Positions 1-64,000 of a stretch of DNA of 64,000 nucleotides are shown here, piece after piece. A model generated the notes under the pieces. That model had not been told where the DNA came from and did not search any database. It saw only the letters and a program-made list of their open reading frames with translations. The position numbers and the translations under genes were made by a program. Source of the DNA: an uncultured Clostridium sp. (GTDB lineage Bacteria > Bacillota_I > Bacilli_A > RF39 > UBA660); assembly GCA_947427095.1 (NCBI GenBank), contig CANEGO010000003.1, positions 1-64,000 on the forward strand, in the 5' to 3' direction. The stretch's first letter is position 1. Every line of letters begins with the position of its first letter.

Positions 1-257
1 TTTTCTTTTTTTCTTTTTCTTAAAATAAATAATCCTACTATTAGCATATATATAAATAATGAAAGTAATATATATACTATATAGTTTATTGGTTTTATTA
101 TAAGCTTAGTTGAATGAAGTGATACAATTGTCATACTTCCTAATATGGGTATTAATATTATTGGCAATACCTTGAAACAAAATATTTTTTTATTTTTTTT
201 AGTAGTCTTTTTAATATCATCTAAATTTAAAACTTCAGTTTTATCACTATAATTCAT
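1..257 (-). CDS. Partial small membrane protein, C-terminus beyond window edge
   Basis: Reading the minus strand from an ATG at 257 (good GGTGAT Shine-Dalgarno just upstream) gives at least 85 codons running off the left edge. The product starts MNYSDKTEVLNLDDIKK, then a Lys-rich stretch, then two hydrophobic segments (about residues 28-45 and 55-75) and a basic tail. No family is recognised; it looks like a small two-helix membrane protein. It is divergent from the tmRNA gene, about 90 bp away. Confidence 0.6.
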   Translation of the reverse strand, partial: MNYSDKTEVLNLDDIKKTTKKNKKIFCFKVLPIILIPILGSMTIVSLHSTKLIIKPINYIVYILLSLFIYMLIVGLFILRKRKKE

Positions 258-295
258 ATTATCACCTATTTTAATTATACATAATATGTCAAAAA

Positions 296-329
296 TTAAC
301 AATTAAAAATTATAAATATATGCTATAAT
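296..329 (+). promoter_or_regulatory. Probable tmRNA promoter
   Basis: A TATAAT -10 box lies at 324-329, 19 bp before the mature tmRNA 5' end. The matching -35 region at 301-306 (AATTAA) is weak. Confidence 0.5.
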
Positions 330-348
330 ATGTATGTTATTTATTTAT

Positions 349-713
349 GGGGCTGTTATTGGTTTCGACGGAAAGTATGAATCTATAGTTGCAAGTGGAA
401 GGCACTCCTTACGTGCAAACAAAAATAAATAACAAAACAAATAATTATGCTTTCGCAGCTTGCGCTGCCTAGTCTCTAATAGAGAAAGCGCTTCTTTTTA
501 AGTTTTACTCACGTGCTTTTAAAGAGGCTCATTTTTAGTGAGTTATATTATTTTACTTGTTTAGGGTAAGATAACGAATAATACTAAACTCGTTATTTGA
601 TGGGTATGTTAGTTACCTTTATCATTTAATTAAACTTTAATTACTAACTAAACTTGTAGAGGCTATAGTGGACTATTTTTCGGACACGAGTTCGACTCTC
701 GTCAGCTCCACCA
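349..713 (+). ncRNA. ssrA: Transfer-messenger RNA (tmRNA)
   Basis: The 5' end GGGGCTGTTATTGG and the 3' end GTCAGCTCCACCA pair as a 7-bp tRNA-like acceptor stem with encoded CCA, and TTCGACTC forms the T-arm. The tag reading frame ends at a TAG at 470-472 and its last residues read NNYAFAACAA. The resume codon is not certain; ACA or CAA shortly after position 413 would give about 17 residues. tmRNA with SmpB rescues stalled ribosomes and marks the unfinished protein for proteolysis. Confidence 0.95.
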
Positions 714-726
714 TTTTGATTTATTT

Positions 727-746
727 ATTCGAATTAATCGAATTTT
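727..746 (+). terminator. Weak terminator after tmRNA
   Basis: ATTCGA and TCGAAT form a 6-bp stem with a 5-nt loop followed by TTTT. Confidence 0.45.
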
Positions 747-789
747 AATACATAAAATGTTACATGATAATTTATTGATGGGGGTTTTA

Positions 790-1548
790 ATGGAAAAAGA
801 GGAATTGAGGAATCAATTGTTTGATAAATATTTTGAAGTAGAAGATGGGATTTTAGCTACTGATTTAGTTGGTAAATTGGCTTTCATACCAGAATTATGG
901 CATGAATTACGTGTTTTATGTGAAAAAAACATTAGATGCTTTGGTCCGGTTAATAGTTTGGAACAATTTAAAGTTTTAGAGCATAATCAAAAGAATTATT
1001 TGATTATAAAACTAGGAATGCTTAGATATGTCATAATAGATCTTAAAACAAAAGAAAATATAACAGAGGAACAATTTAAAAATGAATTTGATGATAGCTT
1101 TTTTATAAATAATTTTAATGAAGTTGATGCACAAAATTATAGTAATATGTATAGTATTGTTAATTATAATGGAGATATTCAAGAATTAATTGATTTTTAT
1201 GTTGAAAATAAAAATGTATTATCTTTGTCAAACGAACTATATTATAGGTTAGAATTAGGAGAAGCATGGACTTATTTTTACATTGATTTTATAAATGCAA
1301 AAGCCGGGTTGGCATTTGAAACTTCTGATCAATTTTTATATGAACAATTATTTTTAATGTATGATTTATCTCCATTTGGAATGCAAGATGCCCAAGGAAA
1401 AATCGGTATAGAAAGAATGCAAGAAATGTTTGAAGAAATTAAAAGAATAAAGATTCCAATAGAAGTAATTCCAAATGATTTATATCAGCAATTTTTAGAT
1501 CAGTGTGATATAGGAACTCATAAGCTAGAAAAAACAAAAGTGAAATAA
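790..1548 (+). CDS. Hypothetical acidic cytoplasmic protein
   Basis: About 252 residues, with no signal peptide or membrane helix and no recognised family. The start at 790 is chosen because GGGG lies 5 bp upstream; an upstream in-frame ATG at 757 has no Shine-Dalgarno. The protein is rich in Glu, Asp, Asn and aromatic residues, with an alternating helix/strand look. It follows the tmRNA gene directly and may have been acquired there, since ssrA is a common integration point, but no att repeat was seen. Confidence 0.6.
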   Translation: MEKEELRNQLFDKYFEVEDGILATDLVGKLAFIPELWHELRVLCEKNIRCFGPVNSLEQFKVLEHNQKNYLIIKLGMLRYVIIDLKTKENITEEQFKNEFDDSFFINNFNEVDAQNYSNMYSIVNYNGDIQELIDFYVENKNVLSLSNELYYRLELGEAWTYFYIDFINAKAGLAFETSDQFLYEQLFLMYDLSPFGMQDAQGKIGIERMQEMFEEIKRIKIPIEVIPNDLYQQFLDQCDIGTHKLEKTKVK

Positions 1549-1594
1549 CTTTTAATTAAGTATTATTATTAAAGTAAATCCAGTTGATGTCGTA

Positions 1595-1777
1595 GTGGAA
1601 AAACACGCTTTAACATATGAGATAAAAGGTAGTGATACCGTAGTAAATGGAGAAAAGGAAGTGTTTTATTATTTAAAACCGGGATTTTCTGCAAATGCAA
1701 TGTTTAAGAATGCAAAAGATGGTATGTTATATTCATATTGTAATAAACATGGATTATGGGAAATTGAAATTAAATAA
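1595..1777 (+). CDS. Small hypothetical ORF, possibly a truncated remnant
   Basis: A frame of about 60 codons from a GTG at 1595, ending GLWEIEIK. The frame stays open upstream to a stop near 1557 and reads plausibly (IKVNPVDVVVEKH), but there is no good start or Shine-Dalgarno there, so this may be the tail of a longer decayed gene. No family is recognised. A strong terminator follows. Confidence 0.35.
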   Translation: MEKHALTYEIKGSDTVVNGEKEVFYYLKPGFSANAMFKNAKDGMLYSYCNKHGLWEIEIK

Positions 1778-1790
1778 TTAAAAATTATTA

Positions 1791-1820
1791 AGAAAGTCAA
1801 AATTAGTTGACTTTCTTTTA
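1791..1820 (+). terminator. Intrinsic terminator
   Basis: A perfect 10-bp stem (AGAAAGTCAA / TTGACTTTCT) with a 6-nt loop, followed by TTTA. Confidence 0.75.
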
Positions 1821-1834
1821 TTATGATCATATAC

Positions 1835-1867
1835 TATACTGGTATACCGAAATGGTGTATCAGTATA
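1835..1867 (+). promoter_or_regulatory. Palindromic operator upstream of the TetR gene
   Basis: Two 14-bp arms, TATACTGGTATACC and GGTGTATCAGTATA, are inverted with 12 of 14 matches around a GAAAT spacer. The palindrome lies just upstream of the Shine-Dalgarno of the TetR-family gene, where an autoregulatory operator is expected. Confidence 0.65.
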
Positions 1868-1878
1868 CTGGAGGAATT

Positions 1879-2436
1879 ATGAGTAATAAAAAAGATGAAA
1901 TATTAAAATCAGCAAGAGAATTATTTACGAATTATGGTTATAAGAAAGTTAGTATGGATGAAATTGCAAAAAATGCAAACGTTACTAAGAAAACTGTGTA
2001 TTCTTATTTTAATGATAAAGAGAGTTTATTAAAATCATTAATAGAAGAAGAACTTGTGCAAATGAAAAGTATTATAACCAAGCATTCTAATGAAACAGAC
2101 TTTTTTGAGGGAGTAAATAAAGTCTTATATGAACTTCTTAAATATAAAAAAGAAGCTAAACTATTTATTACTTTATCAAAAGAGGCTGATGAGTTAAATA
2201 CTATTTCATCTAAAAACTCCATAAAAATGTTTGATGATGGCATACTTGATTTTATAAAGATGCGCCTTTTATGGGCTATTAATAAGGGATACATTAAAGA
2301 TTGTGACGTAGATTTATGTGCTTTTATAATTTATAAAGTATACGTATCAGTAATATTTGAATGGGATAAAGAACTTGATGAAAAGAAAGTAACTGAAAAC
2401 ATTACTAAAATTTTAAAAGAAGGATTATTTAATTAG
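1879..2436 (+). CDS. TetR/AcrR family transcriptional regulator
   Basis: 185 residues from an ATG at 1879 with GGAGG 5-6 bp upstream. The N-terminal helix-turn-helix (about residues 9-46) shows the TetR pattern: AR.LF...GY....MDEIAKNANVTKKTVYSYF. The C-terminal helical half is the usual variable ligand/dimer domain. It sits 19 bp before a YhgE/Pip gene in the same direction, an arrangement known from yhgD-yhgE of Bacillus, so it probably represses that gene and itself through the palindrome at 1835-1867. The inducer is unknown. Confidence 0.88.
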   Translation: MSNKKDEILKSARELFTNYGYKKVSMDEIAKNANVTKKTVYSYFNDKESLLKSLIEEELVQMKSIITKHSNETDFFEGVNKVLYELLKYKKEAKLFITLSKEADELNTISSKNSIKMFDDGILDFIKMRLLWAINKGYIKDCDVDLCAFIIYKVYVSVIFEWDKELDEKKVTENITKILKEGLFN

Positions 2437-2455
2437 AGATTGTGGGGTAGAGAAA

Positions 2456-4483
2456 ATGAAAAATAAAAAACAAGGGAAAAAGAAAAACAAAACTTGGTTT
2501 AATTATGTTGTTATTGCAGCGGTTTTATTAATACCATTTATGTATAGTTTCTTTTACTTAAAAGCTTATTGGGATCCTTATGGACACATGGATGATATTC
2601 CAGTTGCTATAGTAAATGAAGATAAAAAAGTAAATGGTGAGAGTAAAGGCCAAGATTTAATTGACGGCTTAAAAGAAAAAAACGTACTTGGTATTAGTGT
2701 TGTTGATAGTAAAAAAGCCAAAGACGGATTAAATAATAAAGAATATTACGCTGTTATTACAATTCCAAGTGATTTTACTAGCAATTTATTAAGTGCTGGT
2801 GAGGAAAATAAGAAAGCAGCAACTATTACTTATTCTCCAAACCAAAAATCAAATTATTTAGCATCACAAATAATAAGCAGGGTGGTTTTAGAAGCTGAAA
2901 AAGAAGTTAGAAGCAACGTGTCTAAAGAAGTTGTTTCTACTTTAACCGATAATTTAAGTAGCGTTCCTAAAAAAGTAGAAAAAATAGACGATGGATTAAA
3001 ACAAATATCTGATGGAACAAGTACACTTAAAGATGGTGCTTATAAACTTCAAGATGGAACAAGTACTTTAAGTTCTAGATATAATGAATTTAATAATGGT
3101 GTATTAAGCGTTAATAATGGTGCTAACTCTTTATATGGTGGAGTTAAAGAACTTGATGAAGGAATAAGTAAATTACAAACAGGAGTTAACTCACTTAGTA
3201 GTGCATCTATTAAGTTGGATGACTTACAAAATGGTGTAAGCGCATTAAAGCAAGGTGAAGATAGTTTTACCGAAGGATTAAATAGTTATATTACTTTGGT
3301 TAATTATGTTTCATCTAATCCAGATTTATTGCAAGTTACTTTTGAAAATGCAAAACTAGGTGCTTGTACTTCTAATATTCCAACTTATAACATGCAAACT
3401 TGCGTGCTTATAACTAAGATAATGAATGATAATAACATCGATGATAATGCTGCAAAAGTACTTACAATAAGTGACTTTGTAAAAAACGCAGGTAACAAGT
3501 TATCAATTGGTAATAAACAAGTTAAGGAAGGTGTAGATAAATTAAGCACTGGTACAGAAAAATTGCCAGAATTACAAACTGGTGTTAGTACTTTAAAGCA
3601 AGGTATAGATGAGTTAAAGATGGGTTCTACTAAGTTAGTTAGCGGTACCAAGACTTTAACTGCTGGTACTAATACTTTAAAGGATGGATCAAATACCGTA
3701 CTTTCTGGAATAAATGAAATAAATAAAGGAAGTAGTAGTTTAGCAAGTGGAACTAACACGTTATATAATGGTGTTAATACTGCTAAAAGTGAAGTTACAA
3801 GTTCTATAAATTCTACTAATAATGATTTGAAAAAGCTAACTAGTTTAGAAGAGTTTACTGCTAATCCTGTAAAAGTAGAAGAAAAAGATGTTAATGAAGT
3901 TACCGAATATGGTACTGCTTTCTCACCATTTTTTATATCAATTGCTTTATGGGTAGGATCTTTAATGCTATTTATAATTTTATATTATGATGCAAATGAT
4001 AGATTTAAATTATGTAGTAGAAACGCTGAGAATAAGGTAAAAAGAACATTTTGTTATTTAGGCTTGGCATCATTACAAGGTATTATACTAGGAATATTAT
4101 TAAAGATTGGATTAGGATTTAACGTAACTAATTATTTCTTGTACTTTGCATCTATGATACTTGTTGCTTGTGCTTTTGAAGCTATTATGGAATTTTTAAT
4201 AGTACACTTTAACGACGTTGGTAAGTTTGTTGCTTTAATTCTTTTAGTGTTGCAATTAGCAGCGGCAGGTGGAACATTCCCGATTGAAACGGTATCAAAT
4301 GGATTCCAAAAGTTATTTAATTTCTTACCAATGAAATACACGATAGATTTATTTAAAGAATCATTAATTAGTATTGAAAGTAACTTACTTTCTAAATCAC
4401 TTATTACCATTATGTTAATATTTATATTATTCTTTGTTATTAATATAATAAAAGATATAAAGAATCAAAAAAAGGCTAACTAA
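2456..4483 (+). CDS. YhgE/Pip family membrane protein
   Basis: 675 residues. A basic N-terminus and one membrane helix (about 15-36) lead into an extracellular part that includes a repeated pattern LxxGxxxLxxG (about 180-450: KDGAYKLQDG, LKDGSNTVLSG). Five or six membrane helices follow at the C-terminus (about 500-665, ABC-2-like permease fold). This order is typical of YhgE/Pip proteins (phage infection protein; related to type VII secretion-associated EsaA). It is cotranscribed with the TetR gene upstream. The exact role in the envelope is not established for most members. Confidence 0.88.
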   Translation: MKNKKQGKKKNKTWFNYVVIAAVLLIPFMYSFFYLKAYWDPYGHMDDIPVAIVNEDKKVNGESKGQDLIDGLKEKNVLGISVVDSKKAKDGLNNKEYYAVITIPSDFTSNLLSAGEENKKAATITYSPNQKSNYLASQIISRVVLEAEKEVRSNVSKEVVSTLTDNLSSVPKKVEKIDDGLKQISDGTSTLKDGAYKLQDGTSTLSSRYNEFNNGVLSVNNGANSLYGGVKELDEGISKLQTGVNSLSSASIKLDDLQNGVSALKQGEDSFTEGLNSYITLVNYVSSNPDLLQVTFENAKLGACTSNIPTYNMQTCVLITKIMNDNNIDDNAAKVLTISDFVKNAGNKLSIGNKQVKEGVDKLSTGTEKLPELQTGVSTLKQGIDELKMGSTKLVSGTKTLTAGTNTLKDGSNTVLSGINEINKGSSSLASGTNTLYNGVNTAKSEVTSSINSTNNDLKKLTSLEEFTANPVKVEEKDVNEVTEYGTAFSPFFISIALWVGSLMLFIILYYDANDRFKLCSRNAENKVKRTFCYLGLASLQGIILGILLKIGLGFNVTNYFLYFASMILVACAFEAIMEFLIVHFNDVGKFVALILLVLQLAAAGGTFPIETVSNGFQKLFNFLPMKYTIDLFKESLISIESNLLSKSLITIMLIFILFFVINIIKDIKNQKKAN

Positions 4484-4494
4484 AAGCCTTTTTA
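4467..4494. terminator. Bidirectional intrinsic terminator
   Basis: AAAAAGGCT and AGCCTTTTT form a stem between two convergent genes, with a T-run on one side and an A-run on the other. Confidence 0.75.
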
Positions 4495-4674
4495 TTATTG
4501 CCAATTATTGTGATTACATCCACAGCCACAATTATTTCTATTTCCAGAACCAAAGCCCCAGAATAAGAAGAAAATTATAAATACAATTACTATTATCCAA
4601 ATCCAACTACCGCCGGTATTATTATTTTCATAAACTGGATAAGCATAACCACCAGGATATCCAGGATAATACAT
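4495..4674 (-). CDS. Small membrane protein with Cys/Gly tail
   Basis: 59 residues from an ATG at 4674 with AAAGGAG 8 bp upstream (the longer GTG start would overlap this site). A Tyr/Pro/Gly-rich N-terminus (YYPGYPGGYAYPVY) is followed by one membrane helix and a GNRNNCGCGCNHN tail that may bind metal. It loosely resembles small membrane proteins of Firmicutes, but no family can be named safely. Confidence 0.6.
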   Translation of the reverse strand: MYYPGYPGGYAYPVYENNNTGGSWIWIIVIVFIIFFLFWGFGSGNRNNCGCGCNHNNWQ

Positions 4675-4790
4675 ATATAACACTCCTTTCTAATATATTA
4701 TATTTTACTTGGTTAAAATTAAATATATTAAATGTCTTATATATGTTGTATTTTTAACATCATAAATAAATATAATTAACTGGTGATGTT

Positions 4791-5624
4791 ATGTTAAAAT
4801 TTATAAAAATGCATGGTACTGGTAATAATTACGTTTATATAGATTTATTTAATCAAAATGTTAAAGATATGGACTTTAGTGACCTATCTAAAAAGATTAG
4901 TGATGTTAATTATGGTATTGGGTCCGATGGGCTTATTGCTATTTGTTCCTCAGAAATAGCCGATTGTAAAATGATAATGTTTAATAAAGATGGCAGTGAA
5001 GGTAAGATGTGTGGTAATGGAATAAGGTGTGTAGCTAGATATGTATATGAAAATATATTAAAAAGGCAAAAATTATCAATAGAAACTAAGTCCGGTATAA
5101 AAAGTGTTTTGATTGATGACGAAGGTGATTCCTTTTTAGTAACCGTGGATATGGGGGAGCCTATACTTAATACGGCTTTAATACCTGTTTTAACAAAGGA
5201 AGAGTCTATAATAGGTAAAGAATATAACTTTGAAGGTACCATATTAAAAATTAACTGTTTATCAATGGGGAATCCGCATACCGTTATTTTCGTTGATGAT
5301 GTTGATAAAACTGATGTTTTAAAAATTGGAAAGTTAGTTCAGGAAGATAGTATTTTTCCAATGAAATGTAACGTTTCTTTTGTTCAGGTAATTGATGATG
5401 AACATATTAAAATGAGAGTTTTAGAAATTGGTAGTGGAGAAACTATGTCATGTGGTACTGGTGCTTGTGCTAGTGTTGTAGCAGGTGTTTTAAACGGCTA
5501 TTTAAAAAATAAAACAAGAATTTTAGTTGATCTATTAGGCGGTAGATTATATGTAACATATAAAGGCAGGGTTTATCTTGAAGGGCCAGCCGAATTTATT
5601 TGCGAAGGATATTATTATGATTAA
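4791..5624 (+). CDS. dapF: Diaminopimelate epimerase
   Basis: 277 residues, the usual length. It converts LL- to meso-diaminopimelate in lysine and peptidoglycan synthesis, using two cysteines as acid/base. Both are visible: Cys74 in KMCGNGIRC and a second near residue 221 in ETMSCGTGACAS. The N-terminal KMHGTGNNY and GIGSDGL motifs are also present. The start has GGTGAT upstream. It converges on the uvsE gene with a 3-nt overlap of stop codons. No other lysine genes are near. Confidence 0.95.
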   Translation: MLKFIKMHGTGNNYVYIDLFNQNVKDMDFSDLSKKISDVNYGIGSDGLIAICSSEIADCKMIMFNKDGSEGKMCGNGIRCVARYVYENILKRQKLSIETKSGIKSVLIDDEGDSFLVTVDMGEPILNTALIPVLTKEESIIGKEYNFEGTILKINCLSMGNPHTVIFVDDVDKTDVLKIGKLVQEDSIFPMKCNVSFVQVIDDEHIKMRVLEIGSGETMSCGTGACASVVAGVLNGYLKNKTRILVDLLGGRLYVTYKGRVYLEGPAEFICEGYYYD

Positions 5625-6565
5625 ATAATAAAAGAGGTCTCATCGATGAATTTATAATTGGTTTTATATTTTAATTCTCTAACTAATCTTGATATAGCAT
5701 CATCTTTAGCCTTTGCTTCTATCATTATATCTATATCTTTATTATATGGTTTTAGTATGTTTATGAATTTTATAAAATCATCAGCGTTTATGTAGTCATG
5801 ATGGCTTCTAAATTCTTTTTTTAATTTACTTTTTGGTGTGGAAAAATGAAACTTAGGGTTAATTTCTTTCCAAGTGTTCATAATCCCTTCTATGTAGTCT
5901 TCTATTTTTTCTTCATCGTTATTACATATATAATGGTGATAATCTAACACCATAGGAATGTTTAATTTATTACATAAGCTAAGTACGTCTTTTATATTAT
6001 ATACTTTATCATCGTTTTCCACAGCAATACATTTTTGTATATGCTTTGTAAGTTTATTAAAATTATTTATAAATCTTGTAATAGATGCTTTTTTACCACA
6101 CGCACTACTTCCAACGTGTAATATTATTATTGGATTTTTAATGTTTAAAGCATTTAGTACTTTATAATGATATTCTAAAATCTGAAAAGTATTGGTTACT
6201 ATTCTTTTATCCATACTGTTTAATACTGCATATTGATCTGGGTGTGTATCAACTCTTATTTTATTATCGTTTATTATTTTTCCTATTTCTTTATACTTAT
6301 AGGTTAATGGTGTAATATAATCAAAATTTACTTTATCATGTGTTGCAAGTGGTACCAGCTTAGAAGTTAATCTGTAAAAATGATAATTATTTTTGACGTT
6401 ATAAACCATTAATTCTTTTAGATTATTAAGATTATTTTCTGTTATATTTATTAACTTATCCACAGTATAATTTTTATTAACATAATTGGTATACGTTATT
6501 GTACTAGAAGTTGTTATATTATCCATTGCTTTAGATAATGCTACGTATCCTAATCTTACTTTCAT
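5621..6565 (-). CDS. uvsE: UV DNA damage endonuclease (UvsE/UVDE family)
   Basis: About 314 residues. The start at 6565 gives MKVRLGYVALS with GGTGAT upstream; the earlier TTG is rejected. UVDE proteins are TIM-barrel, metal-dependent endonucleases that nick 5' to UV photoproducts. Seen here: RLGYVALS, DTHPDQYAVLNS, ILHVGSSACGKKAS, AVENDD, VLDYHHYIC and FHFSTPK, all matching the metal-binding family core. Near the C-terminus SHHDYINADDF is typical. It converges with dapF. Confidence 0.9.
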   Translation of the reverse strand: MKVRLGYVALSKAMDNITTSSTITYTNYVNKNYTVDKLINITENNLNNLKELMVYNVKNNYHFYRLTSKLVPLATHDKVNFDYITPLTYKYKEIGKIINDNKIRVDTHPDQYAVLNSMDKRIVTNTFQILEYHYKVLNALNIKNPIIILHVGSSACGKKASITRFINNFNKLTKHIQKCIAVENDDKVYNIKDVLSLCNKLNIPMVLDYHHYICNNDEEKIEDYIEGIMNTWKEINPKFHFSTPKSKLKKEFRSHHDYINADDFIKFINILKPYNKDIDIMIEAKAKDDAISRLVRELKYKTNYKFIDETSFII

Positions 6566-6593
6566 AGTAATCACCAATATTATTATGTAAAAT

Positions 6594-6623
6594 AATAAGA
6601 GAAATATTTAAATTTCTCTTATT
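6594..6623 (-). terminator. Intrinsic terminator of the M18 aminopeptidase gene
   Basis: A perfect 12-bp stem (AATAAGAGAAAT / ATTTCTCTTATT) with a 6-nt loop, overlapping the stop codon of the aminopeptidase gene on the minus strand. Confidence 0.7.
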
Positions 6624-7995
6624 TCTCTTCAAAGAAAGCTTTATAAGCCTCATATGCAGAGTATATATCATATTTACTTGTTACTTCGTATGGAGAGTGC
6701 ATTGATATAACTGGGACACCACAATCGATAACGTCCATTCCTTTGTTAGCAAGAATGTATGCGATTGTTCCACCACCACCTAAGTCTACTTTACCAAGCT
6801 CTGATACTTGGTATTTTACGTTATTTGATTCAAATATGTTTCTTACTTTTGCAACGAATTCAGCGTTAGCATCAGATGCTCCAGATTTGCCACGAGAACC
6901 AGTGTATTTATTTAGTTCAACGCCATAACCGATGTATGATGCATTATTTTTTTCAGAAGCACTTTGGTAATTAGGATCAACTCCCGCTCCAACATCCGCT
7001 GAAAGCATAATTGAATTGCAATACGTTTTGTTTAAGGCACCTGGTGTATTTTCTTTCTTTTTGTTTAAGATTTCATTGATAAATAAGTCAAACATATCAG
7101 AACACATCCCCGTGTTTCCTACGCTTCCTATTTCTTCTTTATCAGAGAATATTGCAACCATTGTTTTATCACTTGCACTTGCTTTTAACAAAGCTTCCAA
7201 AGCAGCGTAAGAACAAACTCTATCATCTTGTCCGTAAGCTGCTACCATGGATTTATCAAAACCCAAATGTCTTGCTTTAAAAGCTGGAACTACTTCAAGC
7301 TCTGAACTATAAAAATCTATTTCATTAATTTCGTATTTTTCATTAATTAAGTTCATTATACTTTCTTTTATTTTATCTTCTTCGTTTGGAATGCTACCGA
7401 TAAGAATGTTTAAATCCTCACCTTCAATAGCTTTACCTATTTTCTTTTCGTACTGTTCACCAGCTAAATGTGGCAATATATCTGTTATTGTAAAGATTGG
7501 ATCGTTATCATCTTCACCAATTACGATTTCTACTTTAGTTCCGTCCGGTTTAACAACAACACCATGAATAGCAAGTGGAATAGTTGTCCATTGATATTTT
7601 TTAATACCGCCATAATAATGTGTTTTAAATAATGCTAGTTTTGCATCTTCATATAGTGGATTTGGTTTCAAATCTAATCTTGGTGAATCGATGTGAGCTC
7701 CAACTAAATTAATTCCATCTGCCATGCTTTTAGAGCCAATAACCGCAGCATACACACTTTTGCCCCTATTAGACATATATACTTTATCACTCGCGTTTAG
7801 TTTATCTATATTATTTATATTTTTAAATCCATTGCTTTCCAATTTATTTATTATAAATTGGGAAGTTTCTCTTTCTGTTTTACATTCGTTTAAGAACTTA
7901 ATGTAACCATCGCAAAAATCAAAAATTTTATTTTTCTCTTCGGTGTTTAAATTTAACCAACCGCATGTTTTTTTATTTAATATATTATTTTCCAT
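6619..7995 (-). CDS. M18 family aminopeptidase
   Basis: 458 residues, typical of the M18 (aminopeptidase I / aspartyl aminopeptidase) family, cytosolic di-zinc exopeptidases. Metal-site motifs are visible in order: VGAHIDSPRLDL (about residue 100), SDKEEIGSVGNTG (catalytic Glu pair, about 285), SADVGAGVDPNY and, near the end, ISMHSPYEV with the last His ligand. An AGGAGG-like site lies upstream. Monocistronic with its own terminator. Confidence 0.92.
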   Translation of the reverse strand: MENNILNKKTCGWLNLNTEEKNKIFDFCDGYIKFLNECKTERETSQFIINKLESNGFKNINNIDKLNASDKVYMSNRGKSVYAAVIGSKSMADGINLVGAHIDSPRLDLKPNPLYEDAKLALFKTHYYGGIKKYQWTTIPLAIHGVVVKPDGTKVEIVIGEDDNDPIFTITDILPHLAGEQYEKKIGKAIEGEDLNILIGSIPNEEDKIKESIMNLINEKYEINEIDFYSSELEVVPAFKARHLGFDKSMVAAYGQDDRVCSYAALEALLKASASDKTMVAIFSDKEEIGSVGNTGMCSDMFDLFINEILNKKKENTPGALNKTYCNSIMLSADVGAGVDPNYQSASEKNNASYIGYGVELNKYTGSRGKSGASDANAEFVAKVRNIFESNNVKYQVSELGKVDLGGGGTIAYILANKGMDVIDCGVPVISMHSPYEVTSKYDIYSAYEAYKAFFEEK

Positions 7996-8274
7996 ATGTT
8001 TTCCTCCTAAATATATAATACCACCATTAACATAAATTATTGTAAAAAAAAGACATTTTTAAAACTTTATCAAAAAAATATTTTACATATTTCTTTACTG
8101 TGGAAAAGCGTCCGTATTGACCAGGGGATGGAGTTAATGATATTATCAACATAGGATAATGTTATAGGAAGTATTAATTTTATACTTTACATTGCAAGGT
8201 TAATTAAGGTGTAATTTCACGTGGTAAGATTATGCTAGATGATAGTAAGAATAAAATAAGAAAGGAAAGTATTT
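7996..8274 (+). other. Intergenic region with possible structured leader
   Basis: About 280 bp without a gene. From about 8095 the sequence is more GC-rich than its surroundings and has local hairpins (ATATTATC with GATAATGT at about 8140-8163). It ends at the Shine-Dalgarno of the GNAT gene. It could be a leader RNA for that gene, but no known riboswitch class was recognised. Confidence 0.25.
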
Positions 8275-8715
8275 ATGGAAGTAATATTTAGAGAAATGAA
8301 AAAGAAAGATGTCCCCGAAGTAATAGCACTTTGTAATGAAGTATTTAAAGAAGAAACATCTTTAGAATATGCAATGAAAACTTATAAAAAGCATAGAAAG
8401 GATCCTAATTCAACTTATATAGTAGGTGTTGTCGATGGGAAAATAGTTTCACATCTTAAAATAACAGTTATTAATACTATATATGAAAACATGAACACTT
8501 ATGCTATATTAAATCACGTTGGCGTTAAAGAAGAATATCGTCGTCATGGTATTGCAACTAAGATGCTAGACGTTGCTTTTAAAATATCAAAAGAACATGG
8601 TTGCAAAAAGGTAGAATTATGGAGTAATAACGTAAGAACTGCTGCACATGCATGCTATTATAATTATGGTTTTGAATTAGATGATGCGGGATTTTTCTCG
8701 ATGAGTGTAAGATAA
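8275..8715 (+). CDS. GNAT family N-acetyltransferase
   Basis: 146 residues. The acetyl-CoA site motif is clear: VGVKEEYRRHGIATKML (about 83-99, R-x-x-G-x-A), followed by ELWSNNVRTAAHACYYNYGF, the usual C-terminal Tyr/Phe region. The substrate cannot be told. AGGAAAG precedes the ATG. The next gene begins 25 bp downstream, so they may be cotranscribed. Confidence 0.88.
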   Translation: MEVIFREMKKKDVPEVIALCNEVFKEETSLEYAMKTYKKHRKDPNSTYIVGVVDGKIVSHLKITVINTIYENMNTYAILNHVGVKEEYRRHGIATKMLDVAFKISKEHGCKKVELWSNNVRTAAHACYYNYGFELDDAGFFSMSVR

Positions 8716-8740
8716 AAATATTATTGTAGGAGAAAGTATT

Positions 8741-9922
8741 ATGAGAATAGAAAAGGTTTATATAGGTGGATGGTTTCAAAGAACTACCTTACAATTAAGT
8801 GAAATATACGATTTTTTAAGGGAAGGTAAATCAGAACTTGCATTAGATAAGAAAAAATTAGTAAAGTTACATGATGCTTTAGATTTAAGTACTATTGATT
8901 ATGGTATTGATGGGCTAGAATTTATTAAGGTTACAACAAGAACTGGCGTTAATATAAAAATATTTGAAGATGGTCTTATTGTTTTAAATGATTCTGACGT
9001 AACTGAGTTTTCTTTATTTAATGATATAGATTCTTTAGCTAGTTATTATGAAACAAAGCTATCGCCAGCACTTAGTTATATATTTAGTTTAGGTGCTCCA
9101 GTGCCTAAAGAACTTGCAAACATTGAAACGGTATTCCCTTATTTTATAGTTTTAAATAAGGCTACTAGAAATGATGTGGCGCAGCTTCTTGCTAAAACGG
9201 AAAAAGAAAAATATTTTGAATTTAGTAATAGTGATTATGACGTTGTAAGGGGAAATAAATATTATTTCATTAACAACAAAACAAAATCTATAGAACAAAT
9301 TGAAAGATATATAGAAGAGCAAATATTTATAAGAGAGTTTAAAGGACAATTGCATAGATACCTTAACTTACATAGAATTATTTGGGAAAAAATTGATGCG
9401 GTTAAAGAAAACGCTAAAGTTAAGGGTAAAGACATAGTTGCATTTACCAATAAATTAGATGGTTATAAGAAGACGGTTACTTTAATTGATTCAAGAATTA
9501 ATCAAATGAATACATACATAAGTACCAGAGAGAAAATCGCAAAGAGTGATAATTCTTTGACAGAGTCTTTAGATTTAATTGGTTATAGATATGAAACTTT
9601 AAAAAACACTGTTTCATACATGCAACAAATATGGTCAATGACTAAAAACTATTTAGCACAAGCAGAAAAGTTATTTAATGGATTAGAATCACAAATAACA
9701 GAAAAATCTATTGGAAACTTAACTATTGTTACTGCTATGGGTGTTGGTGCTTCATTAATTGATTTATTTACTGAATCAGCTCCGTCATTTTCTATGTTTG
9801 GGGTTATATACTTCTTTATATTAGCATTTGTAGGATGGGCAGTTAATAAGTTAATGCAAACAATCTCATCAAACAGAAAATATGAAATTCAAGATATCGA
9901 ATACGATAAGAACATTAAATAA
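8741..9922 (+). CDS. Membrane-anchored protein with coiled coil and two C-terminal helices
   Basis: 393 residues. An alpha/beta N-terminal half (about 1-190) is followed by long charged helices (about 200-325, likely coiled coil) and two C-terminal membrane helices (about 330-375). This order recalls CorA-like or RMD1/YagE-like membrane proteins, but the CorA GMN motif is absent. The next ABC-like gene starts 2 bp after its stop, so the two probably work together. Confidence 0.6.
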   Translation: MRIEKVYIGGWFQRTTLQLSEIYDFLREGKSELALDKKKLVKLHDALDLSTIDYGIDGLEFIKVTTRTGVNIKIFEDGLIVLNDSDVTEFSLFNDIDSLASYYETKLSPALSYIFSLGAPVPKELANIETVFPYFIVLNKATRNDVAQLLAKTEKEKYFEFSNSDYDVVRGNKYYFINNKTKSIEQIERYIEEQIFIREFKGQLHRYLNLHRIIWEKIDAVKENAKVKGKDIVAFTNKLDGYKKTVTLIDSRINQMNTYISTREKIAKSDNSLTESLDLIGYRYETLKNTVSYMQQIWSMTKNYLAQAEKLFNGLESQITEKSIGNLTIVTAMGVGASLIDLFTESAPSFSMFGVIYFFILAFVGWAVNKLMQTISSNRKYEIQDIEYDKNIK

Positions 9923-9924
9923 TT

Positions 9925-11583
9925 ATGAATAGTGTTACAAAAGAAACCAAAAGAATACTTAAAAAGTGTTCTCCTCAAATTTTATTAAAATTTATTATTT
10001 CTGTTTGTTATCGTGGGTCATTACTTATTATTCCGATAATGTGGGGAAAAATAGTTGATTATGCAACTGTAAAAAATTTTCCAGCTTCATATAGAATGAT
10101 AATAATTGCAATTGGGGTTATGTTATTTTATTATGCTAGTGTTGCTTTAAACCAAATATTTTACTACTTGTTATATAATAAAATGTATAAATTATATTCT
10201 AAATTAGCATATTCTTCATTTATAAATAACTCAATACACAGTATATCTAGATTTAAAATAAGCGAATTTAATAATATCATTAATAATGATATAGATATAA
10301 TCGTAGCATTTTTCTCTGATACTATAATTAAGGTTATTCAAATTATGGAATTCTTAATTATATATTATTACTTTTACACTATAGATATAAAAATGTTCAT
10401 TGTAACGGTTGCGGTTTCATTAACAATGGTATTTGTTTTAGGTATTTTAAATAAAAGAACTGGTAAATTAAACGCAAAAAGGAAAGCGGCTTTAGATAAA
10501 AAAACTACAATTACACATGAAGTTTTTAATACTGTTAAAGAAATAAAAGGATTCTATGTATTTAAAAGTGTTAATGAAAGAGTAAAAGAAAAGTGTGCTA
10601 ATTATTTAAAAGCGCATTCTACACTTAATACATATTCAACTGTTGTTAAACAAATTGTATTTATAATTATAGAGTTTGCTAGATATGCTTTAATTGCATA
10701 TGGTATATATTTATTTTCGGTAGGTAAAATGGAAATAGGAACAATTTTGGTTATCTATACGTATTATACAAAAATAATAGAAAACTATGAAATTATTGGT
10801 ACGTTAACTTCTGGTATACAAGATGCTAAAGTATCACTTGGAAGACTTAATAAATTAATTGAGTACAGATCTAGTAATTCTAATTTTGAATATGCAGATA
10901 AAAAAGATTATAAGGGTAAAATAAAGTTTGAAAATGTCTTATATGGTGATAAAAAAGATCCAATTTTAGATGATGTTTCTTTCGTTATTAATGATAAAAC
11001 CATATCTGTTATTACTGGTCCAACTGGATCTGGTAAAACAGGTGTTCTTGACTTACTTATGAAAATGAACAGAAAACATAAAGGAAGTATTTTTATAGAT
11101 GATGTTCCTTACGAAAAAATAGATGATGAAACCTTTTATAATTTAATATCATTAGTTAGAAAGGAACCTAATTTCTTCGATTTAAGTATTAAGGATAACT
11201 TAATGCTTGTTGGAGGTAATTTTAAAGAGGTCAAAAAAGTTTGTGAGAAATTAGGTATCCATGAGGAAATAATGAATTTAAAAGATGGATATGATACTGA
11301 TATAAATAGTTCGTCTTCTAAAATATCTCTTAATTTAAAAAGAGGTATAGCAATAGCAAGGGTTATTTTAAAAGATTCTAAGATTATTATGTTTGATGAG
11401 ATAATAGATACTTTAGAATTTGATCTTCAAAATAACGTATTAGATATGTTAGATGATATGAAAAAAGATCATACAATACTTATAATTTCAAGAGAGGAAA
11501 ATATTTTAAATAAAGCCGATAAAATTATAAGATTTGATAGCAATCGTGTAAAAAGAAACAAGATTAAAAAACAATTGGTTTAA
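9925..11583 (+). CDS. ABC exporter-like half-transporter with degenerate ATPase
   Basis: 552 residues: six membrane helices (about 15-300), then a nucleotide-binding domain. Walker A is intact (GPTGSGKTG, about 368), and so is Walker B (KIIMFDEI). The LSGGQ signature is replaced by ISLNLKRG and the H-loop histidine is missing (IISREE), so ATP hydrolysis is doubtful. There is no Shine-Dalgarno of its own; it is probably translated by coupling to the gene 2 bp upstream. A regulatory or gated role is possible. Confidence 0.75.
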   Translation: MNSVTKETKRILKKCSPQILLKFIISVCYRGSLLIIPIMWGKIVDYATVKNFPASYRMIIIAIGVMLFYYASVALNQIFYYLLYNKMYKLYSKLAYSSFINNSIHSISRFKISEFNNIINNDIDIIVAFFSDTIIKVIQIMEFLIIYYYFYTIDIKMFIVTVAVSLTMVFVLGILNKRTGKLNAKRKAALDKKTTITHEVFNTVKEIKGFYVFKSVNERVKEKCANYLKAHSTLNTYSTVVKQIVFIIIEFARYALIAYGIYLFSVGKMEIGTILVIYTYYTKIIENYEIIGTLTSGIQDAKVSLGRLNKLIEYRSSNSNFEYADKKDYKGKIKFENVLYGDKKDPILDDVSFVINDKTISVITGPTGSGKTGVLDLLMKMNRKHKGSIFIDDVPYEKIDDETFYNLISLVRKEPNFFDLSIKDNLMLVGGNFKEVKKVCEKLGIHEEIMNLKDGYDTDINSSSSKISLNLKRGIAIARVILKDSKIIMFDEIIDTLEFDLQNNVLDMLDDMKKDHTILIISREENILNKADKIIRFDSNRVKRNKIKKQLV

Positions 11584-11602
11584 ACCGGTTGTTTTTTAAT
11601 CT
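11561..11602. terminator. Strong bidirectional terminator
   Basis: A 21-bp stem with two wobble pairs between convergent genes: AGATTAAAAAACAA... pairs with ...TTGTTTTTTAATCT. Confidence 0.8.
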
Positions 11603-12480
11603 TTTATTACGTCTTTTATATATGTTTTAAAAACTAAGTAAAATTTAATGGCTGATTGCCACATTTCTTTAGATTCTTCACTTTTAAAAATAAATTCTTG
11701 TATTTTTGTTTTTTTAACTAAGTAATAAAATAATTCTGAATATGTAAAAAAACATAATTTACATAATGATATTAAAAATTTATCGTCCCTAGTTGATTCT
11801 TCTCCCCATACGTTAAACCTTAACGTTTCTTTTGAATTTTTGTTATAAGTGTATGAGTTTAAAAGGCATCTTAAAAAGGAGTTGTGTGTATATGTTGAAT
11901 AGTGTTTATAAATTTCTGAACGGTATTTTTTTATTTCTTTTAAAAGAGGATAATCATCTTTAATTATTTCTTTTTCATTTTTTTCTAATTCTTGATTTAA
12001 AATACTTAATCTAAATTCTTCTTTCCATATTTGCTGCTCATTATTTAATCTGGCGGTGTTAAAATATTTTATTTGCTTTTCCTTGTTTAATATTATAACT
12101 AATAGGGTAAAGCATAATTCACAAGTGCTCCTCATTAATATTCCTACTTGATGATCTAAAGATTTATTACAGAGAATTACTATCGATAGTAAGTTATTAG
12201 ATATTTGTGCTGTTAACGCGTGAAAAATCATTGGTAATTTATCTTCACTATCATCGCTTGTTTTATCTATTGTAGAAAATGATAGTAGTCCCCAAATAAT
12301 AATACATAATTCACTTAAATCATAAAGTTCCTTATTTTTTTTATAAATGTTTTTATTATAATTTATTTTATCTTTTATCATTTTTACGCAACTATTAAAA
12401 TCTTTAAAACTAAAATCTAAGTTAGTGTTTTCGGTTATGTTTATCTCTTTTATAATTTTATTAAATTTTTCTTCGGTCAT
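11596..12480 (-). CDS. Hypothetical helical protein, possibly DUF5677-like
   Basis: About 294 residues from an ATG at 12480 with AAAGGAG upstream. All-helical with long hydrophobic stretches (LLSIVILCNKSLDHQVGILM, RSTCELCFTLLVIILNKEKQ) that suggest buried helices rather than clear membrane segments. The RSTCE...Y pattern recalls DUF5677-type proteins, some of which are linked to phage defence. This assignment is tentative. It stands alone between a terminator and an AT-rich spacer. Confidence 0.5.
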   Translation of the reverse strand: MTEEKFNKIIKEINITENTNLDFSFKDFNSCVKMIKDKINYNKNIYKKNKELYDLSELCIIIWGLLSFSTIDKTSDDSEDKLPMIFHALTAQISNNLLSIVILCNKSLDHQVGILMRSTCELCFTLLVIILNKEKQIKYFNTARLNNEQQIWKEEFRLSILNQELEKNEKEIIKDDYPLLKEIKKYRSEIYKHYSTYTHNSFLRCLLNSYTYNKNSKETLRFNVWGEESTRDDKFLISLCKLCFFTYSELFYYLVKKTKIQEFIFKSEESKEMWQSAIKFYLVFKTYIKDVIKD

Positions 12481-12657
12481 TATTAGCTCCTTTCTATGCT
12501 CATTATACAACAAAAATAGACACTAATAATAAATGTTTATTTGGCTAATATAAGAAGATTTTTTATATTTTTTTTAAACATAGCAGCTTTTATAGTTATT
12601 TTTTATTTGTTAAAGGTTTAATATAAAAATTTGCATCATCGTATAATCTTAATTATT

Positions 12658-12683
12658 ATAAAACTCGAACCTATTAGTTCGAG
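12658..12683 (-). terminator. Terminator of tRNA-Thr
   Basis: On the minus strand CTCGAAC-N6-GTTCGAG is followed by TTTTATAAT, about 15 bp after the tRNA CCA end. Confidence 0.75.
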
Positions 12684-12696
12684 TCATACTTAAATC

Positions 12697-12770
12697 TGGT
12701 GCCGCTTGTAGGAATCGGACCTACAGCTAATCATTACGAGTGACTTGTTTTACCATTAAACTAAAGCGGC
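12697..12770 (-). tRNA. tRNA-Thr(CGU)
   Basis: 74 nt with encoded CCA. Acceptor GCCGCTT pairs with AAGCGGC; the anticodon stem AGTCA/TGATT holds the loop CTCGTAA, giving anticodon CGU (codon ACG). The T-stem GTAGG/CCTAC holds the loop TCCGATT, which has C where T55 is nearly universal. Confidence 0.88.
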
Positions 12771-12778
12771 AAAAAGGG

Positions 12779-13291
12779 TTATTTAAAAAACCCGTTTTCA
12801 ACAAATTTTGTTTCGTTAACAACCATAAATGCGTTTTTATCAATGGCGTTTATGGTCTTTTTTAAATCATTTAAGCGCTTTTTATCAACTTCTATAAAAA
12901 GCATTAACTTCTTTTTGCTATCCTTACCAGTACACTCAATTTGTGATACTGCGAATCCTGCGCCTCTTATTTTTTCAATTTCGTTACTAGCTAGATAATC
13001 TAATACTACTTGAACGGATATTTTACCTTTTATTAAAACGTTTGATAAGGTTGTTCCAATAAACGTTCCGGCTGCGTATCCTCCTGCGTATGAAAGTGCA
13101 ATCCACATACTATCCATTTTTGTGTTTAATGCTTCTCTAACTACTAAAAACCATATTATGACGTCTACAAATCCAATTAATGTTGCAGTTAATCGTTTTC
13201 CTTTAACCGTTAAGACCGTTACGAACGTCGCAAGTGATACATCTACTATTCTTGCTATGAATATTTTAATGCATAACAGAAATAATTGCAT
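12779..13291 (-). CDS. UPF0316 (DUF2179/DUF5698) membrane protein
   Basis: 170 residues: three membrane helices (about 3-75) and a C-terminal cytoplasmic DUF2179 domain (about 90-165) with RGAGFAVSQIECTG and LMLFIEVDKKR. It resembles YebE-type UPF0316 proteins of Bacilli; function unknown, with the DUF2179 part thought to bind a small ligand. GGGAGG precedes the ATG by 5 bp. Confidence 0.88.
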   Translation of the reverse strand: MQLFLLCIKIFIARIVDVSLATFVTVLTVKGKRLTATLIGFVDVIIWFLVVREALNTKMDSMWIALSYAGGYAAGTFIGTTLSNVLIKGKISVQVVLDYLASNEIEKIRGAGFAVSQIECTGKDSKKKLMLFIEVDKKRLNDLKKTINAIDKNAFMVVNETKFVENGFFK

Positions 13292-13395
13292 CTTGCCTCC
13301 CTCTGGCGCTAGTAATATAATATCATAATTATTTTAATTCTTCAATAGATAAGTTGAGTATAAAGTGTTATAATATAAAGTGTGGAGGAATGAAT

Positions 13396-14133
13396 ATGAA
13401 CAAAAGTATAGAATTAAGAAAAAATTGTATGATATTATTTGTATTAAACATATGTGTTTTATTATTGACGATTTTATTTAAGTTGTATTTTTCTAGCGTA
13501 GGATATTCAACTCTTTTAATTAACATAATGCTAGGGATTAATATTGTATTTCTTGCTACTGGTATTGTTTTTAATTTTATTTTGTTTGCTAGACCAAATA
13601 AATTTGATGAAAAAAAGTCTATAATTTTAATGGGCGTTTTATTTTCTGCTTATGTTATAATTAATACGGTTGGAATGGTTATTATAAACAAGCCATTAAG
13701 TTCTGGGTATAAAAAGATTGCAGATCAGTTAACTTTATATTGTGATGCTTATGTATGTGATCGTTACGAGACGATTAATCAAGGTGGTGTAAGGGATTTT
13801 ATAATAAGAAAAACATACCTTGATTATAATGGTATTTCAAATGATATTGAAATTCATACTAAATATGATTCAAGTGATGTTATTTCTGTACAAGCGATAG
13901 TATATTCTCAAAATGAAATGTTTTCCGAAATGCTTATTAAGGAACAGATAAAAGTTTATTTTGATAATTTTGAAGTTAATGTTTCCGAAACTTTAATAAA
14001 AGACGCGTTTGATAACCGGTTTAAAGGCTCAATAAAAAAAGATAATTTAGACTATAAAGTAAGTGAAGTTTATGAAGATGGCGAGTTAATTGGGTTAAAA
14101 ACGATTATAACTTTAAGACTAAAACAAGACTAA
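13396..14133 (+). CDS. Hypothetical membrane protein with extracytoplasmic domain
   Basis: 245 residues. The start at 13396 is chosen because GGAGG lies 7 bp upstream; the ATG at 13390 is too close to it. Three hydrophobic segments (about residues 8-95) are followed by a soluble domain of about 145 residues. No family is recognised. A terminator follows directly. Confidence 0.6.
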   Translation: MNKSIELRKNCMILFVLNICVLLLTILFKLYFSSVGYSTLLINIMLGINIVFLATGIVFNFILFARPNKFDEKKSIILMGVLFSAYVIINTVGMVIINKPLSSGYKKIADQLTLYCDAYVCDRYETINQGGVRDFIIRKTYLDYNGISNDIEIHTKYDSSDVISVQAIVYSQNEMFSEMLIKEQIKVYFDNFEVNVSETLIKDAFDNRFKGSIKKDNLDYKVSEVYEDGELIGLKTIITLRLKQD

Positions 14134-14147
14134 TCTTGTTTTTTTTA
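14121..14147 (+). terminator. Intrinsic terminator
   Basis: AAAACAAGA-CTAA-TCTTGTTTT followed by a long T-run, overlapping the stop of the upstream gene. Confidence 0.75.
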
Positions 14148-14189
14148 ATTTTTTTTGTTAATATTGTAATAGAATAAAAGGGTGATGAC

Positions 14190-14591
14190 ATGATGCAGAC
14201 AGTTATAAATTATTTTATGGATAGTCCAACTTTATTAATAGCGATTATAGTTTTTATTTTTTGTGTAATAATTGGCTTTTTTGGAGAACGTTATTTGAAA
14301 AAGACTGGTAGAATTAATAAATCAATGGATAGCAAACCTGAAGATGATGCAAAATATGTACAAAAGGTAGTTAAGGAAACAGAAAAAGTTACATCACAAG
14401 CGGATGTAGATAATGATTTAAAAGAAAATGATTTGGTTAATGATAACCTTTCGGAAAACTTTATGCCGGACAATATTTATCCGTCACAAAATGAGCCTCA
14501 AAGCATAAACATTAATCAAAACACTAATTTTAGCCAGGATATAGATGTTCCTTATATAAACAATGATGATAATTTTAATAACATGTTTTAA
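14190..14591 (+). CDS. Single-pass membrane protein with disordered tail
   Basis: 133 residues (or 132 from the second ATG at 14193; AGGGTGATG precedes). One membrane helix (about 13-31, LLIAIIVFIFCVIIGFFGE) is followed by a basic turn and a long polar Asn/Asp/Gln-rich tail (PSQNEPQSININQNTNFS) that looks disordered. Function unknown; single-gene unit with its own terminator. Confidence 0.6.
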   Translation: MMQTVINYFMDSPTLLIAIIVFIFCVIIGFFGERYLKKTGRINKSMDSKPEDDAKYVQKVVKETEKVTSQADVDNDLKENDLVNDNLSENFMPDNIYPSQNEPQSININQNTNFSQDIDVPYINNDDNFNNMF

Positions 14592-14617
14592 CCCTTATAA
14601 AATAAGGGCTTTTTAAT
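14592..14617 (+). terminator. Intrinsic terminator
   Basis: CCCTTAT and ATAAGGG form a 7-bp stem followed by CTTTTTAATTT. Confidence 0.75.
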
Positions 14618-14749
14618 TTCGTAATCAATTTATTTAAAAAATAACAACTAATTATGTTATAATTTTGATATAATAAACAAGGTACTTATCATTTGAGCAA
14701 ACTAAATTTATGATGGTGATTTAAGTTTTATTTGTATGTAGGAGGAAAT

Positions 14750-15571
14750 ATGACAGTAGATAATGTTTTAACAATTATAAAGGATATAATAGATATATGT
14801 ATAGTATGGGCGGGGCTTTATTTTATTTTAAAAAGTATTAAAAATAACGTAAAGTTTACCATGTTATTTAAAGGAATAATAATTATAGTTATAATTAAAC
14901 TATTAAGTGACTTATTTGATTTGACCGCAATTGGTCTTTTACTAGAATATGTTGTTATGTGGGGACCACTTGCACTTGTTATTATTTTCCAACCAGAGAT
15001 AAGGTCTGTTTTGGAACAATTAGGAAGATCCCAACTTCTTGGAAGACATAAGGTTTTAACAATTTCTGAAAGAGAAAGGATTGTTTATGAGATTGGACTT
15101 GCATTAGAGTATTTAAAGAAGCATAGAATAGGAGCTTTAATAGTTATAGAAAGAGATAATTCTCTTTCCGAATACATTGAAAGATCAAAGAAGTTATATG
15201 CGGAAATATCTAATGAGTTATTAGTTGCAATATTCTTCCCAGATAATCCACTTCATGACGGTGGAGTAATTATTCAAGGTGATAAGATAACTTCTGCGGG
15301 TGCGGTATTTCCAACTACGGTAGAGATGAAGTTTAGTAAACGCCTTGGTACAAGGCATAGAGCAGCAATTGGAATTAGTGAAGAATCTGATGCTATAGCA
15401 ATTATTGTATCTGAAGAAACTGGTAGAATATCAATTGCTATAAATGGTGATTTAAATTACAACCTATCTTTAGAAGAAGCTAAAATGATGATTTTAGATG
15501 AATTAAAACCAAAGAAAACCGCTGAATTTGATTATGAAGTAGAAGAAGTGGAAGGTGAAGAAGATGAATAA
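14750..15571 (+). CDS. cdaA: Diadenylate cyclase CdaA
   Basis: 273 residues from an ATG at 14750 with GGAGG 4 bp upstream. Three membrane helices (about 8-90) precede the DAC domain (about 90-250), which makes cyclic di-AMP from two ATP. The active-site motifs DGG (PLHDGGVIIQGD) and RHR (GTRHRAAIGISE) are both present. c-di-AMP controls potassium and osmolyte balance. The gene overlaps the next one (CdaR), its known membrane partner. Confidence 0.94.
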   Translation: MTVDNVLTIIKDIIDICIVWAGLYFILKSIKNNVKFTMLFKGIIIIVIIKLLSDLFDLTAIGLLLEYVVMWGPLALVIIFQPEIRSVLEQLGRSQLLGRHKVLTISERERIVYEIGLALEYLKKHRIGALIVIERDNSLSEYIERSKKLYAEISNELLVAIFFPDNPLHDGGVIIQGDKITSAGAVFPTTVEMKFSKRLGTRHRAAIGISEESDAIAIIVSEETGRISIAINGDLNYNLSLEEAKMMILDELKPKKTAEFDYEVEEVEGEEDE

Positions 15572-16928
15572 GTTCTTTAAGGGTATTAATAATTTTTTCA
15601 GGGGCATTGGACGTTTCATTGATAAGAAAGTAATCCTTCCAATAACAAAGTTCTTCGTTGGAATATCTAATAAATTTAAGGGTAACGGAAGAAGTTTTGA
15701 AAAAATAATTACAAGGAAGCCTGGACTTATAATAGTATCGTTATTAATTGCACTTGGTGTTTTCTTTATCGCTGATACTAAGTCAACTTCCTTAATTGAA
15801 ACTTCAGCTGAGGTTCTATATGAACAACCAATATCTGCTACTTATAATGAAGAGGCCTACGTGGTAGAAGGTCTTCCTGAAACAGTAGACATAACTTTGA
15901 TTGGTAGAAAGTCTGACGTTTATTTAGCTAAGCAGTTACCAACTAACGATATAACCGTTGATTTAACCGGGTTACAACCAGGTGTTCACAAAGTTAATTT
16001 GAAGTATAAGAAGGCTTTAAGCTCCGTAGAGTATAAGCTAGATCCCTCAGTCGCAACAATTGTTATATATGAAAAGGTTTCTGAAGAAAAGGAAATTAAT
16101 TACGAAGTAATAAATAAAGATAAGATTGATTCAAAATTAATGGTAGAAAATGTTGCTTTAAGCACTGAAAAAGTATATGTTAAGGGTAACGAAGCTAAGT
16201 TAAAAGAAGTTTCGTCAGTTAAGGCTTTAATTGATCTTAAAAACTTAGTTGATCCAGTAGTTGGGGATCAAGAGTTAAAAGATGTTAAACTAGTTGCATA
16301 TGATAATAATGGTAAAAAGGTAGACGTTGAGATTGTTCCGTCTAAAGTAAACGCAACCGTAACAATTTCTTCTCCACAAAAGGAAGTTCCGATAAGGGTT
16401 ATTCCTAAAAATTATGATAAGATTGTATTTGGTAAGGCAATTAGTAATATAACTCCAGATATATCTAGGGTTACTATATATGGAGATGCTTCTAAACTAG
16501 AAAAAATATCATACATACCAGTTTATGTTGATGTTGGTGATTTGAAAGAAGATAAAAAATATTCAATAACAATTACCAAACCAACCGGGGTAAGAGCAAT
16601 AAGCGAAACATCGGTAAGTGTAAGTGTATCAATTGGTGATGAATCAACCAAGGAAATTAACGATGTTTATTTAGAGTATGAAAATTTAGGCGATGGATTA
16701 ACAGTACAGGCAGTAAGCGCTGATAGTACTAAGGTTACGGTAAGTGTAAAGGGTGTTCCAAGCGTGTTACAAGAACTAGATCCAACAACGATCAAAGCAT
16801 ACGTGGATCTAAAGGGATTGGGTGTTGGAGAGCATGAAATACCTGTAAAAGTAAGTGGTTCGGATGCCAAGGTTAAATATTCTTCAAAAACAACTAAAAT
16901 AAAGCTAAGAATAACTCAAAAAAATTAA
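15564..16928 (+). CDS. cdaR: CdaR/YbbR-domain protein
   Basis: 454 residues from an ATG at 15564 overlapping the cdaA stop by 8 bp; AAGGTGAAG precedes. A basic N-terminus and one membrane helix (about 52-70) lead to four YbbR-type extracellular repeats of about 85 residues (LPETVDITLIGRK, STEKVYVKGNEAKL, DISRVTIYGDASKL, DSTKVTVSVKGVPSVL). CdaR regulates CdaA. In many Bacilli glmM follows; here the ribosomal genes rplM-rpsI follow instead. Confidence 0.92.
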   Translation: MNKFFKGINNFFRGIGRFIDKKVILPITKFFVGISNKFKGNGRSFEKIITRKPGLIIVSLLIALGVFFIADTKSTSLIETSAEVLYEQPISATYNEEAYVVEGLPETVDITLIGRKSDVYLAKQLPTNDITVDLTGLQPGVHKVNLKYKKALSSVEYKLDPSVATIVIYEKVSEEKEINYEVINKDKIDSKLMVENVALSTEKVYVKGNEAKLKEVSSVKALIDLKNLVDPVVGDQELKDVKLVAYDNNGKKVDVEIVPSKVNATVTISSPQKEVPIRVIPKNYDKIVFGKAISNITPDISRVTIYGDASKLEKISYIPVYVDVGDLKEDKKYSITITKPTGVRAISETSVSVSVSIGDESTKEINDVYLEYENLGDGLTVQAVSADSTKVTVSVKGVPSVLQELDPTTIKAYVDLKGLGVGEHEIPVKVSGSDAKVKYSSKTTKIKLRITQKN

Positions 16929-16935
16929 AAATCAG

Positions 16936-16964
16936 TTGACAAATGTACCGATTTAAAGTAGAAT
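16936..16964 (+). promoter_or_regulatory. rplM-rpsI promoter
   Basis: TTGACA (16936-16941) and TAGAAT (16959-16964) with a 17-bp spacer, close to the housekeeping consensus. The -10 box lies in the centre of a 40-bp inverted repeat. Confidence 0.85.
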
Positions 16965-16980
16965 TTAAATTGGTACATTT
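16941..16980. repeat. 17-bp inverted repeat centred on the rplM -10 box
   Basis: The left arm 16941-16957 and right arm 16964-16980 are inverted with 16 of 17 matches around a 6-nt centre (GTAGAA). The repeat covers the spacer, -10 box and expected transcription start, so it could be an operator. As RNA read from cdaR it would also make a long hairpin that may terminate the upstream operon. Confidence 0.7.
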
Positions 16981-16992
16981 TACAACCCACGT

Positions 16993-17017
16993 AAGTTTGT
17001 CATGGGAAAACAAACTT
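16993..17017 (+). promoter_or_regulatory. Hairpin in the rplM leader
   Basis: AAGTTTGT and ACAAACTT form a perfect 8-bp stem with a 9-nt loop (CATGGGAAA) in the 5' leader of rplM. Bacillus L13 leaders are autoregulated; this may be a similar site, but the match to that class could not be tested. Confidence 0.45.
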
Positions 17018-17038
17018 ATTAAGGAAAGGAAATTATTT

Positions 17039-17467
17039 ATGACAACATTTATGGCTAATGCCGCAAACATTGAGCGTAAATGGTATGTTATTGATGCTAA
17101 AGGAAAACCATTAGGTAGGGTAGCATGCAAGGCTGCTATTATGTTAAGAGGAAAGCATAAAGCAACTTATACTCCTCACGTTGATTGTGGAGATAACATT
17201 ATCATTATAAACGCAAAAGAAGTAACGTTAACAGGTAACAAATTAGACCAAAAAATTTATTATAACCATAGTGGTTATACCGGTGGTTTAAGAGAAAGAA
17301 CCGCCAAAGAAATGCGCGAGAATTACCCAGTAGAAATGGTTGAAAGAGCAGTTAAAGGAATGCTTCCAAAAGGAAGATTAGGACGCCAAATGTACAAAAA
17401 ATTATTTGTATATGAAGGTTCTGATCATAAGCATCAAGCTCAAAAACCAGAGATAATAGAAATTTAA
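17039..17467 (+). CDS. rplM: 50S ribosomal protein L13
   Basis: 142 residues. The start at 17039 has AAGGAAAGG upstream and gives [19 protein letters not shown]. Family hallmarks: [46 protein letters not shown] and the C-terminal [20 protein letters not shown]. It is followed 12 bp later by rpsI, the usual pair. Confidence 0.97.
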
Positions 17468-17479
17468 GGAGGAAAGTAA

Positions 17480-17893
17480 ATGGCTAAAACATTCGTTGGA
17501 ACAGGTCGTCGTAAACGTTCAATAGCACGTGTTAGAATGACTTCAGGAAAAGGAAAAATTACCATTAATGGTAGAGATGTAAACGAATATCTTCCTTTTA
17601 AAACTTTGGTTATGGATTTAACACAACCACTAGATGTAACTAAAACTCGCGATAAATTTGATATTGATGTAACAGTAAACGGTGGTGGTTTCTCTGGTCA
17701 AACAGGAGCTATCCGTTTAGGAATTACAAGAGCATTATTACAATATGATCAAAATACTGATCCAAGTTCTGATTCTTCATTTAGAAAGATTTTAAAAGCT
17801 GAAGGCTTTGTAACTAGGGATGCTAGAATTAAAGAGCGTAAGAAATATGGTCTTAAAAAAGCACGTCGTGCACCACAATTTAGTAAACGTTAA
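17480..17893 (+). CDS. rpsI: 30S ribosomal protein S9
   Basis: 137 residues with [16 protein letters not shown] at the N-terminus, the [15 protein letters not shown] core and the basic C-terminus [12 protein letters not shown] that reaches the ribosomal P-site. AAGGAGGAAAG precedes the start. Second gene of the rplM operon, closed by a terminator. Confidence 0.97.
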
Positions 17894-17915
17894 TATTTAC
17901 GTATTTCAATGTTTC

Positions 17916-17943
17916 AAAAGGTCCGATATTTTCGGACTTTTTT
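17916..17943 (+). terminator. Terminator of rplM-rpsI
   Basis: GTCCGA-TATTT-TCGGAC extended by A/T pairs, followed by T6. Confidence 0.85.
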
Positions 17944-18056
17944 CTATGTTAGAAAATCTATTTATAAACAAAGCTAGTAGAGTTAATGATTAACTTTTTG
18001 CCAATATAAGATTTTTTGTTTAAATGTTTTATGATATAATTTTATCGGGTGGTTTT

Positions 18057-18860
18057 ATGGTAAAGTATAATCATGAAGAATATTTGAAACATGAAATAAT
18101 GGGGCAAAACAGACATCAATTTATATATGGATACGATGGTATTCAAAGAAAACGGTTTTTAGAAAGTATGGCTAACTGTTATCCTGTAGTTTTAGATAAA
18201 GAATCTCCAATGGCAATATATGTTACTGATTTTGGATTACCTAAAATTTCAGTTGTTAAGGGAGAACATGATAAAACTAAAATAGCTTTAATAAGTAGTG
18301 AGTTTTTATATTTTTCTATTGCTAGTGATATTCTTTTAAAAGCTAAAGTAGCGAACGACGTAGGTATGCTCAATGAAAGAATTAAAAAGTTAATTGAAAT
18401 TCTAAATAAATGTAGCATTAATAGAGATTATCCTCCAATAGCGGACTTTGATGATTTAATTAAAGTATTAATACAATCAAAGGAATTTTACAAGAAATAC
18501 TACATGGAATACTACGGAGAAGAAATAGAGGCTGCATCAATAAATGAGATACCTTTGCCTTTTATGCAATTTGATATGTTTATTAGGTATTTAAAAAGGG
18601 CTATAAACAATGATTCATATTTTGGAATAATAATAGATAAACAAAAAGATATAGCGCTATCTTCAACTAAAGCAATAAATGGTTTAGTTGGAAGCCGAAT
18701 CAATAAAGATATTTCTATTAAAATTGCAGTTGAACCTAATAAATGGGATTCATATATAGATTCTAATGGACAATTAATAGAATATGTACATGATTATGGC
18801 ACGGTTGAATTAGATGATTTACAATCTCAATATTTGAAAAAATTTAAAAGAAATATATAA
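18057..18860 (+). CDS. Hypothetical ATPase-like protein with a degenerate P-loop
   Basis: 267 residues from an ATG at 18057 (GGGTGG upstream). The start HQFIYGYDGIQRKRFLESM sits where an AAA-type protein would have hhhGxxGxGKSxLL, but the Lys-Ser/Thr is absent. ESPMAIYVTDFGLP follows like a strand near a nucleotide site. The rest is helical. My reading is a pseudo-ATPase; the family is not recognised. Confidence 0.45.
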   Translation: MVKYNHEEYLKHEIMGQNRHQFIYGYDGIQRKRFLESMANCYPVVLDKESPMAIYVTDFGLPKISVVKGEHDKTKIALISSEFLYFSIASDILLKAKVANDVGMLNERIKKLIEILNKCSINRDYPPIADFDDLIKVLIQSKEFYKKYYMEYYGEEIEAASINEIPLPFMQFDMFIRYLKRAINNDSYFGIIIDKQKDIALSSTKAINGLVGSRINKDISIKIAVEPNKWDSYIDSNGQLIEYVHDYGTVELDDLQSQYLKKFKRNI

Positions 18861-18894
18861 TAATTTTTAGTTAAGGCTTTAATAACAAATGAGA

Positions 18895-18998
18895 AGAAAA
18901 TTACTAAGATATCGTTAAGACACTATAAGATGCGTTGGGTAGGCTACAAAATGCCTGCAACCCCATATAAATAAAGGGAAGCTAATTTAGTAAGCATT
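18895..18998 (+). repeat. Conserved intergenic element, copy 1
   Basis: Upstream of the DHH gene. It shares TAAGACACTATA, TACAAAA and TATAAATAAAG in the same order with the region upstream of the Nudix gene (19995-20090). It can fold: GGGTAGGC with GCCT-gca-ACCC. It could be a repeated leader RNA or a small mobile repeat. Confidence 0.5.
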
Positions 18999-19069
18999 AA
19001 GGTTTACAAGTTATGCGAATAAAATTAGAGTTGTGTGATATAATTAATATATAATTTGAGAGGTGAAAT

Positions 19070-19981
19070 ATGATAGTTTTGACCGTTGGTAAAAGTTATG
19101 TCGATATTGATGGTTATGCAAGTTGCTTAGCATATAGAGAATTGTTAAAAATGCAAGGAATAGAATCAAAATTTGTTACTCATGCGACTTTAAATTATAG
19201 TATTACTAAAAGTTTATTGGATTTACCTTATAGTATAGATGATTATGAAGTTAATAGTGAAGATCAATTTATAATATTGGATTTATCTAATAAAGATTTC
19301 TTCCCGGATTTTGTAAAAAAAGAAAATGTTGTAGAATTAATAGACCATCATTCTGGATTTGAAAAATACTGGGATGATAGATTAAATAAAAATGCAATAA
19401 TAGAACGAATTGGTTCTGTAGCAACTATTATAGTTGAAAAGTATGAACAAAGTAACTTGGTTCAAAAAATGGATAAAAGTATTGCGAAATTATTGATGGC
19501 TGCAATACTAGATAATACCTTAAACTTTACTGCTAAGATAACTAATGATAGAGATAGAAAAGCTTACTACATGCTTAAAACAATAACAGCTGAGTTAGAT
19601 TTTGCTGATAAATATTTTAATGAATGTCAAAATACTATTGAACATAATTTGGAAGAATCAATTGTTAATGATTTAAAACATCAAAAAACAAGTAAATATC
19701 TTCCTGATATAATTGGTCAACTAACTATATGGGATGTTGATAGATTAAGAAATAAAATTGATAGGGTAAAACAAATAATGAATGATAATGGAAATAAATG
19801 GATTATTAATATTATTTCTTTAAAAGAAAATACAAGTTATATAATGTGCTCTGATGATGAGGTAAGACAAACTGCAAGCGAATTATTTGATTGTAGTTAT
19901 AATAATGACTTTTTAATGTTAAAACCTGCAAGATTGAGGAAAGAAATTATGGAAGCGGCTTTATCAAAGAATATAGAATAA
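19070..19981 (+). CDS. DHH family phosphoesterase (class C pyrophosphatase-like)
   Basis: 303 residues. DHH-type metal-site motifs are seen in order: SYVDIDGYASCLAY (D-x-D), IILDLS, VELIDHHSGF (DHH), GSVATIIVEKY and MAAILDNTLNF. This pattern is that of manganese-dependent inorganic pyrophosphatase (PpaC) and its relatives, but the His of the usual first motif (GHxxPDxDS) is replaced, so the substrate may be another phosphoester. The C-terminal part (about 200-300) would be a DHHA2-like domain. AGAGGTGAAAT precedes the ATG. Confidence 0.75.
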   Translation: MIVLTVGKSYVDIDGYASCLAYRELLKMQGIESKFVTHATLNYSITKSLLDLPYSIDDYEVNSEDQFIILDLSNKDFFPDFVKKENVVELIDHHSGFEKYWDDRLNKNAIIERIGSVATIIVEKYEQSNLVQKMDKSIAKLLMAAILDNTLNFTAKITNDRDRKAYYMLKTITAELDFADKYFNECQNTIEHNLEESIVNDLKHQKTSKYLPDIIGQLTIWDVDRLRNKIDRVKQIMNDNGNKWIINIISLKENTSYIMCSDDEVRQTASELFDCSYNNDFLMLKPARLRKEIMEAALSKNIE

Positions 19982-19994
19982 AATTATTTAGGTA

Positions 19995-20090
19995 CTGTTA
20001 AGCACATATAAGACACTATAGGTAGGTTACGAGTAGTTTACAAAACGGCTATAAATAAAGAAAAGTTAATTTATAAGCTTTAATATTATA
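19995..20090 (+). repeat. Conserved intergenic element, copy 2
   Basis: Homologous to the element at 18895-18998 (shared TAAGACACTATA, TTTACAAAA, TATAAATAAAG, TAATTTA), shorter by about 10 bases, immediately upstream of the Nudix gene. Confidence 0.5.
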
Positions 20091-20103
20091 AAAAGGAGGA
20101 AAA

Positions 20104-20508
20104 ATGGAAGTTGTTGGAACAATGTTTTTTCAAAATAATAAATTATTGATAGACAAACCAAGAAAAAGACCGACATATCAAATGATAGGAGGTAAAGTTG
20201 AAGAGAAAGAAAGTCCTTTACAGGCTGCTATTAGGGAGTGTCACGAGGAACTTGGGCCACAGGCTATATTTGATGATAGTTCATTTGAATTAGTTATGGA
20301 GTTTGATGAAATAGCAACAAGTGATGGTATAACACCTATTCATTTTTATGTGTTTCTATATAATGGACTTTTAAAAGGAAATATAACTACTTCAGAAGAA
20401 ATTGAAAAATTTAAATGGTATAGCCCTAGCGATGGGAGTGAGATGTTATCAAATACTTTAAAAAACGAAGTGGTGCCTTACTGTTTAAAAAGAAATTTAA
20501 TAAAGTAA
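20104..20508 (+). CDS. Nudix hydrolase
   Basis: 134 residues. The Nudix box is complete: GGKVEEKESPLQAAIRECHE followed by ELG (about 34-56), with the catalytic REcxEE. Such enzymes hydrolyse nucleoside diphosphate derivatives; MutT-like cleaning of the nucleotide pool is possible but the substrate is not evident. GGAGG is 5 bp before the ATG. It follows the DHH phosphoesterase and is closed by a terminator. Confidence 0.9.
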   Translation: MEVVGTMFFQNNKLLIDKPRKRPTYQMIGGKVEEKESPLQAAIRECHEELGPQAIFDDSSFELVMEFDEIATSDGITPIHFYVFLYNGLLKGNITTSEEIEKFKWYSPSDGSEMLSNTLKNEVVPYCLKRNLIK

Positions 20509-20538
20509 AAGTTATAAGTTGAATCTTAGTATGTCGAG

Positions 20539-20563
20539 AAAACCAGGTTATATTCCTGGTTTT
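20539..20563 (+). terminator. Intrinsic terminator
   Basis: AAACCAGG-N7-CCTGGTTT stem after the Nudix gene. Confidence 0.7.
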
Positions 20564-20701
20564 AAAATTTTAATTAATTTGACACATTTTATACAAGCTA
20601 TTATTTTATTATTTTAATAGTCACTATTAAAAGACATATTTTAACATTATTTAATAAACATTTAATAAATTTGTGATATAATTTAAAATAGGTGATGCTA
20701 G

Positions 20702-21631
20702 GTGAAGACAAAAGAGTTTAAAACCCTAGATGAGCAAATAGTAATTTTGAAAAACCGTGGGTTGGTTATTAATGATGTTGATAAAGCAGAACAGTTGCTA
20801 TTAAGAGAAAATTACTTCTTTATAAATGGTTATAGACATATATTTTTAAAGAATCGTAAGGAAGATAGGTTTATTGATGGCACTACCTTTGAAGAATTGT
20901 ACGCAGTATTTCAATTTGATAGGAGTTTTAGAAATATCTTGTTTAAGAATTTGCTTATCGTTGAAAATAACTTAAAGTCAATAATATCTTATCGTTTATC
21001 TAAAAAGTATGGTATTAAAGAAAAAGACTACTTAAAACCATCTAATTTTTCACAGGATGTGAAAAAAGTTAGACAGGTAAATGATGTGTTAAATAAGATT
21101 AAGAGACAAATTAAATTAAATGGAAGACAACATAGTGCAACACTTCACTATTTAAGTAATTATGGATATGTTCCATTATGGATATTGGTAAAATTATTAT
21201 CTTTTGGTATGATTAATGAATTATATTCTATACTAAAACCAGAGGATAAATTATCTATTGCAGAATATTATAATCTAGATGTTGAAACGCTTGGTATATA
21301 TATTGGTCTTTTGTCAAATTATCGTAATTTATGTGCTCATGAAGACATAGTTTATGATCATAGGACACAAAAGGAAATACCTGATACTAGATATCACCGT
21401 TTATTAGATATTCCAACTATGAATGATGAATATGAATATGGTAAAAATGATATTTTTGCAATTGTAATAATGTTAAAATATGTTTTGGATGAAAGTGATT
21501 TTATAGATTTTGTAAATGAGGTTAGTTATGAGTTAAGTCTTCTTGATGGAAGGGTAGAAACAATACCTCAGTCAAAAATTTTAGATAGAATGGGCTTTCC
21601 ATCTAATTGGGAGAATATAGCTGATATTTAA
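20702..21631 (+). CDS. Abi family protein (AbiD/AbiF type, HEPN)
   Basis: 309 residues, GTG start with GGTGAT upstream. The N-terminal KTKEFKTLDEQIVILKNRGL and LLRENYFFINGYRHIF, and the FQFDRSFRNILFK region, are typical of Abi_2 proteins. The HEPN RNase motif R-x4-H is seen in NYRNLCAHEDIVYD (about residue 212). Members give abortive phage resistance by RNA cleavage. Single gene next to htrA, about 20 bp apart. Confidence 0.88.
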   Translation: MKTKEFKTLDEQIVILKNRGLVINDVDKAEQLLLRENYFFINGYRHIFLKNRKEDRFIDGTTFEELYAVFQFDRSFRNILFKNLLIVENNLKSIISYRLSKKYGIKEKDYLKPSNFSQDVKKVRQVNDVLNKIKRQIKLNGRQHSATLHYLSNYGYVPLWILVKLLSFGMINELYSILKPEDKLSIAEYYNLDVETLGIYIGLLSNYRNLCAHEDIVYDHRTQKEIPDTRYHRLLDIPTMNDEYEYGKNDIFAIVIMLKYVLDESDFIDFVNEVSYELSLLDGRVETIPQSKILDRMGFPSNWENIADI

Positions 21632-21650
21632 TAGAGAAAGGTGAGGTTTT

Positions 21651-22805
21651 GTGGAAAAAATAGAAGTTTCAAATAATGAATATAGTAAGAAAAGAAAAGA
21701 ACCTAGAAATAATAAAAATTTAAAACTAATTTTATTTTTATTTATTTCCTTCGCTTTAGGTGTAGGATTAATGTATTGGTATAGTGTTAATAATCCGACC
21801 GTAGTAACTAAAAGTAAAACTATTTCAGAAACAAAAGTTTCGGAAGTAGCTATAGAAGATGCAATTGACAAGGTTTATGACTCGGTTTTATGTATTGAGG
21901 TTCTAAATAATAATGGAGATAAAATAAGTACTGGAACTGGTTTTGTTTATAGTAAGGATGATACGTATGGTTATGTTTTAACTAATGCGCATGTTGTTAA
22001 TGGTGGGACTAATATACAAGGGACTTTATCTAATAATAATGTTGTTAATTTAAGTGTTTTGGGAACGGATTCGTACACTGACTTAGCAGTTTTGAAAATG
22101 GATGTAAAGGAAGTTATCCAAGTTGCAAGTATTGGGACTAGTCAAAACATGAAGGTTGGAAACACAGTGTTTACGGTTGGTTCGCCAATGGGAGCGACTT
22201 ATGCTGGAACAGTAACCAAAGGTATTATGTCAGGTAAAGATCGCTTGGTTGAAACAAGTACGTCAAGTAGTAATGGAATGCTAAATGAGTCATATATTGT
22301 TAAGGTATTACAAACTGACGCCGCAATAAGCCCTGGTAATAGTGGAGGACCACTTGTCAATTTGGCGGGAGATGTTATAGGTATTACTTCATTAAAGTTG
22401 GTTGATGAAGAGGTAGAAGGAATGGGATTTGCTATTCCAATTGAAGATGCGATGAATTACGTTGATTATCTTGAAAATGGAAAGACTATTGAAAGACCGA
22501 TGATGGGAGTTCAAATCATTGATTTGACAAATAAGTATTTACTTTATAGAAATGGTATAAACGTTGACTCTTCTGTTGAAGCTGGTGTTGTTTTATTAAA
22601 GGTTAATACTGGATACCCAGCAGCAGATTCCGGCTTAAAAGATGGTGATATTATAACTAAGATAAATGGCGAAAAAATAAGTACGGCATCAGAGTTTAAA
22701 TATGAACTTTATAAGCATTCGGTTGGTGACACCATTGAGGTCACTTATGTTAGGGATAAAAAAGAAAATACTATAAAGGTGAAACTTAGTAAGGCAAGTG
22801 AATAA
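21651..22805 (+). CDS. HtrA/DegP-like serine protease with PDZ domain
   Basis: 384 residues, GTG start after AAAGGTGAGG. A short basic cytoplasmic N-terminus, one membrane helix (about 23-45), a trypsin-like domain (about 70-265) and a PDZ domain (about 290-380). The catalytic triad is present: His in TNAHVVNGG, Asp in SYTDLAVLK, Ser in SPGNSGGPL. It is an S1C envelope quality-control protease anchored in the membrane. Confidence 0.94.
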   Translation: MEKIEVSNNEYSKKRKEPRNNKNLKLILFLFISFALGVGLMYWYSVNNPTVVTKSKTISETKVSEVAIEDAIDKVYDSVLCIEVLNNNGDKISTGTGFVYSKDDTYGYVLTNAHVVNGGTNIQGTLSNNNVVNLSVLGTDSYTDLAVLKMDVKEVIQVASIGTSQNMKVGNTVFTVGSPMGATYAGTVTKGIMSGKDRLVETSTSSSNGMLNESYIVKVLQTDAAISPGNSGGPLVNLAGDVIGITSLKLVDEEVEGMGFAIPIEDAMNYVDYLENGKTIERPMMGVQIIDLTNKYLLYRNGINVDSSVEAGVVLLKVNTGYPAADSGLKDGDIITKINGEKISTASEFKYELYKHSVGDTIEVTYVRDKKENTIKVKLSKASE

Positions 22806-22890
22806 AAAAGATAAGAGACAATATTGATTGGATTTACAAAAAATAAAAAGTACGTAAATCTATTTGATGTTGGTTCTTATTTTTTTATAT
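22803..22890 (+). terminator. Long imperfect terminator hairpin
   Basis: An outer stem ATAAGAGACAA / TTGGTTCTTAT and inner stem GGATTTAC / GTAAATC are followed by T7. Confidence 0.6.
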
Positions 22891-22921
22891 TAGATTTGGT
22901 ATAATGTTTATGGTGGTATTA

Positions 22922-23584
22922 ATGAATTTAAGTATATACATCATATTATTTATGATATATTCGTTTGTAGGATGGGTAATGGAAGTAGTTTTTACTTTGT
23001 ATAAGGATAAAGCCTTAGTTAATAGGGGATTTTTAATGGGACCATATTGTCCTATATATGGTAGTGGTTGCATTCTTATAATTTTATTGTTAAAAAGATA
23101 TGCACATGATCCGGTAGTTTTATTTTTAATGTCCATGGTCGTTTGTTCTATATTAGAGTATCTAGTAAGTTATATATTAGAAAAATTATTTAAGGCTAGA
23201 TGGTGGAATTATAGTGATAGGAAGTTTAATATTAATGGAAGAATATGTCTTGAAACACTTATTCCTTTTGGTTTGCTTGGCTGTCTTTTAACGTATGTTA
23301 TTAATCCTTTTATGTGTAATACTTTATTAAAAATCCCATCTAATATTTTAAATGCTTTGGCAATAATATTATTTGTTCTATTTATTATAGATGGTGTTGT
23401 TTCGTATAGTATAATTACTAAATTACATGTTTCTACTAAGAATATTGTAATGGATAATACTGAAGAAATAACTAAAAAGGTTAAGGCCTATATATATAAT
23501 CACTCTAGATTTGGGAAGAGACTAATTAAGTCTTTCCCTAACATTAAGATACTAAAAAGTAGGTATAAGAAGAGAAACAAGTGA
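22922..23584 (+). CDS. CmpB-like putative ABC transporter permease (PF06541 type)
   Basis: 220 residues from an ATG at 22922 (GGTGGT upstream). Five or six membrane helices. Family signatures: FVGWVMEVVF, RGFLMGPYCPIYGSG, FKARWWNYSDRKFNINGRIC and the following LETLIPFG. It ends with a basic tail. Although named as an ABC permease, members lack known partners. A second member lies at 57819-58346. It uses TGA as stop. Confidence 0.88.
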   Translation: MNLSIYIILFMIYSFVGWVMEVVFTLYKDKALVNRGFLMGPYCPIYGSGCILIILLLKRYAHDPVVLFLMSMVVCSILEYLVSYILEKLFKARWWNYSDRKFNINGRICLETLIPFGLLGCLLTYVINPFMCNTLLKIPSNILNALAIILFVLFIIDGVVSYSIITKLHVSTKNIVMDNTEEITKKVKAYIYNHSRFGKRLIKSFPNIKILKSRYKKRNK

Positions 23585-23596
23585 GTTTCTTTTTTG
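23573..23596 (+). terminator. Intrinsic terminator
   Basis: AGAAAC-N6-GTTTCT followed by T5, overlapping the end of the CmpB-like gene. Confidence 0.65.
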
Positions 23597-23647
23597 TTTA
23601 TCACGAAGTTGGGTATTAATCATAAAATACTTTGAAGGAGTGATAAT

Positions 23648-23895
23648 ATGGTTATAGTAGATGCTGGTCATGGGGGATCAGATCCTGGAGCATCTAGTGG
23701 GGATATTGTAGAGAAAGATTATACACTTAAAATGGCTAACTATATGTATAACAGATTTAAGGATTTAGGAATACCAACGGTTATTACGAGAACAGGTGAT
23801 ACTACACTTAATCCAACTGAACGCATAAATACCATTAGACCAAATATAATGAGTGGTGACGATATAGTTATATCTAATCACTTAAATGCGGGAGG
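23648..23895 (+). pseudogene. N-acetylmuramoyl-L-alanine amidase, 5' part (split by the 12-kb element)
   Basis: The first 82-83 codons of an Amidase_3 domain: VIVDAGHGGSDPG (first zinc His), VEKDYTLKMANYMYNRF (zinc Glu), VITRTGDTTL and VISNHLNAGG (zinc His). The frame then enters the inserted element and stops at 23911 after five foreign codons (HKFS-stop). The remaining domain and five LysM repeats continue at 35840. Joining codon GGT at 23894-23896 with GGT at 35840-35842 restores one 457-residue protein. GAAGGAGTGAT precedes the start. Confidence 0.92.
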
Positions 23896-23908
23896 TCATA
23901 AGTTTAGT
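23891..23908. other. attL: Left attachment junction of the serine-recombinase element
   Basis: Core GG at 23894-23895, then the element arm TCATAAGTTTAGT at 23896-23908, which is the exact inverted copy of the arm at the right end. Confidence 0.85.
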
Positions 23909-24070
23909 TAGCATTAGATAATTTAATTGGTTATTAAGACGGCTGTATTTAAATAAAACAAGTTTATTGATAAATTATACTAAAATTGAATTTTGATGTG
24001 TTACATAGACATAAAATAAAGAATTATAAAGGTATTTCACTTCAAATATTAAAAAAGTGCAAATTTTGTT

Positions 24071-24131
24071 GTATAATGTATATAAGAATAGCAGTATCAT
24101 TCTTTTTTAAGATGGATACTGCTTATTTTTT
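24071..24131 (+). promoter_or_regulatory. gajA leader: promoter and attenuator-like terminator
   Basis: A TATAAT box at about 24072-24077 is followed by a hairpin, AGCAGTATC (24090-24098) with GATACTGCT (24115-24123), and a U-rich run to 24131. The Shine-Dalgarno GAGGAAG of gajA begins only a few bases later. Placed this way a terminator would limit transcription into the operon. Confidence 0.6.
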
Positions 24132-24149
24132 GAAGTGAGGAAGTGTAGT

Positions 24150-26165
24150 ATGAGAATATATAGTATTGATTTTAAAAATTATAGGAAATCTGTTGATAAG
24201 TGTACATTGAGCATTAATAAACAAACACTTATTGTGGGAAAAAATAATACATCAAAAACGTCTGTTGTAGAAATAATGACTAAATTTTTGACAAATACAT
24301 CTTCTTTTAAAATAAGTGATTTTAATTATAAAATAATCAAGAAAAGTTTTGTTAATGATTTATATGATAAATATAAAAGTGGAGAAAAAGAACTTTTATT
24401 TAAGTTTCCTTTTATAGAAATGAATATAAGTTTAGAAATAGATAAAGAGGATAATCTGGCTTCAATCAAAGATTTACTTTATGAGTTTGATAATAATGAA
24501 AAAATAATTATAAAGTGTATATATTCATTAGATAAAATAGAAAAAATTTTTTCCGAATTTGAATTATATAACGAAAAATTTGAAGATGGCAAGGATAAGA
24601 TTGACTTTTATGAGTTTTTTCTAAGAAATTTTTATAACTATTATAGTAAGAAGTTTTATTCAACTAAGCCGGAATCAGATTATTTAAATGAAATTGAATT
24701 AAACTATATATACGGTTTGTTCAATATTTTTACAATTTCCGCTCAAAGAGAAGTGGACGATACATCCGATAATGAAAAAATGACGCTTTCAAATGCAATT
24801 TGGAAATTTTATCAAGAAAAGAAGAAAAAAAGTACTGGTGACTTAAATAGTGATGATTTGTTTAGAGAAGCAATTGAAGATATAAAAGAAAAATTAGATG
24901 ATACTTATGCTAAATATTTTTCTGATTTGATTAATGTATTAAATGAAGAAATCGTTAATGATGATAAAAATAAAAAATTGAATATTGTATCAGATTTTGA
25001 TATAGAAAATTTATTAAAGAAGAATTCGAAAGTCAAATATTTTTTTGAAGATATAGCATTATCAGAGTCTTCCAATGGATTGGGTTATAGCAATTTACTA
25101 TATATTTATATCCAAATTGAATCATTTAAATTTGATATTAAAAGTAAAAATGCTGTTTTCAATATAGTATTTTTAGAAGAACCTGAATCACATTTACATC
25201 CACAAATGCAATCAGTTTTTCTATACAAAATTAATAAAATGTTTCAAGATAGTGATATATGCTCAATAATATCAACGCATTCTTCATATATACTTCAATC
25301 TTCTGATATAAATAACATTAATTATTTTTTAAATGGTGAAAATGGTTTAATAATTAAATCATTAAGAGACTTTATAGAAAAAGAAGAATATTCTGGTTTA
25401 AAAAATATAATTGATAAGTATTTTATATTAAATACATGTGATTTGTTTTTTGCAGATAAGGTGATTTTTTTAGAAGGAATGGCTGAAAGAATTATGCTAC
25501 CATATTTTTTTGCAAAATATGATTTAGAAAATAAAGAAAAACTTTCCTCACAACATATTACAATTTTTGAAGTTGGAGGTAGACATGCATATATTTTTCA
25601 AGATTTAGTTAACTTTTTAGAAATTAAAAGTTTAACTATAACTGATTTGGATTCTGTTGTAGGTACTCATAATAAAAGTTGTCCTTGTGATTTAAGTATC
25701 AAAGATTTAAAAACTACAAATCCAACAATAAAAAATTGGTTTGGATATAAAGATAAAAAGTTATTTATAACTGAAATAAAAGACAAATATTTAACAATAA
25801 CAAGTAGAGAAAAAATTTCTGATATAGAAAATTCTTTTATAACATTTCAATTACCAATTAATGAAGAAACTAAATGGGGAAGAACTCTTGAAGAGCAATT
25901 TTTAATAGAGAATGATGAATGGATAATTGAACATATAGGTAAATTAGATTCGCTTAGTGATGCAATACCTAAAATAAAAAAAGATTACAGTGGCAATGAT
26001 GTAAATTTAACTATTGCAACTTTAACAAAAGAACAATTATGTCAATATTGCTATGAAATTATTCAAGAAATAGAAAAGAGTTCTTTTTCCCTAGACATTA
26101 TTTCACTTGATGGTTGGGAAGTTCCAAAGTATATAATGGAGGGATTACAATGGTTAGCGAAATAA
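24150..26165 (+). CDS. gajA: GajA-like OLD-family ATP-dependent endonuclease (Gabija)
   Basis: 671 residues from an ATG at 24150 (GAGGAAG upstream). N-terminal ABC-type ATPase: Walker A variant LIVGKNNTSKTSVVEI (Ser where Gly is usual before Lys-Thr), signature region ALSESSNGLGYSN, Walker B VFLEEPESHLHPQMQ, H-loop ISTHSSYIL. The C-terminal TOPRIM nuclease follows (about 430-671): VIFLEGMAERIML with its Glu and ITDLDSV with its Asp-x-Asp. GajA is a DNA-nicking enzyme held off by nucleotides until phage depletes them. Overlaps gajB by 16 bp. Confidence 0.9.
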   Translation: MRIYSIDFKNYRKSVDKCTLSINKQTLIVGKNNTSKTSVVEIMTKFLTNTSSFKISDFNYKIIKKSFVNDLYDKYKSGEKELLFKFPFIEMNISLEIDKEDNLASIKDLLYEFDNNEKIIIKCIYSLDKIEKIFSEFELYNEKFEDGKDKIDFYEFFLRNFYNYYSKKFYSTKPESDYLNEIELNYIYGLFNIFTISAQREVDDTSDNEKMTLSNAIWKFYQEKKKKSTGDLNSDDLFREAIEDIKEKLDDTYAKYFSDLINVLNEEIVNDDKNKKLNIVSDFDIENLLKKNSKVKYFFEDIALSESSNGLGYSNLLYIYIQIESFKFDIKSKNAVFNIVFLEEPESHLHPQMQSVFLYKINKMFQDSDICSIISTHSSYILQSSDINNINYFLNGENGLIIKSLRDFIEKEEYSGLKNIIDKYFILNTCDLFFADKVIFLEGMAERIMLPYFFAKYDLENKEKLSSQHITIFEVGGRHAYIFQDLVNFLEIKSLTITDLDSVVGTHNKSCPCDLSIKDLKTTNPTIKNWFGYKDKKLFITEIKDKYLTITSREKISDIENSFITFQLPINEETKWGRTLEEQFLIENDEWIIEHIGKLDSLSDAIPKIKKDYSGNDVNLTIATLTKEQLCQYCYEIIQEIEKSSFSLDIISLDGWEVPKYIMEGLQWLAK

Positions 26166-27793
26166 ATACAGCATTAGAAGAAATAAAACTTTGTATAGAA
26201 GCAAATGAAAACTTTTGTTTAGATGCGGGAGCAGGCTCTGGAAAGACTCATACTTTAGTTGCTACTATTAATCATTTGAAAAACATAAATCCAGATGCAA
26301 AAATAGTTTGCATAACATATACCAATAATGCAAAAAATGAAATTCTTTCTAGATTAAATGATGCTAATAATGTAATAGTTTCAACTATTCATGATTTTAT
26401 TTGGAAAAATATCTGCAAATTTCAAGCTCCATTAAGAGCAGAAGTAAACAAATATATAACAGAAAAGATTCAAAAGTATGAAATAGAAAATAATGAAGTT
26501 AAATTGGAAAAATATAGGAATGCAGATTTAACGTTACCAATAACATATAGGGATTATGAGAGTTTATCTAACGGAGTGATTTCACATGATACACTATTAA
26601 ACATTTTTAACTTATTTTTAACCAATAAGCAATATTGTAATGTTCTATTTTCATCTTTTAACTATATTTTTATTGATGAATACCAAGATACACATAAAAT
26701 TATATTTTATAATTTTTTAAGAGCATTTCAAGAATACAAACAAAACTCAAATAATATTTTAATGGGGTTATTTGGTGACACGATGCAAAATATATATCAT
26801 ATCGGTATAGGAGAAATTCAAGAAGAATTTAAAGATAAATTTAAGTACATAAAAAAAGAAGAGAATTATAGATCATGCCGTGAAATAATTGATTTAAATA
26901 ACAGCTTGCGTACGGATTTAATACAAGTATGTAAAAATAATGATATAGAAAAAAATGAAATTAAATTTATTTATAATATAAGTGAAGATAAATATTTAAA
27001 ACAATGTGAGCAATATAATGATTTTGAAAAGTTACATTTGACACATAGATATATTGCTGATGAAATAGGATTTCCCAATATTTTTAATGTTTATAATCAA
27101 AGATATGGTAATAATACATCTAATATAATAAAAAATGCAGAGGAGCGATTTTTAAGATATATTTGCAATGAAATTATGCCTTCAATACATGAAATTAAAA
27201 ATAATGTGTCTAACGAAATTATTAAAAATATTAATAAAAATTATATTAACTTTGAAATATTAAATGATATAAAAGAACAATTAAATAAAGTTATATCTGA
27301 AATGGCAGAAATTAACATTCAAACTTTTTTAGAAAAGGTTTTTTCATTAGATATTTTCTCTAATTTAAATTATTTAAAACTGTGCAAATCATATGAAGAA
27401 TCGGATGATATTGATTTTCTTTCTATGATTACTGAAATTAAAGCTATAGAATTTTACAATTATTACTTGCAATATTCTGAAGAAACTTTATTACAAACAA
27501 TGCATGGAACAAAAGGAAATGAATTTAATGATGTTATGATAAATATTAATGAAAATACAACATGGAATTGGTATAATTTTTCTAAACTATTTAAAAATCA
27601 AGTAATGAAAGATACTGTTAAAATTAGAACAGAAAAATTATTATATGTTTCATGCACAAGAGCACAAAATTCGTTAATAATTAATTATATTGTTGAGGAA
27701 AATAGTTCAAAGTCTGAATCTGCAATTTCTTTAATGAGAAGTAATGTAAAAAGAATATGGGGAGATAAAATAGACTTTGTTATTTATGAATAA
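26150..27793 (+). CDS. gajB: GajB-like UvrD-family helicase (Gabija)
   Basis: 547 residues; the ATG at 26150 has GGAGG upstream and lies inside the end of gajA, so translation is coupled. Superfamily 1 motifs in order: LDAGAGSGKTHTLVAT (I), VCITYTNNAKNEI (Ia), FIDEYQDTHK (II), LFGDTMQNIY (III), KEENYRSCREI (IV), TMHGTKGNEF (V) and LLYVSCTRAQNSL (VI). Slightly longer than the founding GajB. With gajA it forms a complete two-gene Gabija system. Confidence 0.9.
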   Translation: MVSEINTALEEIKLCIEANENFCLDAGAGSGKTHTLVATINHLKNINPDAKIVCITYTNNAKNEILSRLNDANNVIVSTIHDFIWKNICKFQAPLRAEVNKYITEKIQKYEIENNEVKLEKYRNADLTLPITYRDYESLSNGVISHDTLLNIFNLFLTNKQYCNVLFSSFNYIFIDEYQDTHKIIFYNFLRAFQEYKQNSNNILMGLFGDTMQNIYHIGIGEIQEEFKDKFKYIKKEENYRSCREIIDLNNSLRTDLIQVCKNNDIEKNEIKFIYNISEDKYLKQCEQYNDFEKLHLTHRYIADEIGFPNIFNVYNQRYGNNTSNIIKNAEERFLRYICNEIMPSIHEIKNNVSNEIIKNINKNYINFEILNDIKEQLNKVISEMAEINIQTFLEKVFSLDIFSNLNYLKLCKSYEESDDIDFLSMITEIKAIEFYNYYLQYSEETLLQTMHGTKGNEFNDVMININENTTWNWYNFSKLFKNQVMKDTVKIRTEKLLYVSCTRAQNSLIINYIVEENSSKSESAISLMRSNVKRIWGDKIDFVIYE

Positions 27794-27885
27794 TCTGAAA
27801 GTATAACGAGAACAAATTATATAGACTTAAAAGAACTAATTAGGTTCTTTTTTTTCGTAAGAAAAATTTTAAAAATTGTAATTTC

Positions 27886-27938
27886 TTGATACGCAGGTCA
27901 ACTTTTATGCTATAATTAATATAGACGCAGGTCAACTT
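27886..27938 (+). promoter_or_regulatory. R-M operon promoter with duplicated 14-bp box
   Basis: TATAAT at 27911-27916, with a -35-like TTGATA at 27886-27891. The 14-bp sequence ACGCAGGTCAACTT occurs twice in the same orientation, at 27891-27904 (on the -35 side) and 27925-27938 (just before the Shine-Dalgarno), flanking the -10 box. This suggests an operator for a protein of the system, possibly a methyltransferase. Confidence 0.65.
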
Positions 27939-27949
27939 AGGAGGTATTT

Positions 27950-29047
27950 ATGTTAAAACTAGCAACGGCTTTCAGTGGTATTGGTGCCATTGAACAAGCC
28001 TTAAAAAGACTAACCATTGAGTATCAAATCGAATTTGCATGTGATAATGGTGATGTTGAAATAGATATTGATCATGATCAAGAACTTAAAAAAATAAAAA
28101 AAATGAAGACTATTGAAGATAAAAGACTATATGTAGAAAAATTATATAAAACTTTATCAAGAAAAACTAATTTTGTAGAACAAGCATATAAAGCCAATTA
28201 CAAAGTTGAAAATGATAACTTTTTTTATGATGTAAAACTACTAGATGGAACAGATTTTAGAAATAAAATTGATTTATTTGTAGGTGGGAGTCCATGTCAA
28301 AGTTTTTCAATTGCTGGTGCACGTGGCGGATTTGAAGACGCAAGAGGAACATTATTTTACGAATACTGCAGATTAGTAAATGAAATTCAACCTAAAATAT
28401 TTATTTATGAAAACGTATATGGAGTTTTAACTCATGACAAAGGAAATACATGGAAAGTAATGCAAAATAGTTTTGATTCCCTAGGTTATCATTACCAATG
28501 GAAAATATTAGATGCAAAAGATTATGGAATTCCACAGGGAAGAAGAAGATTATATGTAGTAGGTTTTAAAGATAAAAAAGAGTATGAAAAGTTTAAATTT
28601 CCAGAACCTATTGAACTAAAATATACTATGCAAGATTTTTTAGTTGAAAATACTAAAGAAGGTAATGTAATTAATAAAAATGGTAAATTAATTATTACTG
28701 AAAAGATAGGCGAAGAACCAGAAGAAAAATATTATTTATCAGAAAAATTAAAAAAGTATGTTTTAAGCCCAGGAACGAAAAATTTTATGCATGCAGATGC
28801 CAAGATTGATTTACCTATAGCAAGAGCTTTATTATCTACACAAGGGAACTCACATCGTGCAAGTGTAAATAATTATGTAACTACTAACGGTAGAATAAGA
28901 GCATTGACAGTTAGAGAAACTTATAGATTAATGGGATTTCCCGATGATTTTAAAATAGTTGTATCTAAAGCACAAGCCTTAAAGCAAAGTGGCAATTCAA
29001 TTGTTGTAGATGTTTTAGTAGCAATTTTAAAGGAAATTTATAAATAG
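27950..29047 (+). CDS. DNA cytosine-5 methyltransferase 1
   Basis: 365 residues; AGGAGG is 6 bp before the ATG. C5-MTase motifs: I ATAFSGIGAIEQAL, IV GGSPCQSFSIAG with the catalytic Cys, VI IYENVYGVL, VIII IPQGRRRLYVVGF and X QSGNSIVVDVLV. An unusual segment (about 40-85) sits between motifs I and IV. The target-recognition region is about 220-300. Followed 8 bp later by a second, divergent m5C methyltransferase, so each probably methylates one strand of a non-palindromic site. Confidence 0.93.
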   Translation: MLKLATAFSGIGAIEQALKRLTIEYQIEFACDNGDVEIDIDHDQELKKIKKMKTIEDKRLYVEKLYKTLSRKTNFVEQAYKANYKVENDNFFYDVKLLDGTDFRNKIDLFVGGSPCQSFSIAGARGGFEDARGTLFYEYCRLVNEIQPKIFIYENVYGVLTHDKGNTWKVMQNSFDSLGYHYQWKILDAKDYGIPQGRRRLYVVGFKDKKEYEKFKFPEPIELKYTMQDFLVENTKEGNVINKNGKLIITEKIGEEPEEKYYLSEKLKKYVLSPGTKNFMHADAKIDLPIARALLSTQGNSHRASVNNYVTTNGRIRALTVRETYRLMGFPDDFKIVVSKAQALKQSGNSIVVDVLVAILKEIYK

Positions 29048-29055
29048 GAGGAAAT

Positions 29056-30042
29056 ATGGAAAGAATTAAACATAAAAATCATAAATATAAAACTATAAGT
29101 TTGTTTGCAGGAATTGGTGGTTTTGATTTAGGTTTTTCAAATGCTGGATTTGATATGATTTGGGCAAATGACTTTGATAAGTATTGCGTTCAGACATTTA
29201 AAGAAAATATTAGTGATAATATTGTTTTAGGAGATATTAATGAACACTTAGATGATATCCCTAAGCATGATGTTTTGGTTGGTGGCTTTCCTTGTCAACC
29301 ATTCTCGACGCTTGGTAAATTAAAAGGATTTGACGATGACAGAGGTACAATGTTTTTCACTATAAAAGAAATTATTAAAAAACATGATACAAAAGTAGTT
29401 GTTTTAGAAAATGTAAAAAATATAATTAATCATGATAATGGGAAGACATTTAAAAAAATTAAAAAAGATTTAGAAGAATTGGGATATTATGTAAATTTCA
29501 AGGTTTTAAATTCTGCTGATTTTGGTATTCCACAAAGAAGAAATCGTGTTTATATAGTAGCATTTAATAAAAAGTATTTTAATGATAAAGATTTTGAATA
29601 TCCAGAACCTATTAAGCTTACTTTAAAAGCACAAGATTTATTAGATAAAGAAGTAGAAGAAAAATACTTTATAAGTACCAATATGATAGGGACCATTTTA
29701 GGAAAAGGTACAAAAGGGTATATTGTAAAACCAACAATTGACCAAGAAATTTGTAAAACTTTGACTGCTACGATGCATAAGATGCATAGGGCAAGCCAAG
29801 ACAATTATTATACTGATATAGAAAATCATAAAAAATATTGTAAAAAAAATAAAACCAATATTAGAAAATTAACTCCAAACGAATGTAGAAAAATTCAAGG
29901 ATTTCCAAGCGATTGGAAGCAAGTTGTTTCAGATACTCAAGCTTATAAACAATTTGGCAATGCAGTAACTGTTGATGTTGTATATGCAGTTGCAAAAAAT
30001 GTTTATAAGCATATAGAAGAAAATAAAAAAGGAGAGTGGTAA
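29056..30042 (+). CDS. DNA cytosine-5 methyltransferase 2
   Basis: 328 residues; AGGAGG upstream. Motifs: I SLFAGIGGFDLGFSNAGF, ANDFD, IV GGFPCQPFSTLG with catalytic Cys, VI VLENVKN, VIII IPQRRNRVYIVAF, X QFGNAVTVDVVYAVAK. Closer to the Dcm/HpaII type than its neighbour. The nuclease gene starts 1 bp after its stop. Confidence 0.94.
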   Translation: MERIKHKNHKYKTISLFAGIGGFDLGFSNAGFDMIWANDFDKYCVQTFKENISDNIVLGDINEHLDDIPKHDVLVGGFPCQPFSTLGKLKGFDDDRGTMFFTIKEIIKKHDTKVVVLENVKNIINHDNGKTFKKIKKDLEELGYYVNFKVLNSADFGIPQRRNRVYIVAFNKKYFNDKDFEYPEPIKLTLKAQDLLDKEVEEKYFISTNMIGTILGKGTKGYIVKPTIDQEICKTLTATMHKMHRASQDNYYTDIENHKKYCKKNKTNIRKLTPNECRKIQGFPSDWKQVVSDTQAYKQFGNAVTVDVVYAVAKNVYKHIEENKKGEW

Positions 30043-30043
30043 A

Positions 30044-31318
30044 ATGGCAGCAAGAAATATAGTAGTTGAAGATTACTTAAAAATCAAAGAGTATTTATCA
30101 GATAAATCAGCATCTATTATTAAATTTATGGAAGATAATCCATTTTGTGATTATATGCTTATATCAAAACATTTAACTCATTCTGATTTAACTAATTCTG
30201 GAAAAAGAAATGGTATGGGAGAAACTCTTGATAGAAATTTATTATATTATTTAACAGTAGAGGAAATGGAAGAAACAGAACGTGTTAATAATAAACCTTT
30301 TGAATCTGCTAAACAATCTAATATTTTTGTTCCATCAGAATTTTATAAATTTCTAGAAATGCCCGAATTAACAAGAAGAGAAGGTGCTCAAACAACACAA
30401 CATGATCATCCTATTGTTAATGATTATGCAAATGTATATTTAGTAAATGATACATTAAAATATTTTAATATAGAATTTACCAAAATGGTTTTTGAAAAAT
30501 TAAACAAAACATCCGGTTGGGATTATGAAAAATATAAAGTGGAGCTTTCAGATGACGAGTTTACAAATATTCAACTAACTCATGCTATTCACGGTATAGG
30601 TACGAAAGAAGATGAAGTATTTCACAAACTTAGAAGATCTATGTTTAAAAACGATACTATAAATTTATTACTTGTTAAAGATAATGAAAAAAATATTAAA
30701 TATGTATTTATTTTATTAGAAAAAAATCCAAAATTTTATACAATTATTGGAGAAAGTAATGAATTGTGGGAAAAATATTTAGAACAAAATAACAAACAAG
30801 AAATATTTGAGTTACTAAAAAAAGATAATTTAAGTGCTGGTGAAGTTGTTAAAACTAGAAAAAATCAAAGTAAGTGGAGAAGGCTACTTGCTGAAGAAAT
30901 GATGAACTTTACATCAACTCCAGAAGAAATTTTTTGCCCATTGACATACATTACAACAAATTTTAATAGCGCTGGAACATTATTTAGAGCTTCACATATA
31001 AAAGAATTTGCTAATTGTGATATTGATGAAGCTTTTGATATAAATAATGGAATTATAATGGTTGCTAATGCAGACGCATTATTTGATAAGCATTTAATTA
31101 CAATTGATGATGATGGTGAAATTATCTTTTCTTTCTTAATTGATAATGATCAAAAGTTAAAGAATAATTTGAGATTAACGGATAGAGTATTTAAAAATAT
31201 TTTAACTCCGGAAAGAAAAAAATATTTGGAATATCATAGAGAAGTATTTGATACTATGGAAGTTGCAAGAAAAATGGGGATAATTGATATTGATAGTAGC
31301 GAAGAAAATGTTTTATAA
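30044..31318 (+). CDS. HNH restriction endonuclease
   Basis: 424 residues; AAAGGAGAGTGG precedes the ATG. The N-terminal 270 residues have no clear family and probably hold DNA recognition. The C-terminal HNH_2-type domain (about 305-385) shows CPLTYITTNF, LFRASHIKEFANC, INNGIIMVANADALFD and HLITIDDDGEI, i.e. the His-Asn-His metal finger. Position directly behind two m5C methyltransferases makes it the cognate nuclease of a type II system. Confidence 0.85.
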   Translation: MAARNIVVEDYLKIKEYLSDKSASIIKFMEDNPFCDYMLISKHLTHSDLTNSGKRNGMGETLDRNLLYYLTVEEMEETERVNNKPFESAKQSNIFVPSEFYKFLEMPELTRREGAQTTQHDHPIVNDYANVYLVNDTLKYFNIEFTKMVFEKLNKTSGWDYEKYKVELSDDEFTNIQLTHAIHGIGTKEDEVFHKLRRSMFKNDTINLLLVKDNEKNIKYVFILLEKNPKFYTIIGESNELWEKYLEQNNKQEIFELLKKDNLSAGEVVKTRKNQSKWRRLLAEEMMNFTSTPEEIFCPLTYITTNFNSAGTLFRASHIKEFANCDIDEAFDINNGIIMVANADALFDKHLITIDDDGEIIFSFLIDNDQKLKNNLRLTDRVFKNILTPERKKYLEYHREVFDTMEVARKMGIIDIDSSEENVL

Positions 31319-31368
31319 ACAAAAATAAAATAAAAAGAAATAAAATGAAATAGTATAAAATTAAATTG

Positions 31369-31447
31369 TTGACTTAAAAATTATGGGTGATACAATATAG
31401 TAAAATTGCGATATTTATATCTAGGGAGCTTATGGCTCTCTTTTTTG
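31369..31447 (+). ncRNA. Candidate small RNA or leader
   Basis: A near-consensus promoter (TTGACT-16-TACAAT) is followed about 25 bp later by GGGAGC-TTATG-GCTCTC and T6. The expected transcript would be only about 45 nt and contains no ORF. Confidence 0.4.
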
Positions 31448-31630
31448 TTGCAATAAAGGAGGTGATAAAAAAATAATAATCCTACATAAATAATGAAAAA
31501 TTAATATTTAGGATGATAAATGAAGTTTTAAATTTGTTAAAAATAAAGGGTTGTATATAGTAATCATCCTATATATCAACCTACATAGTAGGAGCAATTT
31601 TGTAAGTGCAAAATCAGTTTGACACCATAA

Positions 31631-31658
31631 AGAAGTCTTGCTTTATAAGGCTTCTTTT
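31631..31658 (+). terminator. Intrinsic terminator
   Basis: AGAAGTCTTG and AAGGCTTCT form a stem followed by T4. Confidence 0.65.
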
Positions 31659-31744
31659 TATGTTGCGGGGTCATCATCTTATCCTACTTTTTTATATATT
31701 ACTAAAATTATAGCTTTATCATCCTACAAGAAAGGAGGAATATA

Positions 31745-32041
31745 ATGGATAATAATAAGTATGTTAAAATACCAGTTAGTGTTTTAATGGATAAAAGTAT
31801 TTGTGCTAATGCTAAATTATTATATGGTGTAATAATAGTATTGTCTTATATAAGAAACTATTGTTTTGCAGATAATGCTTATTTAGCAGAAACATTAAAT
31901 ACTACTAGAAGAACAATAACTAGATTAATTAAAGAATTAAAAGATAATGATTATATCTATATTACAAATGATAAACATAAAAGAAAAATATATATTAAAG
32001 ATGTACCAACATCATCCATAAATGTAGAAGATTTATTCTAA
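31745..32041 (+). CDS. Helix-turn-helix protein (HTH_36, Rep-like)
   Basis: 98 residues; AAAGGAGG precedes. A winged-helix of HTH_36/RepA-N-terminal style: YVKIPVSVLMDKSI, AKLLYGVIIVLS, CFADNAYLAETLNTTRRTIT, RLIKELKDNDYIYI. Such domains open replication initiators and plasmid regulators; here only the DNA-binding domain is present. It is flanked by ATCATCCTA motifs, its likely binding sites. A terminator hairpin overlaps its end. Confidence 0.7.
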   Translation: MDNNKYVKIPVSVLMDKSICANAKLLYGVIIVLSYIRNYCFADNAYLAETLNTTRRTITRLIKELKDNDYIYITNDKHKRKIYIKDVPTSSINVEDLF

Positions 32042-32060
32042 TAATATGGATGATTTTTTT
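32011..32060 (+). terminator. Terminator overlapping the end of the HTH gene
   Basis: ATCATCCATA (32011-32020) pairs with TATGGATGAT (about 32044-32053), followed by T7. Confidence 0.55.
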
Positions 32061-32168
32061 GTTTGGTTAGGATGATAGCATCTAATATATATAATAAATA
32101 TAAAATAATTAATAATAAAATTTATAATATTTAAATTTTTTTAATATTTAAAAGAAAGGAGAAATTAT

Positions 32169-32309
32169 ATGAAAAAATTTAATGTATATTTGCCATTCGA
32201 ACTTTTTGAAAGAGTAAAGCTATTGGCTAAAACATATAACAAGTCTATTACAAAAATGATGGTTGAATTAATAGAAATTGGTTATATAAAAATGTTAGAA
32301 AACAAATAA
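32169..32309 (+). CDS. Small ribbon-helix-helix-like protein
   Basis: 46 residues, not in a larger ORF: MKKFNVYLPFELFERVKLLA then KTYNKSITKMMVELIEIGY. The pattern strand (FNVYLP) - helix - Ser/Thr turn - helix is that of an RHH/Arc-type repressor. AGAAAGGAG lies 8 bp before the ATG. Likely a regulator within the element. Confidence 0.6.
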   Translation: MKKFNVYLPFELFERVKLLAKTYNKSITKMMVELIEIGYIKMLENK

Positions 32310-32349
32310 TATTAAATTATTAATTTTATTTTAGAATAGGAGGGATTAT

Positions 32350-32433
32350 ATGTATGAAAAAATATCTAAATATAAAATAAAAAACATAAATTTATATAGG
32401 TGGGATATATATGGAGGAAACCTATATAAATAA
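32350..32433 (+). CDS. Possible short peptide ORF
   Basis: 27 codons (MYEKISKYKIKNINLYRW...) with AGGAGGG a few bases upstream. It overlaps the next small ORF, which could be translationally coupled. No family. Confidence 0.35.
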   Translation: MYEKISKYKIKNINLYRWDIYGGNLYK

Positions 32434-32506
32434 AATTACATTTAAAGATCTTATTTTAAAGTATCTTATTGAGGAAATATTAAAAGAAAAAGGAGACTCT
32501 AAATAA
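32411..32506 (+). CDS. Small ORF upstream of the recombinase
   Basis: 31 codons (MEETYINKITFKDLILKYLI then EEILKEKGDSK) with TAGGTGGG upstream. Short charged helices just before serine recombinase genes are common in Firmicute elements; function unknown. Confidence 0.45.
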   Translation: MEETYINKITFKDLILKYLIEEILKEKGDSK

Positions 32507-32584
32507 TGATTTGCATCTTTTCATTAATGATGGTATCATCGAGTCGTCTTAATAATCAATTAAGTAAGTTAAAAGGAGGTAATG

Positions 32585-34246
32585 ATGTATAATACTTACT
32601 TAAATAATATAGATTTCAGAGTAGGAATCTATATAAGATTATCTCAAGAAGATAAAGACAAAAAATATGAATCTGATAGTGAAAGTGTAATAAATCAAAA
32701 AGAATTATTAAGGAGTTATGTTAAGAATAATAATTTTAATTTAGTTAAGGAATATGTTGACGATGGTTTTTCTGGAACTGATTTTGATAGACCAGCATTT
32801 AAAGAAATGTTAGAAGATATAAAAAATAAGAAAATAAATTGCGTGATAGTTAAAGATTTATCAAGATTTGGTAGAGATCATGTTATGACTGGTTATTATA
32901 CTGAAACATTTTTTCCAGAGAATAATATTAGATTTATTTCTATATCTGAATCAGTAGATACTTTTAAAGAACAAGCTAGTAATGATTCATCTACTTTTAT
33001 AATTGCTTGTAATGATTATTATAGTAAACAAAATTCAGTTAAAATTAGAGCAGTATTAAATCAAAAAAGATTAAATGGAAAGTTTGTTGGAAGTTTACCT
33101 AGTTTTGGTTATATGAGAGATCCAGAAGATAAAGGGCATTTAATACCTAACCCAGAAACTGATTGGATAGTTAAAGAAATATTTAAATTAAGAGCTAACG
33201 GAGTTGGACCTACTGAAATTGCAAATAAATTAAATGAAATGAAAGTGCCAACTCCAAGTGGCTATAAAAAGACTTCTTACTCATCACAACTTATTGATAG
33301 AGATACTTGGAATATAACAACAGTTAAAAAAATATTATCAAATAGAATCTATACTGGTGATATGGTACAACATGTTCAAACTAAAGTTAATTATAAATCA
33401 AAGAAGAAAATAACTCTTGATGAAAAGTTATGGACTATAGTAGAAAATACACATGAAGCATTAGTAGATAGAGAAACTTTTAATTATGTTAATATTTTAA
33501 GAAAAAGAAAAACTAGAAATTATGAAATAAAAACAAAGAGGGAAAAAAGATTATTAGAAGGTAAATTATTTTGTAAGGAATGTGGTAACAGACTAACAGT
33601 ACTTTATAGAAGAAATCAAGATTATTGGTCTATTAATTGTAACAGATATTCAAGAGATCCAGTAAGAGGTAGATGTTATTCACATTTCTTTCCTTACAAT
33701 TATTTAGAAAAACAAATATTAGATAAAATTAATAATGTTGTATCTAAATTAATTAATGGACTAGATTTAGAAGAATTAAATAATGAAATAACAAAGAATA
33801 TTCATAGAGAAAAAGAAAATATAGATGAAGTTATTAAAAGTTTAAAAGTTGAAAAAGAAAAGATTACCAATAAAATAACTATGTTATATAACGATAGGTG
33901 TGATGGGGTAATATCTGCTAACGTTTATAAAGAATTAGCTAGTCCGTATGAATTAAAACTAAAACAAATTGTTGAAAAAATAGATGAAGAAGAATTAAAA
34001 AAATATACTTCTAAAAATAATCAAAGTATATTACCAAACTACATTAAAAAGATTAAAGAATTGTTAGATTTGAACAAACCTAAAAGAGAGTTAATAGAAG
34101 CTTTAATAGATAAGATAGTAATAGATAAAGATAGGAATATTACTATTAAATTTAAATATGATGTTATATTTCAAATAGATTTTACTTATGCAGAAGAAAA
34201 TAAAGTAAGAAATCCTTATGGCAGAATTGGTAAAAAGAAAGATTAA
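32585..34246 (+). CDS. Large serine recombinase (integrase/excisionase of the 12-kb element)
   Basis: 553 residues; ATG at 32585 preferred because AAGGAGG is 5 bp upstream (the ATG at 32582 is only 2 bp away). Resolvase domain: VGIYIRLSQEDKD with catalytic Ser, DGFSGTDFDRPAF, VKDLSRFGRDHV. Recombinase domain (about 160-290), zinc-ribbon FCKECGNRLT...GRCYSH and a C-terminal coiled coil (about 400-480). TndX/TnpX-like. It explains the GG-centred ends of the element. Confidence 0.93.
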   Translation: MYNTYLNNIDFRVGIYIRLSQEDKDKKYESDSESVINQKELLRSYVKNNNFNLVKEYVDDGFSGTDFDRPAFKEMLEDIKNKKINCVIVKDLSRFGRDHVMTGYYTETFFPENNIRFISISESVDTFKEQASNDSSTFIIACNDYYSKQNSVKIRAVLNQKRLNGKFVGSLPSFGYMRDPEDKGHLIPNPETDWIVKEIFKLRANGVGPTEIANKLNEMKVPTPSGYKKTSYSSQLIDRDTWNITTVKKILSNRIYTGDMVQHVQTKVNYKSKKKITLDEKLWTIVENTHEALVDRETFNYVNILRKRKTRNYEIKTKREKRLLEGKLFCKECGNRLTVLYRRNQDYWSINCNRYSRDPVRGRCYSHFFPYNYLEKQILDKINNVVSKLINGLDLEELNNEITKNIHREKENIDEVIKSLKVEKEKITNKITMLYNDRCDGVISANVYKELASPYELKLKQIVEKIDEEELKKYTSKNNQSILPNYIKKIKELLDLNKPKRELIEALIDKIVIDKDRNITIKFKYDVIFQIDFTYAEENKVRNPYGRIGKKKD

Positions 34247-34280
34247 TGTTATAATAGTTAGTCATAAGGAGTGATTACTT

Positions 34281-34999
34281 GTGATGGAAAGTATAAAAGA
34301 TATATTGAAAGATTTAACCTCAGAACATGTTGCGTTGATTTCTGTAATGGTAACCATATTATTATTTATTTTTGGAAGATTTAATGAATTAAAATTTAAA
34401 AAACATGAGTTGAAAAAAGAAAAGTATTTTCAATTCATAGATATGCTTAAAGAAATATATTTAAAGGAAGGGAAAATAGAATTAAATAAAGCCCAAAAGA
34501 CTAAATTTTTTGATTTCGGTTCAACAATATTTATTTATGGTTCAAAAAAAATGTATAAAAAATATTGCTTCTTTAGAGAATGTAGTTGTGATTTTGTAAA
34601 AAAACAAGGTTCTATTATGATGGAATAGCATTATTTTTAGTAGCTGATATGCTTAACCAAATAAGAAAAGAAATTGGTATGTATAATTTTGAAATACCGT
34701 TGAATTATAAGTCTATTGCGTTTTATGCAAATGATATTTATTTAAATCCAAAAATAAATTTAAAATGGTGGGATAATAAATTAAGAGTATTTTTAATAAA
34801 ATTTGAATTATTTTTGTATAAGATTATAGAACTCGTTCCACTAAGGATAATTTATTGTATCATATCATTACCTTTTAAAATGATTGTAGTAATGTTTAAA
34901 TGTTTAATTCAAATTCCTTTAGGGAAAATGCTAATAAAACTAGGTTTGGATAAAAAAATAGAAGAATTAAATGATAAATTAAATAATAAAAGTAATTAA
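34281..34999 (+). pseudogene. Membrane protein gene with one frameshift in an A7 run
   Basis: Two frames, 34281-34628 and to 34999, form one gene if one base is added in the A7 run at 34598-34604: the join then reads CDFVKK-TRFYYDGIALFLVA. The first part has one membrane helix (about 17-33) and a basic helix; the second part has two hydrophobic segments near the C-terminus. No family is recognised. It is cargo of the element; the shift could be decay, slippage-based phase variation or a sequencing error. Confidence 0.6.
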
Positions 35000-35091
35000 T
35001 ACAAACGATACTTATGTGACGATATATAGTTAATTAGATATTGCAACAAATAATATTAAAAGGAAAATAATAAAAAAAGAAAGGTTATATT

Positions 35092-35766
35092 ATGTTAAAA
35101 AAAGAATTGCTATTAGAAGAAAACAAATATATAGAGCAATATCATAAATCAATTTTTAAATTAATGGATAAATCAGATATATCGAATTATGAGTATCCAT
35201 TAATAAATTTGGTGCATCAAACAATAGAAAACGAGTTGAAATATTTGATTGCAGAATCAAATTATAATGCCCAAACGTATAAGGACTTGAATATTCACAA
35301 TACACATTGTTTAGATGATTTATTATTAAGAGATGAGTTAAAAAAATATTATGAAGGTATAGAAGATTTTGAAAGAATTTTTGGTGAATTCAAAGAAAAA
35401 GTTCATTATTTTGGCAACGTACTTGGTAAAAATACTTTTTTAAACAGCAGATATGCTATTGAAACGAAAGTTAATAAAAGAACTTACAAAAAAACAATTA
35501 ATTATGATGAATTTTATGAAAATTGGACTCGATATTCAGAATTATATAGATATATGATGTTTTTATATGTATCATATTCGTATTCAAATTCTATAATATA
35601 TTTTAGAAATCAAAAAATGTCTGAAGAAGAACTGAATTTACTTCAACTGACAATGGTGAAAGAATTAGGAACTGAACTTAATGAGGTAGAACAAGTTTTA
35701 ATATATACATGGATAGATAAATTTGTTAAAAGAAACAAATATTATGATGAAAAATATGTGAATTAA
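35092..35766 (+). CDS. Hypothetical helical cargo protein
   Basis: 224 residues; AGAAAGG upstream. Entirely helical and charged, with NLVHQTIENELKYLIAES, HNTHCLDDLLLRDEL and KVHYFGNVLGKNTF. The pattern recalls HEPN-like helical bundles, but no R-x4-6-H is evident, so the assignment is weak. It is the last gene of the element before the right end; a defence role is possible by position only. Confidence 0.5.
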   Translation: MLKKELLLEENKYIEQYHKSIFKLMDKSDISNYEYPLINLVHQTIENELKYLIAESNYNAQTYKDLNIHNTHCLDDLLLRDELKKYYEGIEDFERIFGEFKEKVHYFGNVLGKNTFLNSRYAIETKVNKRTYKKTINYDEFYENWTRYSELYRYMMFLYVSYSYSNSIIYFRNQKMSEEELNLLQLTMVKELGTELNEVEQVLIYTWIDKFVKRNKYYDEKYVN

Positions 35767-35773
35767 ATAACGA

Positions 35774-35804
35774 TTGTACCGCAAACGGAACAGTTGCGGA
35801 ACAA
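35774..35804. repeat. Hairpin near the right end of the element
   Basis: TTGTACCGCAA and TTGCGGAACAA are inverted with one mismatch around a 9-nt loop. It lacks a T-run, so it may be a protein-binding site near attR rather than a terminator. Confidence 0.45.
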
Positions 35805-35826
35805 TAGTAAATAACAAACAATGGAT

Positions 35827-35845
35827 ACTAAACTTATGAGGTGGC
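35827..35845. other. attR: Right attachment junction of the serine-recombinase element
   Basis: The element arm ACTAAACTTATGA (35827-35839) is followed by the core GG (35840-35841) and the resumed amidase codons GGT GGC GAT. Confidence 0.85.
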
Positions 35846-36967
35846 GATGGTGCTGAAGTAGTGTATGCCTTAAGAAATAATGATACATTATCAAAAATGA
35901 TTCTTGATAATATTGAAGACACTGGACAAAATATTAGAAAATGGTATCAAAGAAGATTACCATCTAATCAAAATCAAGATTATTATTACATAATTAGAAA
36001 TACTTCTCCAGCTGAATCTGTTTTAATAGAGTACGCGTTTTTAGATTCAACTAAGGATGATCGTAATCAAATAAAAAATGATTGGGAAAAATGGGCTGAA
36101 GCTGTTGTTAAAGCGGTAGCAGAATACAAAGGATATAATTATGTAGCACCTGGTGGTAATACTGTAAATGATACTTATACGGTTCAAAAAGGCGATAGCT
36201 TATGGTCAATCGCTAAAAGGTTTAACGTTGGCGTAAGCGAGATAAAAACTGCTAATAATCTAACGTCTAATTTAATTAGTGTTGGGCAACAGCTTGTTAT
36301 TCCAGGAGTTGCACCATCTGATCAAACTAACGTTACATATGTTGTTCAAAAAGGTGATAGCCTATGGTCAATAGCTAACGCAAATAATACTACCGTTGAT
36401 GAACTTGTTAATTTAAATAACCTTGTTGGAAATACAATATATGTTGGTCAAGTTTTACAAATTCCAAATTCTGGTTCAGATATTAACGTGCCAGATACCC
36501 AAAGCGTATACGTTGTTCAAAAAGGCGATACTTTGTATTCAATTGCCCAAAGGTATAATACTACACCAAGTGCAATAATAAGTTTAAATAATTTATCTAC
36601 TGATGTATTAAGTGTAGGGCAAACTCTTACTATTCCGGCTGACGTGGAAAGTACAGGAGAGGATATAGTAACTAACACTTACGTAGTACAAAGAGGAGAT
36701 TCTTTATATTCTATTGCAAGAGAATATGGTGTTTCGGTGGAAAGATTACGTGAAGAAAACGGTTTAACAACTGACGTACTAACCATTGGTCAAGTGCTTA
36801 CAATACCCGGTGTAAGTAATAATACAACTAATTTATATGTCGTTCAAAAAGGAGACAGCCTATGGTCAATAGCTAATAGGTTTGGCGTAAGTATAAATGC
36901 AATTAGAATGATCAATAATTTAACTTCAGACGTATTAAGTATAGGGCAAACTCTTATAATTCCATAA
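35840..36967 (+). pseudogene. Amidase-LysM, 3' part (split by the 12-kb element)
   Basis: 375 codons that continue the fragment at 23648 in frame: GGDGAEVVYALRNNDTL, then the catalytic Glu region VLIEYAFLDS, then five LysM peptidoglycan-binding repeats starting [17 protein letters not shown] and ending [17 protein letters not shown]. An internal GTG at 35861 has no proper Shine-Dalgarno, so this part is probably silent in the integrated state. The intact enzyme would cleave the amide between MurNAc and L-Ala. Confidence 0.9.
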
Positions 36968-36997
36968 AAAAAGCTTATCAAAAGATAAGTTTTTTTA
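36966..36997. terminator. Bidirectional terminator
   Basis: AGCTTATC-AAAA-GATAAGTT flanked by A- and T-runs between convergent genes. Confidence 0.75.
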
Positions 36998-37420
36998 ATG
37001 TAACTCTTTACATACTCCAGATTCTGGTTCATAAAAACAATGGTTTTTATATTTCCCCGAGTTTGCTTGATTAAACCAAGTTGTTTTACAAGCATTTCCA
37101 CTTCCCGGAGAGTAAAACCACAAAGCATTTGTTGCCGGGTGAAAATATTCCCCTCTAATTATTCTTTTAGCAAGGTTCTTTTCAGCGGTAGTTGACGAAC
37201 TTTGAAAAAGGGCACTATTAGTACCAGAAAAACCCCCGGGAGATTGATATACCATATCAGTTATTGTTCTTGTGTTCTTAAAATCTAAACAATTAGCAAT
37301 AACTCTATTTATTCCAACGTTTCCAACCATTAACATACCAAGGTTTCCCTCTCCTAAAGCTTCGGCACGCATAAGTCTTGCTAGCAAGTCTAGCTCTTTT
37401 TCAGTATATTTTACTATCAA
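36995..37420 (-). CDS. SleB/CwlJ-type cell wall hydrolase
   Basis: About 141 residues. The TTG at 37420 is preferred as start: AGGTG lies 6 bp before it, whereas the ATG at 37426 touches the Shine-Dalgarno. Hydrolase_2 motifs: LLARLMRAEALGEGNLGMLM (catalytic Glu), VGNVGINRV, VYQSPGGFSG, ALWFYSPGSG and a C-terminal NHCFYEP. These are lytic enzymes of spore cortex or vegetative wall. No signal peptide is seen; it lies 17 bp after a small membrane gene with which it probably forms an operon. Confidence 0.85.
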   Translation of the reverse strand: MIVKYTEKELDLLARLMRAEALGEGNLGMLMVGNVGINRVIANCLDFKNTRTITDMVYQSPGGFSGTNSALFQSSSTTAEKNLAKRIIRGEYFHPATNALWFYSPGSGNACKTTWFNQANSGKYKNHCFYEPESGVCKELH

Positions 37421-37437
37421 TTGCATCACCTAGTTTA

Positions 37438-37641
37438 TTATATGCAACCTTTTATAAAACTATTTTTCTCATTTATGCTTACTTTTTTATTATCTGATTT
37501 ATTATTATTTTTGTCTTTATAAGCCGCTAAAAAGGATAATGCTAAAAATATTATTCCTAGTATTATAAATACCATATCCCTAATTATTCTGCTTTCTAAT
37601 TTTCTTTTTTTAGCTTCTTCTACTTGTTTATCAAAAGTCAT
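37438..37641 (-). CDS. Small single-pass membrane protein
   Basis: 67 residues from an ATG at 37641 with GAGGTGAT upstream. A basic amphipathic N-terminus (DKQVEEAKKRKLESRIIRD) is followed by one membrane helix (about 27-45) and a polar Lys/Asn tail. It precedes the SleB-type hydrolase and may help to localise or export it. Confidence 0.6.
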   Translation of the reverse strand: MTFDKQVEEAKKRKLESRIIRDMVFIILGIIFLALSFLAAYKDKNNNKSDNKKVSINEKNSFIKGCI

Positions 37642-37696
37642 TGTCATCACCTCATTATTTATATAATAACATAAATAATATCTAAACGGAATTTGT

Positions 37697-38908
37697 TTAT
37701 GTTGGTAATAAAAGTTTTTGTCCGATTGATAACAGATTAGAAGATAAGTTATTTAATTTTTTAATGTTATCAACGGTAGTGTTATACTTATTTGCGATCA
37801 ACCACAAACTATCTCCTTTTTGCACAGTGTAAGTTGTAAAATTAGAAGTGCTTGGTATTATAAGCATTTGTCCAATAGATAAATTATTTGAACTTAAATT
37901 ATTAGTACTTTTTATTTTTTCAACAGTAGTATCATATTTATTAGCAATAAGCCATAGGCTATCTCCTTTTTTAACTACGTAAGTAATCTCATTTTGACTT
38001 GGAACGTTGGTGCTAGGTATAACAAGTATTTGTCCAATAGATAGATTATTAGTATTTAGATTGTTAGCTTTTTTTAATTTATCCACAGTAGTACCATATT
38101 TATTTGCGATTAGCCACAAACTATCTCCTTTTTGCACAGTATAAACATTTTTGTTTGGGGTAGTGGATTCATTATTTGTATTATCATTATTAGAAGTAGG
38201 GAGTTTTAATAACTGACCTATTTGTAAGGTATTAGAGGATAGGTTATTTAAGGTTTTAAGTTCACTTACCGTTATATTATTTTTGCTTGCAATTGACCAT
38301 AAGCTATCTCCTTTTTTAACTACGTAGTATCCTTCTAAATTAGAGGGTGTATAAGTAACACCTGCAAAATCTGCGATAGATTTTACAACGGCTTCTCCTA
38401 ATTTCTCATAATTATTTTTTAAAAAGTTTGCATCACTAGCATTTCCTACATAACCATAATCTATAGCAATAGTTTGGTTATTAGCAGTATTTCTTATTAA
38501 ATAATCACTATCTAATGCGGTGTTATCGCTATCTCTTAGCTGATAATATTTTAAAACTGTTTGCCCCGCACTTTCTAAATTTCCCGCGATACTAGAAGCT
38601 AGTCTGCTATTACTTCTTAGTGGATACATTATCTCTGCACCATTACTACTTCCAGTGTTTAACCTATTAGATATAACTATTACGTTATTACCTGTTCCGT
38701 ATTTATTTTTTATAATATTAACTCTTTGATTATCACTTAGCGTTTCATCCCCGCTTCTAACTAAAAAGTTTTCTATACCCAAACTATTTAATCTATCATT
38801 TATATATTTAGAAATTAAAAGTGTATAATCTTTTTCTATTAAACCATTTCCGGTTGCTCCATTATCTATTCCTCCGGCCGCTGCGTCAATTGCAACTTTA
38901 TAAGCCAT
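37697..38908 (-). CDS. Catalytically dead amidase-like protein with four LysM repeats
   Basis: 403 residues, paralogous to the split amidase. The N-terminal Amidase_3-like domain (about 1-190) has [11 protein letters not shown] where DAGHGG is expected, [10 protein letters not shown] where SNHLNAG is expected, and IDYGYVGN in place of the catalytic Glu motif: two zinc His and the catalytic Glu are lost, only LIEKDYTL remains. Four LysM repeats follow ([17 protein letters not shown] and three like [17 protein letters not shown]). It probably binds wall without cutting it. AGGAAAGG precedes the start. Confidence 0.85.
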
Positions 38909-38987
38909 AAAATCATCCTTTCCTAAAATAATTTTATGTAAATAAATTTAATTTAAAACAAATATACATTAATAAGGAGGTAATAAT

Positions 38988-39680
38988 ATGTTACTAATCA
39001 TTGCGCCAGAGGATAAATATGTTAATAATCTGGTGAGTAAGTTTGACTATACTAAAAAGCAAGCTATAAATGGGGTGAACCTTTATAATTGCGTTTATAA
39101 AGAACATCAATTCTTAATTGCTACTACTGGTTATGGTAAAGTAAATATAATAAATGCTTTAAGATACTTATGTGATAATTATGATATTAAAGTAATTGTT
39201 CAAATGGGGACAGCAGGTAGTATATCTGATGCAAATGATATATTTAGTGCAGTGATTTTTGGTGGCGCCCTTCAGTATGATGTGGATTTTTCACCAAACG
39301 GATATTCCCCGGGTGTTATTCCAAATGAAATTAAGGGAATTTACCCTACTAACGAAGACTTAAGAGAATGTATGGAAACGTCTTGCTCTATTTGTGGAGT
39401 TAATTATACAAATGATTTAATTGCATCTGGTGATATGTTTGTTTGTAATAATGGACTTGCTAACAGTATTAGAAGGGAGTATAACGCAGGGGCCGTCGAT
39501 GTTGAAAGTGGCGTTGTAGGACAATTTGCCCATCAAAACAAAATTCCGTACGTAGGGGTTAAAGTTATTTCTAATTTTGCCTATAATAACGCTGTTAGAC
39601 AATATAATCTTTATGAAGAAGAAGCAATTTTATCTTCGGAGAAAATAACTGGTAAGTTTATAAAAAATTATTATGATTAG
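38988..39680 (+). CDS. Nucleoside phosphorylase-fold protein (MtnN-like)
   Basis: 230 residues; AAGGAGG upstream. PNP/UDP-phosphorylase fold: IIAPEDK near the N-terminus (equivalent of the catalytic Glu12 region), QMGTAGSI, ASGDMFVC and AVDVESGVVGQFA, with the substrate-binding Glu. The Asp that protonates the purine in MtnN (ISD motif) appears as Asn in KVISNFAY, so activity or substrate may differ from 5'-methylthioadenosine/SAH hydrolysis. Confidence 0.78.
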   Translation: MLLIIAPEDKYVNNLVSKFDYTKKQAINGVNLYNCVYKEHQFLIATTGYGKVNIINALRYLCDNYDIKVIVQMGTAGSISDANDIFSAVIFGGALQYDVDFSPNGYSPGVIPNEIKGIYPTNEDLRECMETSCSICGVNYTNDLIASGDMFVCNNGLANSIRREYNAGAVDVESGVVGQFAHQNKIPYVGVKVISNFAYNNAVRQYNLYEEEAILSSEKITGKFIKNYYD

Positions 39681-39722
39681 TATAAGTACTTGATTTATTA
39701 GTATAATAATATTGGTGATAGT

Positions 39723-40190
39723 ATGAAAAAAATAAATTGGAAGAGATTAATTATAATAACGATAATAACTTTTATAGTTGGTAGTTTCTTTAGCTGGTTT
39801 ACGATGAATAACATGGATACCTTTAAAGAACTTGCAAAACCAATTAATGTACCAGGAATATTATTTCCGATTGTTTGGAGTATACTTTATCTTCTAATGA
39901 GTATTTCTTGTTATATAGTAAGTGAATCAGGTGATAAAGATAAAAATAAAGCTCTTATTTGGTACGGTGTTCAGCTTATCATTAACTCTCTTTGGAGTTT
40001 GATATTCTTTGGATTTGGTGCATATTTATTTGCTTTTATATGGATCATTTTACTTTTAATAATGGTAATTATTATGGTATATAAATTTTATAAAATAGAT
40101 AAACGTGCAGCTTATTTAAATATTCCTTACATATTATGGATTATATTTGCAGCTTACCTAAACTTTGGTATATGGCTTTTAAACAAATAG
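39723..40190 (+). CDS. TspO/MBR family protein
   Basis: 155 residues with five membrane helices. Family signatures: INVPGILFPIVWSILYLLMS, the Trp-rich LIINSLWSLIFFGFGAY and PYILWIIFAAYLNFGIWLLN. TspO proteins bind porphyrins and related ligands. GGTGAT precedes the ATG; a strong terminator follows. Confidence 0.9.
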   Translation: MKKINWKRLIIITIITFIVGSFFSWFTMNNMDTFKELAKPINVPGILFPIVWSILYLLMSISCYIVSESGDKDKNKALIWYGVQLIINSLWSLIFFGFGAYLFAFIWIILLLIMVIIMVYKFYKIDKRAAYLNIPYILWIIFAAYLNFGIWLLNK

Positions 40191-40212
40191 ATAATTATCT
40201 ATTTGTTTATTT
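40181..40212 (+). terminator. Intrinsic terminator
   Basis: AAACAAATAGAT-AATT-ATCTATTTGTTT, a perfect 12-bp stem overlapping the tspO stop. Confidence 0.75.
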
Positions 40213-40289
40213 TTTTATTAAGAATTATTAAAAGTTGTTCAATTTTATCTGTTTTATTGTATAATATAGCATTAAAGAGGGTGGTTATA

Positions 40290-40991
40290 TTGGCATATAT
40301 AGAATTTAAAAACGTAAATAAGATATATAACATGGGTGAAGTAGAAATAAAGGCACTTAATAAAACTTCATTTGAGATAGAAAAAGGAGAGCTTGTTGTA
40401 ATACTTGGTCCTTCTGGAGCGGGTAAAACAACGTGTCTTAACATATTAGGTGGAATGGATTCTGCAACTAGTGGTACCGTTATGGTAGATAATAAAGATA
40501 TAACTAATTACAATGATAAAGATTTAATAATGTATCGTAGAAATGACATTGGTTTTGTGTTTCAATTTTATAATTTAGTTCAAAACTTAACAGCATTAGA
40601 AAATGTAGAACTAGCGGTTCAACTATGCAAGGATCATTTAAATCCTAAAACAATTTTAAATAAAGTTGGGTTATCAAAAAGAACGGATAACTTTCCATCA
40701 CAATTATCAGGAGGAGAGCAGCAACGTGTTGCGATAGCAAGAGCAATTGCTAAAAATCCAAAACTTCTTTTGTGTGATGAGCCAACTGGAGCATTAGATT
40801 ATAAAACTGGTAAACAAATATTAAAATTGCTAGAAGAAACCGCAAGAAAAGAAAAAATGACCGTTATAATAATTACTCATAACGCAGCGATTGCACCGAT
40901 GGCAGATAAAGTAATAAGATTTAAAAATGGTAGTGTAGAAGACGTAACAATAAACAAAAAGCCTAAAAGTATAGAGAAAATCGAGTGGTAA
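40290..40991 (+). CDS. ABC transporter ATP-binding protein (MacB/LolD type)
   Basis: 233 residues from a TTG at 40290 with GAGGGTGG upstream; the longer frame upstream has no start signal. Walker [11 protein letters not shown]-loop VFQFYNLVQ, signature LSGGEQQRV, Walker [13 protein letters not shown] and H-loop IIITHN are all intact. The FtsX-type permease starts 1 bp after its stop; together they form a mechanotransmission-type ABC complex. Confidence 0.93.
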
Positions 40992-40992
40992 T

Positions 40993-43900
40993 ATGAAGAA
41001 GAATAGAATTAATACTACTAGCGTTAGGGAAATAAAAAGTTCGTTTAAAAGATTTTTATCTCTTCTTGTTATGAGTATGTTAGGTGTTGGTGTTTTTGTT
41101 GGAATAAAGATGGCTTCACCAGACATGATGGCTTCACTTGATAAATATTATGATGATAATAACGTATACGATATAAAAGTAATTTCTACACTTGGTTTGA
41201 TTAGTGATGACGTTAACCAAATAAAAAATTTAAAAGGAGTAAAAAACGTATATCCATCTTACTCTAAGGATGTTTTAGTAAACATAAATAATAGTGAATC
41301 TGTTATTAAAGTTATGTCAGTTACTGATGACGTTAACCAAATAGACTTAAAAAATGGAAGAATGCCTAAAAACAATAATGAAATTGTAGTAGAAGAGTCA
41401 ATGCTTAAAAATGAAAATATAAAATTGGGGGATACTATAAAATTAAATGATAAAGATACGTTTAAAGAAACAAAATTAACAGTTGTTGGAACGGTTAAAA
41501 GCCCGCTTTATATAACAAGTTCTACTGGAAGTATGGGTAGGGGAAATACCAACTTAGGTACAGGTAAGATAAACTATTACACATATGTTCCTAGCGATAA
41601 TTTTAATACTGATTATTACACTGAAATATATGTTACCGTAGATAATGCTAAAAATAAGGTTACTAATAGTAAAGAATATAATAAATTAGTAGATAACACT
41701 TTAGATGAAATAGATAAAATAAAAAAAGATAGAGAAAATGCTAGGTATGCAGAAATTTATAATAAAATTAATGATGAAATAGTTAAACAAGAAAACGAAG
41801 GACAAGCTAAGTTAAACGCTGCAAAGGTAAGTTTAGATAATGCTAATAGTAAACTTGCCTCTGGTAAAAAAGAATTAGATTCCTCTAAAGTTAAATTAGA
41901 TCAAGGAATAGTTAGTCTAAATGATACAAAGAAAAGATTAGATAGTGCAAGAAATACCTTAGATGCTACTAAGTTAACCTTAGAAACTGCTAAATTAGAA
42001 ATATTAAATGGTGAAAATGAAATTAATAATGAATTAAATAATTATGGAATAACATTAGATGATATATATAATGTTAAAGAAACTTTAGAAAACGTTAATA
42101 AAGATGATTTAATAAGTAAAATTCCAGAAGATACTCCAAATTATCAAACAATAGTAAACATTATAAATCAGTTAGATATTAAGTCTTTAGAAAATCAAAT
42201 AAAAGACTTAATTAATAATAAAGACGTGGTTGATAATATAATTGACAATATACCAGAAGATACTCCATATTATGATGAGATAGTAAAGGTACTTGGATTT
42301 TATAAAGATAATCAGGATAAAGTTATAGAGCTTATAGATTCTTTAGAAAAACTTGATGATGCTAAGACGAAATATGATGAAGGATTAGCGTTATATAACG
42401 AAGGTGAAAAAGAATATAATGATGGATATGCTACTTATCTTAATTATTATAATGAATATCAAAATGGTTTAAGTTTATATAATAATGGACTTAGAACTTA
42501 TAATAGTAACCTAAATTTATATAATTCTAAAATTACTGAATATTATGAAAGCAAAAACATGTTCGACTTAAAAATAATAGAAGCTAAAAAGAAATTAGAT
42601 GAAATACCTAAATGCACTTGGTATACATATTCAAGGATAGATGATACTGGATATTCTAGTTTTATTGATGACGGAAAAAGCGTGTCTAACTTGTCAAAGA
42701 TATTTCCTACCATATTCTTTGTGGTTGCTATATTAATAAGTTTAATATCAATGTCTAGAATGGTAGAAGATGACAGAGGGCTAATAGGAACCCTTAAGTC
42801 ACTTGGCTTTAGTAATAAGCACATAAGAAAAAAATACTTGTTATATTCTGGAATAGCAACTTTATCTGGTGGAATAATTGGTGCTTTACTTGGCTTTTTC
42901 TTACTTACAAGATACATTTGGAACATATATAAGATTTTGTTTAATGTACCAGTGTTTAAATATGATTTTAATCCAACAAATACTATAATAGGTATTACAA
43001 TAGCAGTGGTATGTATTTGTGGAACTACTTTACTTACGATTAGAAAAGTAGTAAAAGAAAAACCATCAGATCTTATGAGACCAAAGGCTCCTTCTAACGG
43101 GAAAAGAGTTATTTTAGAACATATTCCATTTATTTGGAAACGTATTAATTTTTCAAATAAAATAACAATTAGAAATTTATTTAGGTACAAAAAAAGAGTT
43201 TTAATGACCATTGTTGGAATTTTAGGTTGTACTGCTTTGATGTTAGCAGGTTTTGGAATTCGTGATTCAATTGTTAGAATACCTGAAAAACAATATAAAG
43301 ACGTATTTAACTTTGATGAAATGATTTATGTAACTAATCAAAATAACGAAGAGTTTGATGTTGTTTTTAATAATAAACATATTAAAAATAGTGTTTATAC
43401 AAATATGGATACTAGCATGATGGCTGGTGGTTATAGCGTTAATACTTTTGTTCCTTATGACGAAAACGAACTTGAACAAATTTTGAATTTAAGAGATTTA
43501 AAAACTGGCAAGAAACTAAAGTTAAAAGATGACGAAGTAATAATATCTGATAAGTTAGCACAGCTTGTTAATAAAAAAGAAAAAGATAAGATAACTCTTA
43601 AATCAGCAGATGGAAAAACTTATACATTTGTGATTTCTGCTGTATGTGAAAATTACGTTGGACATTATGTGTTTATGAATAAAAATACTTATGAAAAAAA
43701 TATAGGTGATTATAAAACTAATATTGTATATCTAAAAATAGATGATTTAAAAAATGAAAAGCAATTATCCACAGCATTATTAAAAAACGATAATATAATG
43801 GGGGTTATTTCAGTTGATGCAACCATAAGTAGTGTTGATGATATGCTAAAATCACTTAATAGTGTTGTTGCAATATTAATTGTTTTATCTGGTGCTTTAT

Positions 43901-44256
43901 CATTTGTTGTTTTATATAATTTGTCTTACATAAACATAAGTGAAAGAAAAAGAGAAATAGCGACTCTTAAAGTACTTGGATTTACTGATAAAGAAGTTGA
44001 TCGTTACATAACTAAAGAAACCATTATATTAACTATAATAGGTATTATGTTAGGACTTTTATTTGGTATATTCTTAAATAACGTAATTCTTAATACGGTA
44101 GAAATTGAAATGGTTAGATTTTTAAGAAATATTGACTGGATTAGTTATGTTATAACTGCTTTAATAGTAATATCATTTACTTTAATAGTTAACAAAATAA
44201 TTCATTTCGCCCTAAAAAAGATTGATATGATAGAGTCTTTAAAAAGTGTTGAGTAG
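40993..44256 (+). CDS. FtsX-like ABC permease with long coiled-coil insert
   Basis: 1087 residues. One N-terminal membrane helix (about 17-38), a MacB-like extracellular part, a coiled-coil/repeat region (about 275-540; LDNANSKLASGKKELDSSK, YNEGEKEYNDG), three membrane helices (about 575-700) with an FtsX core (DDRGLIGTLKSLGFSNKHI), a second extracellular domain and a last FtsX core (ISERKREIATLKVLGF). Such proteins export lipids or peptides or signal through the envelope. Partner of the ATPase upstream. Confidence 0.9.
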   Translation: MKKNRINTTSVREIKSSFKRFLSLLVMSMLGVGVFVGIKMASPDMMASLDKYYDDNNVYDIKVISTLGLISDDVNQIKNLKGVKNVYPSYSKDVLVNINNSESVIKVMSVTDDVNQIDLKNGRMPKNNNEIVVEESMLKNENIKLGDTIKLNDKDTFKETKLTVVGTVKSPLYITSSTGSMGRGNTNLGTGKINYYTYVPSDNFNTDYYTEIYVTVDNAKNKVTNSKEYNKLVDNTLDEIDKIKKDRENARYAEIYNKINDEIVKQENEGQAKLNAAKVSLDNANSKLASGKKELDSSKVKLDQGIVSLNDTKKRLDSARNTLDATKLTLETAKLEILNGENEINNELNNYGITLDDIYNVKETLENVNKDDLISKIPEDTPNYQTIVNIINQLDIKSLENQIKDLINNKDVVDNIIDNIPEDTPYYDEIVKVLGFYKDNQDKVIELIDSLEKLDDAKTKYDEGLALYNEGEKEYNDGYATYLNYYNEYQNGLSLYNNGLRTYNSNLNLYNSKITEYYESKNMFDLKIIEAKKKLDEIPKCTWYTYSRIDDTGYSSFIDDGKSVSNLSKIFPTIFFVVAILISLISMSRMVEDDRGLIGTLKSLGFSNKHIRKKYLLYSGIATLSGGIIGALLGFFLLTRYIWNIYKILFNVPVFKYDFNPTNTIIGITIAVVCICGTTLLTIRKVVKEKPSDLMRPKAPSNGKRVILEHIPFIWKRINFSNKITIRNLFRYKKRVLMTIVGILGCTALMLAGFGIRDSIVRIPEKQYKDVFNFDEMIYVTNQNNEEFDVVFNNKHIKNSVYTNMDTSMMAGGYSVNTFVPYDENELEQILNLRDLKTGKKLKLKDDEVIISDKLAQLVNKKEKDKITLKSADGKTYTFVISAVCENYVGHYVFMNKNTYEKNIGDYKTNIVYLKIDDLKNEKQLSTALLKNDNIMGVISVDATISSVDDMLKSLNSVVAILIVLSGALSFVVLYNLSYINISERKREIATLKVLGFTDKEVDRYITKETIILTIIGIMLGLLFGIFLNNVILNTVEIEMVRFLRNIDWISYVITALIVISFTLIVNKIIHFALKKIDMIESLKSVE

Positions 44257-44275
44257 TAATTCAACACTTTTTTGT
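44246..44275 (+). terminator. Intrinsic terminator
   Basis: AGTGTTGA-N8-TCAACACT followed by T6. Confidence 0.8.
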
Positions 44276-44386
44276 GGTATTTATTATATCATTATTAAAA
44301 TTCATCAGCATAATTTTACGATAATCGATAAAAATATGTTGACAATAGATAAAAAATAGCATATTATTAAATCAGAGGTGATGAAT

Positions 44387-44839
44387 TTGAAAAAAAGTTT
44401 TATAGCAAGAATAATATCAATTATACTAGTAATTATATTTATAGTAGGTATTTCTTGTTTATTTTTTATACCACAGTTATATGATTTATTTAAGGATAAA
44501 AGTATTGTTACTTTTAATACCCATAGTATGCTTTATAGACTAGCATTTTTTACTTGCTATGTATTATGTTTGATAATTGTATATAAATTAATAAGTTTAT
44601 TTAACGTAATTTATAAAAAAAGCCCATTTAGAAAAGAAATAGAAAATTCACTAAAGGTTATGGCAGTAATCTTTATGATCTTATTTATAATTGTTATTGT
44701 TAAAGCGGTTTTTATTCCAACCTTATTATCTTTTGTTGTAGCACTTTTATGTTTTTTAATATCACTTAGTTTTTATCTTTTAGCAGAAGTTATAAAAGCT
44801 GCTATTAAATATAAAAATGAAGTGGATTTAACGGTGTAG
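44387..44839 (+). CDS. DUF2975 membrane protein
   Basis: About 150 residues from a TTG at 44387; AGAGGTG lies about 6 bp before it, and the GTG/ATG at 44378/44381 are part of the Shine-Dalgarno. Four membrane helices, with ISLFNVIYKKSPFRKEIENS typical of DUF2975. This family is usually followed by a small Cro/XRE regulator, as here. Confidence 0.8.
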   Translation: MKKSFIARIISIILVIIFIVGISCLFFIPQLYDLFKDKSIVTFNTHSMLYRLAFFTCYVLCLIIVYKLISLFNVIYKKSPFRKEIENSLKVMAVIFMILFIIVIVKAVFIPTLLSFVVALLCFLISLSFYLLAEVIKAAIKYKNEVDLTV

Positions 44840-44847
44840 GTGAAGTC

Positions 44848-45066
44848 ATGATAATAGTTAATTTAGATGTAATGATGGCAAAAAGAAAGATGTCATTAAA
44901 TGAATTAAGCGAAAAAACTGGTATAACTCCAACAAATCTTTCTATCCTTAAAACTAATAAGGCAAAAGCAATAAGGTTTTCTACATTAGAAGTTATATGC
45001 AAGGTACTTAATTGTCAACCTAGTGACATATTAGAATATAGAGGTGAAGAAGATGGAAAACAGTAG
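44848..45066 (+). CDS. Small Cro/C1-type helix-turn-helix regulator (YozG-like)
   Basis: 72 residues: MIIVNLDVMMAKRKMSLNEL, SEKTGITPTNLSILKTNKAK, AIRFSTLEVICKVLNCQPSD. Compact HTH typical of DUF2975-linked regulators. The next gene overlaps its end by 14 bp. Likely regulates this three-gene operon. Confidence 0.88.
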   Translation: MIIVNLDVMMAKRKMSLNELSEKTGITPTNLSILKTNKAKAIRFSTLEVICKVLNCQPSDILEYRGEEDGKQ

Positions 45067-46255
45067 AATAAAAAAAGAAAACATATTTATTCCTATAATA
45101 TCTGCTATATTAATAGTAATTGTCGGTAAATTAAACATTGACTGGTATTTCAAGAGTTTAATATTTCCTTTTTTAATGATAGTTATATCAAGTACCATTT
45201 TGGTTATGGATGAAAAGGGCATAAATAAAAAAGCATATTATATGTTAATCCCAATAACATTAATAATATTTAGCAACCTTATTTTACTTGGTTTAAAAGG
45301 AAACTTAGATGGTAATAATGAATTATTAAACATAGTGGTGTTGCCAATTCTTATTTCAATTTATTTATTTTTATTAATAAATAAAAATTATAAAATTTCA
45401 CTTGATAACATCTTTCTTATGTTCAAGTTATTTCCAAATGGTTTATTTAAAAACTTAAAGTATATAAAAATTAATATATCAGAAAAGAAGAATAAAAAAA
45501 TAATAAACATTATCTTCGGCATTATAATAGGTATTTTATTTTCGTGGGTAATATTATTTTTACTAACTAGTGCGGATGATTACTTTAATAAGTTTTTATC
45601 AAAAATAATGATAAATATAAACATTAATTTTAATATATGGCTTATTATTAAATTTATAATATTCTTTATTATCTTATTTGCAATAGGAATAAATTTATTT
45701 AAATATAAAGACATAAATATGAAAGAAAGTAAAATAAAGAATATAGATAAAACAATGATAATACCTATGTTATCAGTTATTAACCTTGTGTTTATATTAT
45801 TCTTAGTATCAGAAATATCTAAGTTATGTGGCAACTTTTTACATATCCCACAAGGCTATATATATTCTAGTTATGCAAGAGAAGGCTTCTTTCAGTTATT
45901 GTTTGTAACTTTAATAAATTTTTCGATAATATTATATTTGATGTATAAAACGAATTTAATTAAAGAAAATAAGACTATTAGGATTTTGGTATTACTTTTA
46001 ATTGCATTTCAGGTTTTATTAATATTTAATTCATATTATAGGATGTTCTTATATATTGGAAAGTTTGGATTTACTAATCTTAGATTACAAGTGATATTGT
46101 TCTTATTTATGGAATTAGTTTTATTTGGAATAATTATTAAAAAGATAGTAAGTAATATTAAAAATGATGGGTTAATATTCTTAATAGTCATGACAACTAC
46201 CTATATTATTAACCTATACATCTGTAATGACTTATTTGTAAAACTTATTAGTTAG
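45053..46255 (+). CDS. DUF4173/DUF4153 membrane protein
   Basis: 400 residues from an ATG at 45053 (GAGGTGAAG upstream, inside the HTH gene). About ten membrane helices; ILFLLTSADDYFNKFL and IYSSYAREGFFQLLFVT are DUF4173 features. Function unknown. The reading frame remains open for 39 codons beyond the TAG at 46253-46255. Confidence 0.82.
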   Translation: MENSRIKKENIFIPIISAILIVIVGKLNIDWYFKSLIFPFLMIVISSTILVMDEKGINKKAYYMLIPITLIIFSNLILLGLKGNLDGNNELLNIVVLPILISIYLFLLINKNYKISLDNIFLMFKLFPNGLFKNLKYIKINISEKKNKKIINIIFGIIIGILFSWVILFLLTSADDYFNKFLSKIMINININFNIWLIIKFIIFFIILFAIGINLFKYKDINMKESKIKNIDKTMIIPMLSVINLVFILFLVSEISKLCGNFLHIPQGYIYSSYAREGFFQLLFVTLINFSIILYLMYKTNLIKENKTIRILVLLLIAFQVLLIFNSYYRMFLYIGKFGFTNLRLQVILFLFMELVLFGIIIKKIVSNIKNDGLIFLIVMTTTYIINLYICNDLFVKLIS

Positions 46256-46360
46256 GAATTATATTATGAAAAAGGTAATTATATAAAATTTGGAAGTTTG
46301 CTTGGGATTACTTCTAATAAACAAGTAGACGATTCTAAGAAAGAATATAATAAAAGAAAA

Positions 46361-46398
46361 AACATTAGTTCTTAATTATAAAACTAATGTTTTTTTTG
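46361..46398. terminator. Bidirectional terminator
   Basis: AACATTAGT-N13-ACTAATGTT followed by T6, between convergent genes. Confidence 0.75.
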
Positions 46399-48456
46399 TC
46401 ATTTATCTATTACTTCTTTTAAATCAAAGTAAAAAGCATATTCTAAATATAATTTATCACCTATTTTTGCATTTTTGGTTTCAACTTTTTTACCACCTAG
46501 GTATTTGTAAAACTCTATTGCGTTATCATTATCCGCTAAACACCATACAATCATATTTTTCTTTCCTTTATTATATAATTCTTTAGCGGTTTCAATAAAT
46601 AAATCGGTTCCTATGCCTTTACCTGTTTTTTCTGGCTTTATGTATAAACTTACTAATTCCGCGTCATATTTATCATTTTGATTGAGATTAAAACATGAAT
46701 ATCCTAGTATTTCACCTTTTTTATCTGCTACTAAAACAAGGTCTTTATACTCATCAAAACTAGCAATATAGCGTTTTGTTTGTTCTTTATAGTTAAGCTT
46801 TTTTAAGTATTTCGATTCAATTATTTTATCGTACGCACTTCGCCAGCCATCTATTTTTATTTTTGCCATTTGTTCTTGATCTTTTAATTCATTTTTTCTT
46901 ATTATGTAATCATTTCCAGGAGTCAATTTTAATAAGGCTTCATTCATGTTCGATAAAGCATTAATTATTTTATCATCATCAATAGCAAACGTTATACGTC
47001 CTACTAGTTCATTTTTATAAGGCCAGCTTATTGATTGACCAACTAAAAATCTTATTCTAGAAGCTTGATAGAAAAATTTTAATAAATCCTTTTCATTATT
47101 AATAACGCGCCCGTTATATTTCATACCTTTTACTTTAGTAAAATCTAGTATTGCAAAAAAACCGGATTCTGGTTGCAGATTTTTAGGGAAACTCGTATAA
47201 GGTAATCCTCTTAACGTCTTATTAGCTTTTTCATTATTACCTATTACAGCTTTAATTTCTTTTTCAAGTTTTCTTGATAATTGTTTATCGTCTATACTTG
47301 ATATTCCATTTACTAAAGCTTTAAGTAAATTAAATTTATAAACGTATGTTTCTCTTAACTGTTTAAAGTATATATCATATTCTTTTTTTCTTTCTTTACT
47401 GGTATTAAAGGCTCCTTTTAGGGCACATCCAACGATACTTGGGGAAGAATCCATTTCTTGGAAAATGCGGTTAACAATTTCTCTTATTATTATTTCGTCT
47501 GCAACTATAAAACCTGCCCTTAGGCTTGCTAGTCCATAACTTTTTGATAAACCAAATAATGATATTGTATTTCTAAACATTCCTGGAATTGTTGCTATTG
47601 GTTTAGCAATATTATCTTTATCATATGTTATATCACGGTATACTAAGTCATCAATTATAAAAACTCCTCTTTCAAGACATACGTTTGCGATCTCCTCTAA
47701 TAATTTTTGCTGTTTAACTCCCATTACTTTTCCGGTGGGATTATTTGGATTAGCGTTTAAAAATGCAACAACTCTAGGAACATAGCCACGCCTTCTGTTA
47801 TATACTTTTTGCAAACTTTCGTTTATGTCGTCAATCTTATTAGCTAATTTTACTGGATTTACTAACCAGTTGTCTTCTTTTTCTAGATTTAATACTTCGA
47901 CTTCTGCACCAGCTCTTTCCGCTCTTATCGTGAATAATCCATAATTTGGTCCAGTAACTAAAACTACATCACCTGGTTTAGAAATTACGTTTATAATCAT
48001 ATTAAAAGCGATAGAGGTAGAGGGTAAAAAAGTAATGTTATGAACTGATAAACCTTTTTCATCAACGTCTTCGTATGAATATGGTCTTGTATTAATAAAA
48101 CCTTCATCTTCTACGTAATCTAGTAAAACTTTTCTTATATTATCATCACCTTCGGTGTATGGATATTTATACATATTAGAAGATTCTAAATATTTTTTCA
48201 TTTCATCAATCGCCATAGGAAATGGTGGAAAATTAGTAGGGTTACCACTTCCTAAGTCAATATCAGGAATAACTGTTATATTTTCATCTCGAACTTCAAA
48301 ACCATAGAAATCAATTGCGTTTGCAATATCCTGCACGGTTGGATTAAAATTATCTCCATCATTTCTACTACCAATGTATGGAAGACCAAAACGCCTTTCT
48401 CCTAAGTATGAATTCTCTCTTAATAATCTATCAATTGCATTTGATTTTTTCAACAT
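46399..48456 (-). CDS. Class I/II aminotransferase fused to a GNAT acetyltransferase
   Basis: 685 residues; CGGAGG is 7 bp before the ATG. Residues about 1-505 are a PLP-dependent fold-type I aminotransferase (SGNPTNFPPF, LNANPNNPTGKVMG, FIIDDLVYRD, catalytic Lys in LFGLSKSYGLASLRAGF). Residues about 520-670 are a GNAT domain (SLYIKPEKTGKGIGTDLF, WCLADNDNAIEFYKYLGG). No frameshift separates them; the linker is short. The fusion suggests transamination and N-acetylation of the same amino compound, or a linked detoxification step. Monocistronic. Confidence 0.88.
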   Translation of the reverse strand: MLKKSNAIDRLLRENSYLGERRFGLPYIGSRNDGDNFNPTVQDIANAIDFYGFEVRDENITVIPDIDLGSGNPTNFPPFPMAIDEMKKYLESSNMYKYPYTEGDDNIRKVLLDYVEDEGFINTRPYSYEDVDEKGLSVHNITFLPSTSIAFNMIINVISKPGDVVLVTGPNYGLFTIRAERAGAEVEVLNLEKEDNWLVNPVKLANKIDDINESLQKVYNRRRGYVPRVVAFLNANPNNPTGKVMGVKQQKLLEEIANVCLERGVFIIDDLVYRDITYDKDNIAKPIATIPGMFRNTISLFGLSKSYGLASLRAGFIVADEIIIREIVNRIFQEMDSSPSIVGCALKGAFNTSKERKKEYDIYFKQLRETYVYKFNLLKALVNGISSIDDKQLSRKLEKEIKAVIGNNEKANKTLRGLPYTSFPKNLQPESGFFAILDFTKVKGMKYNGRVINNEKDLLKFFYQASRIRFLVGQSISWPYKNELVGRITFAIDDDKIINALSNMNEALLKLTPGNDYIIRKNELKDQEQMAKIKIDGWRSAYDKIIESKYLKKLNYKEQTKRYIASFDEYKDLVLVADKKGEILGYSCFNLNQNDKYDAELVSLYIKPEKTGKGIGTDLFIETAKELYNKGKKNMIVWCLADNDNAIEFYKYLGGKKVETKNAKIGDKLYLEYAFYFDLKEVIDK

Positions 48457-48609
48457 ATAAAACCTCCGTATATAATTGTATTATAACATGTATTGAATAT
48501 TATAAAGTAATACTTTTGATATATTTATTTACTCTAAATTTCTTTTATAATGCAACTTGACTCTTAAAAAGATAATGCTATAATATAAAGCTATTAAAGA
48601 AGGCGTATT

Positions 48610-49398
48610 ATGGAAAAGGTACTAAGATTAACTAAAAAAGAATTTGACGACTTTTTAAAATTTAAGAAAATAATTGGAGATACTTCTAGTGAGAGTATCG
48701 TTTATAAGATTGATAATGATACCATTTTAAAAGATTTAAAAGCTGAAGCGTTATATGAATTTAAATCTCCTGATGAAATGATATACACTGAAAATGACTT
48801 ACTTAAGTTTTCTGATGTCAAAAGCCAATATTATTATTTTGTAAAGAAAGTTATATATGTTGACGATGATTTAAGGGCTTGCACTATGGATATGTGTAAT
48901 GGTTTTGTATTAAATGTAATAGATGCTTTATCAATAAGTTTATCAACTATCATTAAATCAATTAATAGGTTTTATAAAGAAACAAAAAAAATAAGTTGTA
49001 TGGGCATAAAAGGATATGATATGAAATCAAACTTTATGTATGATGGTATTAACTTTGGTGCTATTGATACTATTCATTATTATTTTAGTGATGAGAACGA
49101 AGACGATATTTATAAATCAAACATAAGTTATTTTAATGATGATGTTGTAACACTTTTAGTTGATTTTTACTTTATGAATTTTGTTAAACAAAATAAACTT
49201 TTAAATGAGATGTATAAGTCTATAAAAAGCGGAGAATTAATAGATATAAATGGATTTATTACTATTTTAAGAAAAGAGCTTTCTGAGTATTGTGCGAAAA
49301 ATATTATTTATTTATCTGATGCTAAAGATGCAGTAGTTGAAAATATCAACACAACCGAACCATTTTGCCCGGTTTATTCTTTAAAAACTGGATTTTAA
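48610..49398 (+). CDS. Hypothetical protein with a protein-kinase-like pattern
   Basis: 262 residues. GDTSSESIVYKIDNDTILKD resembles a kinase glycine loop and Lys strand, CTMDMCNGFVLN the hinge, and GYDMKSNFMYDGINFGAIDT a degenerate catalytic loop (D-x3-N) and metal Asp. The usual HRD and DFG are not intact. My inference is a kinase-like or pseudokinase fold; no named family. It lies just outside the tRNA-Trp element. Confidence 0.45.
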   Translation: MEKVLRLTKKEFDDFLKFKKIIGDTSSESIVYKIDNDTILKDLKAEALYEFKSPDEMIYTENDLLKFSDVKSQYYYFVKKVIYVDDDLRACTMDMCNGFVLNVIDALSISLSTIIKSINRFYKETKKISCMGIKGYDMKSNFMYDGINFGAIDTIHYYFSDENEDDIYKSNISYFNDDVVTLLVDFYFMNFVKQNKLLNEMYKSIKSGELIDINGFITILRKELSEYCAKNIIYLSDAKDAVVENINTTEPFCPVYSLKTGF

Positions 49399-49630
49399 AA
49401 TATCATATAAAGCAGGATAAGAAATATTAATATTTTTTCTTCAATTAAACGGACCTTTAAAACGGAAAAAGTTATGTTTATAGTTTATTTGTTTGATTTT
49501 ACTTTATAATGTTTAAATTTGATGTGATTCATTTTGAATTTTTAATTATGCCACCAAAAGTGCCACTAGTAAGATATAAAAATAACAACAGTAGTCTTTT
49601 GAACAATTATTTACTCAGAAAAACCGCATA
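49399..49630 (+). other. Intergenic, no feature recognised
   Basis: AT-rich spacer between the kinase-like gene and the tRNA-Trp terminator. No ORF, tRNA or clear hairpin was found. Confidence 0.5.
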
Positions 49631-49653
49631 AAAAAACGACTTTTTTCAAGTCG
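49631..49653 (-). terminator. Original terminator of the interrupted tRNA-Trp
   Basis: On the minus strand GCGACTT and AAGTCG pair and are followed by T7, just after the displaced tRNA-Trp 3' half. Confidence 0.65.
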
Positions 49654-49666
49654 CTTTGCTTTCAAA

Positions 49667-49710
49667 TGGCAGGGGATGAGAGAATCGAACTCCCAACAGT
49701 GGTTTTGGAG
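49667..49710 (-). pseudogene. tRNA-Trp 3' half (left scar)
   Basis: 44 nt identical to the 3' part of the intact tRNA-Trp at 57536-57579, from the anticodon loop (CTCCAAAACC) to the encoded CCA. It stops at TTTTGGAG, where module 1 begins. Confidence 0.9.
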
Positions 49711-49870
49711 TTGATGACCTAAATATCATAGTCCCGTCATTATATATTTTATAATTTAGTGTAGCAATGATCAACATATAAATTACACTTTTATTTTAAC
49801 CAATTTATTTTCATTAATCAATACAAATGTTAACATTTGTATAAATATTTTTAAAATCGCGGGCTTCGCC
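49711..49870. repeat. 160-bp terminal inverted repeat, left copy (module 1)
   Basis: Exact reverse complement of 55837-55996 over all 160 bases by eye. Begins TTGATGACCTAAATATC directly after the TTGGAG core, ends GGGCTTCGCC. A further ~110 bp inward is similar but diverged. Confidence 0.92.
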
Positions 49871-49941
49871 GGTAAGTGTAGTTTCGAGAGTAGTTAATTC
49901 TTTTTTCTAAAAGTATATAAATAACTCTTAAAAATCAAAAC

Positions 49942-49980
49942 AAAAGAACCGCAAAGGGGTGTGGGGAAAGCGGGTCTTTT
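49942..49980 (-). terminator. Terminator of the anticodon-nuclease gene
   Basis: On the minus strand AAAGACCCGC and GCGGTTCTTTT form a stem around a C-rich loop. A diverged single arm of the same sequence is seen near 55730. Confidence 0.6.
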
Positions 49981-50011
49981 ATTTTATCTTAAATGAAATG
50001 ATTTATTTATA

Positions 50012-52360
50012 TTAATTCTTTTTATAACTTTCTATTAACTCATTTTTCCATTTATCAACATTTTTAATAAATTCAGAATTATTTCCAAGTTGTTTTTTTA
50101 CATGCACAGGATTAATCATATATATAAATGATATTAGGTTTTTAGCAGTTATTTGTTTCTCTTTCTGTGATATAAACTCATAAAAATTACTATCTGGAAA
50201 TGAAATTGCTTGATCACTTAAATGGCTTTCACTATTTAATACTAACCTATACATAAAATTTTCAAAGTAGTTTCTTAACTCATAAGGTATTAATTTCAAA
50301 ATATCTTCATCTCTCATAAAGAGTTCCATGCTATTTTTACATTGGAAAGTTGAGAAGGCTTCTAATATTTTTCTCATTGAATTTCCGATTGTTAAGTCAT
50401 ATTCATCATTAGGCTTTAGTGCATATTGATACATAATATTAAAGGCTTGTGTATATGAATTTTTATCGAATTTTCCAAAATCTTTAGTTTGTTTATCAAA
50501 TAAGGTTAAGTATGACATATTGAATTTTTTTAACTCTTCTTTAAATTTTTGGAAATTTATCATAACATCAATCTCATGAGTAAATATAATAACCTTGTTA
50601 ATAGGATTATTATTTAAAATTCTGCTTAATTTTAATCTTAAAAAAGAATACATACCAATTTTGTTTTCAAAATCAAAACTTGAAATTGGATCATCTATTA
50701 TTAATAAAAAATTATTAGTATATTCATTAGTTTCATCAGTGTTTTCGAGAATTTGAGCAAAAAAGTAACATAATGCAATGGCATTTCTTTCTCCAATAGA
50801 TAATTTTTTTAATTCTACTTTTTGGCCATAAGATAAAACCATATATTTGTCATGTTTACAAACTAATGATAATCTTTCTTTTCCAAAAAAAATATATTCT
50901 AAATCTTCATTTATTTTTTTTAATGCTATATCGAAACTTTTTTTCTGTGCGTTTATTTGATCTATTTTATTTTTTATTTCATTGCCAAGTTTTTTTAGAT
51001 TTAAAAGTTTTTCATTATTTTCGTGCTGAAATTTTAGCTTTTCATTATATATTATTAAATATGAATCTATTTCATTTCTAGCGATTATTTTGTTTAAATT
51101 TTGGCTGTTAGTTATAGTTTCGTTTATGTTATCTATCTTTTGGTTGTATTGTTTTATTTCTAATTTTAATTTATTAACTAAGGTTGTTAATTCAATAATT
51201 AATTTTTCTATTTCTAATCCTGAAATCGATATAGGAATATACACATTTTTGATTTTATTATCAATACTGTTATTAATAAAATCCATATGTTTATTTACTT
51301 CATCAATTTTAGAATAAATTGTAATACATAAGCCAGAGTTTAGAGACATATAGTCAGAAAGGTCAATATCAATATGTGTTAGTATGTAGTCGGATAATAT
51401 TTCAATATGTTGTTGAACATTTTCATTTAATACTTTCTTAAATGAATTAATTAATTTTTCTTTATAATTATAATCTATTGGTTGAAAACAATATGGACAA
51501 TAAGAAATGTTTTTTGAAAAATAATTTTTAGCTGAATCTATAATTTCTTGCATACCTTTTTCTAAAATTTCAAATATTAATTTTTCTCTTTCGTTTAATT
51601 TGGGTTTTTCAATTTTTTTTAACAGTAGTTCTTTTAAGTGTTTTTCAAATTTTTCTTTTAATTTATATTCAAAAATTAATTCTGGATATTTATTATTGTT
51701 AAGGGGCATAGTTGATAAAAACGTAATATTTTCTTCTAATTCTGTAATTTCTGCTTTAATATCTTTTTTCAGCGGCATAGATATTATAGAATTTAAAATA
51801 TTTTCACCTACAGAACTTTTTCTTGATAAATTTTTTATTTTTTGCTCTCTAGTTGCCCAACTTATTTCACTTTTTAATATATCTAGCATTTTATTTTTAT
51901 AATATATAGGGGACATAGAATCTTTTTCATTCTCAATCTTTTCTTTTTTTTGTTGTTCAATCTTATACTCTTTTTTTAATTTTAAAAATTCTTCATTATA
52001 TTTTTTTAATTCTTCTTCTAATTCTATTTGTTTTCCAAACATAACTATTGTATTCATACCATCTTCTGAAAATTTAATTTTATTATCAATAAAAGTTTCA
52101 TTAAAAATATATATATTACTTTTTTCTTCTTCTGTTAATGTAATTTCTTTTTGATCAAAATCATTTAGTCTTAAAACACTATAATTAGAATTAATATTTT
52201 TTTTCAAATCAAAAAAAGCATTTGAAATTGATGTTTTACCACTTCCATTTCTTCCATATATAAATGAAATTCTATCATCTTTATTTTTAAATAAATTGAT
52301 ATTTTTTTCTTCTTCAAAAAAACCACCTTTAATATTAATAGATTTAATATCCTTGAACAT
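50012..52360 (-). CDS. RloC/PrrC-like ATPase, putative anticodon nuclease
   Basis: 782 residues from an ATG at 52360 with GGAGG 5 bp upstream. AAA_13-type SMC-like ATPase: Walker A FIYGRNGSGKTSIS (about 36), a long coiled coil with CxxC in ISYCPYCFQPI (zinc-hook-like, RloC feature), signature KLSIGERNAIAL, Walker B FLLIIDDPISSFD. The C-terminus has SMRKILEAF and LVLNSESHLSD, matching the Arg-Glu...His order of the PrrC/RloC anticodon-nuclease site. These enzymes cut tRNA anticodon loops when phage attacks. A terminator-like hairpin precedes its Shine-Dalgarno. Confidence 0.8.
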   Translation of the reverse strand: MFKDIKSINIKGGFFEEEKNINLFKNKDDRISFIYGRNGSGKTSISNAFFDLKKNINSNYSVLRLNDFDQKEITLTEEEKSNIYIFNETFIDNKIKFSEDGMNTIVMFGKQIELEEELKKYNEEFLKLKKEYKIEQQKKEKIENEKDSMSPIYYKNKMLDILKSEISWATREQKIKNLSRKSSVGENILNSIISMPLKKDIKAEITELEENITFLSTMPLNNNKYPELIFEYKLKEKFEKHLKELLLKKIEKPKLNEREKLIFEILEKGMQEIIDSAKNYFSKNISYCPYCFQPIDYNYKEKLINSFKKVLNENVQQHIEILSDYILTHIDIDLSDYMSLNSGLCITIYSKIDEVNKHMDFINNSIDNKIKNVYIPISISGLEIEKLIIELTTLVNKLKLEIKQYNQKIDNINETITNSQNLNKIIARNEIDSYLIIYNEKLKFQHENNEKLLNLKKLGNEIKNKIDQINAQKKSFDIALKKINEDLEYIFFGKERLSLVCKHDKYMVLSYGQKVELKKLSIGERNAIALCYFFAQILENTDETNEYTNNFLLIIDDPISSFDFENKIGMYSFLRLKLSRILNNNPINKVIIFTHEIDVMINFQKFKEELKKFNMSYLTLFDKQTKDFGKFDKNSYTQAFNIMYQYALKPNDEYDLTIGNSMRKILEAFSTFQCKNSMELFMRDEDILKLIPYELRNYFENFMYRLVLNSESHLSDQAISFPDSNFYEFISQKEKQITAKNLISFIYMINPVHVKKQLGNNSEFIKNVDKWKNELIESYKKN

Positions 52361-52370
52361 AAATACCTCC

Positions 52371-52412
52371 AAAAAAGGCTCGTATTAAACTTATTAAAGT
52401 CTAATACGAGCC
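52371..52412 (-). promoter_or_regulatory. Attenuator-like hairpin upstream of the anticodon-nuclease gene
   Basis: On the minus strand GGCTCGTATTA and TAATACGAGCC form a perfect 11-bp stem, followed by T6 and at once by GGAGG and the ATG. It would end the HTH transcript before the nuclease unless bypassed. Confidence 0.7.
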
Positions 52413-52456
52413 CTTTAACTAGTTATATTATATCAAATTCGACAAAATAATAAAAG

Positions 52457-52699
52457 CTATTCAAAGAATTTATCCATAGTTATTCCTAGTACTACAGATA
52501 TTTTATATAGTGTATCGACAGAGCAACCGATTGCTCCTTTTTTATATTCTAATCTTCTTATAAAGTCATAAGATTTACCTACATCGACAGCTAATTGTTC
52601 CTGGGTAATACCAGCTTCTAATCTATATTTCCTAATATTATTAGATACTTTTACCATAAATTTATCATCAAAGTTAAATTCTCTTTTAAACGTTGCCAA
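52457..52699 (-). CDS. XRE-family helix-turn-helix regulator
   Basis: 80 residues from a TTG at 52699, placed 7-8 bp after GAGGTGAT. HTH: VSNNIRKYRLEAGITQEQLA, VDVGKSYDFIRRLEYKKGAI, then VDTLYKISVVLGITMDKFF. It is upstream of and codirectional with the nuclease gene and divergent from the HExxH gene, so it can control both sides from the 120-bp spacer. Confidence 0.85.
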   Translation of the reverse strand: MATFKREFNFDDKFMVKVSNNIRKYRLEAGITQEQLAVDVGKSYDFIRRLEYKKGAIGCSVDTLYKISVVLGITMDKFFE

Positions 52700-52708
52700 T
52701 ATAATCAC

Positions 52709-52825
52709 CTCGTAATTATATTTTCCTACAAAAGACTTTACACGTCCGGGAACTAAAAAGTCCTGTAGCGATTTACTTTATAATTGCTATATGCTAAAAT
52801 GTACTTAAGGTAGGTGATATTGTAA
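52709..52825. promoter_or_regulatory. Divergent control region of module 1
   Basis: 117 bp between the HTH gene and the HExxH gene. It holds an imperfect inverted repeat, CTACAAAAGACTTT (52726-52739) and AAAAAGTCCTGTAG (52755-52768), likely the HTH operator, and a possible -10 (TATAAT) near 52780. Confidence 0.5.
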
Positions 52826-54160
52826 ATGAATAATTATGATGTATCATTAAAAGGACTAGAAGATGCTTGGCATAAAAAAGATAATTATATTTTTACTAAA
52901 GATAAGAACGGGAAAAATATTTTAATTGAAAAATCAACGGGAAATGCTGTTTATGATGAATATCTTATAAATAAGTATAGGATGGTATTTGCTTGGTTAA
53001 AGGCCGTTAATTCAAGCTATGAAAGAGGAGATATTTATTCTAATACTATTTCGGAAAACGTTGAAAGTTTAGCTTTTGGAGATCATGGCCATAAAATTTA
53101 TGCTACTTTGATGGAAAATGTTAAACAACAGTTATTAAATGGTATTGATAAATATTATCTTTCGTCAGGTAATCTTACTATCCAAACCAAAGGAGCTATA
53201 GAAAATGGTTTAGATAGTGATGGATTAATAATTGCTGGTAAGCTTATATTTTGTGGTGGTACAAATGCTTCTTCTACTGTTAATTGGGTATCATATGCAA
53301 TACCAAAATTACAAAATCAACTTAATCCAACAGAAAAAAAACAATCAGTACCATCTAATGAGCATGATTACAAAGAAGAATATAATTTGCTTTTGAATAG
53401 TAGGACTGCTTTATCTAATTATAATGAACTTGTTAAAAATTTAAAGAGAAAAGCTTGGGAACATTTTGGAAATATAACTAGTACTACGAGTTTAGAAAGT
53501 AATATGTCAAAGAATATAACAGTTTATAGTTCACCACTATTAAAGATACATGGCTCTAACTTAGTTACTTGGCCAGTTGCTAATGGTAATGAAATATATA
53601 TTGATGAAAACTTTCTTAAAGATCCAAATAATGCTGATATACTTGTTTGTCAAATCATGCATGAGATTTGTCATAGTTTAGCCAATAATAAAAAAGATGG
53701 AACGCAACAATTTTTTGGCCATATTGGACATAAAACAGAAATGATTGGGCTTAATGAAGCGGCTACACAAATGTATGCAGAAGATATTACTGGAATAAGG
53801 TTATCTGAAGATGAAGATTATTTAATTCTTGTAAAAACTTGTATGAGAGTTTGTAAAATTTTAATTGGTGAGCAGTATGTTGCTAGCCAATATTTAGGTA
53901 ATGATTTAAGTTTTGAAAATAAATTTAATGAAATTACAGGTGGTAAGTTTGACGCTTTTGCGGGTATGATGAATACATTATATAATCTTTCTAAAAAATG
54001 TTATTATGATGAATATGAGAATGTTGAAGCATTGAAAATATACTTTGATAATATTTTAAAGTTTTTAAAGAAAAATTTTAAAAAACAATCAGATGTTAAT
54101 CCTGAAATATTTGAACAATTGAAAGATGAATTAGGAATTGATAAAAATATTAAAAAATAA
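52826..54160 (+). CDS. HExxH metallopeptidase-like protein
   Basis: 444 residues; AGGTGAT upstream. A zinc-peptidase signature HEICHSLANN is seen near residue 285 (QIMHEICH), preceded by NEIYIDENFL, as in ImmA/IrrE or M48-like folds; a third ligand is not certain (NEAATQMYAED about 310). The N-terminal half (about 1-170) contains YDVSLKGLEDAW and YLSSGNLTIQTKGAIENG and is unassigned. First gene of a plus-strand set with a phosphatase and an ART-like protein. Confidence 0.6.
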   Translation: MNNYDVSLKGLEDAWHKKDNYIFTKDKNGKNILIEKSTGNAVYDEYLINKYRMVFAWLKAVNSSYERGDIYSNTISENVESLAFGDHGHKIYATLMENVKQQLLNGIDKYYLSSGNLTIQTKGAIENGLDSDGLIIAGKLIFCGGTNASSTVNWVSYAIPKLQNQLNPTEKKQSVPSNEHDYKEEYNLLLNSRTALSNYNELVKNLKRKAWEHFGNITSTTSLESNMSKNITVYSSPLLKIHGSNLVTWPVANGNEIYIDENFLKDPNNADILVCQIMHEICHSLANNKKDGTQQFFGHIGHKTEMIGLNEAATQMYAEDITGIRLSEDEDYLILVKTCMRVCKILIGEQYVASQYLGNDLSFENKFNEITGGKFDAFAGMMNTLYNLSKKCYYDEYENVEALKIYFDNILKFLKKNFKKQSDVNPEIFEQLKDELGIDKNIKK

Positions 54161-54220
54161 AAGCTTATTATACGTTAGTGAAATAATATGAATTATAGAT
54201 GTTTTAGAAAGGATAAGTTT

Positions 54221-54874
54221 ATGAAAACGACAATTTATATATCTAGACATTCAGAGCCATATAAACCTAAATTTTGTAATAGTAATGATAATTTACAATT
54301 GCAAAATGAAAAACAATTACTAACACCAGAAGGTGAAAGAAGAGCTAAAATATTAAGTGAAATTGATGAACTAAAAGATATTGATGTTGTAATTTCTAGT
54401 AATTATATAAGAGCAATGTCAACAGCAAAATATATAGCAGAAAAGAATAATAAAGATTTATATGTTATAGATGATTTTGGAGAAAGAAAATTTGGTATTA
54501 ATACATGGGATGAATTACCTGATAATTTTGGTGATTTACAGTTAGAAGATGAAAATTATAAAATGCCAAATGGAGAATCAAGAAAAGAAGTAACAAAAAG
54601 AATGTTAAATGCTTTAAATAAAGTTTTAGAAGAATGCGAAGGAAAGAAAATAGCGATAGTATCACATGGTACTGCAATGTCATTTCTTTTTATGAATTGG
54701 TGTGACGTTAAAGCTAGCAATAAAGGTGAGTGGGCTAGGATATTAACTTTTAATAATAAAGATTTTTTTGATGGTAATTTTTTTGCTCCTGAATTATTTA
54801 AATTAGAATTTGAAGATAAAAAGTTAATTAATATAGAAAATATTAAAATTAATTATGGAGTTGAGTATGAATAA
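54221..54874 (+). CDS. Histidine phosphatase family protein
   Basis: 217 residues from an ATG at 54221 (AAAGGA upstream). The phosphoglycerate-mutase-like RHxE motif is at the start (IYISRHSEPYKP), then LTPEGERRAKILSE, VISSNYIRAMSTAKYIAE, and the second His in IAIVSHGTAMSFLF. Stop overlaps the next start by 8 bp, so it is coupled to the ART-like gene. A close paralog begins at 63881 (MKT.IYISRHSEP). Confidence 0.88.
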   Translation: MKTTIYISRHSEPYKPKFCNSNDNLQLQNEKQLLTPEGERRAKILSEIDELKDIDVVISSNYIRAMSTAKYIAEKNNKDLYVIDDFGERKFGINTWDELPDNFGDLQLEDENYKMPNGESRKEVTKRMLNALNKVLEECEGKKIAIVSHGTAMSFLFMNWCDVKASNKGEWARILTFNNKDFFDGNFFAPELFKLEFEDKKLINIENIKINYGVEYE

Positions 54875-55694
54875 GGAAAAATATATTAAATTAGTAAATG
54901 AAAAGATAGATAATAATGCAAGAAAATTACTATTAAAACAAATAGAAAGATATTATGATGCTGTAAATAATTATGAACCTAAAATAAGTAGTTATAAGAC
55001 AGGAGATTTAGTTAAGTTAGAAAAAGGTACTCTTCTTCACGGGACTTATAAAAACATTGAAGGATTAGAAAAAATAGCTAAAGAGGGTTTAATATGTGAT
55101 TTAGTAGTTGAAGGTAGGAGTTCTAAGTATCCATTAACGATATGCGTTTGGAATTTACAAAAAGATTATTTATTAAAAGATTATATTGATTTTTATAGTG
55201 GTGCAACTATTATGTTTAAAGGCGAAAATTTGAAAGAGACTTCTGTAATTCCATATAGTAAAATGACTAATATTATGAATATTGTAACTAGAGATGATTA
55301 TTTTATGTGGACTATGGAACAAACTAAGGAAGCTAGATTTATGCCTAGTTATCAACAGGAAAACGTACAAATAGGAATTATTTTTAATGGAAACAACTGT
55401 TTTTCGCAGGAATTATTAAAAGGTGATATCTTAAATATTAGTATGAGTGATATAGCTGTTAAGCCTTTTTTAAATGAATGGTTTTATGAAAGATTTTTAA
55501 AAGATAGAAAAGAAAAAGATGATTTCTTTACTAATAGAGAAAGTGCAATTATCTTTGGATTACCATCTTGTTTTATTGAAGGTATATTAGTTGGACGAAA
55601 ATATGAAGTGGATAATAAAATGTTAAAAAGAATAAAAAAATTGCTTCCTAATTGTTATATTTGTAATTTGGATGGAAAGGTAATTGTAGAATAA
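54867..55694 (+). CDS. Possible ADP-ribosyltransferase-fold protein
   Basis: 275 residues from an ATG at 54867 with GGAG upstream. GTLLHGTYKNIEGLEKIAKE followed by GL is the H-G-T and helix pattern that opens many ART/DarT-like folds; later SAIIFGLPSCFIEGILVGRK resembles the end of such domains. A catalytic Glu cannot be fixed by eye, so the assignment is tentative. Coupled to the histidine phosphatase upstream; last gene of module 1. Confidence 0.45.
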   Translation: MNKEKYIKLVNEKIDNNARKLLLKQIERYYDAVNNYEPKISSYKTGDLVKLEKGTLLHGTYKNIEGLEKIAKEGLICDLVVEGRSSKYPLTICVWNLQKDYLLKDYIDFYSGATIMFKGENLKETSVIPYSKMTNIMNIVTRDDYFMWTMEQTKEARFMPSYQQENVQIGIIFNGNNCFSQELLKGDILNISMSDIAVKPFLNEWFYERFLKDRKEKDDFFTNRESAIIFGLPSCFIEGILVGRKYEVDNKMLKRIKKLLPNCYICNLDGKVIVE

Positions 55695-55826
55695 TTACTT
55701 AATAATGTATAGCTATAAGAAAATAAAAATAAAAGAACCGCTTTCCCCACACCTATTTCGATTCTGACTTTTGATTTTTAAGATTATTTACTAATACTTT
55801 TTAAAAAGAAAAACTATGAAGAAACT

Positions 55827-55855
55827 ATCGCTTTCGGGCGAAGCCCGCGATTTTA
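55827..55855 (+). terminator. Hairpin at the end of module 1
   Basis: CGGGC-GAA-GCCCG enclosed by ATCG/CGAT, followed by TTTTAAAA. It straddles the inner border of the 160-bp repeat, so the stem is complete only at this end. Confidence 0.5.
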
Positions 55856-55996
55856 AAAATATTTATACAAATGTTAACATTTGTATTGATTAATGAAAAT
55901 AAATTGGTTAAAATAAAAGTGTAATTTATATGTTGATCATTGCTACACTAAATTATAAAATATATAATGACGGGACTATGATATTTAGGTCATCAA
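55837..55996. repeat. 160-bp terminal inverted repeat, right copy (module 1)
   Basis: Exact reverse complement of 49711-49870. Ends GGTCATCAA immediately before CTCCAAATT, the first core of module 2. Confidence 0.92.
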
Positions 55997-56107
55997 CTCC
56001 AAATTACTTGGTCGCCTTAACATTATGAATTTCTAATTTCTATATTTTATAAGGTATTAATCTCATACAGGGGATTAGTTAAATGGTATAATAATGGTCT
56101 CCAAAAC
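55997..56107. repeat. 111-bp inverted repeat, left copy (module 2)
   Basis: Exact reverse complement of 57571-57681. Runs from core CTCCAAATTACTTGG to core GTCTCCAAAAC and contains a complete tRNA-Trp 5' half on the plus strand (56069-56098) with a promoter-like TTAACA / TATATT pair upstream. Confidence 0.92.
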
Positions 56108-56125
56108 TACTGTATAAAGTTCGAT
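56069..56125 (+). pseudogene. tRNA-Trp 5' half joined to a diverged 3' part
   Basis: AGGGGATTAG...ATGGTCTCCAAAAC is identical to the intact tRNA, but the 3' side reads TACTGTATAAAGTTCGATTG, keeping only the T-loop. The acceptor 3' strand is missing, so it is not a working tRNA in this orientation. It looks like an attP-type arm. Confidence 0.8.
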
Positions 56126-56156
56126 TGGACAAGCAGAAATAAATGATAAAAAAGAC

Positions 56157-56330
56157 TCAAAGCTTTGGCTTTGGGTCTTTAATCTTTCTAATGGTTATTT
56201 TATTCTTACAAGTTAATATCTCTATATTATCATGAAAATTAAATCCTAATTTTTGTAACCATTTACCTTTTAACATAATGTATGGATTTTCTTTAAAGTC
56301 TTTATAAACAGATATTTTCCTAATTTTCAT
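56157..56330 (-). CDS. SymE-like toxin (AbrB-fold) small protein
   Basis: 57 residues from an ATG at 56330 with AGGTG upstream: MKIRKISVYKDFKENPYIML, then KGKWLQKLGFNFHDNIEILT. The order strand - PxIxLxGxWLxxxGF - strand is that of the SymE family, endonuclease-like toxins of AbrB ancestry often held back by antisense RNA. It overlaps the 3' end of the recombinase gene by 11 bp. Confidence 0.78.
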   Translation of the reverse strand: MKIRKISVYKDFKENPYIMLKGKWLQKLGFNFHDNIEILTCKNKITIRKIKDPKPKL

Positions 56331-57354
56331 GATAAACACCTGCTTGCCCATCATTTTCTATATTTGAGATTATTGAATGTTTGGCGTGTTTGGTTTTAAG
56401 ATCTTTTGGTGACATATCAACGTATATTTTTGTTGTTTCAATATTAGTATGTCCCAAAAGATCACGAAGTGAAAAAGGATCACCACCATTTATTACAAAG
56501 TGCGTTGCAAACGTATGTCTAAATTTATGTGGGTTCATCTTAAATCCATCACCAAATATTTTTTTGGCTTTTCTACTTAACAATCCATAAACCATTTCAG
56601 TATTTAATGATGAACCTAAAATAGGTTCGTTAAACTGATTATGAAATTTAACGAAAAGTGAACCTTTTTCAGTTCCTTTTAAAACTTCACGCCTATAAAC
56701 ATTGAATATTCTCTCTGTTTCTTTTGAATAGTAGACCATGCGAAAGGTATTGGTTTTAGTAGAATATACGTATATGCTTCTTTCCTTAATATTAATATCT
56801 TCTAGTTTGATGCGTACAAGTTCACTATTTCTTACACCAGTATCAAGTAATACCATAACTATTAGTAAGTTTCTTAATTCTGACTTGTACCGTAAATCAA
56901 ACGAAGTAATTAACTTTCGCACTTGGTCTACCGTAAAGTAATCTATTTTTTCTTTTCTAATCTTTTTAGGTTTAATGTTGCGTGCAGGATTGGCTATTAA
57001 ATACCCATCTCGTTCTAAATAGTTGAAGAAAGCTCTTAGTGCTCTAGCATGACAATTAAAGGTATTTGTTTTATGTTTTGAATATTTACTTTCAATATAA
57101 AATTTTATTTCTTCTCCAGTTAGTTTTTCTAAACACCCAACCTTTTTAATTTGCACTAAGAACTTTCGAAATGCATTAAGTTTATCTTTATAGAAATGCT
57201 TAGTGGGTTCGGCCAATCCACGTTCTTCCATATTATTAAAAAAGTATTTCATAGCGTCATCAAAAGATAGATTACTTTGCGCAGGTTGTTTTGCATCTTC
57301 CTTTCCAAATTTTTGAAAAAAGTTTGTTAGTTCGTTGATGGTCTGTTCTGTCAT
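56320..57354 (-). CDS. Tyrosine recombinase (phage-integrase family)
   Basis: 344 residues; AAAGGAG is 7 bp before the ATG. An N-terminal SAM-like core-binding domain (about 25-115) is followed by the catalytic domain with LLDTGVRNSELVRI (Arg), NPHKFRHTFATHFV (His-x-x-Arg), LLGHTNIETTKIYVD (His and nucleophile Tyr) and a Lys in the beta hairpin (YSTKTNTFR). XerC/D-like size. It lies between 111-bp inverted repeats and next to its tRNA-Trp target, so it should catalyse both integration and inversion here. Confidence 0.92.
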   Translation of the reverse strand: MTEQTINELTNFFQKFGKEDAKQPAQSNLSFDDAMKYFFNNMEERGLAEPTKHFYKDKLNAFRKFLVQIKKVGCLEKLTGEEIKFYIESKYSKHKTNTFNCHARALRAFFNYLERDGYLIANPARNIKPKKIRKEKIDYFTVDQVRKLITSFDLRYKSELRNLLIVMVLLDTGVRNSELVRIKLEDINIKERSIYVYSTKTNTFRMVYYSKETERIFNVYRREVLKGTEKGSLFVKFHNQFNEPILGSSLNTEMVYGLLSRKAKKIFGDGFKMNPHKFRHTFATHFVINGGDPFSLRDLLGHTNIETTKIYVDMSPKDLKTKHAKHSIISNIENDGQAGVYHEN

Positions 57355-57424
57355 ATAAATTCTCCTTTTAAGTATATTTGTAATTTATATAGCAAAACAA
57401 CCATCAGAAGAAACAATATAGAAA

Positions 57425-57483
57425 ATGATTTTAACTAGGCGATAGGACTACCGAAGGTGACCAGTGGTCTAGTTAAAAGTCAT
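57425..57483 (-). ncRNA. Structured 5' leader of the recombinase gene
   Basis: ATGATTTTAACTAG (57425-57438) and CTAGTTAAAAGTCAT (57469-57483) are inverted with one extra base, enclosing a GC-richer 30-nt region with smaller stems (ACC-GAA-GGT, ACCA-G-TGGT). It lies about 70 bp upstream of the recombinase start inside module 2. It could be a regulatory RNA or an accessory-protein site. Confidence 0.45.
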
Positions 57484-57500
57484 CACCTGCATAAAAATAT

Positions 57501-57523
57501 AAAAAAGCAGCACCACTGCTGCT
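57501..57523 (-). terminator. Terminator after the intact tRNA-Trp
   Basis: On the minus strand AGCAGCA-N4-TGCTGCT is followed by T6, 12 bp after the CCA end. Confidence 0.75.
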
Positions 57524-57535
57524 TAAATTCCTAAA

Positions 57536-57609
57536 TGGCAGGGGATGAGAGAATCGAACTCCCAACAGTGGTTTTGGAGACCATTATTATACCATTTAAC
57601 TAATCCCCT
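57536..57609 (-). tRNA. tRNA-Trp(CCA), intact copy
   Basis: 74 nt with encoded CCA. Acceptor AGGGGAT pairs with ATCCCCT; anticodon loop CTCCAAA gives CCA; T-arm GGGAGTTCGATTCTCTC-type. Its 5' 30 nt and part of the anticodon loop belong to the right 111-bp repeat of module 2, its 3' part to the module interior. Confidence 0.92.
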
Positions 57610-57681
57610 GTATGAGATTAATACCTTATAAAATATAGAAATTAGAAATTCATAATGTTAAGGCGACCAAGTAATTTGGAG
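57571..57681. repeat. 111-bp inverted repeat, right copy (module 2)
   Basis: Exact reverse complement of 55997-56107, from GTTTTGGAGACC to GTAATTTGGAG. Confidence 0.92.
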
Positions 57682-57711
57682 ACCATTATTATACCATTTA
57701 ACTAATCCCCT
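57682..57711 (-). pseudogene. tRNA-Trp 5' half (right scar)
   Basis: 30 nt identical to the 5' half of the intact tRNA-Trp, directly after the last TTGGAG core. Together with 49667-49710 it rebuilds the original tRNA. Confidence 0.9.
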
Positions 57712-57726
57712 AAATGGAACAAATAA

Positions 57727-57756
57727 ATTATAACATAAAGTTAAATAAATTATCAA
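57727..57756 (-). promoter_or_regulatory. Original tRNA-Trp promoter
   Basis: On the minus strand TTGATA (57751-57756) and TATAAT (57727-57732) with an 18-bp spacer, about 16 bp upstream of the displaced tRNA 5' half. Confidence 0.65.
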
Positions 57757-57818
57757 TATATACTTTGAAAAATTATGTTTTAATGATATTATTTTAATAT
57801 GGAAGTAGGAGTAGTATA

Positions 57819-58346
57819 ATGAAGTGTATTAGTAGTAAAGAAACCAAGGCCATAAATAAGTGTGCTTTTATTTTTTTCTCATGTTGTATAATAGGTTGGT
57901 TTTATGAACTTGTTTTCAATTTTTTGTCAAAGGGCAGAATAATTAATAGTGGTTTTTTATATGGTCCTTATTTACCTGTTTATGGTTTAGGAGCTTTACT
58001 TGTATATGTTTTACTTAATAAATATAGAAGAAAACCTATTACCTTCTTTTGCTTATCTATTTTTGTTACCGGAGTATTAGAGTATTTTACAGGGTTTTGG
58101 ATGTGGAACTTGTATAACCGTAGATGGTGGAATTATACTGGATTTTTTATGAATATAAATGGTTATATTTGTCTTGCTTCTGTCATGTGCTTCGCATTTG
58201 CTTCTTTAGCGGTAGTTTATATAGTTTCTCCAATAGCCGATATTTTAATAAAGAAGATAGGTAAAAAAGGGGGTTTTATTTTATCTGTTTTAATAGGAAT
58301 TATAATGATAATTGATTTATTACTTACGCTATTATTTAGATATTGA
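57819..58346 (+). CDS. CmpB-like putative ABC transporter permease (second copy)
   Basis: 175 residues, five membrane helices. Same signatures as the 22922 gene: IIGWFYELVFNF, INSGFLYGPYLPVYGLGALL, YNRRWWNYTGFFMNINGYIC. Shorter at the C-terminus. TAGGAGTAGT precedes the ATG. Single gene. Confidence 0.87.
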   Translation: MKCISSKETKAINKCAFIFFSCCIIGWFYELVFNFLSKGRIINSGFLYGPYLPVYGLGALLVYVLLNKYRRKPITFFCLSIFVTGVLEYFTGFWMWNLYNRRWWNYTGFFMNINGYICLASVMCFAFASLAVVYIVSPIADILIKKIGKKGGFILSVLIGIIMIIDLLLTLLFRY

Positions 58347-58509
58347 TTCATGTAGAATTAATATTTACGTATTTAGTTATAGGATGGGTTATGTTTATTT
58401 TGTATTTAAACTTTTCGTTAATTTCCAATAAATGTTTATCCATTGCTATCTCCAATTAATTGTATGTTATTTTATATCTTTTTTATGAATATAATTAATT
58501 GGTGATAAA

Positions 58510-59013
58510 ATGAAAGTTAAATTAGACATTCCTTATCCAGAAGTAAAGGTAGAGGAAAAAAATCCATATTATGCAGATCTATTAAGTCAAGATTATGCGG
58601 GAGATGTAAGCGAACTTACTGCTTCATTACTTTATTCTTATCAACATTTTGAGATTTTTAAGGAAAATGAAGAGTTTTCTAAGATTATAGAAGAAATCTC
58701 TATTGTTGAAATGAAACACCTGGAAATGTTGGGTAAAACAATCAAATTATTAGGCAAATCTCCAGTATATAAAACTTGTGAATCTTCAAGGGGAGATTGC
58801 GTTATGTGGTCTTCTAACAATGTGATTTACGATAATGATATGAGAGATATGCTTAAGACGAATATTAGAGCTGAGAAAATGGCAATAAAAAACTATGAGC
58901 ATCATAGAAAATTGATTGATGATAAGTACATAAAGGAAATGCTCTCGAGAATAATATTAGATGAAAAAAGGCATTTAGAATTATTTGAAACACTATTAGA
59001 AAAACTGTGTTAG
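58510..59013 (+). CDS. Ferritin-like di-iron protein
   Basis: 167 residues; GGTGAT upstream. Four-helix ferritin-like fold with paired E-x-x-H ligands: EMKHLEMLGK (about 77) and DEKRHLELFE (about 158), plus EKMAIKNYEHHRK (about 124). Related to rubrerythrin-like or CotJC/manganese-catalase-like proteins, without a C-terminal rubredoxin. A role in oxidative stress or iron is possible. Confidence 0.78.
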   Translation: MKVKLDIPYPEVKVEEKNPYYADLLSQDYAGDVSELTASLLYSYQHFEIFKENEEFSKIIEEISIVEMKHLEMLGKTIKLLGKSPVYKTCESSRGDCVMWSSNNVIYDNDMRDMLKTNIRAEKMAIKNYEHHRKLIDDKYIKEMLSRIILDEKRHLELFETLLEKLC

Positions 59014-59089
59014 TTTACATACTTTAATAAAAGAATTAAAGAAATTAAATAGTCGTGGTATAATTACATTAGAATAAAAGGGTGATAAT

Positions 59090-59482
59090 GTGGATAGGGA
59101 ATTCGAGGTATTAAAAAGCGTTGCAAAAAAGTTGGCTGGAGATACGGTGGTTAGTAATTACGTTAGATGTGGTCATGTTGCCTGTGCGCTTTTAACCGAT
59201 GCTGGTAATGTTTATACTGGCATATCAATAAATGCTAAATGTGGTATAGGTTTTTGCGCAGAACATAGTGCGATTGCAGATATGCTAAAAGCAGGTGAAT
59301 TTCGTATAGTCAAAATTGTTTCTTCAAGTAGTAATAACGTGGTTGTTTCTTGTGGCAGATGTTTAGAATTTATAAGACAACTTAACAGCGAGAATATTAA
59401 TACAAAAGTACTTCTTAAAAATGGTGAAGTTAAAACGGTAGGTGAGCTGTTACCAGTAAGATGGGAACTAGATGAATTATAA
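59090..59482 (+). CDS. Cytidine deaminase-like zinc enzyme
   Basis: 130 residues, GTG start with GGTGAT upstream. Zinc motifs: FCAEHSAIADML (Cys-Ala-Glu with the proton-shuttle Glu) and VVSCGRCLEFI (C-x-x-C). The N-terminus has VRCGHVACALLTDAGNVY. The size fits cytidine or blasticidin-S-type deaminases; the exact substrate is not certain. Confidence 0.85.
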   Translation: MDREFEVLKSVAKKLAGDTVVSNYVRCGHVACALLTDAGNVYTGISINAKCGIGFCAEHSAIADMLKAGEFRIVKIVSSSSNNVVVSCGRCLEFIRQLNSENINTKVLLKNGEVKTVGELLPVRWELDEL

Positions 59483-59527
59483 AATTTTGCAAAGGAATGT
59501 ATAAGTTTAGCTTGGATACATTCTTTT

Positions 59528-59962
59528 TTATTTTTTATTTATGTATTTATTAACACTTTCTATGTTCTTTTGTGAAGGTTTTTCATCATCATAGTAATAT
59601 ATATCAAAAAAATTATAAAATTGATTATTTTGATGTGTAGCATGGTAACTAAAATCAGGAACTAGCTCTTTCATAATCAATTTAAAAAACAAAATAGATG
59701 TTCTATGGTTACCATCATAAAATGGTTGATGTAATTGAATTGTACAAATACAGTCAATTATACTTTCTAAGCTTATATTGTCTTTATTATCTTCATACAT
59801 TTTAAAAATTTTTTCTTCTAATAATCTGATTTCATTTTCATCTGCTCGTAATCCAAACTCGCAGAAAAGCGAGTTTATTTCATTAAGTGTATTAAATGGT
59901 TTTTCATGGTTTATTTCATATTCAAAATTGTTATATAAATCGTAAAAACTTAAATCATACAT
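59528..59962 (-). CDS. Fic/DOC family protein
   Basis: 144 residues; AAAGGAAG upstream. The Fic motif HQPFYDGNHRTSILFF (H-x-P-F-x-D-G-N-x-R) is intact near residue 94, so AMPylation or phosphorylation of a target is expected. No inhibitory (S/T)xxxE(G/N) helix is obvious in this chain and no separate antitoxin gene is adjacent. Confidence 0.88.
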   Translation of the reverse strand: MYDLSFYDLYNNFEYEINHEKPFNTLNEINSLFCEFGLRADENEIRLLEEKIFKMYEDNKDNISLESIIDCICTIQLHQPFYDGNHRTSILFFKLIMKELVPDFSYHATHQNNQFYNFFDIYYYDDEKPSQKNIESVNKYINKK

Positions 59963-60047
59963 AAAAATACTTCCTTTTGTGGTATATATTATATTTATTT
60001 TTATAATAATTGTAAAGTTATTAATTTTTATGTAATAAATTATAGTA

Positions 60048-60078
60048 AAAACAAGATAGCAATTTCACTATCTTGTTT
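60048..60078 (-). terminator. Terminator of the VanY-type gene
   Basis: AACAAGATAG-N8-CTATCTTGTT, a perfect 10-bp stem overlapping the stop codon, with T5 on the minus strand. Confidence 0.75.
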
Positions 60079-60931
60079 CATAATATTCTTCTAGTGTTAG
60101 ATTGTTTTTCTTTAGATATTTAGCAAGACTGGTACCAACGTATCTTAAATGCCATGGTTCATAATTATAACCAGTAATTTCTTCTTTATCATTAGGATAC
60201 CTTATTATAAAACCATATAGATAAGCTATGTTTTCTAAATAAAAATACTCATCACTTTCATAATCTGTTTTATATGTATTTTTATTCTTTGAGATAATAA
60301 AGTCAAATGCAAGGCCAGTATTGTGTTCAGAAGTTCCGGGTTTTGCAACATATTTATTTGCATAATCAATACTCTTTTCTTTTACATAACTATTATATAT
60401 AAGTGTAGATTCATTAAAAGTTCTATAACCACTTCTTATATTTATGTAGTAGCCGCGATCCATTAAATTGGCCTTTAATTTTAAATAATTATTATATGTT
60501 TCTTCCTCTAGTTTTATATTATTGTATATATTATCCTGAACAGTAACTAATGTATAATCATTAACTAAATCTTCACTAATTGGGTTAGCCTTATTAATTA
60601 TTATAGAATATTTATCTTCATAGTTATTATTTATCTTTTTTAGATTATTGCTTGAAGCATTTAGTTTTTCATCTACTTTTTTTAAATTATTTAATCTTCC
60701 TAAAGATGCAGAAATCTTTTTTGTTTCATTTGCTTGGTATTGATTTAAAGTAAGTGACATTCCCGTTATAAAAAGGCAAATAATGATAGTATTTACTATT
60801 ATTTTTTTATATACTTTTGTTTTTTTTGGTTTAGCTGCCTCTTTTAAAATAACTTTTTCAGCGTCACTTTCAAATAGAAATTCTGTTTTACATTCATTTA
60901 GTTCGTAGAATTTTGTCTTATTTTCCTTCAT
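60068..60931 (-). CDS. D-alanyl-D-alanine carboxypeptidase (VanY/M15B)
   Basis: 287 residues. A cytoplasmic N-terminus of about 45 residues, one membrane helix (about 46-62), a linker, then the M15 domain (about 115-285): SGYRTFNESTLIYN, KPGTSEHNTGLAFDF (zinc His and Asp) and EPWHLRYVG (catalytic Glu, zinc His). It trims peptidoglycan stem peptides outside the membrane. Confidence 0.9.
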   Translation of the reverse strand: MKENKTKFYELNECKTEFLFESDAEKVILKEAAKPKKTKVYKKIIVNTIIICLFITGMSLTLNQYQANETKKISASLGRLNNLKKVDEKLNASSNNLKKINNNYEDKYSIIINKANPISEDLVNDYTLVTVQDNIYNNIKLEEETYNNYLKLKANLMDRGYYINIRSGYRTFNESTLIYNSYVKEKSIDYANKYVAKPGTSEHNTGLAFDFIISKNKNTYKTDYESDEYFYLENIAYLYGFIIRYPNDKEEITGYNYEPWHLRYVGTSLAKYLKKNNLTLEEYYETR

Positions 60932-60994
60932 TTTATCACTACCTTATTATTTTACCCAATTATAACATATAAAAATAAAAAAGGAAATAAAACC

Positions 60995-61699
60995 TTATTC
61001 CTCATCACTATCTTCGTTATCTGTTTTAGATTCTTTTTCGTGCTTCCAAGTTATACTTATGATACCTGGATCCATGCTGGCTTTATTAATAACCATTTCT
61101 ACTTTGCTTGGCGTAGATGTTATAATAATCGCCTTTAACTTAACTTTTTCTTCTGCTATTTCACTTTTTTCAAAGCTTGTTAAAACCAAATTATTTTTAT
61201 CAATTATTTTAGCGAAATTAGTGCGTACTTTTTCTTCTTTGTCTTTTTTACAGCTTATTCTAATTGTATATTTTTCTTTTAATGACGCCTTTACCTTGTC
61301 CATTATAAACAAGGAAATTAATCTTAATATAATGTTTGATAGCAAAACGAAAAGTGTTCCCAGTGATGCTTCAACTACTAGTCCTGATGCACATAAAGCC
61401 CCTATAGCAGCAACGCACCATAAAGTAGAAGCGGTGTTAAGTCCTTTTATTTTACTACCATCCCTTAATATTACACCAGCTCCTAAGAAACCAATTCCTG
61501 ATACTACTTGTGCGGCTATTCTAGTTTGGTCCTTTGCATTTATTCCGAATGATAAATATACAAATAAAAAAGCACCAATGCATACTAAAACGTTAGTTCT
61601 AAGACCTACCATTCGGTGTCTTAATTGTCTTTCTAAACCAACTAAAATACTAAGCGAAAAACATATTATTAATCTAATTATAAAAGTAGTTAATTCCAT
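60995..61699 (-). CDS. MgtC/SapB family membrane protein
   Basis: 234 residues; AAAGGAG upstream. Four or five membrane helices (about 1-135) with the MgtC core LVGLERQLRHRMVGLRTNVL and GIGFLGAGVILRDGSKIKGL then NTASTLW, and a C-terminal ACT-like cytoplasmic domain (about 145-225). MgtC proteins are linked to magnesium limitation and F-ATPase control. Confidence 0.92.
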   Translation of the reverse strand: MELTTFIIRLIICFSLSILVGLERQLRHRMVGLRTNVLVCIGAFLFVYLSFGINAKDQTRIAAQVVSGIGFLGAGVILRDGSKIKGLNTASTLWCVAAIGALCASGLVVEASLGTLFVLLSNIILRLISLFIMDKVKASLKEKYTIRISCKKDKEEKVRTNFAKIIDKNNLVLTSFEKSEIAEEKVKLKAIIITSTPSKVEMVINKASMDPGIISITWKHEKESKTDNEDSDEE

Positions 61700-61772
61700 A
61701 AAATTCTCCTTTAATGTGGAAACTAATTATATCATATGTTATAATTTATGTGTGGGATGTGAATATATTAAA

Positions 61773-62798
61773 ATGAAAGAAAATTTATTTGAAATAAGCA
61801 AAGAAAAAATAGAAAATAAAATAAACGAAATATTAGATAGAGAAATAGAAAAATATGAAGATAATTCATTTATAAAAGAATCATTAATGGAACTTAAAAG
61901 GCTTTCTAGTGGCGGAAAAAGAGTTCGTGGATATTTAATAAAATTAGGACAAATGTTATTTGGTAAAGATGATGATTCTTACGTTGATATTGCAGCTGCT
62001 GTAGAAATATTTCAAACATCGATTCTAATACATGATGATATTATTGATGAAGCAGATAAAAGGCGCGGTATGGATACTATAAATGCTAAATATAAAGGCC
62101 ATATTGGTGTTGCTAAGGGAATTTGTATTGGCGATTTAGGTTTTTTTATTTCATATAGAATAATAAATAATTCCAATATTAGTAAAGAACTAAAAGATGA
62201 GATTGTTAAAATATACTCTAAAACCTTACATAACACTGTAAATGGGGAAATAGTAGACGTAGAGCTTCCTTTAAAATCATTGGAATATCATAAAAATATG
62301 GATGATAAAATTATATATGATATATACATCAACAAAACCGCTTGGTATACTATAATTGGTCCAATCCTTATTGGAGCAGCATCAGCTGGTGCAAGTGCTG
62401 AAGATAAAGAAAAATTAATAGAAATGGGTACTAATCTAGGTATTGCTTTTCAAATTAAGGATGATTTATTAGGATTGTATTCAAGTGTTAGCAGTATGGG
62501 AAAAACGCTTAATGACATAAAAGAAGGAAAACAAACTATTATTTATAAGTATGCTATAGATCATGCTAGTAAAGAAGAATTAGATGTAATTAGCAAGTAT
62601 TATGGCAACCCTAATGTTACAGAAGAAGAAAGTAATATTATAATTGAATTATTTGATAAATTAGGAGCAAGAAAAAATGCTGAAAACTTAGTTAAAAAAT
62701 ACACGGATGACGGAATCAGTATAATTGATGCTATGGATGTTCAAAACAAAGATTTGTTTATGAAATTTGCAAATTATTTATTAAACAGAGATAAGTAA
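61773..62798 (+). CDS. Polyprenyl diphosphate synthase
   Basis: 341 residues from an ATG at 61773 (weak GGATGTGA upstream). The two Asp-rich motifs are present: LIHDDIIDEADKRRG (first) and FQIKDDLLGLYS (second), with GGKRVRGYL at the N-terminal substrate site. It makes trans-prenyl diphosphates by chain elongation with IPP; the chain length cannot be read. Confidence 0.9.
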   Translation: MKENLFEISKEKIENKINEILDREIEKYEDNSFIKESLMELKRLSSGGKRVRGYLIKLGQMLFGKDDDSYVDIAAAVEIFQTSILIHDDIIDEADKRRGMDTINAKYKGHIGVAKGICIGDLGFFISYRIINNSNISKELKDEIVKIYSKTLHNTVNGEIVDVELPLKSLEYHKNMDDKIIYDIYINKTAWYTIIGPILIGAASAGASAEDKEKLIEMGTNLGIAFQIKDDLLGLYSSVSSMGKTLNDIKEGKQTIIYKYAIDHASKEELDVISKYYGNPNVTEEESNIIIELFDKLGARKNAENLVKKYTDDGISIIDAMDVQNKDLFMKFANYLLNRDK

Positions 62799-62807
62799 GA
62801 AGAAATT

Positions 62808-62838
62808 ACTAAAATATAGTTAATTTCTTCTCTTTTTA
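62808..62838. terminator. Bidirectional terminator
   Basis: AGAAGAAATTA and TAATTTCTTCT form a stem followed by CTTTTT between convergent genes. Confidence 0.7.
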
Positions 62839-62848
62839 AATTTAAGTT

Positions 62849-63730
62849 TTATATTAATTCATATTCTTTAGAAAGAATTCTTTTATCAGAACAATATTCC
62901 ATAATAAATTTATTATCTTTTTTACAAATGATAATTCCTATAGTTTTATTTGGATTACTAGTTTTAATGTTTTTATCAATATAGTTCATATAAGCCTGTA
63001 TTTGACCTATGTGCTCTTTTTTTAGCTCGGTTGTTTTAAGCTCTAAAACAACGTAACAGGAAAATTTAATATTATATAAAAGCATGTCTATGTAATTATA
63101 AGTGTTGCCAATTTTTATCTTATATTCATTTGCAATGTAGGTAAAACCTTCACCTAATCCTAAAAGAAAGTCCTTTAGGTTTTCTAATATTAGTCCTTGT
63201 AATGCTTTTTCTGATATTTCTTCTTTATTAAATCTATTTTTTATTAGTATTGGATTTTTAATGAAATCACTAATGTTTTCTTTAGAATTATCATACTTTA
63301 TTAATTTTAATTTGGTTTTATCATCTAACCTTTCGTATTCGTTATTGTTTATTCTATTTCTTAATTCTCTTATAGATAAGTTTTGATTTTCAATTATTTT
63401 TATATAATAATTAATTTCATTTATGTCATTTATTTTAAGTAATTCTACATAATGACTCCAAGTTAAAAAGTCCGACAACGTCGGACGCTTTTCATAAAAT
63501 TGCCTCATATATTTTAGTCTTGTTTCTGTATATCCTTTTCCCAGTTCCTTAGTTAACTTTTTAGAATATTTTTTAATTATCCCTTCCCCGTAATGTTTTC
63601 CAGCATCACTTAATAATTTACCAACCTTATAATATGTTTTTAAATCACTTCTATTTTTAGAGTAGTCTTTTACTTTTTTATATATTTCATTATTTATTAG
63701 TTCGTTTTTTATTTCATTATAATAATTCAT
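62849..63730 (-). CDS. YhcG-type PDDEXK nuclease (DUF1016)
   Basis: 293 residues; AGAAAGGAAC upstream. N-terminal DUF1016 part (KVGKLLSDAGKHYGEGIIKK, RLKYMRQFYEKRPT, TWSHYVELLKI) and a C-terminal PDDEXK nuclease fold with IDMLLYNIKFSCYVVLELKT (D...E-x-K) and QIQAYMNYID. Members are associated with R-M loci and other defence regions. It stands alone here. Confidence 0.9.
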   Translation of the reverse strand: MNYYNEIKNELINNEIYKKVKDYSKNRSDLKTYYKVGKLLSDAGKHYGEGIIKKYSKKLTKELGKGYTETRLKYMRQFYEKRPTLSDFLTWSHYVELLKINDINEINYYIKIIENQNLSIRELRNRINNNEYERLDDKTKLKLIKYDNSKENISDFIKNPILIKNRFNKEEISEKALQGLILENLKDFLLGLGEGFTYIANEYKIKIGNTYNYIDMLLYNIKFSCYVVLELKTTELKKEHIGQIQAYMNYIDKNIKTSNPNKTIGIIICKKDNKFIMEYCSDKRILSKEYELI

Positions 63731-63880
63731 GTATATTGTTCCTTTCTATTGGGTAGCTATTATATAAAAAAATAAAAAGAAATGTGTCATAATTTGTTTT
63801 TACAGGTGGATTTACATAGAATTAAATAAAAATTTACTAATGTAAACTTCTTTTGTTAAAATTAAATTGGGTGATTATAT

Positions 63881-64000
63881 ATGAAAACTATAATTTACAT
63901 ATCAAGACATTCAGAACCTTTTACACAGATTGTGAAAGAAAATATGAATGAAACACTTCAAATCAATAATGAAAAACAGATTTTAAACGTTATTGGTGAA
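63881..64000 (+). CDS. Histidine phosphatase family protein, start only
   Basis: The first 40 codons of a gene cut by the window edge, ATG at 63881 with GGTGAT upstream. IIYISRHSEPF and LQINNEKQIL closely match the start of the phosphatase in module 1 (54221), so the two are paralogs. Confidence 0.75.
   Translation, partial: MKTIIYISRHSEPFTQIVKENMNETLQINNEKQILNVIGE

Follow-up and report, generated by a model that had tools for sequence, protein, structure and literature searches.

A gene in the window analyzed here (the whole 64,000-nucleotide stretch of contig CANEGO010000003.1 from an uncultured Clostridium sp.) raises the question of whether a tRNA-cutting enzyme is encoded on an element that itself lies in a tRNA gene, and of what would keep such an enzyme silent. 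The initial annotation proposed an anticodon nuclease with an attenuator before its start and saw a striking pairing in its location. The reading that we favor, and consider probable, is that the gene encodes a defense RNase of the RloC family, in which a Rad50-like zinc-hook ATPase controls a HEPN-type domain, that a hairpin in the leader acts as a brake, and that the gene is exchangeable cargo of a genomic island.

At the level of sequence, the protein has every feature by which RloC has been defined. The published definition comprises ABC ATPase motifs, a length of 658-897 residues, a CX2C coiled coil, and a C-terminal Arg-X3-Glu-X36-52-His in which Ser commonly precedes the His (Davidov and Kaufmann 2008, PMC2610378). 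The open reading frame lies on the minus strand (50012 to 52360), with its ATG at 52360, its stop at 50012, and a Shine-Dalgarno sequence, GGAGG, at 52366 to 52370, and its product has 782 residues. The ATPase motifs are GRNGSGK at residues 36-42, LSIGE at 520-524, DDPISSFD at 556-563, and H595; the Walker A, signature, Walker B, D-loop Asp, and switch His positions are invariant or nearly so in 32 homologues. The hook motif C288-P-Y-C291 (codons at 51488 to 51499, minus strand) sits within the coiled coil that splits the ABC/Rad50-type ATPase, and residues 234-327 give weak profile matches to the Rad50 zinc-hook structures 6zff and 1l8d. The C-terminal motif, R663-X3-E667-X45-S712-H713, lies in a helical domain of residues 628-782 (50015 to 50479, minus strand). 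Profile searches assign the protein to AAA_13 (PF13166, 1.5e-50), and its best PADLOC models, spanning most of the protein, belong to the candidate family PDC-S06 (2.4e-37), which is uncharacterized and has no activity assignment. The PADLOC PrrC model matches weakly (1.1e-5) over residues 440-713, ending at the conserved His.

The family assignment rests on aligned conservation. The bare pattern R...E.{36,52}SH is weak on its own because it is also present in three of 243 other, unrelated open reading frames of the same genome. Alignment-based scanning found 79 loci in Firmicutes, Bacteroidales, Actinobacteria, Campylobacter, and others, with more distant AAA_13 proteins at the lower scores; single-sequence scans of genome and viral contig collections found no relative, and alignment patterns were needed. 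The RloC-type CxxC and the C-terminal Arg-Glu...His order reported by the initial annotation both hold up, since C288 and C291, and R663, E667, S712, and H713, are invariant in all 32 full-length homologues, which come from many phyla. These homologues are 752-834 residues long, have a spacing of 44-50 in the C-terminal motif, and are 16-66% identical to the protein in the C-terminal domain. Identity to the homologues is 21-36% for all but one, the closest (L008), which is 57% identical and is encoded next to a type IIG restriction gene. The C-terminal domain, used as a profile, can also be aligned with a distant RloC-like group from Peribacillus and others (hhalign E value 5.5e-5, probability 66%), in which R-x3-E and SH fall in the same columns. 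No RloC like that of Geobacillus kaustophilus, with the exact triad numbering, turned up among 249 genomes of the order to which the L077 locus belongs. Two relatives from the same class (L005 and L006/L007) are broken by a stop codon, and one of them is also split over two contigs, which suggests inactivation or assembly errors.

Structure models are consistent with a HEPN-type C-terminal domain, without amounting to proof. The whole-protein model (pLDDT 84.5) has long helices at residues 110-143, 342-371, 384-430, and 432-491, and its head matches Rad50 (5da9; Z 16.9 over 299 residues at 6.0 A). Fold searches with the whole model revealed the ATPase head only, so the C-terminus was modeled alone (pLDDT 85.6, pTM 0.81); confidence is low around the catalytic His, at residues 708-727. 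With this model the best Foldseek hit was not significant (E value 0.85), and a BFVD search gave nothing significant. In the VIA-align list, the top 16 rows are mostly HEPN proteins, at Z 4.9-6.7 (1wwp 6.7, 2hsb 6.1, 8xeh 5.6, 8yuf 5.5, and AbiV 5.1), alongside unrelated helical proteins that score about as high; values of 5-7 are within reach of unrelated helical bundles. The HEPN motif Rx4-6H is matched only loosely, the nearest candidate being R705-x7-H713, in which R705 is more than 90% conserved and H713 is invariant. The domain assignment agrees with the placement of PrrC and RloC in HEPN (PMC3710099). PDB sequence searches matched no solved chain of PrrC or RloC, and neither was among the structural hits. 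Of the earlier claim of a putative anticodon nuclease, the family assignment is thus supported by the published RloC definition and by homology, and the structural match to HEPN RNases is weak.

Comparison with known systems places the protein closer to RloC than to PrrC. It resembles the RloC proteins of G. kaustophilus and Acinetobacter baylyi (PMC2610378) in size range, ABC motifs, CX2C coiled coil, and C-terminal R-x3-E-x36-52-SH, and going by the published description even the hook cysteines are numbered alike (288/291). It differs in belonging to a divergent group, whose best PADLOC score is on PDLC04890 rather than PDLC04894, in lying on an island with no restriction-modification link, and in having a hairpin in its leader. 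PrrC of E. coli shares the ABC ATPase and the C-terminal Arg-Glu-His, but it has only 341-416 residues, lacks a zinc hook, and is tied to a type Ic restriction-modification system; no type Ic genes were found among the scanned genes of the island. As judged from its sequence, the protein fits the published definition of a further member of the RloC family, a known bacterial tRNA-cutting defense enzyme.

The gene is carried by an island in a tRNA-Trp gene. A tyrosine integrase (56320 to 57354, minus strand; Phage_integrase, 2.4e-28) lies beside an intact tRNA-Trp (CCA) at the right end (57536 to 57609, minus strand). At the far end is a displaced tRNA-Trp 3' half with the core CTCCAAA (49664 to 49710, minus strand), which forms a perfect 47-bp direct repeat with 57533-57579. 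The repeats share the 3' half and end at the anticodon-loop sequence CTCCAAA, so both ends have a tRNA fragment and a crossover core, and the element does lie in an anticodon loop as the initial annotation stated. The element also contains an internal att-like copy consisting of left arm, core, and right arm (55831 to 56126, plus strand), which is inverted with respect to the outer ends (inverted repeats I1 and I2). Besides the RloC gene the cargo includes a 444-residue metallopeptidase-like protein with HEICH and no Pfam family (52826-54160, plus strand), a histidine phosphatase (54188-54874, plus strand), and a 279-residue protein with no family match (54855-55694, plus strand). A SymE-like small protein (56157-56354), overlapping the end of the integrase gene, is conserved in four related islands. 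At the right end the tRNA-Trp 5' half occurs twice in tandem, 102 bp apart (57675-57740 and 57573-57609), and the relatives L116, L175, and L177 have only one there; the resident tRNA-Trp may be split and the intact copy element-borne. The att arms (49704-49876, 55831-56126, and 57552-57681) leave the cargo between inverted arms, a layout also seen in four related islands (L117, L175, L176, and L177). Both inverted arms contain the perfect 22-bp palindrome ATACAAATGTTAACATTTGTAT (49821-49842 and 55865-55886), possibly a site for a recombinase or accessory factor.

Related islands carry different cargo. Five other genera from the same family have relatives of the integrase that are 76-87% identical; in four of these an island of the same build has readable cargo, and the contig of the fifth (G157) breaks off inside the integrase. 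Both G181 and G1039 carry AbiL/RloAB, G992 carries a type II restriction enzyme, and G1003 carries unassigned genes (loci L177:8571-10451, L117:1005-2876, and L175:10236-11570, AbiL/RloAB twice and the restriction enzyme once). Because islands of the same build in four other genera hold different cargo, RloC is one exchangeable defense cargo of the tRNA-Trp integrase island. The arms were aligned across five genomes, in each of which inverted copies of the element's left arm flank the cargo. Within a genome, the core-proximal halves of the arms have almost the same sequence, while the halves facing the cargo are of outer type or middle type at the same position in all five. This pattern points to arms exchanging or converting sequence close to the core, and it gives no sign of an integrase-driven inversion of the whole cargo. 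We suggest only tentatively that the element family is a chassis for swapping defense cassettes, with a fixed integrase/SymE module and an internal inverted att, in which the integrase would trade cargo between the arms and RloC would be one cassette. The element resembles the anticodon-centered islands of Islander (PMC4383910) in its tyrosine integrase and in having tRNA halves at both ends, and tRNA-dependent lysogeny (PMC10865867) in that tRNA function is kept by an element-associated copy. It differs from both in the internal inverted att copy and the inverted arms around the cargo.

The leader of the RloC gene contains a strong hairpin that ends at the Shine-Dalgarno sequence. Two perfectly paired 11-bp outer arms (52412-52402 and 52387-52377), one G.U pair, and four further pairs form a 16-bp stem with a UAAU loop (52377 to 52412, minus strand), and a T6 tract (52371 to 52376, minus strand) abuts the Shine-Dalgarno sequence, just as the initial annotation described. 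The leader folds at -30.6 kcal/mol, against -13.1 +/- 2.6 for shuffled sequences (z -6.6). The terminator scan missed this hairpin, presumably since the stem absorbs the T-run, and direct folding was used. A survey of 355 genes, covering about 384 kb of the same genome, found 13 whose start is preceded by a terminator-like hairpin that ends no more than 30 nt away, one of them behind sequence resembling a T-box leader. The RloC-leader stem is the strongest of the 13 (-22.8; the next is -17.0). Its T-run stops 10 nt short of the start codon, and the other 12 all lie farther off, except for one poor match. The hairpin is unique in the genome; Rfam miRNA matches to it are weak and were judged to be chance. 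A TATAAT sequence about 14 nt before it (52427 to 52432, minus strand) is a candidate -10 box by consensus, with no good -35. Farther upstream on the same strand is a gene for an 83-residue XRE-type HTH repressor-like protein (52457 to 52708; HTH_3, 3.1e-09). It was considered as a conserved antitoxin partner and rejected, as it is not a conserved neighbor of RloC homologues.

The hairpin is more readily explained as a fixed element than as a switch. In a regulated attenuator, transcription would terminate until a signal such as a phage antitermination factor, the translation state, or a ligand permitted read-through. A strong hairpin with T6 at the Shine-Dalgarno sequence would suit this, and any transcript that bears the Shine-Dalgarno sequence must begin upstream of the hairpin or inside it. 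However, in about 490 nt of upstream sequence no contiguous pairing with either arm exceeds 7 nt, and transcripts from the TATAAT would start only about 8 nt before the hairpin, which leaves little room for an alternative fold. An Rfam scan of the leader gave no riboswitch and no T-box, none of 24 homologue leaders has a counterpart, that of the 57%-identical homologue included, and studied RloC members are already controlled after translation (PMC2610378). A signal-responsive attenuator is therefore improbable, though protein-dependent antitermination could escape a sequence analysis, and a leaky intrinsic terminator or fixed brake, or a terminator of the HTH gene, is likelier; of the earlier proposal the hairpin stands and the attenuation is doubtful. 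That the hairpin terminates the HTH gene and leaves RloC on leak-through is plausible, if somewhat short of probable, and with it we count the versions in which the palindrome serves the HTH repressor as an operator or stabilizes the 5' end of the mRNA. On the same strand, only some 45 nt separate the HTH stop codon from the hairpin that follows, and with the TATAAT just before the palindrome a repressor could act there as a block. A second close copy near the gene's own promoter is usual for autoregulated XRE operators, but the hairpin core GACTTTAATAAGTTTAA has none near the HTH promoter. In the favored reading the hairpin would be a leaky terminator or fixed brake that little transcript passes, keeping the toxic protein scarce; low expression is expected for RloC genes (PMC2610378).

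Studied RloC proteins are latent RNases under a zinc-hook ATPase; DNA ends switch them on, and they cut tRNA anticodon loops (PMC2610378, PMC3874168). Excision of the wobble nucleotide and activation of the nuclease through a DNA-dependent ATPase are further marks of the family. By analogy, the ATPase and its zinc-hook coiled coil would hold the C-terminal HEPN-type RNase domain latent after translation, DNA damage or DNA ends, such as those from phage infection, would activate it, and the active enzyme would cut anticodon loops and stop translation. Alternatively, the protein may be a DNA-sensing ATPase of the Rad50/SMC type, with a C-terminal domain that, instead of being a tRNase, cuts another RNA or is non-catalytic. 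The breadth of AAA_13, the weak HEPN match, and the candidate status of PDC-S06 leave some room for this, but we regard it as rather unlikely, given that the invariant R, E, S, and H align with a second, distant group and that G. kaustophilus RloC needs the same triad to cleave tRNA (PMC2610378). Far less credible still is a functional coupling of enzyme and location, in which the island's tRNA-Trp copy would be resistant or the target. The intact tRNA-Trp adjoining the integrase and the duplicated tRNA halves could be read in this way. However, the cargo of related elements in other genera is instead AbiL/RloAB, a type II restriction enzyme, or unassigned genes, the neighborhood of the closest RloC homologue has no integrase of this type and no tRNA nearby, and the known RloC targets are tRNA-Glu/Gln (PMC3874168), not tRNA-Trp. 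An anticodon-loop location is also ordinary, since 2083 of 3919 Islander islands are anticodon-centered, against 1836 in the T-stem region (PMC4383910). The pairing that the initial annotation found striking is thus mostly coincidence; as RloC is exchangeable cargo, its target cannot be read from the tRNA location, which would reflect the site choice of the integrase.

An RloC-type suicide RNase in this organism would extend the range of these enzymes to a small-genome, low-GC host, with the gene carried as portable cargo that does not depend on restriction genes. The locus is also a caution against reading meaning into a tRNA nuclease at a tRNA gene. More interesting than the RloC finding itself is the element family, with its inverted internal att and swapped cargo. 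As a recurring element with different defense cargo in five genera, it could be a tractable system for the trade in defense cassettes.
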